Below the pieces are notes generated by a model. That model ran no database searches and was not told the DNA's origin. It saw only the letters and a list, made by a program, of their open reading frames with translations. From NCBI GenBank assembly GCA_003818505.1, contig RPRI01000032.1:1-41768 (forward strand): a stretch of 41,768 bases of DNA. Direction: 5' to 3'. Below are positions 1 to 41,768 of the stretch, piece after piece; the first letter of the stretch is position 1, and every line of letters starts with the position of its first letter. The stretch is from Desulfobacteraceae bacterium (GTDB taxonomy: Bacteria; Desulfobacterota; Desulfobacteria; Desulfobacterales; RPRI01). Made by a program: the position numbers and the translations under genes.

Positions 1-114
1 AGCGACGGGCCTCCGGGGACCATTACCTTATGGAGAGGATGGAAGCGACTCGCGGATCTGAGTGAAGGCTGGACACTGGCGGCTCAGGCATGATACTTGT
101 GGGTAATAGAAAGG

Positions 115-155
115 TGGTGTGGGGGCCGGGGGAGAAAAACCCCCGGCTACCCGAT
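115..155 (+). other. Possible group II intron domain VI / 3' end remnant
   Basis: A GC-rich hairpin pairs CCGGGGG (126-132) with CCCCCGG (140-146) across an A-rich loop and is followed by CTACCCGAT. The A at 149 would be bulged, seven nucleotides from an AT end, as expected for the branch-point A and AY 3' end of a bacterial group II intron. A canonical domain V (AGC/GTT hairpin) could not be recognised just upstream, and no reverse transcriptase lies within the window, although it could lie before position 1. It may equally be an ordinary terminator-like hairpin. Confidence 0.25.
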
Positions 156-162
156 TCTCTTT

Positions 163-439
163 TCAGTAACTTGGTTCTGTGTCGGGTTCGTAATATCCGC
201 CAAAAGAATCTATTGTCACATCATATTCAAAAACAGCGACAACGTTCCCAAAGGGGCCGGGTTTAAAACCTTTGTTTCGTACTTCCTGGGGGCAGGGACA
301 ACAACTCATCAACCTCGATAAAATTAACACTCACATTCTCCGGGACAGAACCATTATCCTTAGGCCACCAATTATCCATAAGTGCGAGAATGTCACCTTC
401 GTTTAAATAGGTTTGTATTTTGTTTTCTGATTTTCCGCT
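163..439 (-). pseudogene. Broken unknown gene with one +1 frameshift
   Basis: Downstream of the TIR gene the minus strand reads as coding in two successive frames. The first frame (439 to 263, earliest ATG at 379) contains GDILALMDNWWPKDNG and ends at a TAA (263-265). Adding one base at the TTTT run there gives a continuing frame with PFGNVVAVFEYDV and a TGA at 163-165. The joined product would be about 70 to 90 residues. The first frame overlaps the 3' end of the TIR gene and has a stop at 440-442, so its true start is unclear. I do not recognise the family. The acidic, aromatic-rich text looks like real protein, so this is more likely a decayed or mis-sequenced gene than noise. Confidence 0.4.
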
Positions 440-957
440 TTACTTTCTCTATTTATGTTGAAATCACCAGTGTTAAGCCAATCGGTTCCACTGGTTTTGA
501 CATCACACCCGGCAGTTCTGAGTCTTTCGGCAATCTCATTTCGTTTGTCAGCACTATTTGAAATTCTAATAACATGCCTTCCTGCAACGTCACTAAAATC
601 CTTTACATGGCCTACCTTTATTAATAACGTCCTGTCGGGATGAGTGCCAAAAGCCATTCCGGCTTCAAACAAAACATTGGGGCGAGCTTGAAACTTATAA
701 TTTTTTTCGTTTTCTTCTTCTGCCTCTTTCCAAAGTTCGGGTGATAGACGAACCTCATCGTCGGGTGATAAAAGGACAATTACAGCTTGTGCATTCTTGA
801 AGGCACTTTCTAAAGCTTCCCCAATGTATGGAGTAGCTTTTCCAGTTAATTTAAGTGCCTCAGACCATTCAATTGGATCGAGGTCCAGCGCCCTGAGGAA
901 AGCAAAAAAGTCATCTCTAAGCCGACCATCTCGACCATGAACTACAAATACTTTTTT
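403..957 (-). CDS. TIR-like nucleotide-binding domain (PF10137, CAP12/Pycsar type), no own start codon
   Basis: This open frame of about 184 codons reads as a complete TIR-like domain. It begins KVFVVHGRDGRLRDDFF (first beta strand and loop), continues through IGEALESAFKNAQAVIVLLSPDDEVRL in two parts, and reaches RPNVLFEAGMAFG, where the Glu is the likely catalytic residue of NAD-cleaving TIRs. It ends in a short charged tail. The family includes effectors of CBASS and Pycsar anti-phage systems that deplete NAD after sensing a nucleotide signal; that role here is inferred. The frame opens directly after a TGA and has no ATG or GTG. The first TTG (670-672) lies past the nucleotide-binding part and would give a useless 89-residue product. 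Expression of the whole domain therefore needs a -1 shift from the 942-1259 frame. No cyclase gene is nearby. Confidence 0.7.
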   Translation of the reverse strand, partial: KKVFVVHGRDGRLRDDFFAFLRALDLDPIEWSEALKLTGKATPYIGEALESAFKNAQAVIVLLSPDDEVRLSPELWKEAEEENEKNYKFQARPNVLFEAGMAFGTHPDRTLLIKVGHVKDFSDVAGRHVIRISNSADKRNEIAERLRTAGCDVKTSGTDWLNTGDFNINRESKAENQKTKYKPI

Positions 958-1259
958 TCATCTGGCATTGATCCATTTCCTTGTTTGACCGGGGTGTCAT
1001 TTAATAATGAGCTATTGTTCTCGTAAAAATTGATCCCACTACTTTGTAAATATCTGCTTCCATCCATTCCACCCATGGTTCCGTCAACATATTTCTGTTG
1101 TAAAAGATATGTGTCAGCGACATCAAAATCTTCGTTTGATAAATCCAAAGACTCAAAAATATCTCTAGCTTTGGCACCCTTGCCATACATAGCGTTATTA
1201 TCAATAAGGTAATCAAGAATCTTGACCGCATTGACTATGATTTTATTTACTTTTTTCAT
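942..1259 (-). CDS. Winged-helix-like N-terminal domain, probable upstream half of TIR effector
   Basis: A 105-residue product with a helix-turn-helix or winged-helix look: helices in KILDYLIDNNAMYGKG and ARDIFESLDLSNEDFDVAD, then LLQQKYVDGTMGGMDG as a likely wing with a strand. It ends in a polar linker and MPDEKKYL. The last lysine codons fall in the heptamer A AAA AAG (951-957), and the stop TAG (942-944) comes two codons later. A -1 slip on the heptamer would replace the last two residues with the TIR domain and give about 285 residues. The AT-rich composition matches the neighbouring accessory genes. No clear Shine-Dalgarno precedes the ATG. It may act as a short regulatory form, or the gene may simply be frameshifted. 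Confidence 0.55.
   Translation of the reverse strand: MKKVNKIIVNAVKILDYLIDNNAMYGKGAKARDIFESLDLSNEDFDVADTYLLQQKYVDGTMGGMDGSRYLQSSGINFYENNSSLLNDTPVKQGNGSMPDEKKYL
951..957 (-). promoter_or_regulatory. dnaX-like -1 slippery heptamer A_AAA_AAG
   Basis: In the frame of the 942-1259 gene the codons read GAA AAA AAG TAT TTG TAG, so the heptamer is in the correct X_XXY_YYZ phase for -1 slippage. The -1 frame is open from this point for about 183 codons. An AGGA lies about 19 nt upstream, farther than the stimulatory spacing in E. coli dnaX. No strong downstream stem-loop is apparent. A lost A in a homopolymer would look the same. Confidence 0.45.
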
Positions 1260-1282
1260 AGGTCAGATCTCGTTTATTACGA

Positions 1283-1371
1283 AGCGAACGTGCGGGTCAG
1301 CCGCACCGGGCCACTGACGCTCAAAAAAACAAAACGCCGTCACCCAGGTGTGGGCTGGATTGGCTGTTGGA
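1283..1371 (-). other. attC-like imperfect palindrome between two accessory genes
   Basis: Outer triplets AAC (1287-1289) and GTT (1366-1368) can pair. After eight unpaired bases on each side, CAGCCGCACC (1298-1307) pairs with GGTGTGGGCTG (1347-1357), with one extra G on the right arm and one mismatch. This R-box, spacer and L-box plan with an extrahelical base is that of an integron attC site. It lies after the stop of the 1428-2021 gene and before the start of the next gene on the same strand, where a cassette boundary should be. The R boxes fit only the AAC/GTT core and no integrase is in the window. A local hairpin GTGCGG/CCGCAC (1290-1306) could form instead. Confidence 0.3.
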
Positions 1372-1427
1372 ATTTTGGAAGCATTCCTAGACATCCACAA
1401 TTAAACGGCCTCTGTCCCTATTTATTC

Positions 1428-2021
1428 TTATTTTTTCTGATTACTGCTTTCCGCAATTTTTTTATCTATCATATCTATTTTATTTAGCTTTCTATAAATT
1501 TTAAGTTGATCTGCATTTTTATCTTTTAAGTTTTTTGAAATCTCGGTTAATAGATTTGATCGAAGTTTTACTAACTCAGGTAATGTATTTCTTCCTTCTG
1601 CCGTACTACCATTTGTTGAATTTTGAAAAGCAGATGCTATAGATTTATATCTTATTGGATTAGTAAAACATGCAACATGTAAAGATAGAGAATGGTTGCT
1701 TAATTTATCTGCTTTAGAACTTAAAAGCACCTTGAATGATTTAATCTGCATATCACTAAAAATAGTATAATTTGATATTTTAGATCCAGATTGTATTTCA
1801 GTTATTAATTTTTCTAGCTCTTTTCTTTCGTTACCAGTGGTAGCCGATAGTGCATTTCGAAATTTAATCCATAAGTCAACGCTGGTTGCGGTTTTCTGAA
1901 ACTCTTGATTTAGCAGTTCCGCAGATTCGATATTCGATTCTGTTACACCATTCTGGGCTGCCATAAGCGACGATACCATACCAAGCATGAAAAATAATAT
2001 TAATCCTATTAACTTTCTCAT
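1428..2021 (-). CDS. Secreted protein of unknown function
   Basis: This 197-residue product starts with a Sec signal peptide: two basic residues, then LIGLILFFMLGMVSSLMAA, with cleavage expected after the AxA-like end near residue 22. The mature part is polar and mainly helical by eye, rich in Ser, Asn and Lys, with a single Cys in HVACFTNP. No catalytic motif or known domain is recognised. AAAGGA precedes the ATG by nine bases, supporting the start. The gene is markedly AT-rich compared with the core genes to the right and sits beside a MITE and an attC-like palindrome, which suggests acquired DNA. The likely location is the periplasm. Confidence 0.55.
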   Translation of the reverse strand: MRKLIGLILFFMLGMVSSLMAAQNGVTESNIESAELLNQEFQKTATSVDLWIKFRNALSATTGNERKELEKLITEIQSGSKISNYTIFSDMQIKSFKVLLSSKADKLSNHSLSLHVACFTNPIRYKSIASAFQNSTNGSTAEGRNTLPELVKLRSNLLTEISKNLKDKNADQLKIYRKLNKIDMIDKKIAESSNQKK

Positions 2022-2066
2022 AACATCCAGTCCTTTTCTCTATTGTCTTTTAGGTGAATTATTTTG

Positions 2067-2235
2067 GGGAGCATTACGCGTTTGTCCAAGGATCACAAAG
2101 ATGGTGGAAATTGACAAATTTTCCCCTTGGAGATGACACAACCTTGGGCTTATTTTGATATCCATACGGAAAATTTGGTTTGTCAGGGCCAAAATGTCTC
2201 GGATTTCAGGCTTTTGACAAACGCGTAATGCTCCC
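2067..2235. mobile_element. 169-bp MITE with 20-bp perfect terminal inverted repeats
   Basis: The left end GGGAGCATTACGCGTTTGTC (2067-2086) is the exact reverse complement of 2216-2235. The element is flanked on both sides by the direct repeat ATTATTTTG (2058-2066 and 2236-2244), a 9-bp target-site duplication. The 129-bp centre has no transposase, so it would need a transposase supplied in trans by an insertion sequence with the same ends. A 76-codon open frame running through it is not a gene. The element sits about 45 bp upstream of the secreted-protein gene and could affect its promoter. Confidence 0.88.
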
Positions 2236-2277
2236 ATTATTTTGCTTCTTCCCGCCGTAGGCGGCGCCAACGGTGTT

Positions 2278-2336
2278 AATAAGTGGAATATTTTCCACTT
2301 ATTGCCTATATACGATAGATAAATTTTCCACTTATT
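2278..2336. repeat. Three copies of TTCCACTTATT, two as a perfect palindrome
   Basis: AATAAGTGGAA (2278-2288) and TTCCACTTATT (2293-2303) form an 11-bp inverted repeat with a 4-base spacer. A third copy of TTCCACTTATT follows at 2326-2336. The layout suggests an operator or short transposon end, about 230 bp upstream of the DUF4143 ATPase. The binding protein is unknown. Confidence 0.5.
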
Positions 2337-2494
2337 ACCGTATTAGCAATAAAACACGGAAAAAACACGATTGAATTTTCAATGTTTTAAGGATATTAAT
2401 TGTTACAATGGAAATCAAGAATAAAATTACTCCAGGTCCCGAAGTTATAATTGAATAATGATTATTAATGGCATGCAGTAGCAGAGGAATAATT

Positions 2495-2533
2495 TTGATT
2501 GAAATCTATTCATGATATGATATATTTTCAATC
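2495..2533 (+). promoter_or_regulatory. Candidate promoter with overlapping inverted repeat
   Basis: TTGATT (2495-2500) is followed after 17 bases by TGATAT (2518-2523). GATTGAAA (2497-2504) and TTTCAATC (2526-2533) form an 8-bp inverted repeat that overlaps both boxes. It ends 29 bp before the ATPase start, so it could be an autoregulated promoter. The boxes match the sigma-70 consensus only moderately. The rest of 2337-2494 shows no gene beyond a 15-codon open frame. Confidence 0.3.
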
Positions 2534-2562
2534 ACAACATAGAAAATACTTTAAGGTATGGT

Positions 2563-3777
2563 ATGAAATGGGCATATAAACATCGATGGATAGCTGATAA
2601 AATGAGACAGGCGATTGAATTTTCTCCTGTAACTGTCTTAAGCGGCGCCCGGCAAACAGGGAAAAGCACGCTTCTCAAGCACGAAGTGCCGTTTAAAGAC
2701 TGGCTTTATTTTACGCTCGATGATCCGGATGTGCATGAGATGGCCGATAAAAACCCGGATGAACTGGTGGCTATTCATCCCCAGATGATTATTGATGAAG
2801 TGCAGAAAAGCCCCCGTCTTCTTTCAACAATAAAAAAATATGTAGACAGGGATCGCGACCTGAGGTTTGTTCTTTCAGGTTCTGCAAATCTCCTGTTGAT
2901 GAAAAATATAACCGAAACACTTGCCGGAAGATGCATTTATTTTGAGCTTCTTCCTTTTGCTTCAGGGGAATACCTGTCAAACTCTTTTCCACAGTGGTTC
3001 AGAAAACTCTCCCCGAATATGGTGCTGAATTCCGGTAACCCAATGACGGTAAAGGAAACAGACCTGTTCAGAGGGTTTCTCCCACCGGTTATGTTTCTTG
3101 ACAAGGAATCTCATATTGCCGATTGGTGGAACGGGTATATTAAAACATATCTTGAAAGAGATCTGCGGGATTTATCGCAGATTTCAAGTATACCGGATTT
3201 TCGCAGAATGATGACAATTATCGCTGCTCAGAGCGCTCAAATTCTGAACCAGTCCGGTATATCGCGGTCAGCAGGTATTTCACAGCCTACAGTAAACCGG
3301 TATATCAATCTTCTGGAAATCAGCGGCCTGTTTATGAAACTTAAGCCTTACAGCAAAAATATTAAAAAACGGATTGTCAAATCGCCCAAAGCATACTTTC
3401 TGGATACAGGGCTTATTTGCAGTCTGACCGGCATTAAACAGGCGGCCATGATTGACGCCAATATCAAAGGACGACTGTTTGAAACATGGGTGTTTCATAA
3501 CATGTCGGTCATTGCTTCGGTATTGGGCGGCGAGCTGTTCTATTTGAGAAAGCAGGGAGGGCTGGAAAGAGAGATTGATTTTATTTTCGAAATTGACGGG
3601 GAAATATATCCCATTGAAGTTAAAGCATCTGAAAAGGTTACGCTTAAGGATGCTGAAAACATGGAACGGCTTAAAGATGCGCTCCCTCACTGGAAAACAG
3701 GCCTGGTTATTTACAATGGAACAACCCTGCAAAAACTAAGAAAAGATGTTATCGCTGTTCCTGCTGGAATGCTGTAA
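2563..3777 (+). CDS. DUF4143-type AAA ATPase with nuclease-like C-terminus
   Basis: A 404-residue P-loop ATPase. Walker A is GARQTGKST at residues 28-36, Walker B is MIIDEVQ near residue 77, and a sensor-like VLSGSAN follows. The middle part with TYLERDLRDLSQI and the helix-turn-helix-like QSGISRSAGISQPTVNRYI are hallmarks of this family. The DUF4143 end has GRLFETWVFHNM and EREIDFIFEIDGEIYPIEVKAS, which carries the D-(x)n-ExK residues of the PD-(D/E)xK fold. Proteins of this type are common accessory genes; their substrate is not established and a DNA-related or defence role is only suspected. The length is usual for the family. The Shine-Dalgarno is weak. Its GC content is intermediate between the AT-rich left flank and the core genes. 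Confidence 0.85.
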   Translation: MKWAYKHRWIADKMRQAIEFSPVTVLSGARQTGKSTLLKHEVPFKDWLYFTLDDPDVHEMADKNPDELVAIHPQMIIDEVQKSPRLLSTIKKYVDRDRDLRFVLSGSANLLLMKNITETLAGRCIYFELLPFASGEYLSNSFPQWFRKLSPNMVLNSGNPMTVKETDLFRGFLPPVMFLDKESHIADWWNGYIKTYLERDLRDLSQISSIPDFRRMMTIIAAQSAQILNQSGISRSAGISQPTVNRYINLLEISGLFMKLKPYSKNIKKRIVKSPKAYFLDTGLICSLTGIKQAAMIDANIKGRLFETWVFHNMSVIASVLGGELFYLRKQGGLEREIDFIFEIDGEIYPIEVKASEKVTLKDAENMERLKDALPHWKTGLVIYNGTTLQKLRKDVIAVPAGML

Positions 3778-3810
3778 TTTATGTTCCTGTGTTTATGAAT
3801 CGGGAGGATA

Positions 3811-5370
3811 ATGAACAATAAAGATTTATTGCTGGCGATAGACAACGGAACCCAGAGCCTGAAAGCTCTGATTTTCGATACTGAAGGCAACCTGCTTGCA
3901 AAGGAGTCGGCGCCTTTCAAGCCGTATTTTTCCAAACATCCGGGGTGGGCCGAGCAGGACCCTGATGTTTTCTGGGAAGCCCTCTGTCTTGCCTGCGGGA
4001 GACTTCTTAAAAAAGAAACTTCATACAGGGAGCGCATTGCGGGAGTCGCCCTCACAACACAAAGAGGCACTGTTATAAATCTGGACAAGGAAGGGAAACC
4101 CCTGCGTCCCGCTATCATCTGGCTAGATCAGCGCAAGACTCACGGACTTCCACCGCTTGGAGGATTCTGGGGGTTTCTTTTTGCGATAACAAATTTTACG
4201 GGAACAATAGACTATTTCCGCACAGAGGCGGAGGCTAACTGGATAAAAACCCATGAGCCCGAAATATGGAAAAAGACTTATAAATACCTTCTACTATCGG
4301 GTTATCTCACACACAGGCTGACGGGCAGGTTCGCGGATTCGGTGGGATGCCAGGTCGCGTATATTCCTTTTGATTATAAAAACCTGCGCTGGGCGGCAGA
4401 CTGGGACTGGAAATGGAAATGTGTTCCCGTGGACAAAGATATGCTTCCGGAGCTTGTGCCGTCAGGAAAGCAGATCGGAAGTATAACCAGAGCCGCTTCG
4501 GAGGCGACAGGAATTCCGGAAGGATTGCCTCTTATATCCGCTGCCGCCGACAAGGCATGCGAAGTCATAGGTTCCGGGAGCTTCGATTCTTCAATCGGCT
4601 GCTTAAGCTACGGAACGACCGCCACAATCAATGTCACGCATAAAAAATATGTCGAAGCTGTGCCTCTTTTACCGCCTTATCCCGCGGCGATTCCAGGATA
4701 CCATACAATAGAAGTTCAGAACATGAGAGGATTCTGGATGGTTAGCTGGTTCAAGGAAGAATTCGGCCTGAAGGAAAAGCAGGAAGCCTCCATTGAAAGG
4801 GTGGATGTTGAAACCCTTTTCGACAAGCTTGTTGAGAATGTGCCGCAGGGTTCGATGGGACTTGTTTTACAGCCTTACTGGACTCCCGGATTGAAGCTTC
4901 CCGGACCTGAAGCAAAGGGGGCTGTAATAGGCTTCGGGGATATTCATAACAGGGCCTATTTTTATAAGGCCATCCTGGAGGGCCTTGCATATGCCTTGAG
5001 AGAGGGCAAAGAGAGGATAGAGAAGAAGACCGGGATTCCCATAACAAGCCTCCGTGTGTCCGGAGGCGGTTCCCAGAGCAGGGTTGCCATGCAGGTTACA
5101 GCCGATGTTTTCGGGATACCAACGGCAAGGCCTCATCTTTACGAAACATCAGGGCTCGGGGCTTCGATGGATGCGGCTGTAGGGCTCGGATTCCACAGGG
5201 ATTTTGAAACGGCAGTCGGAGCCATGACCCGCACCGGCGATGTTTATGAACCTGATTTTGCGGCTCATAAACTGTATGACGAACTTTACAGGCATGTATA
5301 CAAAAAGATGTATAAACAATTGAAGCCGCTGTATGAGAAGATAAGGGAGATTACCGGGTATCCGAAATAG
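3811..5370 (+). CDS. FGGY-family carbohydrate kinase
   Basis: A 519-residue cytoplasmic sugar kinase that transfers phosphate from ATP to a sugar or polyol. [17 protein letters not shown] at the N-terminus is the phosphate-1 motif of the actin-like ATPase fold. [23 protein letters not shown] and [12 protein letters not shown] match the N-terminal FGGY domain. [12 protein letters not shown] and [16 protein letters not shown] are phosphate-2 and adenosine motifs of the C-terminal domain. The length fits xylulokinase and glycerol kinase relatives, but the substrate cannot be told by eye and no transporter or isomerase gene is adjacent. GGGAGGA precedes the ATG by three bases. The TAG stop coincides with the left edge of the 5368-5513 repeat, so the element may define the C-terminus. 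Confidence 0.87.
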
Positions 5371-5513
5371 TTTCCATCCGGAAATGGCCCTTTTGTGCGA
5401 TCTTAAGTGTCAATCTGCGGGATTTCTTGTGCGACATACTATGCGTATGTCTCCGCGCAATCCCTTGATTTTCTTGAGCTTGCCCAAAATTGCCTATTTC
5501 CGGATTGGAAACT
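5368..5513. repeat. Structured dispersed repeat, complete copy
   Basis: The ends are near-perfect inverted repeats: AGTTTCCATCCGGAAATGG on the left, and on the right the reverse complement of AGTTTCCAATCCGGAAAT. Inside, GACATAC (5433-5439) pairs with GTATGTC (5445-5451) and GGGATT (5419-5424) with AATCCC (5459-5464). A second copy at 41644-41768 is nearly identical but carries a compensatory change in the inner stem. The left edge TAG is the stop codon of the kinase gene. No protein is encoded. It resembles a MITE or a REP-like transcribed hairpin. Confidence 0.8.
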
Positions 5514-5576
5514 CAGCATTGTTCAAAATTTGTTTCCGGAGGAACAACAGATAAATTAAAAGGTTAGCGAATCACT

Positions 5577-6035
5577 ATGCTTGTTCGTGACATAATATAT
5601 TCATGGAAGGGATGGGGCGGGAAATTCAATCTTGCAAGCGGCATGTGCAGGCTCCGTATATACGACATGACGAAGGATGAAAAAAAAGCCGTGGCGCATC
5701 TGAGGCCGATAATTGTCATTGTTTCGGATGTTCCTGAAAGCGGCATGTCGGTCAGAAGCTGTGCCGGCCACATAGCAACGATGGTGACAAAAGACTTTCA
5801 TATTGATCCGCACCGCATGCTCTGGATCGAACATTATCCTGCGAAAATATACGGGGAGAAAAGCGAACATGTAATACCTGAAAGTTTTGATGCTGTTGAA
5901 TTCGAATGGTATGCAGATAAAGCCATAAAGCCGGATTGGAGGGTTTTGAAGCCGCCGCTTCTGGATGAGATTGTAAAACTGGTAAAAGGTCAAGGATTCA
6001 AGGGGTCAAGGGTTCGAGGGTCCATGAACCATTGA
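5577..6035 (+). CDS. Conserved-looking protein of unknown function
   Basis: A 152-residue soluble protein. IYSWKGWGGKFNLASGMCRLRIYD opens it, followed by LRPIIVIVSDVPESGMSVRSC and a segment rich in His and Trp (MLWIEHYPAKIYGE, VEFEWYADKAIKPDW). There is no signal peptide, membrane segment or recognised catalytic motif. The last 14 or so residues (GQGFKGSRVRGSMNH) are translated from an intergenic GGTTCGAGGGTCC-type repeat, so the native C-terminus probably ended near LVKG. The 3' end overlaps the convergent anti-sigma gene by 30 bp. AAAGG precedes the ATG by about 13 bases, which is far, so translation may be weak. Confidence 0.65.
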   Translation: MLVRDIIYSWKGWGGKFNLASGMCRLRIYDMTKDEKKAVAHLRPIIVIVSDVPESGMSVRSCAGHIATMVTKDFHIDPHRMLWIEHYPAKIYGEKSEHVIPESFDAVEFEWYADKAIKPDWRVLKPPLLDEIVKLVKGQGFKGSRVRGSMNH

Positions 6036-6260
6036 TTTCAACCGTTCTCTCAACCTGTCCGGAATCTCCCGCGTTTTCATACCCCTGCAAAGATCCGCTG
6101 TTCTTCTGAGAGTTTCAAGGCAGACTTCGCACTTCATGCACTCATTGATGTGTGTCCGCATTTCTTCATAAGCCTTTTCATCCAGTTCACCGTCGATATA
6201 CTCGGATAGCTTCCTGAATATCGAAATGCATTCTTTATGATCGTGATTTTTTTCTCTCAT
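6006..6260 (-). CDS. Anti-sigma factor, zinc-finger (ZAS/zf-HC2) type
   Basis: An 84-residue cytoplasmic protein with the HxxxCxxC motif HINECMKC that defines zinc-binding anti-sigma domains. An upstream Cys or His (CISIFRKLSEYIDGEL) completes the site, as in the family. The typical helix YIDGELDEKAYEEMRTH is present. It has no membrane segment, so signal sensing is either by redox state or zinc or through a partner. The ATG overlaps the stop of the ECF sigma gene by four bases (ATGA), which implies coupled translation and fits a cognate pair. The length is that of a minimal ZAS protein. Confidence 0.85.
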   Translation of the reverse strand: MREKNHDHKECISIFRKLSEYIDGELDEKAYEEMRTHINECMKCEVCLETLRRTADLCRGMKTREIPDRLRERLKSMVHGPSNP

Positions 6261-6865
6261 GCGGTAAAATAATCATTCAGTTTTTCTTTAAGAAAAAGAC
6301 GAGCCCTGTGCAGCCTGACTTTTACGCTCGCTGGTTTTAAATTCAGAATCTGAGCCGTTTCTTCTGTACTGAAGCCCTCGATATCCCTTAATACAAGCAC
6401 AATCCTGTATTTTTCAGGAAGTGTTAAAATCGCTTTGCGTATATTATCGGACAGCTCGTCGTTTAATAGTTTTTCAAGCGGTTCCGAGGCCCAGTACGGC
6501 AGACTGTCCGGAATATTCTCTATATTTTCAGGTATGAAATCTTCGAGGGATATCTCCCTTTGCGGCGCAAATTTGGATTTACGTCTTTTCTTTATACATA
6601 CTGAAGCGGCAATTCTGTAAAGCCATGTTTTGAATTTTGATTCGTGCCTGAAATCAGAAAGATACCTGTAAACATTTAAAAAAGTTTCCTGAACCATATC
6701 TTCGGCATCACGGGTTTCCCGGCACATCCTGAGGCCGAAGTTATAGAGTTTCTCTTCGTATTCTTTTACAAGATCATAAAATAAGGAGCTTCTTCCCGAA
6801 TTTATGGCATTTATCAATTCGGTGTCTTGGTCACTTACCTTTTTCCGTTCCGGGGCTTTTTGCAT
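6257..6865 (-). CDS. ECF (RpoE-type) RNA polymerase sigma factor
   Basis: A 202-residue sigma-70 family protein of extracytoplasmic-function type. Region 2 spans about residues 25-95, with DAEDMVQETFLNVYRYL and the promoter-melting part FKTWLYRIAASVCIKKRR. Region 4 spans about 140-190, with LPEKYRIVLVLRDIEGFSTEE and the recognition helix PASVKVRLHRAR. The linker between the two is acidic. It directs RNA polymerase to stress promoters when released from the downstream anti-sigma factor. A 7-bp inverted repeat lies 12 bp upstream of the ATG and could be a control site. No sigma-ECF promoter was confidently seen. Confidence 0.92.
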   Translation of the reverse strand: MQKAPERKKVSDQDTELINAINSGRSSLFYDLVKEYEEKLYNFGLRMCRETRDAEDMVQETFLNVYRYLSDFRHESKFKTWLYRIAASVCIKKRRKSKFAPQREISLEDFIPENIENIPDSLPYWASEPLEKLLNDELSDNIRKAILTLPEKYRIVLVLRDIEGFSTEETAQILNLKPASVKVRLHRARLFLKEKLNDYFTA

Positions 6866-6876
6866 CGACTTTATTG

Positions 6877-6892
6877 CTTGTCACCTGACAAG
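6877..6892. promoter_or_regulatory. Short palindrome upstream of the ECF sigma gene
   Basis: CTTGTCA and TGACAAG form a perfect 7-bp inverted repeat with a 2-base spacer, ending 12 bp before the sigma start codon and 11 bp after the stop of the 29-residue peptide gene. Its size fits a dimeric repressor site or a small transcript hairpin. Confidence 0.35.
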
Positions 6893-6902
6893 AATTACGC
6901 AT

Positions 6903-6992
6903 TCAGGTTGATATTCCAAATTTCGGCAAAATATACGCCTGTAGTAGAACCCATACTCCGACAACAACAAGCAGAATTATTATCTCTTTCAT
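6903..6992 (-). CDS. 29-residue single-span membrane peptide
   Basis: A small open frame starting MKEIIILLVVVGVWVLLQA and ending ILPKFGIST. It forms one hydrophobic span with a short polar tail. The ending resembles small one-span proteins seen in other Desulfobacterota that finish in L-P-K-x-G-V/I-x-T (recalled pattern, not searched). AAAGGAG lies about 18 bases upstream, rather far. It lies between the ferredoxin/membrane-subunit pair and the sigma factor on the same strand, so it could be an accessory subunit of the redox complex or a separate membrane peptide. Confidence 0.5.
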   Translation of the reverse strand: MKEIIILLVVVGVWVLLQAYILPKFGIST

Positions 6993-7074
6993 AATATATA
7001 ATGTCTCGCTCCTTTTACAATAAAAAGTCATTCGTTAATAATAAAAAATTAAAATCTATTTCCACATTCAATAT

Positions 7075-7125
7075 CTACTGTTCACTGTTCACTGATAACT
7101 GATTACCGGTTACTGATCACTATCC
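7075..7125. repeat. Degenerate ACTGTTCACTG-type short tandem repeats
   Basis: The spacer holds a run of related units: TTCACTGTTCACTG, ACTGATAACTG, ACCGGTTACTG and ATCACTAT. The TTACTGAT units can also pair with ATCAGT-like complements. No gene is present. It follows the 3' end of the redox membrane subunit and may act as a weak terminator. Confidence 0.4.
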
Positions 7126-7565
7126 CTTGTCCATTTCTTTTTGAAGATAAAGCAGTAAAGGCTTGTGCACAGAAAAAGCATCACCAGCGTAAGATGGCTC
7201 AAATCAAGAAAGATTATCAGGTTATGTGAAAATATGTAGCCGTCGAAATTTCTTATTACAAGCAGAATGCCGGTTGCTATCAAACCCGCTATCAGGGCTC
7301 CTCTTAAATATCCCGTAGCGGTCAATTTCAATTTTTTCCCTGTAAGCATCAGGTAATCGGCTGCCGCATATGCTGTTATTCCGATGATGAGCGTAGCACA
7401 TGTGTAGTGGATATAGTGGGTTATATAAAATTTTGCGAGCCATTCCAGCCCCGGGACATCGGCTATGTAATACCTTTTGAATATAGGCATCTGTCCGAAA
7501 CCTGAAAGGGTAATAAAAAACATTGTCAGAAGATATATGTAATAAACATTCTTATTTCTGCTCAT
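7110..7565 (-). CDS. Integral membrane subunit of a redox complex (cytochrome b-like)
   Basis: A 151-residue protein with about four membrane spans, at roughly residues 8-28, 48-70, 85-103 and 118-138. His pairs FYITHYIHY near the second span and SHNLIIFLDLSH in the last are candidate haem b or quinone-site ligands. The start overlaps the end of the Tat ferredoxin by 14 bp, so the two are one operon and likely one complex. In such modules the exported Fe-S protein passes electrons to or from the quinone pool through the membrane subunit. No catalytic molybdopterin or hydrogenase subunit is adjacent, so the electron donor is unknown. Confidence 0.7.
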   Translation of the reverse strand: MSRNKNVYYIYLLTMFFITLSGFGQMPIFKRYYIADVPGLEWLAKFYITHYIHYTCATLIIGITAYAAADYLMLTGKKLKLTATGYLRGALIAGLIATGILLVIRNFDGYIFSHNLIIFLDLSHLTLVMLFLCTSLYCFIFKKKWTRDSDQ

Positions 7566-8529
7566 CTTTATTTACCTCATTTTCTTTTCTGGAATGTTTA
7601 TAAAATGTTCCGACAGCGGCAGCGATGCCTGCTATGGGCGCTATCGCCATTGCTGCAACAAGATTGTTAGCTTTTTCCATAGAATCGGCGACGGCCTTAA
7701 GATGAGGTTTTCCTTTGCCCGTTTCAATTGCCTTGTTCAAAACATCAAATGGAACGGGTGATACATAAATGGTATTTGTTCCGCCGTTTTCATTTTCGCC
7801 ATATATATACCCGTTAGTTTCCTTTGCGAGCGCATGCGCTTTTTTGATGATTTCATCCCTGGGTCCTATCGTCTGGACGTTTTCAGGGCACACCTCTATG
7901 CATGCCGGGAGCTTGCCCTCAGAAATGCGGTTATAACACCGGTCGCACTTGTACATAACGCCGTTTCCCGCAAAAGCCGGGAGAATATCAAGATAAAGCC
8001 CTGTTCCGGTCTGACGCTGGGGAATTTCCCATGGGCAGACCTCCTTGCATTTTGCGCCGCCGAGACAAAGATCTGGATCTATACGGGATATGCCGTTTTC
8101 AAGCTGTTTTGCCGAACCCCAGGGGCAAAGTTTCACACATGGCGGGTTTGTGCAGTGCATGCACCTTCTCGGTATGGTAATGGTTTTCTCTTCCCCGTTT
8201 ATAGTTACATCTGCGCTTTGTATGTAGAGCCAGTTGTAAGGGGTCAGGCGGTCATTGACATCTTTTTTTCCCGACCAGTCTTCCGCTTTAACCCTGTCCG
8301 GATACATTTTAGGAAAAGGTTTTTTCGGTTCCGGAAATTTTCCTGCATTTATCTCGCTGCAGGCTTCGACGCATGCGCCACACCCTATGCACTTTCCTAT
8401 ATCAAGCAGTGTCGCTATCTGTTTATTCTTATCGGCTCCTGATGCTGAAACCGGAATGCCGGATGCCGCGACTGCGCATGCGGCAATACCTCCTTTTATA
8501 AAGGATCTTCGTGAAATAGTCGTTGTCAT
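7552..8529 (-). CDS. Tat-exported 4Fe-4S ferredoxin-type electron transfer protein
   Basis: A 325-residue protein with the twin-arginine signal SRRSFIKGG followed by a hydrophobic stretch to near residue 30. Four cysteine groups are visible: CIGCGACVEAC, CMHCTNPPCVKLC, CLGGAKCKEVC and CDRCYNRISEGKLPACIEVC. They are organised like the electron-transfer subunits of DmsB, PsrB and HybA type. A hydrophobic segment near the C-terminus (VAAMAIAPIAGIAAAVGTF) probably anchors it, as in HybA. It would act on the periplasmic face, handing electrons to the membrane subunit it overlaps. There is no adjacent catalytic subunit, so the partner must be encoded elsewhere. Confidence 0.88.
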   Translation of the reverse strand: MTTTISRRSFIKGGIAACAVAASGIPVSASGADKNKQIATLLDIGKCIGCGACVEACSEINAGKFPEPKKPFPKMYPDRVKAEDWSGKKDVNDRLTPYNWLYIQSADVTINGEEKTITIPRRCMHCTNPPCVKLCPWGSAKQLENGISRIDPDLCLGGAKCKEVCPWEIPQRQTGTGLYLDILPAFAGNGVMYKCDRCYNRISEGKLPACIEVCPENVQTIGPRDEIIKKAHALAKETNGYIYGENENGGTNTIYVSPVPFDVLNKAIETGKGKPHLKAVADSMEKANNLVAAMAIAPIAGIAAAVGTFYKHSRKENEVNKDEQK

Positions 8530-8867
8530 TTAAATATACTCCGATTACCTTCGATCTATGATGTCATCACATGATGCTTAAGTTTTGCCCGATCACCCGA
8601 CCTCTTGAATCCATACTCTTAATATAGACCCATATAAATGAAAAGGGTTACAAAACTGTAATAAAAAAAAACGACTTTTAACATTTATGTACAGTTTTTC
8701 AATAGATACAAGACAGCCTGCCGGGAAATTAAAAGTCCCGACCCCTCCCCGTTTAATATAAACCATAATTCAACTATTTAAAAATACAAGGGTTCAGGTT
8801 GAAATAATATTGTCACTCTTGAATCCTTGACCTCCCGAACCGTTTTCTATATTTTCTGGCACAGGTA
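8530..8867. other. Intergenic region with short repeats, no gene
   Basis: This divergent spacer contains no convincing gene. It includes an A-tract (8663-8671) and two GGGTTC-family repeat units, AAGGGTTCAGG (8788-8798) and the inverted CTTGAATCCTTGACC (8819-8833). The promoter for the ferredoxin operon must lie in its left part but no strong box stands out. Confidence 0.5.
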
Positions 8868-8895
8868 TTGCTAAATTAATTGACATGTATATAAT
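8868..8895 (+). promoter_or_regulatory. Candidate sigma-70 promoter for the glutamate synthase genes
   Basis: TTGCTA (8868-8873) and a perfect TATAAT (8890-8895) are separated by 16 bases, about 90 bp upstream of the first glutamate synthase gene. A TTGACA at 8880-8885 is too close to that -10 to be its -35. Confidence 0.45.
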
Positions 8896-8983
8896 CTATA
8901 TCTGCGCCATGAGGCAGGGATGATTTTTATTCGCTGTATTAATTAACAATATCAATAGTTTTTGCTTTTAAAGGAGTGTTTTA

Positions 8984-10114
8984 ATGTGCCGCTTGTTTGC
9001 AATAACCAGCAAGGAACCTTTATCTCCCATGAGGGCGATAGAGGCGCTGGATGTTATGAAGGAAGGGCATGACGGTTCCGGTGTCGGGCTTTTTCTGCGC
9101 GACCTGGGAGGGCCTTTTGAAAATATGAAAGACGCTCCGATCCTTTCCGGGATATTCAGCGAAAGCGGGTTGAAGCGCCTTGATGCCTTTATGATGGATA
9201 TAGGTTTTATGACAAAATACAGGCTTACCATCAGGGTCCCAAAGAAGCCGCCCGCCGGAATTCCCAAAAGAGATGTCTATCTTATAAGGGCTTATGAGTA
9301 TCCCGAAGGATGGGAAAGCCTTGGCGAAAAGGTGCTTTATGAGAGGCTTGTCGAGATAAGGCTCAAGCTGAGAAAAATGGGCGAGGAGAAGGAAGATATG
9401 ATGATCTTCTCTTTCTGGCCCGATGTCATCATGCTCAAAGAGATCGGTGATCCCATGGAGGTGGCCTATTATCTCAAGCTCGACCGGAAAGAGCTTGAAG
9501 CGCGTATCGTGATGGCCCAGGGAAGGCAGAATACTAATTACGAGATAAATCTTTACGCCTGCCATCCGTTCTTTCTTCAGGGTTATTCCACTATGACAAA
9601 CGGTGAAAATACAGCTTTTTTCCCCATAAGGGATTTTCTGATGTCAAGGGGCTTTGACGGATATTCGGGATACCAGTCCGATTCGGAGGTCTTTACCCAT
9701 ATTCTTCACTACTGCCGAACAAGGCTCAATCTGGGCCTGGAGGCATACAAGCATCTGATAACTCCGTTAAAGGATGAGGATATTGAAAAGCATCATGATG
9801 CGACGCTTTTGAAGCATCTTAAGCATTCGTGCAGAAAACTGATAATTGACGGCCCGAACTGCGTAATTGGATGCCTGCCCGATCATACTCTTTTCATGGT
9901 TCAGGACAGGAAGAAATTAAGGCCCGGTGTTGTCGGTGGAAAACCGGGAATGTTTGCTTTCTCTTCCGAAATCTGCGGCCTTGATGCCGCCATTCCGGAC
10001 AGGGACAAGAGCAAAGACTTTCAGCCGATGTACCTTGATACAGCAATTGCCGGGCCTGACCGCCAGGAGGTTAAAATATGTTGTCAGACAGATATATTAC
10101 CCCTTCCACATTAA
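8984..10114 (+). CDS. Glutamate synthase glutaminase domain protein (class II amidotransferase)
   Basis: A 376-residue class II glutamine amidotransferase corresponding to the first domain of the large glutamate synthase subunit. The start MCRLFAI exposes Cys2 as the N-terminal nucleophile after Met removal. GHDGSGVG, then GRQNTNYEINLYACHPFF and the nearby NGEN match the glutamine-binding Arg, Asn and Gly positions. It would release ammonia from glutamine for transfer to 2-oxoglutarate by the next gene's product. AAAGGAG precedes the ATG. The 3' end overlaps the next gene by 37 bp. Split glutamate synthases of this kind are known from archaea and many anaerobes. Confidence 0.85.
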   Translation: MCRLFAITSKEPLSPMRAIEALDVMKEGHDGSGVGLFLRDLGGPFENMKDAPILSGIFSESGLKRLDAFMMDIGFMTKYRLTIRVPKKPPAGIPKRDVYLIRAYEYPEGWESLGEKVLYERLVEIRLKLRKMGEEKEDMMIFSFWPDVIMLKEIGDPMEVAYYLKLDRKELEARIVMAQGRQNTNYEINLYACHPFFLQGYSTMTNGENTAFFPIRDFLMSRGFDGYSGYQSDSEVFTHILHYCRTRLNLGLEAYKHLITPLKDEDIEKHHDATLLKHLKHSCRKLIIDGPNCVIGCLPDHTLFMVQDRKKLRPGVVGGKPGMFAFSSEICGLDAAIPDRDKSKDFQPMYLDTAIAGPDRQEVKICCQTDILPLPH

Positions 10115-11712
10115 GCATAAAGGATCTGCCCTGGCAGATTGTGTGGGATAAGGATAAATGCACACTGTGCGGCCGCTGTACCGCGGTCTGCCCGGTGAAT
10201 GCCATTGAGCTTGGAGTCTTCAGGAAGAGAATTCTTCAGACTTCTCTCGATGCCGGGGCAAAACAGTCAAACGTCAATGCGGTATACCACGGGATCCGGC
10301 AGAAAACGGACCCTGCTTTCAGTTGTGTAGGTTGTGCCATGTGCAGCATGGTCTGTCCCAATGATGCCATTATTCCTGTTAAAACAGATGAGGCCGATAA
10401 GCTGAAATTTCATGTCAATCAGGGCGGCCTGCCCAGAAACAGGGGTGGTCGGCGCAATGTCCCTGGCGGTATTCTTGACCAGATAAAGTTCATCAGGATT
10501 TCGATGCTGACGGACCCTGCCCTTGATGCTGGGCGGCACGAGTTTGAACTGAGAACTCTTCTTGGGAGGATCCTGCCGCCTGAAAAGAATCTCTCCTTTT
10601 ATTATGAAAATGGATGGATACCGCCGGTAAGGGATATCTATCCTCTTATTATCGGAGGAATGTCGTTCGGCGCCTTGTCGCCCAACATGTGGGAAGGCCT
10701 CCAGTTGGGAGTGGCGTATCTTAATGAAGAGCTTTCCATGCCTGTCCGGATATGCACGGGAGAAGGAGGCTGTCCGCCGAGGCTTCTTCGCAGCCGGTTC
10801 CTTAAATACGTGATACTTCAGATCGCAAGCGGCTACTTCGGATGGGATGAAATCATCCATGCAATTCCGCATATGAAGGAAGATCCGTGCGCAATCGAGA
10901 TCAAATACGGGCAGGGGGCAAAGCCCGGAGACGGCGGACTTCTCATGTGGCACAAGGTCAACAATCTGATTGCGGCGATACGGGGGGTACCGCCCGGAGT
11001 AAGTCTTCCAAGCCCGCCCACGCATCAGACCAAGTACTCGATAGAAGAGTCGGTTGCCAAGATGATACAGTCGATGTGCATGGCGTGGGGTTTCAGGGTT
11101 CCCGTTTATCCCAAGATCTCAGGTACATCTACCGCTCTTGCAGTTCTGAACAATCTTACCCGAAATCCTTATGCCGGAGGGCTTGCTATTGATGGTGAAG
11201 ACGGTGGAACAGGTGCTGCATACAATGTTTCCATGAACCACATGGGTCATCCAATAGCGAGCAATGTGCGCGACTGTTACCTGACCCTGGCCAAAATAGG
11301 GGTACAGAATGAAATTCCGCTTTTTGCCGCAGGCGGTATAGGCAAAAGCGGAAATCTTGCCGCGAATGCGGCAGCCCTTATCATGCTCGGCGCCGGCGGA
11401 GTTCAGGCTGGTAAATATATCATGCAGGCCGCCGCCGGATGCGTCGGTTCGGAATCTGACAGGTGCAATATATGCAACATAGGGCGATGCCCCAAGGGGA
11501 TAACTTCCCAGGACCCGCGTCTTTACAGGCGTCTTGATATTGAAGATGTGGCGCAGAGGGTTGTGGATGTTTTTTTGAGCTTTGATACCGAGCTGAAAAA
11601 AATAGTGGCTCCATTAGGGCGATCAACCTCGCTTCCGATAGGAATGTCGGACGCACTGGGCATCAGCGATTTTAATGCAGCCGAAAGACTGAGCATAAAG
11701 TATGTGGTGTGA
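10078..11712 (+). CDS. Glutamate synthase FMN/Fe-S catalytic subunit (archaeal type)
   Basis: A 544-residue protein. Two ferredoxin motifs come first (CTLCGRCTAVCP near residue 25 and CVGCAMCSMVCP near 85). The FMN-binding TIM barrel follows: GGMSFGALSP, EGGCPPR, IEIKYGQGAKPGDGG, then AIDGEDGGTGAA and the FMN phosphate segment AAGGIGKSGNL. CNICNIGRCPKGI carries the 3Fe-4S cysteines. It aminates 2-oxoglutarate to glutamate, with ammonia channelled from the preceding glutaminase. AGGAGG six bases before the ATG confirms this start inside the preceding gene. The added ferredoxin domain suggests reduced ferredoxin or the FAD subunit as electron source. Confidence 0.9.
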   Translation: MLSDRYITPSTLSIKDLPWQIVWDKDKCTLCGRCTAVCPVNAIELGVFRKRILQTSLDAGAKQSNVNAVYHGIRQKTDPAFSCVGCAMCSMVCPNDAIIPVKTDEADKLKFHVNQGGLPRNRGGRRNVPGGILDQIKFIRISMLTDPALDAGRHEFELRTLLGRILPPEKNLSFYYENGWIPPVRDIYPLIIGGMSFGALSPNMWEGLQLGVAYLNEELSMPVRICTGEGGCPPRLLRSRFLKYVILQIASGYFGWDEIIHAIPHMKEDPCAIEIKYGQGAKPGDGGLLMWHKVNNLIAAIRGVPPGVSLPSPPTHQTKYSIEESVAKMIQSMCMAWGFRVPVYPKISGTSTALAVLNNLTRNPYAGGLAIDGEDGGTGAAYNVSMNHMGHPIASNVRDCYLTLAKIGVQNEIPLFAAGGIGKSGNLAANAAALIMLGAGGVQAGKYIMQAAAGCVGSESDRCNICNIGRCPKGITSQDPRLYRRLDIEDVAQRVVDVFLSFDTELKKIVAPLGRSTSLPIGMSDALGISDFNAAERLSIKYVV

Positions 11713-11759
11713 ATAAGGGTAAGGAGTAAAGGTTAAAAGATAAGTGTGAAAAATGAAAA

Positions 11760-11947
11760 GAGACCTTTGAAGAACGCCCAATTTTGGCCAAGTACAAGGA
11801 AGGTGATAATATAGCGCTTTCGCTTCACTTCGTGCAACCGCAGGAATACTTTGAAGTATTTCGAGGATAGCGCGAAAGCTTCACTTCGTGCCTAAATTTG
11901 AGCCTGACGCGGGAATCGGGCAAAAGAGGGTGTTATGCAAAGGTCTC
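11760..11947. repeat. Palindromic 188-bp element in the glutamate synthase operon
   Basis: GAGACCTTTG (11760-11769) and CAAAGGTCTC (11938-11947) are perfect 10-bp inverted ends. Inside, GCTTTCGC (11816-11823) pairs with GCGAAAGC (11872-11879), AATACTT with AAGTATT (11845-11860), and the 14-mer GCTTCACTTCGTGC occurs twice in direct orientation (11822-11835 and 11878-11891). No gene is encoded. It may be a non-autonomous mobile element or a transcribed structure between cotranscribed genes. Confidence 0.55.
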
Positions 11948-11955
11948 ACAAAGAG
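11931..11955 (+). repeat. Shared leader repeat, copy 1
   Basis: This 25-bp block matches 18886-18910 upstream of purF at 23 positions. It starts TGTTATGCAAA, continues GTCTCACAA and ends in a Shine-Dalgarno-like purine run (AAGAGG with the next base), six bases before the ATG of the next gene. It overlaps the right end of the 11760-11947 element. Confidence 0.6.
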
Positions 11956-11960
11956 GTTTC

Positions 11961-14291
11961 ATGAGTACTAAGGATTACAGGATAATATCGGGGAAAAAGG
12001 ACGGAAAGCGCGTTGATTCGCGAATTCTGGAAGAAATGATCCAGGAGGCTGTTGCCGGCGGATGCAGGCATCTGGAGGTGGAGGCGTTCGGGCAGCACGG
12101 AATAGGCGGCCGGCTCTGGAAAGCTGATAACAAGTCCCTGCACATCAAAATTACAGGCCGGCCCGGTCAGCGTGTCGGATCGATGGGAGTCAGCAATACA
12201 CAGATAGAAGTGACAGGACCTGCCTCCGATGATGTCGGATGGCTGAATGCCGGGGCTCATATCGTCGTTTGCGGAAATGCGGGAAACGGGGTTGCCAACG
12301 GGATGGCCCAGGGGAAAGTATGTATAGCCGGCAATATCGGCGCACGCGGCATGACCATGACAAAGCATAACCCGCGTTTTGAACCTCCCGAGCTATGGAT
12401 TCTCGGCTCAGCGGGTGATTATTTCGGGGAATTCATGGCCGGCGGCATTGCCGTGATATGCGGGGTCAACCCTCAAACCCCCGGGAATGTTCTCGGCTAC
12501 CGTCCCTTTGTCGGCATGGTGGGAGGAAAGGTGTTTTTCCGGGGGCCGCACGGGGGATTCAGTCTGACCGACGCGAAACTTATCCCGATTGGTGATGATG
12601 ACTGGTGCTGGCTTGTAAAAAACACGGAAGAGTTTCTCGGCGCAATAAATCATCAGGGAGTTTTAACAACTATATGCAACAGGGAAGAATGGCAGCTCAT
12701 CCAGGCCCGTTCCCCGAAAGAAAAAGCGCTGATTCCAAAACGCGCGATGGAATCATTCAGAACCGGCGTGTGGGAGAAAGAGCTCGGAAAAGGGGGCCTG
12801 ATAGGTGATCTTACGGATATTGACAGAAGCCCGATTCCTGTTATTACAACCGGCCTTCTGCGCCGCTTTGTTCCAGTCTGGGAAAATAAAAAATATCTTG
12901 CGCCTTGCGAAGCAGGCTGCCCGACCGGTATTCCGGTCCGGGAGCGATGGAGCCTTATAAGGGCGGGAAAAATAGACGAGGCGGTCGACCTGTCTTTGTC
13001 ATATACGCCTTTTCCGGCTACGGTTTGCGGATATCTCTGCCCCAACCTCTGCATGCAGTCGTGCAGCAGGGAGTCCGGATTGATGACGCCTGTTGATGTA
13101 AGAAGACTCGGACGAGCCAGCGTTGACGCCGGAATGCCCGTGCTTCCGCAGGAAAGCGGGAAGAAAATAGCCGTAATAGGAGGAGGTCCGGCCGGCATTT
13201 CTGTTGCCTGGCAGTTGCGGCTTAACGGACATAAGGCTACGGTGTTCGATATGGCAAAAGCTCTGGGCGGCAAAATATCTTCCGTTGTCCCGGAAAGCCG
13301 TATTCCGGAAGAGGTCATAATAAAAGAACTTGAAAGGGTTCAATCCGTTATACCTCACATCCACCTTCAGCAGCGCCTGACTAAAAAGGACATCGAGCAG
13401 CTGAAGGTGGATTTTGATATCATAGTAATCGCGGTCGGAGCAGGCAGGCCGAGAGTTCTTTCTCTTCCGGGAAGCGAAACCGCGATACCGGCGCTTGATT
13501 TTCTCGCGCAGGCGAAAGAGGGTAAAATCAAGACGGGAAGACGTGTCGTTATAATCGGCGCAGGAAATGTCGGATGCGATGTCGCAACCGAAGCCCACAG
13601 GCTGGGCGCGAAAGAGATTACGTTGATAGACGTCCAGGAACCCGCTTCTTTCGGAGTGGAAAGAAAAGCGGCGGAAGCAGTCGGCGCAAAATTCAGATGG
13701 CCCTGCTTTACGAAAGAGATAACAAAAAAAGGCGTTAAATTGCTTTCAGGTGAAACTATTCCCGCAGACACGGTAATCATATCCATAGGGGATGTTCCGG
13801 ACCTTGATTTTCTGCCTGATAATGTTTCCACGGAGCGGGGGTTCATAGTCGTAAACGAATATTTCAGGACTTCCGATCCTGAAATATTCGCCATCGGCGA
13901 TGCGGTAAAACCCGGGCTTATAACAGATGCAATAGGCGCCGGACGCAAAGCTGCCGGGGCTATCATCGAAATTCTAAACGGAAAGGTGCCTGAAATTCTT
14001 TCCTGCCGGGTGATAGACAAGAAGCGTATCAAGCTTGAATATTTTGACCCGAGAATAACCGGTTTTGACGGTCTCGAACAGTGCGGCGCTGAATGCTCTT
14101 CCTGCGGAACATGCCGGGACTGCGGTATTTGTGTTGCAGTATGCCCGCAGGCCGCGATAACGAGGAAGGCAAAAGGCGAGGATGATTTTGAAATGATCGT
14201 GGATGAGACAAGATGTATCGGCTGCGGATTCTGCGCCGGGGCATGTCCCTGCGGAGTGTGGAATGTTGTTGAGAATGAGCCGATTGAATAA
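11961..14291 (+). CDS. Glutamate synthase GXGXG domain fused to FAD/NAD(P)H oxidoreductase and ferredoxin
   Basis: A 776-residue fusion. Residues to about 230 are the GXGXG beta-helix domain of the large subunit (GQHGIGGRLW, VCGNAGNGVANGM, GNIGARGMTMTKH). Next comes the small-subunit-like part: a Cys-rich Fer4_20 segment (CEAGCPTGIP, CGYLCPNLCMQSC), the FAD motif VIGGGPAGISVA, an NAD(P) motif VIIGAGNVGCDVA and the closing EIFAIGDAVKPGL. The last 60 residues carry two more clusters (CSSCGTCRDCGICVAVCP and CIGCGFCAGACPCGVW). It supplies electrons from NAD(P)H, and the Fe-S tail may connect to ferredoxin. I chose ATG 11961 because of AAGAGG; an upstream in-frame TTG at 11898 lies in repeat DNA. 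Confidence 0.87.
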   Translation: MSTKDYRIISGKKDGKRVDSRILEEMIQEAVAGGCRHLEVEAFGQHGIGGRLWKADNKSLHIKITGRPGQRVGSMGVSNTQIEVTGPASDDVGWLNAGAHIVVCGNAGNGVANGMAQGKVCIAGNIGARGMTMTKHNPRFEPPELWILGSAGDYFGEFMAGGIAVICGVNPQTPGNVLGYRPFVGMVGGKVFFRGPHGGFSLTDAKLIPIGDDDWCWLVKNTEEFLGAINHQGVLTTICNREEWQLIQARSPKEKALIPKRAMESFRTGVWEKELGKGGLIGDLTDIDRSPIPVITTGLLRRFVPVWENKKYLAPCEAGCPTGIPVRERWSLIRAGKIDEAVDLSLSYTPFPATVCGYLCPNLCMQSCSRESGLMTPVDVRRLGRASVDAGMPVLPQESGKKIAVIGGGPAGISVAWQLRLNGHKATVFDMAKALGGKISSVVPESRIPEEVIIKELERVQSVIPHIHLQQRLTKKDIEQLKVDFDIIVIAVGAGRPRVLSLPGSETAIPALDFLAQAKEGKIKTGRRVVIIGAGNVGCDVATEAHRLGAKEITLIDVQEPASFGVERKAAEAVGAKFRWPCFTKEITKKGVKLLSGETIPADTVIISIGDVPDLDFLPDNVSTERGFIVVNEYFRTSDPEIFAIGDAVKPGLITDAIGAGRKAAGAIIEILNGKVPEILSCRVIDKKRIKLEYFDPRITGFDGLEQCGAECSSCGTCRDCGICVAVCPQAAITRKAKGEDDFEMIVDETRCIGCGFCAGACPCGVWNVVENEPIE

Positions 14292-14436
14292 AATTGACGG
14301 CATGATCTTTTTACTTTGCCGTCAAAATGTGACTTTTATAAAGCTGTCAGGATTGATTTAATGGTCAGATATGATAAGAGTGGCGTTGATTTATCCATAA
14401 CTCTTGAACCCTCGGCCACTTGGACCCTTTTATAAT

Positions 14437-15609
14437 ATGAAAACAAATGAGATGAAAGCGCTGCTTGCCCTAGAAGACGGAAGAACATTTGCCTGCAAGA
14501 GTTTTACGGGCCCGGGAGAGGCTTGGGGGGAGGTTGTGTTCAATACAAGCATGACCGGATATCAGGAGGTGATAACCGATCCTTCCTACAGGGGCCAGAT
14601 GGTTACAATGACCTATCCTCTGATCGGCAACTACGGTGTCAATCATGACGATGTCGAGTCGGACAGGATCCAGGTATCGGCTTTTCTGGTCAAAGAATAC
14701 CAGGAGTATCCGAGCAATTTCAGATCAACCGGAACTCTGAGAGATTACCTGAAGCAGGGAGGAGTCCTCGGCATAGAAGGCTTCGATACGCGAGCCCTTA
14801 CAAGGCATATCAGGGATAAAGGCGCCATGCGGGCTTATATTTCGACATCCGATTTAAATCCTGTCTCGCTTGTCGGGAAAGCAAAGGGCGTCCCGAGCAT
14901 GGTTGGGCTCGATCTTGCCGGAGGCGTTACAACTGACAAGCCTTATTTCTGGTCGGAAGGTAAAATTTGTCCATGCAGCCTGAAAACAGGAAAATTAAAC
15001 GGTTCTGCGTGGAGAGCAAATACAAATAGGTTCCGAGTCGTCGCTTTTGATTTTGGAATCAAGTACAACATTTTAAGGTGCCTTGAAAATGCCGGTTGCG
15101 AAATTATTGTTGTTCCGGCTTCAACCGGCGCTGCTGTTATAAAGGAGTTGGCGCCTGACGGAATTTTTCTTTCAAACGGCCCGGGAGACCCGGAGCCTGT
15201 CACATATGCCGTGGAGACCCTCCGGTCTCTTCTCGAATACAAACCGGTATTCGGCATCTGCCTGGGGCATCAGCTTCTCGGTCTTGCGCTGGGGGGGAAG
15301 ACCTATAAACTGAAATTCGGGCACAGGGGCGCAAATCAGCCCGTTAAGAATCTTCTGACTGGCAGGGTTGAAATAACCTCCCAGAACCACGGATTTGTCG
15401 TAGATGTCGGAAGCCTGAGCCCCGAAGAGATAGAGACTACACATATTAATCTTAATGATAACACGCTGGAAGGATTCAGGCACCGCAAGCTCCCTCTTTT
15501 TGCGGTTCAATATCATCCTGAAGCATCCCCGGGACCCCATGATTCGCGTTATCTTTTCAACGAGTTTGTAAGGCTGATGGAAAATGCCCAAACGCACCGA
15601 CATAAATAA
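14437..15609 (+). CDS. carA: Carbamoyl-phosphate synthase small subunit
   Basis: A 390-residue glutaminase subunit. The N-terminal domain has [35 protein letters not shown] and the NYGVN segment. The class I amidotransferase domain follows, with the nucleophile in [15 protein letters not shown] and the His/Glu pair in [13 protein letters not shown]. It hydrolyses glutamine and passes ammonia to CarB for arginine and pyrimidine synthesis. Two in-frame ATGs, 14437 and 14452, are possible; the second gives [10 protein letters not shown], very like other CarA starts. An upstream TTG at 14404 lies in a GGGTTC-type repeat and is rejected. No PyrR or arginine-type leader was recognised in 14292-14436. 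The end overlaps carB by 26 bp. Confidence 0.95.
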
Positions 15610-18600
15610 AATACTGATTATCGGAGCAGGCCCCATTATAATCAGCCAGGCATGTGAGTTCGATTATTCCGGAACCCAGGCATGCAAGGCATTGAAGGAA
15701 GAGGGCTATCAGGTTGTGCTTATAAACAGCAACCCCGCCACTATCATGACCGATCCCGACATGGCCCACAGAACATACATCGAGCCGGTTACGCCTGAAA
15801 TGGTCGCCATGATAATTGAAAAGGAGCGCCCGGATGCGCTGCTGCCCACGCTTGGCGGACAGACCGGCCTGAACACGGCCATTGAAGTTGCAGGAATGGG
15901 TGTGCTGGAAAAATTCGGCGTTGAGATGATAGGCGCCTCGGTTGAATCGATAAAAAAGGCCGAAGACAGGGATCTGTTCCGCAATGCCATGAATAAAATA
16001 GGCCTCCGGATTCCGGAAAGCGGCATTGCCGTGAACATGGATGAGGTGCGGGAGACGGTAAAAAGGATCGGCTTTCCGGTCATAGTAAGGCCGAGCTTTA
16101 CGCTCGGAGGCACAGGCGGAGGGGTCGCGTATAATTTTGAGGATCTGGAAATAATCGCAAAAGCCGGTCTCGATGCAAGCCTTATCGGGCAGATCATGCT
16201 CGAAGAATCCGTCCTTGGATGGAAAGAGTATGAGCTTGAAGTGATGCGGGACAAAAAGGATAACGTTGTAATTATCTGCTCGATTGAAAACATGGATCCG
16301 ATGGGAATCCACACCGGAGACAGCATTACGGTGGCTCCAGCCCAGACATTGACGGATGTGGAATACCAGAAGATGAGAAACGCATCTCTTGCCATCATGA
16401 GAGAAATCGGCGTCGACACCGGCGGGTCCAATGTCCAGTTTGCCGTGAATCCGAAAAACGGAGATATGATTGTAGTTGAAATGAATCCAAGAGTTTCACG
16501 CAGTTCGGCCCTTGCTTCCAAGGCGACCGGGTTCCCGATAGCCAAGATTGCCGCAAAGCTTGCAGTGGGCTATACTCTCGACGAAATTCCAAACGACATC
16601 ACGGGAGAAACTCTCGCTTCGTTTGAGCCGGCCCTTGATTACTGCGTTGTCAAAATTCCGAGATTCACCTTTGAAAAATTTCCCGAAACAAAGGATTACC
16701 TGACAACAGCCATGAAATCGGTCGGTGAAACTATGGCTATCGGAAGAAATTTCAGGGAGGCATTCCAGAAAGGATTGAGATCTCTTGAAACAGGGCGCTT
16801 CGGGCTCGGCGCGGACGGCAGGGACACGGCAGCTCCTGAAGGAGGCGGATTATCGGAAACTGAAATCGCTCAGAAGCTCTCCATTCCCAATTCGCAGAGA
16901 ATGTTTTATCTGCGCCATGCCCTGATGCAGGGAACGTCCCTGCAAGCCATATATGAACTGACGGCGATTGACCCGTGGTTTCTGCACCAGATCAGGCAAA
17001 TAGTTGAGATAGAGGAAGAGATTGCGAGAGCAGGGGAAAGGATTTCCGGAGAACTTTTATATAAGGCTAAATCTTCCGGGTTTTCGGATATTCAGATTGC
17101 TCATCTTACAGGATCAACGGAAGACAATATTAAACATGTCCGGGAGAAATCAGGCATCAGGCCTGTTTACAAGCTTGTCGACACCTGCGCCGCCGAATTC
17201 AGGGCGGCAACCCCTTATTACTATTCCACTTACGAGGAGGAGAACGAAGCGAGGGTTTCGGATAAGAAAAAGGTCATGATTTTAGGCGGCGGTCCGAACA
17301 GGATAGGCCAGGGAATAGAATTTGATTACTGCTGCGTTCAGGCTTCATTCGGTATAAGGGAAGAAGGAATTGAAAGCATTATGGTAAACAGCAACCCTGA
17401 AACCGTCAGCACCGACTATGATACTTCGGACAAACTCTATTTCGAACCACTGACAAAAGAGGATGTTTTAAATATCGTGGAGACTGAAAAACCGTTTGGC
17501 GTTATCGTCCAGTTCGGGGGACAGACTCCGCTTAATCTTGCAACGCCGCTCTTTAAAGCCGGAGTTCCGATCCTCGGCACACAGCCCGAGAGCATAGACA
17601 GGGCGGAGGACAGGGAGCTTTTCCAGGCCATGCTTAAAAAGCTGAGTCTTGTTCAGCCTGAAAACGGAACAGCGGTAAATGTAAAAGAGGCTGCGGCAAT
17701 AGCCGGAGCCATAGGATACCCCGTAATTGTGCGGCCGTCATTTGTTCTTGGCGGAAGGGCGATGAAAATAGTTTATAACAGGAAAGATCTTGAAAACTTC
17801 ACAAGACTGGCTATCGAAGCATCCCCAGGGCACCCCGTGCTGGTCGACAAGTTCCTCGAAGAGGCGATTGAAGTTGATGTCGATGCCATATCGGACGGGA
17901 AAAAAACGATTATATGCGGGATAATGGAGCATATAGAAGCAGCGGGAGTCCATTCGGGCGATTCGGCATGTGTTCTTCCGCCTTACAGTATAAGTTCTGC
18001 AATAATTGATGAAATTACCCGCGCCACAAAAGCAATGGCCTCTGAATTGAAAGTGGTGGGTCTCATGAACGTTCAGTACGCTATAAAGGGCGAACAACTT
18101 TACGTGCTTGAAGTAAACCCAAGGGCATCGAGAACAATCCCTTTTGTCAGCAAGGCAACCGGAATCCCTTTTGCAAAGCTTGCGACAAAAGTGATGCTGG
18201 GACGCACCCTTTCCGAGGTCGGCCTTTTAACCGAAAAGGTTCCGAAACATGTTTCGATAAAAGAGGTGGTGCTGCCGTTCAACAGGTTCCCGGATGTCGA
18301 TACGCTCCTTGGGCCTGAAATGAAGTCGACGGGCGAGGTTATGGGGATTGATTCGACTTTCGGACTTGCCCTTGCAAAAGCCCAGCTTGGAGCAGGGCAG
18401 AAGATGCCGACTTCCGGAAATGTTTTTATAAGCGTTATGGATTCCGACAAGAGAACGGTTATTCCTGTTGCTGCAAAATTCCGCGATATGGGATTTAAAA
18501 TAATGGCGACAAAAGGGACTTCCATGCTTCTTGAGGAACAGGGTATTCCCAATGAAATGATAAACAAAGTTTCGATGGGACGCCCCCATGTGGTTGACGC

Positions 18601-18811
18601 AATAAAAAATAAAAATCTTCATCTTATTATAAACACAGGAACAGGCGCCGAACCGATGAAAGACGGCTATGAAATCCGCCGCGCCGCGATCAAATACAAT
18701 ATTCCATGCATCACAACGATTCCGGGAGCAATGGCGATTTGCAGGGGGATCGAAGCACTGAAGGAAAAAAAGCTCTCGGTTAAACCGATCCAGGAATATA
18801 ACCGTTATTAA
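15584..18811 (+). CDS. carB: Carbamoyl-phosphate synthase large subunit
   Basis: A 1075-residue subunit of normal length with two homologous ATP-grasp halves. The first opens [21 protein letters not shown] and the second [20 protein letters not shown] near residue 565. Each has the VRPSFTLGG or VRPSFVLGG loop and the metal-binding [19 protein letters not shown] or [19 protein letters not shown] segment. The C-terminal MGS-like allosteric domain ([24 protein letters not shown]) is intact. It makes carbamoyl phosphate from bicarbonate, two ATP and ammonia from CarA. The 26-bp overlap with carA implies translational coupling. Nothing is unusual apart from many rare-looking AGG and ATA codons shared with its neighbours. 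Confidence 0.97.
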
Positions 18812-18812
18812 A

Positions 18813-18850
18813 CAAGGGTTCGAGGATTCCAGGATTCGAGGGTTCAAGAG
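18813..18850. repeat. GGGTTCGAGG-type degenerate repeat (carB-purF spacer)
   Basis: Related units AAGGGTTCGAGG, ATTCCAGGATTCGAGG and GTTCAAGAG follow one another just after carB. The same unit occurs singly or in tandem at 5991-6022, 8788-8833, 14403-14427 (inverted), 25837-25855, 31616-31637 (inverted), 34113-34140 (inverted) and 35994-36014. Confidence 0.6.
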
Positions 18851-18885
18851 TTTAGTGAATCCTTTCATGGACGGGTGAAATGATG

Positions 18886-18910
18886 TGTTATGCAAAAGTC
18901 TCACAAGGAG
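18886..18910 (+). repeat. Shared leader repeat, copy 2
   Basis: Nearly identical (23 of 25) to 11931-11955. It ends in AAGGAG, eleven bases before the purF start, so it supplies or sits beside the ribosome binding site. Confidence 0.6.
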
Positions 18911-18921
18911 CTTCGGATTAA

Positions 18922-20361
18922 ATGATCTCAAATTCAAATACAAATGAATGCCTGTTTTGTTCTGACGACAAGCCGAGAGAAGCCTGCGGGCTTTTTGGAA
19001 TTTCCGGCCATCCCGAATCTTCCAAATTGAGTTTTTTCGGTCTTTATGCGCTCCAGCACAGGGGGCAGGAAAGCGCTGGGATTGCCGTTGCAGAGAATAA
19101 CAGGATAGTCGACCATAAAGGAATGGGACTTGTCTCGGATGTGTTTGACATTAGGCATTTTGAACAGCTCGGCGGACTAAGCGCCATAGGCCACGTCAGG
19201 TATTCCACGACAGGAAGTTCGATACTTTCAAATGCGCAGCCTTTTGTCATTCATCACAGGAAAAGATCGTACGCAGTCGCCCATAACGGAAACCTCGTAA
19301 ATGCTCACAGCCTCAAGAACGAGCTTGAGGAGGCGGGATCTATTTTCCAGACCACGATGGACAGCGAGATCTTCCTGCATCTTTTCGTAAAGAATATCAG
19401 TTCCGGACTTGAAAGAGCCCTGGTTGAAACAGTGAAGAGGTTGAAAGGGGCTTTTTCCATAGTTGTCCTGACAAGCGAAGGTGAGGTTATAGGGATAAAA
19501 GACCCGAACGGATTCCGCCCCTTGTGCCTCGGCAGACTTAACGGAAGTTATGTGCTGGCTTCAGAGACATGCGCCCTTGACCTTGTTGAAGCCGAGTTTA
19601 TAAGGGAGCTTGATCCTGGCGAAATCATAATAATAGGAAAAAACGGGTTGAAAAGCATAAAAACAGAAACGCCGGAGCGCAGATCTTTCTGCATATTCGA
19701 ATTCATCTATTTTGCGCGTCCCGACAGCACGATCTTCGGCAGGAATGTGTATGAAACAAGAAAGGCGCACGGACGCTGCCTTGCAAAGGAATCGCCCGCT
19801 AAGGCAGATCTTGTGATGCCTTTTCCGGATTCGGGAACATATGCGGCCCTCGGTTTTTCAGAAGAATCGGGAATACCCTTCGAGATGGGTATGATAAGAA
19901 ACCACTATGTCGGGAGAACTTTTATACAGCCTACTCAAAGCATGCGCGATTTTAGCGTAAGGATAAAACTGAACCCCATAAAAGAGATACTTAAAGGTAA
20001 GGAGATAGTGATTATAGAGGACTCGATTATAAGGGGAACTACCGTTAAAACCAGGGTGAAAGCGCTTCGCGAGCTGGGAGTTAAGAAGGTGCATATGCGT
20101 GTAAGCGGTCCGCCGCACAGGTTTCCCTGCCATTACGGAATAGATTTTTCAACAAAGGGAGAGCTGATAGCTTCAGGTAAAACCGTGCCTGAGTTAAAAG
20201 ATCTTCTCGGCCTTGATTCACTCCACTACCTGAGCATAGAAGGACTTTTAAAATCAACGGATATTGAAAATCCCGAAAGAAATTTCTGCAAGGCATGTTT
20301 TGACGGATGCTACCCCGTGGAATTTGATGAGCAGCTGTCAAAAGACTGTCTTGAAAAATAA
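18922..20361 (+). CDS. purF: Amidophosphoribosyltransferase
   Basis: A 479-residue enzyme of the first step of purine synthesis, making phosphoribosylamine from PRPP and glutamine. EACGLFGISG places the catalytic Cys at residue 22, implying removal of a propeptide as in Bacillus-type PurF. Glutaminase motifs include LYALQHRGQESAGIA, GHVRYSTTG and AVAHNGNLVN. The PRPP loop is IVIIEDSIIRGTTVKTR. Cysteines in FCIFEFIYFARPDS, FPCHYGIDF and FCKACFDGCYP match the ligands of the structural 4Fe-4S cluster of the Bacillus-type enzyme. It stands next to carAB, so cytoplasmic glutamine-amide users are grouped. It has a 110-bp repeat-containing leader. Confidence 0.95.
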   Translation: MISNSNTNECLFCSDDKPREACGLFGISGHPESSKLSFFGLYALQHRGQESAGIAVAENNRIVDHKGMGLVSDVFDIRHFEQLGGLSAIGHVRYSTTGSSILSNAQPFVIHHRKRSYAVAHNGNLVNAHSLKNELEEAGSIFQTTMDSEIFLHLFVKNISSGLERALVETVKRLKGAFSIVVLTSEGEVIGIKDPNGFRPLCLGRLNGSYVLASETCALDLVEAEFIRELDPGEIIIIGKNGLKSIKTETPERRSFCIFEFIYFARPDSTIFGRNVYETRKAHGRCLAKESPAKADLVMPFPDSGTYAALGFSEESGIPFEMGMIRNHYVGRTFIQPTQSMRDFSVRIKLNPIKEILKGKEIVIIEDSIIRGTTVKTRVKALRELGVKKVHMRVSGPPHRFPCHYGIDFSTKGELIASGKTVPELKDLLGLDSLHYLSIEGLLKSTDIENPERNFCKACFDGCYPVEFDEQLSKDCLEK

Positions 20362-20454
20362 ATCCTTTCATGTTATCTGTGTTTTTAAGTATAATGAAGA
20401 AAAAAAATTATCCGGATCGCTTATTTATTCCGTAAAAATATAAGCCAATAGAAG

Positions 20455-20624
20455 ATGAGAGGTTTTTGCATAACTAACATTAGGAACTGGCAGGGGTATT
20501 CGCTGGTGCGTTATGCCGGAAAACTGTATTTGACGCGTCAACGCCACCAGATGGTAAACAGCTGAATGTCAGGCCCGTTACACGGGTACTGCGAAGTACG
20601 AACGACAGAAGAAAAGGAGGCATC
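20455..20624. other. Leader region with inverted GCATAAC motifs and small hairpins
   Basis: No gene is seen here. GCATAAC (about 20468) and GTTATGC (about 20511) form a 7-bp inverted pair; the latter is the core of the leader repeats at 11931 and 18886. Further right are CCCGT/ACGGG and GTAC/GTAC mini-hairpins. The strong AAAAGGAGG before 20625 closes the region. It looks like the remains of a repeat element serving as the leader of the next operon. Confidence 0.35.
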
Positions 20625-21137
20625 ATGATCGAGTCAAAATACCTTCAGGATAATATGCAAAACATTCAGAAGCTCATGAACATTCAAACCCTCAAGCACT
20701 TTGAAATAAAAAGCCTTGCAAAGCTTTTGAGGCTCAGCAAGATCAGGGAGTATGAAGACGGGGAGATAATTATAAAAGAAGGCGAAAAGGATGCGTGGCT
20801 CTATTTCCTTTTAGACGGCAAGGTAAAGGTCTCAAAAGACAATTGCGAGATTACTACAATCGATAGGAAGGGCGAAATCTTCGGAGAGATGAGGGTCATT
20901 GACACATTGAGCAGATCTGCATCGGTTTATGCCGTCGGTAGAACAGTATGCCTTGCAGTCGATACTCTGGCGCAGAGCAAGCTTGCAGGCAGCGGTGAAA
21001 GGGATGAAAGAGTCGATTTTCTTCTCCTTTTATACAGGATATTTGCGGAATACATGTCGATAAGGCTTCGTCTGACAAACGAGGAACTTGTTAAAGCAAG
21101 GAAACAGGTGGAACGACTTAAAAAAAACGCTCAATGA
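20625..21137 (+). CDS. Cyclic-nucleotide-binding domain protein without DNA-binding domain
   Basis: A 170-residue protein carrying one cNMP-binding (CRP effector-like) beta-barrel at about residues 20-135: YEDGEIIIKEGEKDAWLYFLLDGKVKV, then GEIFGEMRVIDTLSRSASVYA, which contains the phosphate-binding cassette with E and R as in cAMP sites. A C-terminal helical segment follows (LLLLYRIFAEYMSIRLRL and LVKARKQVERLKKN). The helix-turn-helix of CRP is absent, so it is not a transcription factor by itself. AAAAGGAGG gives a strong start. Its stop overlaps the radical SAM start (ATGA), suggesting that it regulates or partners that enzyme. Confidence 0.8.
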   Translation: MIESKYLQDNMQNIQKLMNIQTLKHFEIKSLAKLLRLSKIREYEDGEIIIKEGEKDAWLYFLLDGKVKVSKDNCEITTIDRKGEIFGEMRVIDTLSRSASVYAVGRTVCLAVDTLAQSKLAGSGERDERVDFLLLLYRIFAEYMSIRLRLTNEELVKARKQVERLKKNAQ

Positions 21138-22156
21138 AAGAGAAAAAAACAGTTTCGTTTTCAAAAAACTCTACCAATATTTTTTTCCATATTCTTACAA
21201 ACTGCAACCTTAGCTGCAGGCACTGTTATATAAACAAAAAGCAGCATGGAAAGAAAACCCTTCCTCTTGAAACAATAAACGCCTGGCTTGACGCATTTGT
21301 CGGAAAGAGCGAAATTGCCAATGTGATCTTTCTCGGCGGAGAACCCACCCTGCACCCGGATCTTTCTCTTGCCATAAAACATGCAAAAAAAACCGGGTTT
21401 AAATCGGTCACGATAGATACAAACGGTTATCTTTTTAACGGCATCCTGTCAAAAATAGAACCAGGAGAAGTCGATTATATAAGTTTCAGCTTAGATGGCG
21501 CTTCAAAACGGACAAATGACATGTTAAGGGGAAAGGGCTCGCATGATAAATGCATTCTGGGAATAAAAGAGGCGGTATCAAAAGGATTTAAAACAAGCCT
21601 GATTTATACCGTAAGTTCCGCGAATATAGACGAACTCGGCATGATTGAAGATCTGCTTTTTGATTTGGGAGTCGGAAGATTTTTTATCCAGGTGATAGGC
21701 ATAAGGGGAAGAACGGCAAAAGGCGGTTCTTCAGGAATATTTCCTGAAACTCCACAGGTATCCCGGCAGAAATGGCTCGATATAATACCTGCAACAGCGG
21801 AAAAGATCGCGCGCCGGGATATTACTGTGACATATCCGAAGGTTTTTTTAAATCCCAAGGATGGATTTGAATGCGCCGGAGTTGTGGCAGATAATTATTT
21901 TATTTTTCCGAACGGAAGAGTCTACCGATGTCCTTTGTGCGAAGATTATCCCATTCACAGCGTGGAATTTGAAGAAAACAGGCTTGTTAAAACAGGGAAA
22001 ATAAATGAAACGGACCTTTTCGGGCTTTCAATTCCCGAAGGATGTGTTATGAATAAGCTGATACAGCCCGGTAATCTGGGCTATAAAAAGGATGGAACTC
22101 CGGAGTATAAAATAGCATGCTGCCTTCTCAAGGAAGAGATTCCCGGAAGCAGATAA
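21134..22156 (+). CDS. Radical SAM protein of unknown substrate
   Basis: A 340-residue enzyme with the Cx3Cx2C motif CNLSCRHC at residues 24-31 for the SAM-binding 4Fe-4S cluster. FLGGEPTLHPDL is the GGE motif, and ISFSLDGASKRTNDMLRG a later SAM-fold strand. Extra cysteines near the C-terminus (FECAGVVADNYFIFPNGRVYRCPLC, EGCVMN, ACCLLKE) suggest one auxiliary cluster of SPASM or twitch type. It generates a 5'-deoxyadenosyl radical; the substrate is unknown. It is translationally coupled to a cNMP-binding protein and followed after 11 bp by a DUF374 acyltransferase-like gene. No small precursor peptide gene is seen next to it. Confidence 0.87.
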   Translation: MKEKKTVSFSKNSTNIFFHILTNCNLSCRHCYINKKQHGKKTLPLETINAWLDAFVGKSEIANVIFLGGEPTLHPDLSLAIKHAKKTGFKSVTIDTNGYLFNGILSKIEPGEVDYISFSLDGASKRTNDMLRGKGSHDKCILGIKEAVSKGFKTSLIYTVSSANIDELGMIEDLLFDLGVGRFFIQVIGIRGRTAKGGSSGIFPETPQVSRQKWLDIIPATAEKIARRDITVTYPKVFLNPKDGFECAGVVADNYFIFPNGRVYRCPLCEDYPIHSVEFEENRLVKTGKINETDLFGLSIPEGCVMNKLIQPGNLGYKKDGTPEYKIACCLLKEEIPGSR

Positions 22157-22167
22157 CAGGATAATAA

Positions 22168-22875
22168 ATGGCTGAATTTATAAAAGACCTGTCATTAGCT
22201 GAACGCTTTAAAATTTCTCTTCTTTCTCTGCTTGCATCCTGGTTTGTCCGGCTCTGGTTCGGGACCGTACGCGCAAAGATCATAAACAGGCATATCTACG
22301 AAGAATATTTTCTTAACAACAGGGACAAGGGAAATGTCGTTATTGCTTCGTGGCACAGGCACGCCATATTTCTCTTCTATTTCTTCCGGAACATCAAAAA
22401 CGGCGTTGGAATGGTTAGCCGGAGCAAAGACGGAGAGCTTGTTGTCCGTGTAGGGAAGCGCTTCGGATATGATTTTGTCCGCGGTTCTTCCTCTAAAGGA
22501 GGAGGAGAAGCTCTTCTTGCGATGATCGACTACATGAACAGGAAAGGGGCTCCGAAGTTCTGCGGCACGGCAGTTGACGGGCCGAGGGGTCCGGCGCGTG
22601 TTTTAAAAAAAGGAATGCTTGTTCTTGCAAAGGAGACCGGTTCGTATTTCATACCGCTTGCGAGTTCCGGCACGAAGGTTATAACTTTTCACAAGGCGTG
22701 GGACAAGACCATAATTCCGTATCCGTTCAGCACGGTATATATCGAATTCAACGATCCCATGATCATTCCAAAGGATATTTCAGAAGAGGAGCTTGAAAAA
22801 TTGCGGGTTAAAACTGAAAAGCTTTTCAACGAAATGACGGATAATATGGATAAGATCGCCGGATATAAGGGATAG
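22168..22875 (+). CDS. DUF374 lysophospholipid acyltransferase-like protein
   Basis: A 235-residue protein of the DUF374 family, related to the LPLAT acyltransferases. An N-terminal hydrophobic segment (LSLLASWFVRLWFG) attaches it to the inner membrane. VVIASWHRHAIFLFYFF carries the family's H-x-x-H/R-like motif. MVSRSKDGELV, GYDFVRGSSSKGGGEAL and TAVDGPRGPARVLKKG are typical. It likely moves acyl groups onto a lipid A or phospholipid precursor; the acceptor is unknown. AGGA and a short 11-bp gap place it in the operon with the cNMP-domain and radical SAM genes. Confidence 0.85.
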   Translation: MAEFIKDLSLAERFKISLLSLLASWFVRLWFGTVRAKIINRHIYEEYFLNNRDKGNVVIASWHRHAIFLFYFFRNIKNGVGMVSRSKDGELVVRVGKRFGYDFVRGSSSKGGGEALLAMIDYMNRKGAPKFCGTAVDGPRGPARVLKKGMLVLAKETGSYFIPLASSGTKVITFHKAWDKTIIPYPFSTVYIEFNDPMIIPKDISEEELEKLRVKTEKLFNEMTDNMDKIAGYKG

Positions 22876-22958
22876 GGTGGCCATGGATCAGGCCAGTCTG
22901 CTTTGATACGTATAAACCTGCCGGCGCAACAAAACTTGAACCGAAACGCGAGCGCATA

Positions 22959-22984
22959 CCCCCGACCGCTCTGCGGCGGGGAGT
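22959..22984. terminator. GC-rich hairpin between convergent genes
   Basis: CCCCCGACCGCTCTGCGGCG lies at the core of a hairpin that pairs CCCCG with CGGGG and CCGC with GCGG. It sits between the convergent DUF374 and Rossmann-protein genes, a usual place for a terminator. No long T run follows. Confidence 0.4.
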
Positions 22985-22992
22985 TCCAATTA

Positions 22993-23655
22993 TTAATTAC
23001 GTATAACTGACTGGTTTATCATTCCGGTCATAACACCGTGACACCGGCACGCGGTGCTGATGAGCAGATCCCCTTTAGCGGTTTCCGCTTGGCGGAGCAG
23101 CAAAAAAAGTTGTTTCCCTCTATATCCTCCAACTCCCGCTGCCAGCTGATGGCTCCGGATCATAAGTGACTCAAAAGAAGGAACGCAGAGCTGTTCAAGA
23201 AGGTCAAACATATTCTGTTTCCTGGGAATCCGCGTGACCGTGCATATATCAGCTGGTTCGCAACAATTGTCAGGGCATCTGAATGACGCGTGACTGACAT
23301 ATATGTCACCGGAAGAGCCGCGCATGGGATTAGGGAGCAGCAAGTCCATATCTGGCGGCAGTGAGGGTTCGCGCCTGAACCGTTTCGGCCCGAGGCGACG
23401 CAGGCACCATTCCGCGGCAAGATGCAGAGGCAATGCCGGGATAATCCAGTCCGGCTCATCTCCGGGTCTTAGATTGTGTTCAAGAAAATCCACGCCGTCA
23501 GCCTGTTCAAGGGTGCAGTTTGCTCCCTTCCCCGGTTCAAGCTTTTCCCTAACCTGGTCTATGAGAACAAATTTCCTTTCTTTCTGCTGCTCTGATAATT
23601 GCCGGAGCGCCCGCAGGCCGAAACGCCCCATTCCTGCAATCCAGATCGTCTCCAT
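22993..23655 (-). CDS. Rossmann-fold NAD(P)-binding protein of unknown role
   Basis: A 220-residue protein starting METIWIAGMGRFGLRAL, a GxGxxG dinucleotide-binding motif at the head of a beta-alpha-beta unit. KFVLIDQ is the second strand, ending in an acidic residue. It is thus similar to TrkA-N type domains. The C-terminal half has a cysteine cluster (FRCPDNCCEPADIC) and CRCHG that could bind metal. The start ATG overlaps the stop of the DUF2284 gene (TGATG), which argues for this start rather than an earlier one and for a joint function. Its enzymatic role is unknown. Confidence 0.65.
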   Translation of the reverse strand: METIWIAGMGRFGLRALRQLSEQQKERKFVLIDQVREKLEPGKGANCTLEQADGVDFLEHNLRPGDEPDWIIPALPLHLAAEWCLRRLGPKRFRREPSLPPDMDLLLPNPMRGSSGDIYVSHASFRCPDNCCEPADICTVTRIPRKQNMFDLLEQLCVPSFESLMIRSHQLAAGVGGYRGKQLFLLLRQAETAKGDLLISTACRCHGVMTGMINQSVIRN

Positions 23656-24242
23656 CAGCAGATCAGCACCAATCCGCAAACATTTGCCATTTGGGTTGAA
23701 TCGGAATCCGAGTTATTTGCGGCCCTTCCGAAAGGCCATCCGGCTGTTTTAAAAAGCTCAGCCACGTTAATTCCGAATCCGGACATGGAAGGCCTTGCAT
23801 ATTGAGGATTTCTGCATTTTCCTTTTTCAGAAAGCGCAAGGCATTCCGGGTGATCATGACAAAATATATTTTTGCATGAACCTCCGGCATAGGCCCGCGC
23901 ACCGGCAAAGCCAGATTTTATGGCGGACTTTTCTATGCCGGATGCTATTTCGTGGAGCAATTGAAAAACCTCGCGGCTCTCACTGGAATAAAGAACTTTG
24001 GAAGGAACATCGATTTTGAAAAAAACAGCCTGACTATATTTTTCAAGCTGTTTTCTGAATGCTGACGGTCCGGAAACATGAGGCGGGCAGCTTTTTGACA
24101 ATCCATAATTCATGCATCGGGGTTCTCTGCATCTGTCGGCAAGATTATCATCAATTATAATATCGTTTGTTGCAACAACAGCAACTTCAGTAGCCCCGGA
24201 TTTATAAGTTTCTTGAATTAAATCTTTCAGTTTAGTGTTCAT
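23655..24242 (-). CDS. DUF2284 predicted metal-binding protein
   Basis: A 195-residue cytoplasmic protein of the DUF2284 family, common in anaerobes. Cysteines are arranged as CREPRCMNYGLSKSCPPH near the N-terminus and CKNIFCHDHPECLALSEKGKC with RPSMSGFGINV near the C-terminus, both typical. They probably bind an Fe-S cluster or zinc; the biological role is not established. It overlaps the next gene, a Cys-rich Rossmann protein, by one base (TGATG), so the two are translated together. The start Met fits the family's usual beginning. Confidence 0.85.
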   Translation of the reverse strand: MNTKLKDLIQETYKSGATEVAVVATNDIIIDDNLADRCREPRCMNYGLSKSCPPHVSGPSAFRKQLEKYSQAVFFKIDVPSKVLYSSESREVFQLLHEIASGIEKSAIKSGFAGARAYAGGSCKNIFCHDHPECLALSEKGKCRNPQYARPSMSGFGINVAELFKTAGWPFGRAANNSDSDSTQMANVCGLVLIC

Positions 24243-24271
24243 TTGTTAAGGGTACCCGATCAGCAAAAAAA

Positions 24272-24487
24272 TCATTCCGGTTCTTTCAAACGATCAGCCT
24301 GCCGTTTGTTGATTTTGTCGATATCTTTTTTCATCTGGTCCATCTGTTCGACTTTTTTCTGTCCGCTGAGCTCCTTTACCGTGTCATCCACCTTTCCGCG
24401 GCTGTCGGTGCCTTCACAGCCGGCAAAGACCAGGCAGGTAAAGATAACAAGGAGCGGGGGCCAAATACGGAGGTTTTTGTTATCCAT
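24272..24487 (-). CDS. Small lipoprotein
   Basis: A 71-residue precursor. The signal peptide ends LVFAGC with the lipidated Cys at residue 24. The mature 48 residues are charged and probably helical or coiled (KKVEQMDQMKKDIDKINKRQ). No known domain is recognised. It should be anchored in the inner or outer membrane. It lies just upstream of the DUF2284 gene on the same strand with a 29-bp gap, possibly in one transcript. Confidence 0.65.
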   Translation of the reverse strand: MDNKNLRIWPPLLVIFTCLVFAGCEGTDSRGKVDDTVKELSGQKKVEQMDQMKKDIDKINKRQADRLKEPE

Positions 24488-24722
24488 CCCATGGTATTTC
24501 CTTTCGGAACGTGTAAATTAGAAATTAAAGGGCTTTCCACAAACATACCTGACCATCATAAGCAAATAATTACAGACTACAAGCAATACGCTTTTTCCGA
24601 TAATAAACACATTTTACGCAGACCATCAATAGAACTTATTTGATTTTATATGAATATTGGAATAAAAAACCGTTTAGTAAATATTACGCATATTAATTGA
24701 TAGTGCTTGTGGGAGAATTGAA

Positions 24723-25112
24723 ATGCCATTGGTCACTGTAACGATGATAAAAGGGAAACCAAAAGAATTCAGGAAATCAATTTTAGATGCCGTGCATTTT
24801 TCGCTGGTAACGGCATTCAAAATTCCGGATCATGATCGAAATCAACGCATTGTCGAAATTGATTCAGATAATCTCGAATATCCTTCCGGAAAATCAGATA
24901 ATTTTATTACAATCGAGATGAATATCTTTCCTGGAAGATCAATCGGAGCGAAGCGAACATTATATCAGGAAATAGTGGCTCGGCTCAAAACATTAGGCAT
25001 ACAGAGCGATGATATTTTAATTGTGCTTAATGAACCCCTGCTTCATAATTGGGGTATCCGGGGAGGAAATCCGGCAAGCGAAGTGGATATAGGCTTTAAA
25101 ATCGATGTATAA
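24723..25112 (+). CDS. Tautomerase-superfamily protein
   Basis: A 129-residue protein beginning MPLVTVTMIKGKPKEFRKSI, where Pro2 after Met removal is the catalytic base of tautomerases. The size (larger than the 60-residue 4-oxalocrotonate type) and the ending NWGIRGGNPASEVDIGF suggest the malonate semialdehyde decarboxylase or tautomerase_3 group. The substrate is unknown. GGGAG precedes the ATG by eight bases. The 235-bp spacer to the left is AT-rich, with no distinct gene. Confidence 0.8.
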   Translation: MPLVTVTMIKGKPKEFRKSILDAVHFSLVTAFKIPDHDRNQRIVEIDSDNLEYPSGKSDNFITIEMNIFPGRSIGAKRTLYQEIVARLKTLGIQSDDILIVLNEPLLHNWGIRGGNPASEVDIGFKIDV

Positions 25113-25155
25113 GGAGGTATTATCCATCGCGCCCGGAAAATGACTTCAACTTGTC

Positions 25156-25635
25156 TCAGATCAGCAAAGACGTGACAAACACGCCGACCATCATAAATGC
25201 AACCGCCAGTTTCACAGCGGTAGCTAAGAGCATTCCAAACCATGCGGCGGCGCCGACTTTGCCAGCACGAAACAAATCTTTGTGCGCGATGAACTCACCG
25301 ATTGATGCGCCTGCCAGCGGCATGAAAATAAGCCCCCAGAGACCGGTAAATACTCCAGCAATGGTTCCGATTGCAGCGCCGATGATACCCTGCCTGCTGG
25401 CACCCGCTTTTTTGGCGGAGACAGCTGCGGCTACGTAGTCGACAGCTATGCCGAAAACCGCCAGGATCGCCATCACAACAACAGTAAACTCGCTGATTTG
25501 CTGAAAATCACCGATCCACGCTGCTATCAGCACGCCGCAGAAGATCAGCGGAACGCCGGGCAATGCCGGCAGCACAGCACCCGCTACACCGACCAGTATC
25601 AGCAAAACGGTGGTGATCCAGAGCGCGGTTGTCAT
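25156..25635 (-). CDS. DUF456 family membrane protein
   Basis: A 159-residue inner-membrane protein with about five hydrophobic segments. The N-terminal LVGVAGAVLPALPGVPLIF, the middle AVFGIAVDYVAAAVSAKKAGASRQGIIGAAIG and the end AVKLAVAFMMVGVFV fit the DUF456 family, whose function is unknown. Small Gly/Ala-rich spans are typical. It is convergent with the tautomerase gene, 43 bp away. No clear Shine-Dalgarno was seen. Confidence 0.8.
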   Translation of the reverse strand: MTTALWITTVLLILVGVAGAVLPALPGVPLIFCGVLIAAWIGDFQQISEFTVVVMAILAVFGIAVDYVAAAVSAKKAGASRQGIIGAAIGTIAGVFTGLWGLIFMPLAGASIGEFIAHKDLFRAGKVGAAAWFGMLLATAVKLAVAFMMVGVFVTSLLI

Positions 25636-25733
25636 GTTCCGGCACTTTTATTTTTCAAACTTTTTCCTATATTCCATGCCGTACCAAGTTTTTCCCATGA
25701 AAACTGTATTCCGAAATAGTTTTTGTATATAAA

Positions 25734-25749
25734 GCGTCAAAAATGACGC
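25734..25749. terminator. Small hairpin GCGTCA/TGACGC
   Basis: A perfect 6-bp stem with an AAAA loop stands in the 266-bp spacer between DUF456 and the tRNA. It may be part of a terminator for the tRNA transcript or an operator. A GGGTTCAGG repeat unit lies farther right (25837-25855). No gene is visible in this spacer. Confidence 0.3.
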
Positions 25750-25901
25750 ATGGAAATTGTGGTGGGACTGTCGGAATGCGAGCTTAAATAATCATATAGC
25801 GCCTAATTTGTCAATGAATTTACAGCAGGTTAGCTAAAGGGTTCAGGTGGTCAGGAAAAGGATTTGCACGGCAGAGGATTGTTTTGGCGCAAAAAGTAAA
25901 A

Positions 25902-25975
25902 TGGCTGAGGGACGAGGATTCGAACCTCGGTTAACGGGGCCAGAACCCGTCGTCCTGCCGCTAGACGATCCCCCA
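25902..25975 (-). tRNA. tRNA-Gln (anticodon CTG)
   Basis: On the minus strand the acceptor arm TGGGGGA pairs with TCCCTCA (one G-T), and CCA is encoded after discriminator G. The anticodon stem ACGGG/CCCGT holds the loop TTCTGGC with anticodon CTG. The T arm has GGTTCGAATCC. The 74-nt length includes CCA. It lies 71 bp downstream of gltX on the same strand. Confidence 0.95.
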
Positions 25976-26046
25976 GCAAGATTGTGCAGATTCTAATTAA
26001 TGGGTAAATGATAGTCAAGATATTTCTGGCGAAGATACCGGCAATA

Positions 26047-27456
26047 TCAGCCGCCATTCGCTTCAATGAAGGAAACGGCGCTTCTTAACCTTTCCATCGA
26101 CTTTTCTTTTCCGAGCACATTCAATATTTCAAAGATGCCCGGACTCACTGTTTTTCCGGTTAAGGCCAGACGGACCGGCTGCGCAATTTTTCCTAGCTTG
26201 AGCCCTGTTGTTTCCATAGCTTTCATAAAGACATTTTCGAGACTTTTTTCATCGAACAATTCAAGTGATTCAAGAGAGTTGATAAGCATCTTGAGAATTC
26301 CGAGGGAATCTGGTGTAAAGAATTTGGCTGCCGTATCCTTATCGTATGAGATGGTGTCTTTGAAGTAGAAAGCGGCGCTTTCGGCCATCTCTTTTAAAGT
26401 CTTGCTGCGGGCATTGAGTGTTTTTATAACTCCTTCGACAAAAGGAGCCTCTTTCATATCAAAGCCCAGATTTTTTAAAAACGGTTCAAGATGTTTTGCA
26501 GTCTTTCCCGGCTGAGTCATTTTTATATGATCGGCATTTAAGGCAAGAAGTTTATCGATATCAAAAACCCCTGCTGATCTGCCGATATTTTCAAGAGAGA
26601 ATTTTTCAATAAGCTCCTCTCTTGTAAAAAATTCCTGGTCGCCGTAAGACCAACCAAGACGCACTATATAATTGATGAAGGCATCAGGCAGATATCCCAT
26701 ATCCCTGTATTCGGTAACAGACATAGCCCCATGCCGCTTGCTCAGGCGGGTCCTGTCTCCTCCGAGCACCATCGGAACATGCCCGAAGGCAGGAAGCTGA
26801 GCGCCAAGAGCGTTATATATCATTATCTGTTTCGGAGTGTTGTTGACGTGATCATCGCCTCTTATAATGGTATTTATGCCCATTGTAATATCGTCTATGA
26901 CTACGGCCAGATTATAGGTAGGGGTTCCGTCGCTTCTTCTTATGACAAAATCATCAAGCTCGGTATTCTGAAATACGATGTTGTTTTTAATTACATCATG
27001 AACAACCGTTGCGCCGGTAAGTGGCGCTTTGATGCGGACAACTGCATTATCTGAATTTTTAAGCCCCTTTTCCCTGCACGTCCCGTCATATTTGGGTTTT
27101 TTCCCGGTTGCCATGGCGACCTTCCGCATCTCTTCGAGCTTTTCGGGGGAACATGTACAGTAGTAAGCATTGCCTGAATCAATAAGTTTTTGGATATATT
27201 CAATATAAATATCGAACCGTTTTGATTGAAAATAGGGGCCTTCATCCCAGTCTATGCCGAGCCATTCCAAAGCTTCAAATATTGCATCTACCGACGCCTG
27301 AGTGGAACGCTCAGTATCAGTATCTTCGATTCTTAATATGAAACGCCCCTTCATGTGGCGCGCGTAAAGCCAGTTGAAAAGAGCGGTTCTGGCGCCGCCG
27401 ACATGCAGATAGCCTGTCGGGCTTGGTGGGAAGCGGGTAATAATTGTTTGATTCAT
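26047..27456 (-). CDS. gltX: Glutamate-tRNA ligase
   Basis: A 469-residue class I aminoacyl-tRNA synthetase. RFPPSPTGYLHVGGARTALFN contains the HIGH-type motif, and RTRLSKRHGAMSV the KMSKS-type motif. CTCSPEKLEEM with a following C in TCREKG resembles the zinc site of this enzyme. The C-terminal helical anticodon-binding part is complete and the length is normal. It attaches glutamate to tRNA-Glu; in bacteria lacking GlnRS it also charges tRNA-Gln for GatCAB. The adjacent tRNA-Gln makes this worth noting, but discrimination cannot be read from sequence by eye. AAGGTG precedes the ATG. Confidence 0.96.
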   Translation of the reverse strand: MNQTIITRFPPSPTGYLHVGGARTALFNWLYARHMKGRFILRIEDTDTERSTQASVDAIFEALEWLGIDWDEGPYFQSKRFDIYIEYIQKLIDSGNAYYCTCSPEKLEEMRKVAMATGKKPKYDGTCREKGLKNSDNAVVRIKAPLTGATVVHDVIKNNIVFQNTELDDFVIRRSDGTPTYNLAVVIDDITMGINTIIRGDDHVNNTPKQIMIYNALGAQLPAFGHVPMVLGGDRTRLSKRHGAMSVTEYRDMGYLPDAFINYIVRLGWSYGDQEFFTREELIEKFSLENIGRSAGVFDIDKLLALNADHIKMTQPGKTAKHLEPFLKNLGFDMKEAPFVEGVIKTLNARSKTLKEMAESAAFYFKDTISYDKDTAAKFFTPDSLGILKMLINSLESLELFDEKSLENVFMKAMETTGLKLGKIAQPVRLALTGKTVSPGIFEILNVLGKEKSMERLRSAVSFIEANGG

Positions 27457-27738
27457 TTTTCACCTTGAATTTTACTTCAATTTAAATTAGTATTAGCAAT
27501 AAGTAAAAACAAAATTATTGTATAGTTTTTTTATCTCATGCCGGCATATAAGGATGTAACGTATCGTTTCATCCAAAACAGATCCGGAGAAACCGTATAA
27601 GCCAAGTGTTAATATTATATTGTGTATTATTAATATGATATATCGGACAACCGGTTTTTCCCATCCGGATTCTACCCGGGTAACATACAAAACAGTTTTG
27701 CATAAGTAAACAAATAATAAAAAAAATCGCAAAAATCC
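27457..27738. other. AT-rich spacer without a convincing gene
   Basis: This stretch between divergent gltX and rpmF is AT-rich. An open frame of 79 codons on the minus strand (27493-27732) has hydrophobic but low-complexity text, ends over the rpmF promoter and has no ribosome binding site, so I see no gene. Confidence 0.5.
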
Positions 27739-27767
27739 TTGACAATCGGTTGCTTTTAAATTACTAG
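27739..27767 (+). promoter_or_regulatory. Candidate sigma-70 promoter for the rpmF operon
   Basis: TTGACA (27739-27744) and TACTAG (27762-27767) are 17 bases apart. The -35 box is consensus and the -10 is weaker. The start of rpmF lies 71 bp downstream, with TTAGGAG as ribosome binding site. Confidence 0.55.
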
Positions 27768-27838
27768 AACCGGGAAATTTTACAATATTAGTGATTTATA
27801 GTTTTTAATAATTTTTTCATTAAGTTAGGAGATTACTC

Positions 27839-28021
27839 ATGGCAGTACCAAAGCATAAAACATCTAAGTCAAAACGGGATAAAAGACGTACCCATCAGAA
27901 GGTTGAAGCTCTCAACCTATCTAAATGCTCCCAGTGTGGAGAAGCTGTTCTTCCGCATAATGCCTGTCCGTCTTGCGGATATTATAAGGGGCGCGAAGTT
28001 ATTAAAAACAAAGAGGAATAA
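27839..28021 (+). CDS. rpmF: 50S ribosomal protein L32
   Basis: A 60-residue ribosomal protein. [19 protein letters not shown] is the classic basic start, and [23 protein letters not shown] carries a four-Cys zinc ribbon, so this is the zinc-containing form. In many bacteria rpmF heads a fatty-acid gene cluster (plsX, fabH). Here the next gene six bases later is an acyl-CoA dehydrogenase, followed by fabG and acpP. Confidence 0.96.
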
Positions 28022-28027
28022 GTTTTA

Positions 28028-29698
28028 ATGACCTTGCCGGAAGCGGATAAAAAAGTCGGTCTGAAGGGGCTTGATGCAGATTCAAGAGAAATGGTGCTGG
28101 AGACTGTGGACCGGCTCAGAAAGAGGCTTCTTACCAGGGATAAAATTCTGGAATACGATAAAAAGGAAATTTTCCCTGAAGAGACGATCAGGCAGATGCT
28201 AAGCCCTGAAATAGGACTGCAGCTTCTCGGAATTCCCGAAGTTTATGGCGGTATGGGAGGAGGGGCGCGGGATATCTGCATTTTGACCCGTGAGATGGCA
28301 AAGATTTGTCTCGGGATAACAACCGCCTTTTTTGCCATTCAGCTTGGGGCGGACCCGCTGATTGTAGGTGGCACGGAAGAGCAAAAAAAGAAATGGCTTG
28401 GCGCAATCGCAGACGGATCATCTCTTGTTGCATACGCCGTTACAGAGCCTGATGCCGGGAGCAATGTTGCCGCAATAAAAACAAAAGCCGACCCGGTTGT
28501 AAATAATGAAGGAAAAATTACAGGGTATACAATAAACGGTGCGAAACAGTTCATCTCTACCGGAGGATATGCCGATTTTATTACACTTTTAGCAGATACG
28601 CCGGAGGGCCCCACTTTCTTTGTCGTCGAAAAAGAGGCAAAAGGTTTTATACGGGGCAAGGGTGAAGAAAAACACGGCATACGCGCGTCCAATACCTCGC
28701 CGCTTTCATTTACTGATGTATTTGTGCCTTTTGAAAACCTGATCGGAGGAGTCCCGGGGCAGGGATTGAAACAGGCAAACAAGGTTTTCGGATATACAAG
28801 GGTGATGGTTGCAGCAATGGCTCTCGGGGCCGGAGAAGCATCTCTTAACATTCTTATCCCATATGCCGGACAAAGAATGCAGTTCGGAGCCCCTCTTTCC
28901 GAAAAACAGGGTTACACGCATAAGCTTGTTGTTTCAGATGCGGTAAGACTTGAAGCCGCATCGGCATATATCGACGAAATTGCGGAAAGGCTTGATTCGG
29001 GAGAAGAAGATCTCCAGGTGGAAGGTTCAATAGCAAAGCTTTTTGCCACTGAAGCCGCAAATCAGGCGGCAGACCATGCTATCCAGGGGCTTGGAGGGTA
29101 CGGATACATTGCCGAATATGAAGTCGAAAAGATCAGGCGGGATGTAAGAGTTACAACCATATATGAAGGAACCAGTGAAATTCAGCAGAGTATCATAAGC
29201 ACCTTCCGCTGGAAAAAAACCTGGAAGACAAAGGGCGGATTTTACTTTTCAATTTGCAGAGAAATGGAAGAACTGGATGCTTCTTTGAAGGATGCGGGAT
29301 GCAGGTACTATGGTCTTGCCGCAAAAGCACTTAATGACACGATAACGCTTGTTTATGAAAACAAGCTGACAAGGCAGCAGTATGTAATGTTTCTTCTTGC
29401 CGATATGATGACCCATGTCGAAGTCGGAGCAAGTCTTGCCAGAAAATGCTCCGTGCTCGTGAAAAACGGCGGGCCTGAGGCTGAAAAGATAAGAATCATG
29501 ACGAGAATTTTTGCAAATGAAACTGCGCAGCTTGTAATAAACAACGTCAGCAGGATTCTGATCGGTTCCGGGATTTTTGAAAATAAAAAGATCTCCGACT
29601 TCATGCGGAACATTTCATACGATACGCTTATGATGAGTTATATGAATGTGTTAACCGACATGGACAGGGTTGCCGATATTTTATTTGAGAGGCGGTAA
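28028..29698 (+). CDS. Acyl-CoA dehydrogenase, long form
   Basis: A 556-residue FAD enzyme. The N-terminal helical domain has ITTAFFAIQLGADPLIVGGTEEQKKKWL. The middle has AVTEPDAGSNVAAIKT (flavin and substrate contact). The C-terminal domain has IQGLGGYGYIAEYEVEKIRRDVR and YEGTSEIQ, with the catalytic Glu at residue 380. An added helical region of about 150 residues follows, as in very-long-chain or ACAD10-like forms. It oxidises an acyl-thioester at the alpha-beta position, passing electrons to ETF. Its place between rpmF and fabG, where synthesis genes usually lie, is odd; it might act as a reverse enoyl reductase or be an unrelated insertion. AGGA precedes the ATG. Confidence 0.9.
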   Translation: MTLPEADKKVGLKGLDADSREMVLETVDRLRKRLLTRDKILEYDKKEIFPEETIRQMLSPEIGLQLLGIPEVYGGMGGGARDICILTREMAKICLGITTAFFAIQLGADPLIVGGTEEQKKKWLGAIADGSSLVAYAVTEPDAGSNVAAIKTKADPVVNNEGKITGYTINGAKQFISTGGYADFITLLADTPEGPTFFVVEKEAKGFIRGKGEEKHGIRASNTSPLSFTDVFVPFENLIGGVPGQGLKQANKVFGYTRVMVAAMALGAGEASLNILIPYAGQRMQFGAPLSEKQGYTHKLVVSDAVRLEAASAYIDEIAERLDSGEEDLQVEGSIAKLFATEAANQAADHAIQGLGGYGYIAEYEVEKIRRDVRVTTIYEGTSEIQQSIISTFRWKKTWKTKGGFYFSICREMEELDASLKDAGCRYYGLAAKALNDTITLVYENKLTRQQYVMFLLADMMTHVEVGASLARKCSVLVKNGGPEAEKIRIMTRIFANETAQLVINNVSRILIGSGIFENKKISDFMRNISYDTLMMSYMNVLTDMDRVADILFERR

Positions 29699-30444
29699 TG
29701 GCGGATCTGATGAAGAGAACAGTGGTTGTAACAGGAGGCTCAAGAGGTATCGGAAGAGCTATCTGCCTTGCCTTTGCGGGTCCTGAGGCCAATGTTTACT
29801 TCAATTATTCATCCGCTTCAGCCGCTTCCATGGAAACCGAAGAGCTGGTTGCCCGGGCAGGCGGTTTCGCAAAAGGGTTTCAGGTCAATGTCGGGTCGGA
29901 AAAAGAGGTGGAAAGTTTCTTCAGCAAAATAATGGAAGATACGGGGCGGGTCGATGTTCTTGTCAATAACGCCGGCATTACAAGGGATGGTCTGCTGGCC
30001 CGCATGAAGGAAAAAGACTGGGATGATGTTCTTGATATCAACCTGAAGGGCACATTCATCTGTACCAAAACAGTTACAAGACCCATGATGAAGCAAAGAT
30101 ACGGACGGATCATCAACATATCTTCCGTTGTGGGCGCAAGCGGCAATCCCGGGCAGGCAAATTACGTCGCTTCAAAAGCCGGGATAATAGGATTTACAAA
30201 GGCTGTTGCAAAAGAGCTTGGTTCGCGGGGAATAACAGTCAATGCAGTGGCCCCGGGTTTTGTTGAAACCGATATGACAGCATCTTTGTCGGAGAAAGTT
30301 AAGGAATTGATGATAAGCCAGATTCCGCTTGGACGGTCCGGCAGGCCTGAAGATGTAGCGGCGGCAGTTCTTTTTCTCGCTTCCGAAGGAGCCTGTTATA
30401 TTACCGGCCAGGTTATTCATGTCAGCGGCGGAATGTATATGTGA
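29698..30444 (+). CDS. fabG: 3-oxoacyl-[ACP] reductase
   Basis: A 248-residue short-chain dehydrogenase of the usual FabG length. TGGSRGIG (residues 12-19) binds NADPH and NNAG follows the fourth strand. The catalytic triad is Ser142 or Ser143 (NISSVVG), Tyr156 and Lys160 (NYVASKAG). The end VSGGMYM is typical of FabG. It reduces 3-oxoacyl-ACP in fatty-acid elongation. The ATG overlaps the stop of the acyl-CoA dehydrogenase (TAATG), so the two genes are co-translated. acpP follows 143 bp later, as in many fab clusters. Confidence 0.92.
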   Translation: MADLMKRTVVVTGGSRGIGRAICLAFAGPEANVYFNYSSASAASMETEELVARAGGFAKGFQVNVGSEKEVESFFSKIMEDTGRVDVLVNNAGITRDGLLARMKEKDWDDVLDINLKGTFICTKTVTRPMMKQRYGRIINISSVVGASGNPGQANYVASKAGIIGFTKAVAKELGSRGITVNAVAPGFVETDMTASLSEKVKELMISQIPLGRSGRPEDVAAAVLFLASEGACYITGQVIHVSGGMYM

Positions 30445-30587
30445 CGGCTTTGAAAAAGCTCATTCCGCGGCGTTGCGCTTCATTCCTCAAGATTTGCGCG
30501 CCTTGCATAATAAGCTTATTTACTTTACCGTCTGAAATTTGGATTTGTATATCTGATCCTATGTGATGTGAAAGGAGATTTGATTTT

Positions 30588-30815
30588 ATGTCTGTTGAAG
30601 AAAAAGTAAAAAAAATTATTGCCGAGAAGCTGGGAGTAGATCTTTCAGAAGTTGTGCCCGAGGCCTCTTTTGTTAATGATCTTGGAGCGGATTCCCTGGA
30701 TTTGGTTGAACTTATCATGACCATGGAGGAAGAGTTCGAGATAGAAATTTCGGATGATGACGCTGAAAAACTTGTTACTGTAAAAGATGCGATTGATTTT
30801 ATAAACTCCCACTGA
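30588..30815 (+). CDS. acpP: Acyl carrier protein
   Basis: A 75-residue acidic four-helix protein. [12 protein letters not shown] holds Ser36, the site of 4'-phosphopantetheine attachment. The rest ([26 protein letters not shown]) matches AcpP closely. It carries growing acyl chains for fatty-acid and lipid A synthesis. AAAGGAG is placed well before the ATG. The gene usually has fabF next; here a strong hairpin follows and fabF is missing. Confidence 0.97.
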
Positions 30816-30821
30816 TCCTTT

Positions 30822-30857
30822 ATTGCCCCTGCCCTTTATAAAAAGGGCAGGGGCAAT
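30822..30857. terminator. Strong 16-bp hairpin after acpP
   Basis: ATTGCCCCTGCCCTTT (30822-30837) is an exact inverted repeat of 30842-30857 with a 4-base loop. It begins seven bases after the acpP stop codon. No long T tract follows, but an A/T pair at the base and the location support transcription termination or 3' end stabilisation of the fab operon. Confidence 0.7.
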
Positions 30858-31004
30858 TCCAAAAACTTCTCTTATCCTGTCTTTGTCAGATAAATCGTGT
30901 GTATTTAAAGCTTATTTTTTTCTTGCGGTTATTATAAGATAAATGTAATTTTACATGTTATTTATTATTGATGAACCAGTAAAAAGCACAAATTTTCTCT
31001 TTTA

Positions 31005-31097
31005 TGTCATTTCCGCGAAAGCGGGGCGCTTAGTGAAGCGTGAGCTCTATCCGGTTTTTTCAGCTGATTCCGGACTCCCGTTGTCACGGGAGTGACA
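31005..31097. repeat. TGTCATTTCCGCGAAAGCGG-type palindromic repeat
   Basis: The outer ends TGTCAT and TGACA are inverted, and two inner hairpins, CCGCGAAAGCGG and CTCCCGTTGTCACGGGAG, lie between them. This is the pattern of a dispersed intergenic repeat known from several proteobacteria (TGTCATTCCCGCGAAAGCGGG family, recalled). The rest of 30858-31164 shows no gene. Confidence 0.55.
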
Positions 31098-31164
31098 GGA
31101 TTTTCATGTGAAAAAAGCAGCTTTTTACAAAGCCGTTATAATTTGAGGATAAAGGGATAAACCG

Positions 31165-31617
31165 ATGAATAAATCACCTCTTGTTATAGGAAGCGATCAT
31201 GCAGCATATCAGCTCAAGGAGAAAATAAAGATATTTTTGGTTGAAAACGGCATAGTTGTGGAGGATATGGGCGCTCAGAGTGAAAGTTCCGTGGATTATC
31301 CTGATTATGGAATCAAGGTTGCATCTCTTGTGTCGGCAGGCAAATTCGACCGCGGTATTCTGCTTTGCGGCACAGGGCTCGGCATGTCGATGGTTGCCAA
31401 CAGGTTTTCGAATGTAAGAGCGGCTCTCTGCAACGATCTTTTTTCGGCAATCATGAGCCGGCGCCATAACAATTCCAATGTGCTTGTAATGGGAGGGCGT
31501 GTAATCGGAGATGTCCTCGCGATTGAAATAGTAAAAGCCTGGCTTGAAACACAGTTTGAAGGGGGACGCCATCAGGCAAGACTTGATAAATTTAATGGTA
31601 TGGGAAAAAACGTTTGA
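31165..31617 (+). CDS. rpiB: Ribose-5-phosphate isomerase B
   Basis: A 150-residue enzyme interconverting ribose 5-phosphate and ribulose 5-phosphate. LVIGSDHAAYQLKE gives the phosphate-binding Asp-His. GILLCGTGLGMSMVANRF contains the catalytic Cys, and SRRHNNSNVLVMGGRVIG the family's closing motif. The length is normal. It precedes glyA as in many Desulfobacterota and Clostridia clusters (rpiB-glyA-comEB). Supply of ribose phosphate suits the purine and riboflavin genes around it. It is not certain that it is cotranscribed with glyA, because a hairpin lies between. Confidence 0.94.
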   Translation: MNKSPLVIGSDHAAYQLKEKIKIFLVENGIVVEDMGAQSESSVDYPDYGIKVASLVSAGKFDRGILLCGTGLGMSMVANRFSNVRAALCNDLFSAIMSRRHNNSNVLVMGGRVIGDVLAIEIVKAWLETQFEGGRHQARLDKFNGMGKNV

Positions 31618-31637
31618 ACCCTCGAATCTTTGATCCC

Positions 31638-31661
31638 TTTCACCCGGTTAATCGGGTGAAA
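31638..31661. terminator. Hairpin between rpiB and glyA
   Basis: TTTCACCCG (31638-31646) pairs perfectly with CGGGTGAAA (31653-31661) over a 6-base loop. An inverted GGGTTC-type repeat unit lies just upstream. It could terminate the rpiB transcript or separate it from glyA. Confidence 0.5.
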
Positions 31662-31693
31662 AACTAAAAGGCTGATTTAAAAGGAAGCTAAAG

Positions 31694-32938
31694 TTGAATC
31701 TGAAATACATTGAAGAAACGGACTCTGAAATTGCAAAGGTTATTTCCAGTGAAGTAGAAAGGCAGAAAAACACACTGGAATTAATAGCCTCCGAAAATAT
31801 TGCCAGTCAGGCCGTAATGACGGTCCAGGGGAGTGTTCTTACAAACAAGTATGCGGAAGGGTATCCGGACAAACGTTATTACGGCGGATGCGAAAATGTT
31901 GATGTAGCCGAAAAACTGGCCGTTGAAAGGGTCAAAAAGCTTTTCGGGGCTCCATACGCTAATGTGCAGCCGCATTCGGGGTCTCAGGCAAACATGGCGG
32001 TATATTTTGCGTTGCTCAATCCCAAAGATACTATACTGGGAATGAATCTTTCTCACGGCGGCCATTTGACACACGGGAGCCCTGCAAGCTTTTCCGGCAG
32101 ATTCTTCAATTTTGTCCATTACGGAGTTCATAAGGAAACGGGAATCATTGACTATAAGGAGCTTGGCCGGATAGCCGAGAAGCACAAGCCCAAAATGATA
32201 GTAGCCGGCGCCAGCGCATATCCGAGAATAATTGAGTTTGAGACTTTTGCCGAAATAGCCGGCTCGGTTGGCGCATATCTGATGGTTGATATGGCTCATA
32301 TAGCGGGTCTTGTTGCTGCAGGCGTTCATCCGTCTCCCGTGCCTTTTGCAGATGTTGTGACGTCGACCACCCATAAGACATTGAGAGGGCCGAGGGGGGG
32401 CATGATACTTGCGAAGGCTCAGTTTGGCGAGAAGCTCAACAAGGAAATCTTCCCGGGAATTCAGGGCGGACCGCTTATGCATATAATTGCTGCAAAAGCG
32501 GTTTGTTTCAAGGAGGCTCTTTCCGGATCGTTCAGGGAATACCAGGTCAGCACGGTTAAGAATGCAAAAGCGATGGCGGAAAAACTGATGAAAGCAGGCG
32601 TCAATCTTGTGTCCGGTGGGACTGATAATCACATGATGCTTGCCGACCTGAGAAATTTGAATATTACAGGAAAAGATGCCGAAAATGTGCTTGGACAGGC
32701 GGGAATAACGGTGAACAAGAATTCCATCCCGTTTGAAACATTAAGCCCGTTTATTACAAGCGGGATTCGTATAGGAACTCCTTCACTTACCACAAGGGGG
32801 ATGAAAGAGCCTGAGATGGAGATAATCGCAGGTCTCATTGTTGATGTCCTCAGGAATCACAGGGATGATTCGGTTGTACGGCGGACAAAAGATAAAGTCC
32901 GCGAGCTTTGCAATGCTTTTCCGATATACAATTTTTAA
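31694..32938 (+). CDS. glyA: Serine hydroxymethyltransferase
   Basis: A 414-residue PLP enzyme converting serine and tetrahydrofolate to glycine and methylene-tetrahydrofolate. Motifs include [13 protein letters not shown] near the start, [36 protein letters not shown] and the PLP lysine in [14 protein letters not shown]. The length is usual. The start is TTG at 31694, chosen because AAGGAAG lies eight bases before it and the first residues [12 protein letters not shown] align with the family. Glycine and one-carbon units feed purine synthesis. Confidence 0.96.
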
Positions 32939-32958
32939 CAGCAAAGAGGGATAGGCTG

Positions 32959-33036
32959 TAGACTGAAGCAGAAAAAGTTATTGATGAACCGGGGCAGCTT
33001 TAGCGCAACAGCTGACAGTCTTGAGCCTTCAGTCTA
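32959..33036. terminator. Imperfect long hairpin after glyA, part of a degenerate repeat family
   Basis: TAGACTGAAG (32959-32968) and CTTCAGTCTA (33027-33036) are perfect inverted repeats. The text GGCTGTAGACTGAAG also resembles the GGCTGCAGGCTATTAGAC unit at 38275-38300. A terminator or transcript-stabilising role is likely. Confidence 0.4.
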
Positions 33037-33105
33037 AACAACCTTAGTAGTTGTCAGCAATTTCTGATGACTTATTAGAGATTTATTTTAAAACAAAGGA
33101 TTTTA

Positions 33106-33576
33106 GTGAAACAAATGCCGGATAAAAACAGCCGCCCTACTTGGGACAGATATTTTATGGATATCACGGCTCTTGTAGCCAGAAGATCTACATGCCTCAG
33201 ACGATCCGTGGGCGCATTGATAGTCAAGGACAAGAGAATCCTGTCGACAGGTTATAACGGCGCCCCTTCCGGTTTGAAGCACTGTCTTGAAGTCGGCTGC
33301 CTTCGCGAAAAACTGAATGTTGCATCAGGGGAGAGACACGAGCTCTGCAGGGGGATTCATGCCGAGCAGAATGCAATAATTCAGGCTGCTTATCACGGGG
33401 TTTCCATTCGCGGCGCATCTCTTTATTGCACAAATCTTCCCTGCTCGATATGCGCCAAGATGATAATAAATGCAGGCATAAAGAAGATATATTATCTTGA
33501 CGGATATGCAGATGCCATCTCTTCCGAAATGCTTAAGGAAGCTGAAATAGAAGTTATGAAAATTGAGAATACCTGA
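33106..33576 (+). CDS. dCMP/cytidine deaminase family protein (ComEB-like)
   Basis: A 156-residue zinc deaminase. The catalytic HAEQNAI and [13 protein letters not shown] give the His-Cys-Cys zinc site with the proton-shuttling Glu. [22 protein letters not shown] is the usual N-terminal region of dCMP deaminases, and [19 protein letters not shown] follows. It makes dUMP from dCMP for thymidylate synthesis. GTG at 33106 is chosen because AAAGGA stands about five bases before it; ATG at 33115 is the alternative. It precedes nrdR, another deoxynucleotide gene. Confidence 0.9.
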
Positions 33577-33590
33577 CGGGGAGGCCTTTT

Positions 33591-34043
33591 ATGAAATGCC
33601 CTTTTTGCGCGGAACTTGACAACAAGGTAATAGATTCAAGATTGAGCAAGGATGGAAACGTGATCCGCAGGCGCAGGGAATGCATAGGATGCAGCAGGCG
33701 GTTCACAACATATGAGCAGATTGAAGATATTCCGGTTGTGATTATCAAGAAAGACGGGCGCAGAGAGGTTTTTTCAAGAGACAAAGTGCGGACCGGCATC
33801 CAGAAAGCATGCGAAAAAAGAAATATAAGCATGAATGTTATAGAAGATTTTCTTGATGAGCTTGAGAGAGATCTCAGGGAAACAGGAGAAAAAGAGATAG
33901 ATGCCCACGTTGTCGGCGAAAAAATAATGGCCAAGCTTCATGAAATTGACGCTGTGGCTTATGTCCGGTTCGCTTCGGTATACAGGGAATTCAAGGATGT
34001 TAATGATTTTGTCTCGGAGCTAAAGAAACTCCTAACTAAATGA
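33591..34043 (+). CDS. nrdR: Transcriptional repressor NrdR
   Basis: A 150-residue repressor of ribonucleotide reductase genes. The N-terminal zinc ribbon is CPFC at residues 3-6 with ECIGCSRRF, followed by TTYEQIE. The ATP-cone domain spans residues 47-140 ([24 protein letters not shown]). It senses ATP/dATP and binds NrdR boxes; none was recognised in this window. GGGGAGG precedes the ATG. Its TGA stop starts a hairpin at 34041-34071. Confidence 0.96.
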
Positions 34044-34071
34044 AACAGCCCGGTGAACGCCGGTTGTTTCA
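34041..34071. terminator. Hairpin at the nrdR stop codon
   Basis: TGAAACA (34041-34047) pairs with TGTTTCA (34065-34071), and CCGG with CCGG inside. The stop codon TGA is the first base triplet of the stem. It may end the nrdR transcript before the riboflavin genes. Confidence 0.5.
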
Positions 34072-34217
34072 GATTCGGGGATTACGGTGTCCGGATGATA
34101 AGCGTTTTCCCATCACTCGACTTCCTGACCCCCTGAACCATTTTCAGGCAGGACCCAGAAAGATATTTTTGCCTGATTGAAACTTTGTCTGCCAATCATG
34201 GTAGCAGGCTGGTAAAT

Positions 34218-35321
34218 ATGGATGATACATTCTTCATGAAGATGGCGCTTGATCTTGCCGAGAAGGGCCGGGGGTTTACTTCCCCGAACCCTATGGTCGG
34301 CGCTGTTGTTGTCAAAGACGGCAAGGTTGCCGGGAAAGGATATCATGAAGCTGCAGGAAAACCGCATGCGGAGGTAAATGCCATCGATGATGCAAAAGCC
34401 TGCGCAATAGGCGCCACTCTTTATGTGACGCTTGAACCGTGCAACCATTTTGGGAAAACACCTCCCTGCACTGAAAAAATTCTTGAAGCAGGGATAAAAA
34501 AGGTTGTAGCAGCAGTCAGAGACCCCAATCCCGGCGTAAAAGGAGCCGGTGCGGAATATTTAAGAAGCAAGGGCGTTGAGGTAATCTTTGGAATTTGTGA
34601 AACTGAGGCTAGAAGGCAGAATGAAGTTTTTTTAAAATATATTCAAACAAAGCGGCCGTTTGTTACCGTTAAATGCGCTTCGACACTAGACGGGAAGATT
34701 GCAACCAAAACAGGAGACTCCAAATGGGTTACGGGAGAGGATGCAAGGCGGTTTGTTCACCGGCTGAGGCATTTTACCGATGCCATTATGGTTGGAATTG
34801 ATACTGTAAAAAGGGATGATCCGCAACTTACAACCCGGATAGACGGAATGAAGGGGCGGAATCCGGTAAGAATAATTCTCGATTCAAGGCTTTCAATTTC
34901 TGAAGATGCGATTGTATTGCAGCAAAATTCCGGTTCTGATACAATTATAATTGTAAGTGATTCGGCGCTTGATGCGGCGCAGTTAAGGAAAAAATCAAAA
35001 CTTGAAGAAAAAGGCATTAAGATTATCGAGTCTCCGGAAAGGGGCGGTCTGATAGATCTCGATTTTCTTATGGGAAAACTCGGCTCAACCGGGATCACGA
35101 GTGTTTTAATTGAGGGTGGAAGCCGTGTGATAGCATCCGCCTTTTCCGCCGGGATAGTGGATAAGATTTTCTTTTTCTTTGCTCCAAGGATTCTTGGCGG
35201 TGATGGAGTAACCATCTGCAGTGGTCCCGGGCCGGTTCTAATGAGTGATTCCATTCCGGTGAAGGATGTGCATGTTCAAAAGGTTGGAGATGACATCATG
35301 ATTGAAGGATATATCCGGTGA
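34218..35321 (+). CDS. ribD: Riboflavin biosynthesis deaminase/reductase
   Basis: A 367-residue bifunctional enzyme. The N-terminal deaminase domain has HAEVNAI and TLEPCNHFGKTPPCTEKI for zinc. The C-terminal reductase domain starts near residue 145 (RPFVTVKCASTLDGKIATKTGDSKWVTG) and has LIEGGSRVIASAF. It deaminates and then reduces the pyrimidine intermediate of riboflavin synthesis. ATG 34218 is taken because MDDTFFMKMALDLAEKG matches RibD starts; an upstream in-frame TTG at 34185 lacks support. No intact FMN riboswitch precedes it. One base separates its stop from ribE. Confidence 0.95.
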   Translation: MDDTFFMKMALDLAEKGRGFTSPNPMVGAVVVKDGKVAGKGYHEAAGKPHAEVNAIDDAKACAIGATLYVTLEPCNHFGKTPPCTEKILEAGIKKVVAAVRDPNPGVKGAGAEYLRSKGVEVIFGICETEARRQNEVFLKYIQTKRPFVTVKCASTLDGKIATKTGDSKWVTGEDARRFVHRLRHFTDAIMVGIDTVKRDDPQLTTRIDGMKGRNPVRIILDSRLSISEDAIVLQQNSGSDTIIIVSDSALDAAQLRKKSKLEEKGIKIIESPERGGLIDLDFLMGKLGSTGITSVLIEGGSRVIASAFSAGIVDKIFFFFAPRILGGDGVTICSGPGPVLMSDSIPVKDVHVQKVGDDIMIEGYIR

Positions 35322-35322
35322 T

Positions 35323-35988
35323 ATGTTTACGGGAATAATCGAAAGCCTCGGCGATATAAAGATGGTTCGGTCCACCGGGCAAGGGGGAATGCGTTTTGCC
35401 ATAGAAACCGGTATTAACCTGGACGGTACAGGTCTAGGGGAGAGTATAGCTGTAAACGGGGCCTGCCTTACGGTTGTCGGGATTGCCGGAAAGCGTTTTG
35501 ATGTTGATGTATCACCCGAGACCCTTGAAAAAACAACCCTAGGAAACGCAAGAGCGGGAGAACGGGTAAACATAGAGCGGGCCATGCGTCTTTCAGACCG
35601 CCTGGACGGGCATCTTGTTTCGGGACATGTTGACGGAGTTGGTTCTATAACCGGAAAAAAAACCGCCGGAAATGCTGTAATAATAACTTTCGGAATACCC
35701 GTTTCGATTTCACGTTATATAATTAAAAAAGGTTCAGTTGCGGTTGACGGAGTGAGTCTTACGATAAACAACTGTGATGAGAAATGGTTTGAAGTGAGCA
35801 TAATACCTCATACTGCCGCGCTTACTACAATGGGTATAAAAGGAGTAGGCGGTTTTGTGAATATTGAAACAGATATGATCGGCAGATATGTTGAACGATT
35901 TGTAAAGCTGCAATCGGCCGGCAACAGGGAAAAAGATGTAAAATCATCAATAGATATGGCTTTCCTGGCAAAATCGGGATATCTGTAG
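35323..35988 (+). CDS. ribE: Riboflavin synthase alpha chain
   Basis: A 221-residue enzyme made of two similar lumazine-binding barrels. MFTGIIESLG opens the first and GHLVSGHVDGVG the second. It dismutates two 6,7-dimethyl-8-ribityllumazine molecules to riboflavin. I start it at ATG 35323, one base after the ribD stop, because MFTGII is the conserved N-terminus; the AAGGA within ribD serves as its ribosome binding site. The length is slightly above average owing to a polar C-terminal tail. Confidence 0.95.
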   Translation: MFTGIIESLGDIKMVRSTGQGGMRFAIETGINLDGTGLGESIAVNGACLTVVGIAGKRFDVDVSPETLEKTTLGNARAGERVNIERAMRLSDRLDGHLVSGHVDGVGSITGKKTAGNAVIITFGIPVSISRYIIKKGSVAVDGVSLTINNCDEKWFEVSIIPHTAALTTMGIKGVGGFVNIETDMIGRYVERFVKLQSAGNREKDVKSSIDMAFLAKSGYL

Positions 35989-35993
35989 AGGAA

Positions 35994-36014
35994 AGGGTTC
36001 GAGGGTTCAAGGGG
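35994..36014. repeat. GGGTTCGAGG-type repeat unit (ribE-ribBA spacer)
   Basis: AAGGGTTCGAGGGTTCAAGG sits just after the ribE stop codon, inside the riboflavin operon. It is the cleanest two-unit copy of the family listed at 18813-18850. Confidence 0.6.
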
Positions 36015-36112
36015 AAAAGCTGAGGCAGATGGGAAGCCTTTTTTAATAAAGCCGGAAAAAGGTCAATTATATAAGTGATACAGATATTAATGTAAGGAGA
36101 TGTGTTTAAAAA

Positions 36113-37327
36113 ATGCCGTTAATTTCAATTGAAGAGGCCATCAGGGATATAAGAGAAGGGCGCATGGTTATTCTGTCTGACGATGAAGACCGTGAAAATG
36201 AGGGCGATCTGACCATGGCTGCCGAAAAAGTAAACCCTGAAGCTATAAATTTCATGTCAAAGTACGGGAGAGGTCTTATATGCCTTTCCATGACGGGCGA
36301 GAAAATCGATTCGCTTGAGCTTCCGCCCATGGTTGAAAACAATACATCCATGTTTCAGACAGGTTTTACAGTTTCCATAGAAGCAAGATGCGGTGTTACA
36401 ACCGGAATTTCAGCCGCTGACCGCGCAATCACAATACTTACTGCCATAGCAGACGGCGCTAAGCCCAAGGACCTTGTCAGGCCCGGTCATATTTTCCCTT
36501 TAAGGGCAAGAGACGGAGGCGTGATGGTGCGTTCGGGGCAGACGGAGGGATCCGTTGATCTGGCCCGTCTAGCCGGCTTGAAACCGGCCGGGGTTATTTG
36601 TGAAATAATGGATGAAGATGGCACTATGGCCAGAATGCCTGCGCTTGAAAAATTCAGCGAGAAGTACGGAATAGGCATTTGCACCATAGCGGATCTCATC
36701 GAATACCGGATGAGAACCGAAAGCTTTGTCAGAAGATCTGCGGAAACAATTATTCCGACTTCATATGCCGGAGAATTCAAGGCAATAGTATATGAAAATG
36801 ATGTTGATGACTTTCTCCATATTGCAATGGTGAAGGGAGATATAGACCCCGAACAACCTGTTCTTGTCAGGGTTCATTCAGAATGCCTTACCGGTGATAT
36901 ATTCGGATCTTTAAGGTGCGACTGCGGCGACCAGCTTCATGAGTCTATGAGAATGATTCAGAAGGCAGGTTCTGGAGTTCTTCTTTATATCCGCCAGGAG
37001 GGGCGCGGCATCGGGCTTGTAAACAAGATTAAAGCCTATGCGCTGCAGGACCAGGGATTTGATACTGTTGAGGCGAATGAAAAGCTGGGATTTAAGCCGG
37101 ATATTAGAAATTACGGCATAGGCGCCCAGATTCTGGTTGATCTTGGTGTAAGAAAGATGAGGCTAATAACAAACAATCCCAAAAAAATGGTAGGGCTCGA
37201 CGGATATGGATTAAGCATTGTTGAGCAGGTCGGGATTGAAATAGAGGCCAATAAATATAACAAGGGATATCTTGAGTGTAAAAAGCTTAAAATGGGGCAT
37301 CTCATCAATGTTGATGCTGTACCATGA
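36113..37327 (+). CDS. ribBA: Bifunctional DHBP synthase / GTP cyclohydrolase II
   Basis: A 404-residue fusion. The N-terminal half, to about residue 205, is 3,4-dihydroxy-2-butanone 4-phosphate synthase, with [17 protein letters not shown] and [12 protein letters not shown]. The C-terminal half is GTP cyclohydrolase II, with the zinc cysteines in [20 protein letters not shown] and [20 protein letters not shown]. It supplies both precursors of lumazine, from ribulose 5-phosphate and GTP. AAGGAG precedes the ATG. Both halves look intact, so it should be fully bifunctional. Confidence 0.96.
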
Positions 37328-37370
37328 TTTTACCGGTTTTTTGATTTTTCCTTAAACTATGGAGGAATAT

Positions 37371-37844
37371 ATGCCTAAAATTATCGAAGCAAGGCTTCTT
37401 GCCGAAGGCAAGAGATTTGCAATTGTAGCAAGCCGGTTTAATGATTTTATTACAGACAGGCTTGTTGGGGGAGCTGTTGACGCGCTGCTGCGGTCTGGGG
37501 CAAAGGAATCCGATATTGAAATAGTTAAGGTGCCGGGCTGTTTCGAGATTCCTCTTGTTGCAAAGAAAATGGCGGCAAGGAAAAAGTATAATGCCATTAT
37601 ATGCATCGGCGCAGTAATCCGCGGCGCAACGCCGCATTTTGACTATGTGAGCGCCGAAGTTTCAAAAGGGATTGCGATGGTTGGGCTGGAGGCATCGGTC
37701 CCGGTTATCTTTGGAATAATAACCGCCGACACAATAGAGCAGGCTATCGAGCGTGCGGGCACCAAGGCCGGAAACAAGGGCTGGAGCGCTGCAATATCCG
37801 CCGTTGAAATGGCAAATCTGATTGAAATAGTCGATCAAGAATAG
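37371..37844 (+). CDS. ribH: 6,7-dimethyl-8-ribityllumazine synthase
   Basis: A 157-residue enzyme that joins the two RibBA/RibD products into lumazine. [43 protein letters not shown] and [20 protein letters not shown] are the family motifs, with the catalytic His in PHFDYV. GGAGG stands six bases before ATG 37371, so I take this start over the ATG at 37359 that overlaps it. It likely forms the usual pentameric or icosahedral assembly. It is followed by nusB two bases later. Confidence 0.96.
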
Positions 37845-37846
37845 CG

Positions 37847-38275
37847 ATGGGAAGCCGCCGCAGGTCAAGGGAGCTTGCAATGCAGGCTCTTTTTTATATG
37901 GATAAATGCCGGGATAATTCGGAAGAGAAACTTAAACTCTTCTGCGATAATTTTAATCCCGCCGAAGATATTCTTCCTTTTTTCGGGAGGCTTGTAAGGG
38001 GTGTTACCTGTTCTGAGCAGGAGATTGATTCCATAATAGAGCAGTTTTCCAGCAACTGGAAAATAAGCCGCATGTCGTGTGTCGACAGGAACATCATGAG
38101 AATAGCCGTGTATGAACTTCTCTGGTGCAATGATATTCCGTCCAAAGTGTCGATAAATGAGGCGATTGACATAGGAAAAAAATATGGAACTGAAGAGTCG
38201 GGACCTTTTATAAACGGTATTCTCGACAGCATCCGGGATGCGATAGAAAAAGAAGAGATTAAAGTAAAAGAATAG
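37847..38275 (+). CDS. nusB: Transcription antitermination factor NusB
   Basis: A 142-residue all-helical protein. GSRRRSRELAMQALFYMD is the conserved N-terminus. RMSCVDRNIMRIAVYELLWCNDIPSKVSINEAIDIGKKYGTEESGPFINGILD is the strong C-terminal signature, read here in parts. It binds boxA RNA with NusE for rRNA antitermination. It follows ribH directly, the common ribH-nusB order. Confidence 0.95.
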   Translation: MGSRRRSRELAMQALFYMDKCRDNSEEKLKLFCDNFNPAEDILPFFGRLVRGVTCSEQEIDSIIEQFSSNWKISRMSCVDRNIMRIAVYELLWCNDIPSKVSINEAIDIGKKYGTEESGPFINGILDSIRDAIEKEEIKVKE

Positions 38276-38366
38276 GCTGCAGGCTATTAGACCGTAGGCT
38301 TTGAGCTGTAGGAGAATTGCTCTTATCGAAAAACCCTAATAGTCTATTGCCTGATAATCTACAGCC
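38276..38366. repeat. Imperfect inverted repeat with AGGCTGTAG units
   Basis: AGGCTGCAGGCTATTAGAC on the left resembles the reverse complement of GTCTATTGCCTGATAATC and TACAGCCTTTT on the right, forming a long loose hairpin. Units such as GTAGGCTTTGAGCTGTAGG repeat inside. It lies between nusB and the hydrolase gene and may be a terminator. Confidence 0.35.
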
Positions 38367-38382
38367 TTTTAAGGAGGTTGAT

Positions 38383-39009
38383 TTGATAATAAAGGATTTG
38401 ACTGTCGGGCCGATAATGGCAAACTGTTTTATTGTTGGATGTGAAACAACAAGGGAAGCGGCTGTAATCGATCCCGGTGATGAGTCGAACAGGATTCTGA
38501 TGGCTCTTGCCGGGCTAAAACTAAAAGTAAGATATATAATTAATACCCACGGCCATTTTGATCATGTGGGAGCAAACAGAAAGATGAAGGATGCCACGGG
38601 CGCTGATATTCTGATACACAGGCTTGATGCTCAGATGCTCTCTCATCTTTCGGCAAGCGCCTCTGCATGGGGTCTTAAGGCGGATGATTCTCCGCTTCCG
38701 GACCGTATGGTAGAAGACGGTGACGAGATAAAAATAGGGAATATCGCTTTTAAAGTCATTCATACGCCGGGTCATACGCCTGGCGGAATTTCCCTTTATT
38801 CCGATGGATGCGTTTTTGTCGGAGACACCCTGTTTGCAGGATCAATAGGCCGCACCGATTTTCCTGGCGGTGATTTTGATACTCTCATATCAAGTATAAG
38901 AAAAAAACTGTTTGTTCTGGGAGATGATGTGAGGGTTTTTACGGGACACGGTCCTGAAACAACCATCGGCGAAGAAAAAAGGCACAACCCTTTTGTGGGA
39001 ATCAGGTAA
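38383..39009 (+). CDS. Metallo-beta-lactamase-fold hydrolase (glyoxalase II-like)
   Basis: A 208-residue zinc hydrolase with the motif THGHFDHVG (HxHxDH), PGHTPGGISLY, FVGDTLFAGSIGRTDFPGGD and FTGHGPETTIGEE, which supply the further metal ligands. It belongs to the small single-domain glyoxalase II-like group; the substrate is unknown (thioesters of glutathione or another thiol are possible). TTG 38383 is chosen because AAGGAGG lies five bases before it; the longer open frame from 38317 starts in the repeat. It is in line with nusB. Confidence 0.87.
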   Translation: MIIKDLTVGPIMANCFIVGCETTREAAVIDPGDESNRILMALAGLKLKVRYIINTHGHFDHVGANRKMKDATGADILIHRLDAQMLSHLSASASAWGLKADDSPLPDRMVEDGDEIKIGNIAFKVIHTPGHTPGGISLYSDGCVFVGDTLFAGSIGRTDFPGGDFDTLISSIRKKLFVLGDDVRVFTGHGPETTIGEEKRHNPFVGIR

Positions 39010-39154
39010 ACAGCCTAATATCGAAGTATGAGAATGAACAACGGTAAAGATTTAAGTCTTTGTAAAAAGTCCGAATCCCCGTTACTTCCTTAAAAAACGG
39101 GAGAGCAGAAATCATTGATAATGCAGGATAGCGCTTGAGATTCACCGGGCGCCT

Positions 39155-39179
39155 CTTTATTGCTGGAATTACAATAAAG
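39155..39179. terminator. Hairpin in the convergent spacer
   Basis: CTTTATTG (39155-39162) pairs with CAATAAAG (39172-39179) over nine bases. It lies between the convergent hydrolase and mltF genes and could serve both strands. The rest of 39010-39276 shows no gene. Confidence 0.4.
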
Positions 39180-39276
39180 AACAAATTTATATTTATTCGA
39201 GACCATAAAGATTGAGGTTGTCTGAACCGGCACGGCGGATGTGCAATTCCCTTCAGCTTGCGGCAGGATGCTTCAT

Positions 39277-40695
39277 TTAAGGTAAAAAGTCAGCCGCGTT
39301 GAATTCTATGACTTGATTTTTTAAGATATCATAGTAATTCATTATCTGGTTGATGTAGTTTACAGCTTCGATGCCCCTGCAGTATCCGTATTTTGTCCTG
39401 GAATAATACCTTTGCTCGCTCAACAGGGGAAGTACCCTTGAAAGAGACGCCCAGTTGTTCGGATTCAGATTCTTTTTCACGGCAAGATCCCGGGCGTCCA
39501 TTATATGTCCTTCGCCTATATTATAAGCTGCAAGTGCAATAAGCAGCCTGTCAAGGCCGGCAGCCCTGTCGTATAAATTGTACAGGTTTTTTAAATGCTT
39601 TACCCCTGCATAAATGTTCTTTTCAGGATCATAAAAATCCATGAATCCGAGGCCAAAAGCCGTCTGCTCCGTTATCTGCATGAGCCCGTGTGCGCCTGCA
39701 TGGCTTTGCGCCAGAGGGTCAAAATGGGATTCCTGATATGCCTGTGCGGCTATAAGTCTCCAGTCAAAACCGTATTTTGCAGCCGCGTCTTTGATTGTCT
39801 GGCTATACAGCGGAAACCATAATTGCATCATGGCATAAAAGTAACTTACATCAACATTGTCAAATGAATCTATACCCGAGTAATACCTGTTATATATTTC
39901 AGCGAATTTACCGTTTGCTTTTATAGTTTTAAAAAAAGAATTTATCCGGGAAACAAGGGATAACGCGCTTTTATCAACAGCCCAGACTAAAGATTCGTAT
40001 TCGCTTATTGCTCCGGTGACGGTTACGCTCGGATAGTATCTCCTGTTGAGATAGGCCACATTGGAATAGGCGACTGTGGCTTCAATTTCATTCCGGGCAA
40101 CATCTCTTATCAGTTCTTCTGTTGCGATGCCTTCGTGAAGAGCTATTTTGAGATTTATACCCCGCGTTTGAAGTTTTTTGAGCTGTTCTTCATATGGCAT
40201 GCCTTTTCTTACATGAACTGTATGGCCGGCGAGGTCTTCCTGCTTTTGTATATCCCGGTTTTTTTTGTTTACGATGATATGTTGCCGGACACGCATGTAG
40301 CCGTCTGAAAATGCCGCCGTCTTCTTTCTTTCCGGCGATGCGGTCATGCTTGCCGCGATGAAGGCCCCACTGCTGTCTTTTAAAGCCGGAATAAGATCTT
40401 CCCATTTTTCGATTATCTGCACCTTAAGTTTTACGCCGAGATATTCAGCAAAAGCCTTTGCGAGTTCATACTCAAATCCCGCAGGCTGGTCTCTGTAAAT
40501 ATAGAAGCAATGGGCGTTATTCTGGGTAATGAGAGTGATTTCGCCTTTTTTTAGAATATGTCTGAGGCTGTTGTTCTCCGAGTTTTTTTCCAGGACGGCA
40601 AAGACGCAAAAAGAGATGAACAGAAAGATTATTATTGTGTTAAAAAGACGCGGATTTTCATTCCTGAATCCGTTTATGGCGGTTTTCAAGTGCAA
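39277..40695 (-). CDS. mltF: Membrane-bound lytic murein transglycosylase F
   Basis: A 472-residue protein. An N-terminal membrane segment (FNTIIIFLFISFCVFAVL) is followed by a periplasmic solute-binding (SBP_bac_3) domain at about residues 50-275 (GFEYELAKAFAEYLGVKLKV). An SLT lysozyme-like domain covers about 295-440, with catalytic Glu in AYQESHFDP, then AGAHGLMQIT and LIALAAYNIGEGHI. It cleaves peptidoglycan with 1,6-anhydro ring formation. It has no lipobox but an uncleaved anchor. The start is TTG 40695, with GGGAG about eight bases before it; its first base directly follows the stop of the upstream gene. The length and domain order fit MltF. Confidence 0.93.
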   Translation of the reverse strand: MHLKTAINGFRNENPRLFNTIIIFLFISFCVFAVLEKNSENNSLRHILKKGEITLITQNNAHCFYIYRDQPAGFEYELAKAFAEYLGVKLKVQIIEKWEDLIPALKDSSGAFIAASMTASPERKKTAAFSDGYMRVRQHIIVNKKNRDIQKQEDLAGHTVHVRKGMPYEEQLKKLQTRGINLKIALHEGIATEELIRDVARNEIEATVAYSNVAYLNRRYYPSVTVTGAISEYESLVWAVDKSALSLVSRINSFFKTIKANGKFAEIYNRYYSGIDSFDNVDVSYFYAMMQLWFPLYSQTIKDAAAKYGFDWRLIAAQAYQESHFDPLAQSHAGAHGLMQITEQTAFGLGFMDFYDPEKNIYAGVKHLKNLYNLYDRAAGLDRLLIALAAYNIGEGHIMDARDLAVKKNLNPNNWASLSRVLPLLSEQRYYSRTKYGYCRGIEAVNYINQIMNYYDILKNQVIEFNAADFLP

Positions 40696-41085
40696 CTAGA
40701 AAGCTCCCAGCTGACAGTCCTTGATTTTAATGTTAAGAGTTTCACAGGCACAGCTTACGGAAAACTTTTGAGTTTTAAATTCCGATGCAATCTCCCATGC
40801 TTTTATGCACGGAAGCCTGCCGTTATCGAGAGAATTGTTGATAGCGGATTCGAGTTCGGCAGAAACAGGCTCTTTTGCTTTTACAATTTTTTTATCAGGA
40901 GTGTGACCGAATAATCCAAGCTGGCAATTGGCAAGCCTGACATTGAGACTGTCCGCGGCTTCTCCGACATCTTTTGCACTGATATTTAATTTCTCTGCTA
41001 TCTCAAAAGCGGTGACGCAGGAGAGTTTATTTTCTGTAACACGCTTTAATATTTCCTTATCAACCAGGCTCATTTTTTCAGTCAT
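40696..41085 (-). CDS. Unknown two-repeat winged-helix-like protein
   Basis: A 129-residue soluble protein built of two tandem repeats of about 50-55 residues. The first has VTENKLSCVTAFEIAEKLNIS and ends CQLGLFG; the second has LDNGRLPCIKAWEIASEF and ends KDCQLGAF. Each looks like a small helix-turn-helix with a Cys at the same place before the first helix and one in the final CQLG. Four conserved Cys suggest metal or disulphide use. The function is unknown. I take ATG 41085 with AAAGGA before it. The stop abuts the mltF start codon, so it is cotranscribed with mltF. Confidence 0.7.
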   Translation of the reverse strand: MTEKMSLVDKEILKRVTENKLSCVTAFEIAEKLNISAKDVGEAADSLNVRLANCQLGLFGHTPDKKIVKAKEPVSAELESAINNSLDNGRLPCIKAWEIASEFKTQKFSVSCACETLNIKIKDCQLGAF

Positions 41086-41261
41086 GTTATATATCCTTTC
41101 GTAAGGGTTCAATAGTCCAGATCGCAGGCAGCATCTTTAATTTCAGATTGTAATCTAAATTACTCCGAAAGACAAATCATATAACAAATCCGCTGCAAGG
41201 ACATATGGAGGACATGGGATGTCCCAACCCTCTCCCCTTATGTTGGCATTGGCGGCGCAAC

Positions 41262-41318
41262 TTGACAAATCCTTATCGATAGTGATATCGTAAAACAAAA
41301 ACATAATCGATAGAGGTG
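41262..41318 (+). promoter_or_regulatory. Candidate vapBC promoter and operator
   Basis: TTGACA (41262-41267) and TATCGT (41286-41291) are 18 bases apart. The text ATCGATAG occurs twice and TATCG repeats around the -10, a layout expected for VapB autorepression. The rest of 41113-41261 shows no gene. Confidence 0.45.
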
Positions 41319-41323
41319 TTATC

Positions 41324-41530
41324 ATGCAAACGGTAACCGTTTCTCCTAAATTTCAGGTTGTTATCCCTAAAGATATTCGGGAGGCAATGCGCCTCCGCCC
41401 TGGGCAAAAGCTTAAAGTGATTGAATATGAAGGGCGAATCGAATTAATCCCTGATCGCGATATTTCAGAACTTAAAGGATTTTTAAAAGGAATAAATACA
41501 GATTTTGAGCGCGAGGGCGATAGACTATGA
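41324..41530 (+). CDS. vapB: AbrB/SpoVT-type antitoxin VapB
   Basis: A 68-residue antitoxin. The start MQTVTVSPKFQVVIPKDIREAM and the RPGQKLKVIEYEGRIELIP strand form the swapped-hairpin DNA-binding fold. The C-terminal part (GFLKGINTDFEREGDRL) should contact the toxin. The stop overlaps the toxin start by four bases (ATGA). Such pairs repress themselves through the N-terminal domain. The product looks intact even though the toxin is cut short. Confidence 0.88.
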   Translation: MQTVTVSPKFQVVIPKDIREAMRLRPGQKLKVIEYEGRIELIPDRDISELKGFLKGINTDFEREGDRL

Positions 41531-41646
41531 ATATCGTTGATTCGTCCGGATGGCTTGAATACTTTTCCGGAGGTCCAAACACGGAGTACTTTTCTTCACC
41601 TCTTAAAGACCATTCTTTTTTAATTGTCCCTGTTATTACTATTTAG
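41527..41646 (+). pseudogene. vapC: VapC PIN-domain toxin, truncated by repeat insertion
   Basis: Only 39 residues remain of an expected 130-140. MNIVDSSGWLEYFSGG contains the first PIN aspartate, and the text continues to IVPVITI before a TAG that belongs to the repeat element starting at 41644. In homologues the next residues would be a glutamate-containing helix of the active site (recalled family pattern), so the fragment cannot be an active RNase. The rest may resume beyond the window. The antitoxin gene upstream is complete. Confidence 0.8.
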
Positions 41647-41768
41647 TTTCCATCCGGAAATGGCCCTTTTGTGCGATCTCTGTGTCAATCTGCGGGATTA
41701 CTTGTGCGGCATACATTGCGTATGCCTCCGCGCAATCCCTTGATTTCCTTGAGCTTGCCCAAAATTGC
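41644..41768. repeat. Structured dispersed repeat, second copy (cut by window end)
   Basis: It matches 5368 onward almost base for base up to the window end. In the inner stem GGCATAC (41708-41714) pairs with GTATGCC (41720-41726), where the other copy has GACATAC/GTATGTC, so one A-T pair has become G-C. The right terminal repeat is outside the window. Confidence 0.85.

Follow-up and report, generated by a model that had tools for sequence, protein, structure and literature searches.

The repeat found next to the kinase gene in the window, i.e. the whole stretch of 41,768 nucleotides analysed here, is a MITE, a non-coding mobile DNA element. Its conserved 142-nt hairpin has been maintained by paired changes in at least 91 genera of a single bacterial order. 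In all likelihood this MITE is moved in trans by an ISNCY-family DDE transposase into TANNTA targets, spares the stop codons at which it inserts, and carries a hairpin conserved throughout the order. The element is known in kind, as a MITE; judging by the literature searched, its transposase partner, its range and its placement at stop codons are new, and no description of the family was found in that literature, which left out most subscription papers.

Limits, mobility and probable ISNCY link of the element

The alignment of the flanks of all copies, together with 101 full-length copies, placed the complete MITE at positions 5370 to 5547 of the forward strand, as a unit of about 177 bp, GTTTCCATCCGG...GGATGGACAC, that extends beyond the hairpin as far as a second terminal repeat. 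The unit, 178 bp long in this copy, consists of a hairpin half with a covarying stem, GTTTCCATCCGGAAAT ... ATTTCCGGATTGGAAAC (5370-5512, forward strand), and of a right-end module with the second terminal repeat (5513-5547, forward strand), in which GTTTCCGGAGGAACAA is a decayed version of GTTTCCGGATGGACAC. It is flanked on the left by the target duplication GAAATA (5364-5369), of the TANNTA type but partly decayed, and on the right by CAGATA (5548-5553). The initial annotation had drawn the repeat from 5368 to 5513; the repeat is real, but it starts at G5370 and ends at 5547, position 5513 marking the end of the hairpin half only. The second copy, which had been placed at 41644-41768, is also present, but its true start is at 41646, behind the left target duplication TATTTA (41640-41645), and only its first 123 nt (41646-41768, forward strand) are seen, the right limit being the contig end, which cuts off the rest, and not a biological one. 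Many other contigs of the assembly also break inside copies, which makes the repeat relevant to binning. Contigs C90, C148, C168, C350 and others of G000 end some 120 nt into a copy, and the repeat is a major cause of assembly breaks.

The element has terminal inverted repeats (GTTTCCATCC ... GGATGGACAC), no ORF of at least 80 aa was found inside its 177 bp, and at least 114 copies, counted by their left ends, are dispersed in the source genome. A perfect 6-bp target duplication flanked 54 of the 101 full-length copies, and five or more of the six positions agreed in 79 of them, with the duplication consensus TAWWTA; target duplications also flank copies elsewhere in the order. In the congener G001 (locus L274) the two flanking genes keep their collinear order without the element between them, the empty site reading CCGAAATA directly followed by ATCCG. 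The suspicion that the repeat was mobile is thus borne out by target duplications, terminal repeats and the empty site. Four insertion sites are common to the source genome and its congeners, indicating that some insertions are older than the species splits. No match to the hairpin was obtained in plasmids and phages, and among viral contigs two stretches matched one tip pattern and none matched the other. In the complete genome G078, 17 of the 25 copies listed were co-oriented with replication if the terminus lies at about 2.1 Mb, a bias that was not significant (p 0.11).

According to the initial annotation, no transposase class was evident. This statement is superseded, because ISNCY elements have matching terminal repeats and a matching 6-bp TANNTA duplication. 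Autonomous ISNCY elements of the same order are 1664-1676 bp long, encode a DDE transposase and have GTGTCCATCC ends, and GTGTCC termini with a perfect TANNTA duplication were found in 9 of the 11 ISs of the order in which both ends were located. The G029 transposase scored 443 bits against the ISNCY model NF033593 (cutoff 325) and contains DDE_Tnp_1, and the MITE and an ISNCY IS co-occur in G078, G090, G215, G224 and G289. The ISNCY elements of Rhizobium (L184 and L185) have the ends GTGCCCGTCC and GTTTCCGTCC and the duplications TAGCTA or TAGATA. ISNCY elements (NCBIfam NF033593, DDE_Tnp_1) from Rhizobium and from the order share with the MITE the ends GTGYCCRTCC / GTTTCCGTCC and the 6-bp TANNTA duplication. 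The MITE differs from them in its lack of a transposase gene, its length of 177 bp and its 142-nt hairpin, whose core is absent from the ISNCY IS ends, an observation that counts against the ISNCY explanation of the element.

The source genome contains two further repeats with the same 16-bp end, GTGTCCATCCGGAAAC, behind TANNTA, both running into contig breaks, and in the congener G008 a copy of one of the two leads into the N-terminus of a transposase; this N-terminus had no plasmid matches other than weak ones (E 0.09) annotated as ISNCY transposase. P0001 (46 aa) had no match in Pfam or NCBIfam, and a scan of genome contigs returned the congener itself as the only match. The source genome and the genus yielded no complete ISNCY element, just ends at contig breaks, and for this reason we infer the autonomous partner of the MITE; the source assembly lacks the ISNCY interior. 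Since the order's ISNCY elements and the repeat have terminal repeats and TANNTA duplications in common, the MITE is very probably moved by ISNCY transposases. Acting in trans, an ISNCY-family DDE transposase would recognise GTTTCCATCC and GTGTCCATCC, the terminal repeats of the MITE, and insert the MITE into TANNTA, duplicating the 6 bp, so that a high-copy MITE family is linked here to a transposase family.

Several other elements were noticed around these ends. At locus L130 (G000:C191) lies a very short element, about 50 bp long, which has the same ends and is flanked on either side by TAATTA, and L085, L331 and L332 have the same ends with a different hairpin core (GATGAGCTGCGTTCTCCGCGGG), the duplication of L331 being a perfect 6 bp. 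A putative 2.5-kb IS between ends around C93:711-3185 was rejected, as it would enclose a tex-like gene.

The ERIC/IRU repeats of enterobacteria are likewise short, palindromic and MITE-like and reach high copy; compared by description, they have another sequence and taxonomic range, and ERIC duplicates TA whereas the MITE duplicates TANNTA. They are often intergenic (PMC10969869). The Correia (NEMIS) elements of Neisseria belong to the same size class of MITEs, with 100-200 bp and more than 100 copies (PMC10969869), but they lie mainly upstream of genes and carry promoters, whereas the MITE described here prefers stop codons. QMITE2 of Coxiella burnetii is a MITE with terminal repeats and a core of similar size that lies mainly in gene 3' untranslated regions (PMC10969869), and by description it differs in its duplication of 7-9 bp, compared with 6 bp here. 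An identity as REP/RAYT was discarded: according to PMC3733652 and to general knowledge these are palindromes of 20-40 bp with a GTAG or CGTC tag and no target duplication, and the element has a 142-nt hairpin and a 6-bp duplication.

Insertion at stop codons

The FGGY-family carbohydrate kinase gene (3811-5370, forward strand) ends at a TAG (5368-5370) that is made up of the target TA and the first base of the element. The orthologue in G001 has TAA at that place, and the ancestral stop of the window copy is confirmed by this empty site. Because the element begins with G, and target TA plus G is TAG, the element, where it inserts on a stop codon TAA or TAG, would restore TAG and leave the protein intact.

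This arrangement is frequent. At the left junctions, long frames arrive in phase, with TA ahead of the junction and G behind it, in 34 of 148 copies (23%), compared with 5 for the other phases, and right junctions lie on an in-frame stop in 7 of 94 cases (7%; left versus right, p 0.0015). At control positions further upstream the phases were equal, and other genera showed the pattern as well (12 of 42). In the source genome, such stops account for 17 of 75 copies, compared with 16 of 375 non-disruptive TANNTA sites (4.3%; p 1.5e-6), the frame rules differing slightly between the copy set and the null set. Insertions on stops are therefore enriched, mostly with the hairpin end towards the gene, a stop-codon-sparing pattern with an orientation preference. 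A palindromic target does not account for this preference, which could reflect a role of the hairpin as RNA and counts in this respect against a purely DNA-level reading.

Next to the second copy, the region 41324-41646 contains a gene for a MazE-type antitoxin (PF04014) and, behind it, a short ORF that is stopped after 39 codons by the TAG of the target duplication and the second copy. This ORF is probably a toxin gene interrupted by the insertion; its stub had no Pfam match.

The hairpin across the order and within the genus

The sense strand of the hairpin is predicted to fold at -65.2 kcal/mol (z -10.1), a value that none of 200 shuffles equalled, and folding beats shuffled sequence on both strands (z -10.1 and -7.9). 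In Rfam only a tRNA was detected in the window, the best match of the element (E 9.6) being below the gathering score.

The initial annotation had deduced selection on the stem from one pair in the two copies of the window. The pair swap is real, since A5434-T5450 (pair 67-84 in the alignment numbering) lies in GACATAC/GTATGTC (5433-5439 with 5445-5451) and the second copy has GGCATAC/GTATGCC, and so is the accompanying drift of the loop from TATGC to ATTGC. Conservation of the stem also holds, but the evidence offered for it does not carry it, and it is the comparison between genera that establishes it. In the genus, the pair was read in 104 copies (69 from the source genome and 35 from its relatives): it is AT in 69, GC in 29, GT in 4 and AC in 2. 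The GC state is linked to the loop ATTGC, which indicates that the two-copy comparison had captured an old difference between subfamilies. Of the private stem changes in the genus, 74 in all, 60 destroy the pairing, 13 result in a wobble and a single one is compensated. The density of private changes is similar in the stem (74 in 100 columns) and in the loops (24 in 43 columns), whereas shared variation is concentrated in the loops (502 cells in 43 columns versus 347 in 100 stem columns). As private changes are even across stem and loops and shared ones are biased to the loops, most resident copies drift, and constraint becomes visible only in the propagating lineages. This separates two levels that tend to be mixed up, the conservation seen in lineages that propagate and the lack of any detected in most resident copies. 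The data from within the genus would not alone prove selection on the stem: uncompensated stem changes in further copies, the outcome named beforehand as telling against it, are seen there, whereas the pairs covary strongly across the order.

A covariance model and a search for more covarying pairs, both proposed in the initial annotation, were applied to the order. Run over 389 genomes of 150 genera, the model detected the hairpin in 232 genomes and 91 genera. Fifty-six hairpins, most of them from different genomes, were aligned by sequence alone with MAFFT; in this alignment 94.5% of the paired cells can pair, compared with 85.8% in shuffles, and 0 of 500 shuffles reached the observed pairing values. 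Changes on both sides were found in 29 of 44 pairs, and slid pairings pair just 26-50%. Parsimony on the element tree gave 72 double changes, compared with 4-12 for slid pairings; the 37 inner pairs were predicted on the same alignment and are thus favoured over their slid versions, a circumstance on which the double changes do not depend alone. Two or more double changes occurred in 16 pairs, and 7 at the pair first reported. The element is thus among the clearer cases of a mobile-element hairpin that is testable by covariation over about 100 genera.

These data bear on two explanations that dispense with folding. If the repeat were a mere duplication, the A-T to G-C difference would be chance or one old event of no structural meaning; within the genus the swap is indeed essentially one subfamily split and the other changes are uncompensated, but the 7 independent double changes at that very pair, and the slid and shuffled controls over the whole structure, contradict this explanation, which we regard as highly implausible. 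Template switching between inverted repeats is a known mutational process at quasi-palindromes, and by keeping the arms alike during replication it could mimic compensation; the position of the reported pair in the hairpin tip, and the linkage of its swap to the loop change within the genus, would agree with it. Asymmetric internal loops and a CTC bulge are nevertheless conserved across genera and not repaired, and the neighbouring pairs 52-99, 53-98 and 54-97 change independently, so that template switching appears improbable as the explanation.

DNA or RNA level of hairpin conservation

Conservation of the hairpin could have its reason in the DNA or in the RNA. We consider it quite possible, though only tentatively, that the hairpin is kept mainly because it serves the element's propagation as DNA, in the form of a cruciform or a single strand; folding would then aid propagation, rather than each resident copy yielding a useful RNA.

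Alternatively, the hairpin may act as sense RNA behind the stop, where it would protect or terminate the upstream mRNA or be cut by an RNase, well-folding copies surviving and seeding new ones. The predominance of the hairpin end on in-frame stops agrees with such a role, as do the very stable fold of the sense strand and the conservation of one U-G wobble, a family feature, and of unpaired motifs. There are also precedents, as ERIC copies at 3' ends can alter the mRNA level and the RNA hairpins of Correia (NEMIS) elements are substrates of RNase III (PMC10969869). Pairing in sense RNA under selection should, however, tolerate G.U more than A.C, and G.U was not favoured (20 versus 24 types in the order and 33 versus 37 in the genus), so this test gives no support for singling out sense-strand RNA pairing. 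Moreover, private mutations are as frequent in resident stems as in loops and mostly break pairs, older copies decay by deletion, and no U-run follows the hairpin. On balance, a sense-RNA role seems rather unlikely to be what maintains the structure.

Some hairpins have other outer repeats and lie right behind stop codons. At L068 and L322 (G036 and G095), two species of one genus have this hairpin core immediately behind a TGA stop, with TTTTCGGATT as a different outer repeat. The shared hairpin is 94% identical and the flanks 79-84%, pointing to a function that has been retained there; this conservation speaks for the RNA explanation and counts against propagation of the element as the only reason for the hairpin. 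It may be, although we think it unlikely, that the hairpin is an ancient structured module common to mobile elements with different ends, that, by acting directly behind the gene, it renders an insertion on a stop codon harmless or useful, and that some copies have been co-opted as fixed 3' structures.

Other repeats were also observed. In G048, a genome with 357 first-look candidates, locus L069 carries a different hairpin repeat, which lies at about positions 20-130 of this locus. In the window itself, two close copies of ATAGCGCTTTCGCTTCACTTCGTGC, 84% alike, lie at 11811-11891, with a weaker third at 39128.
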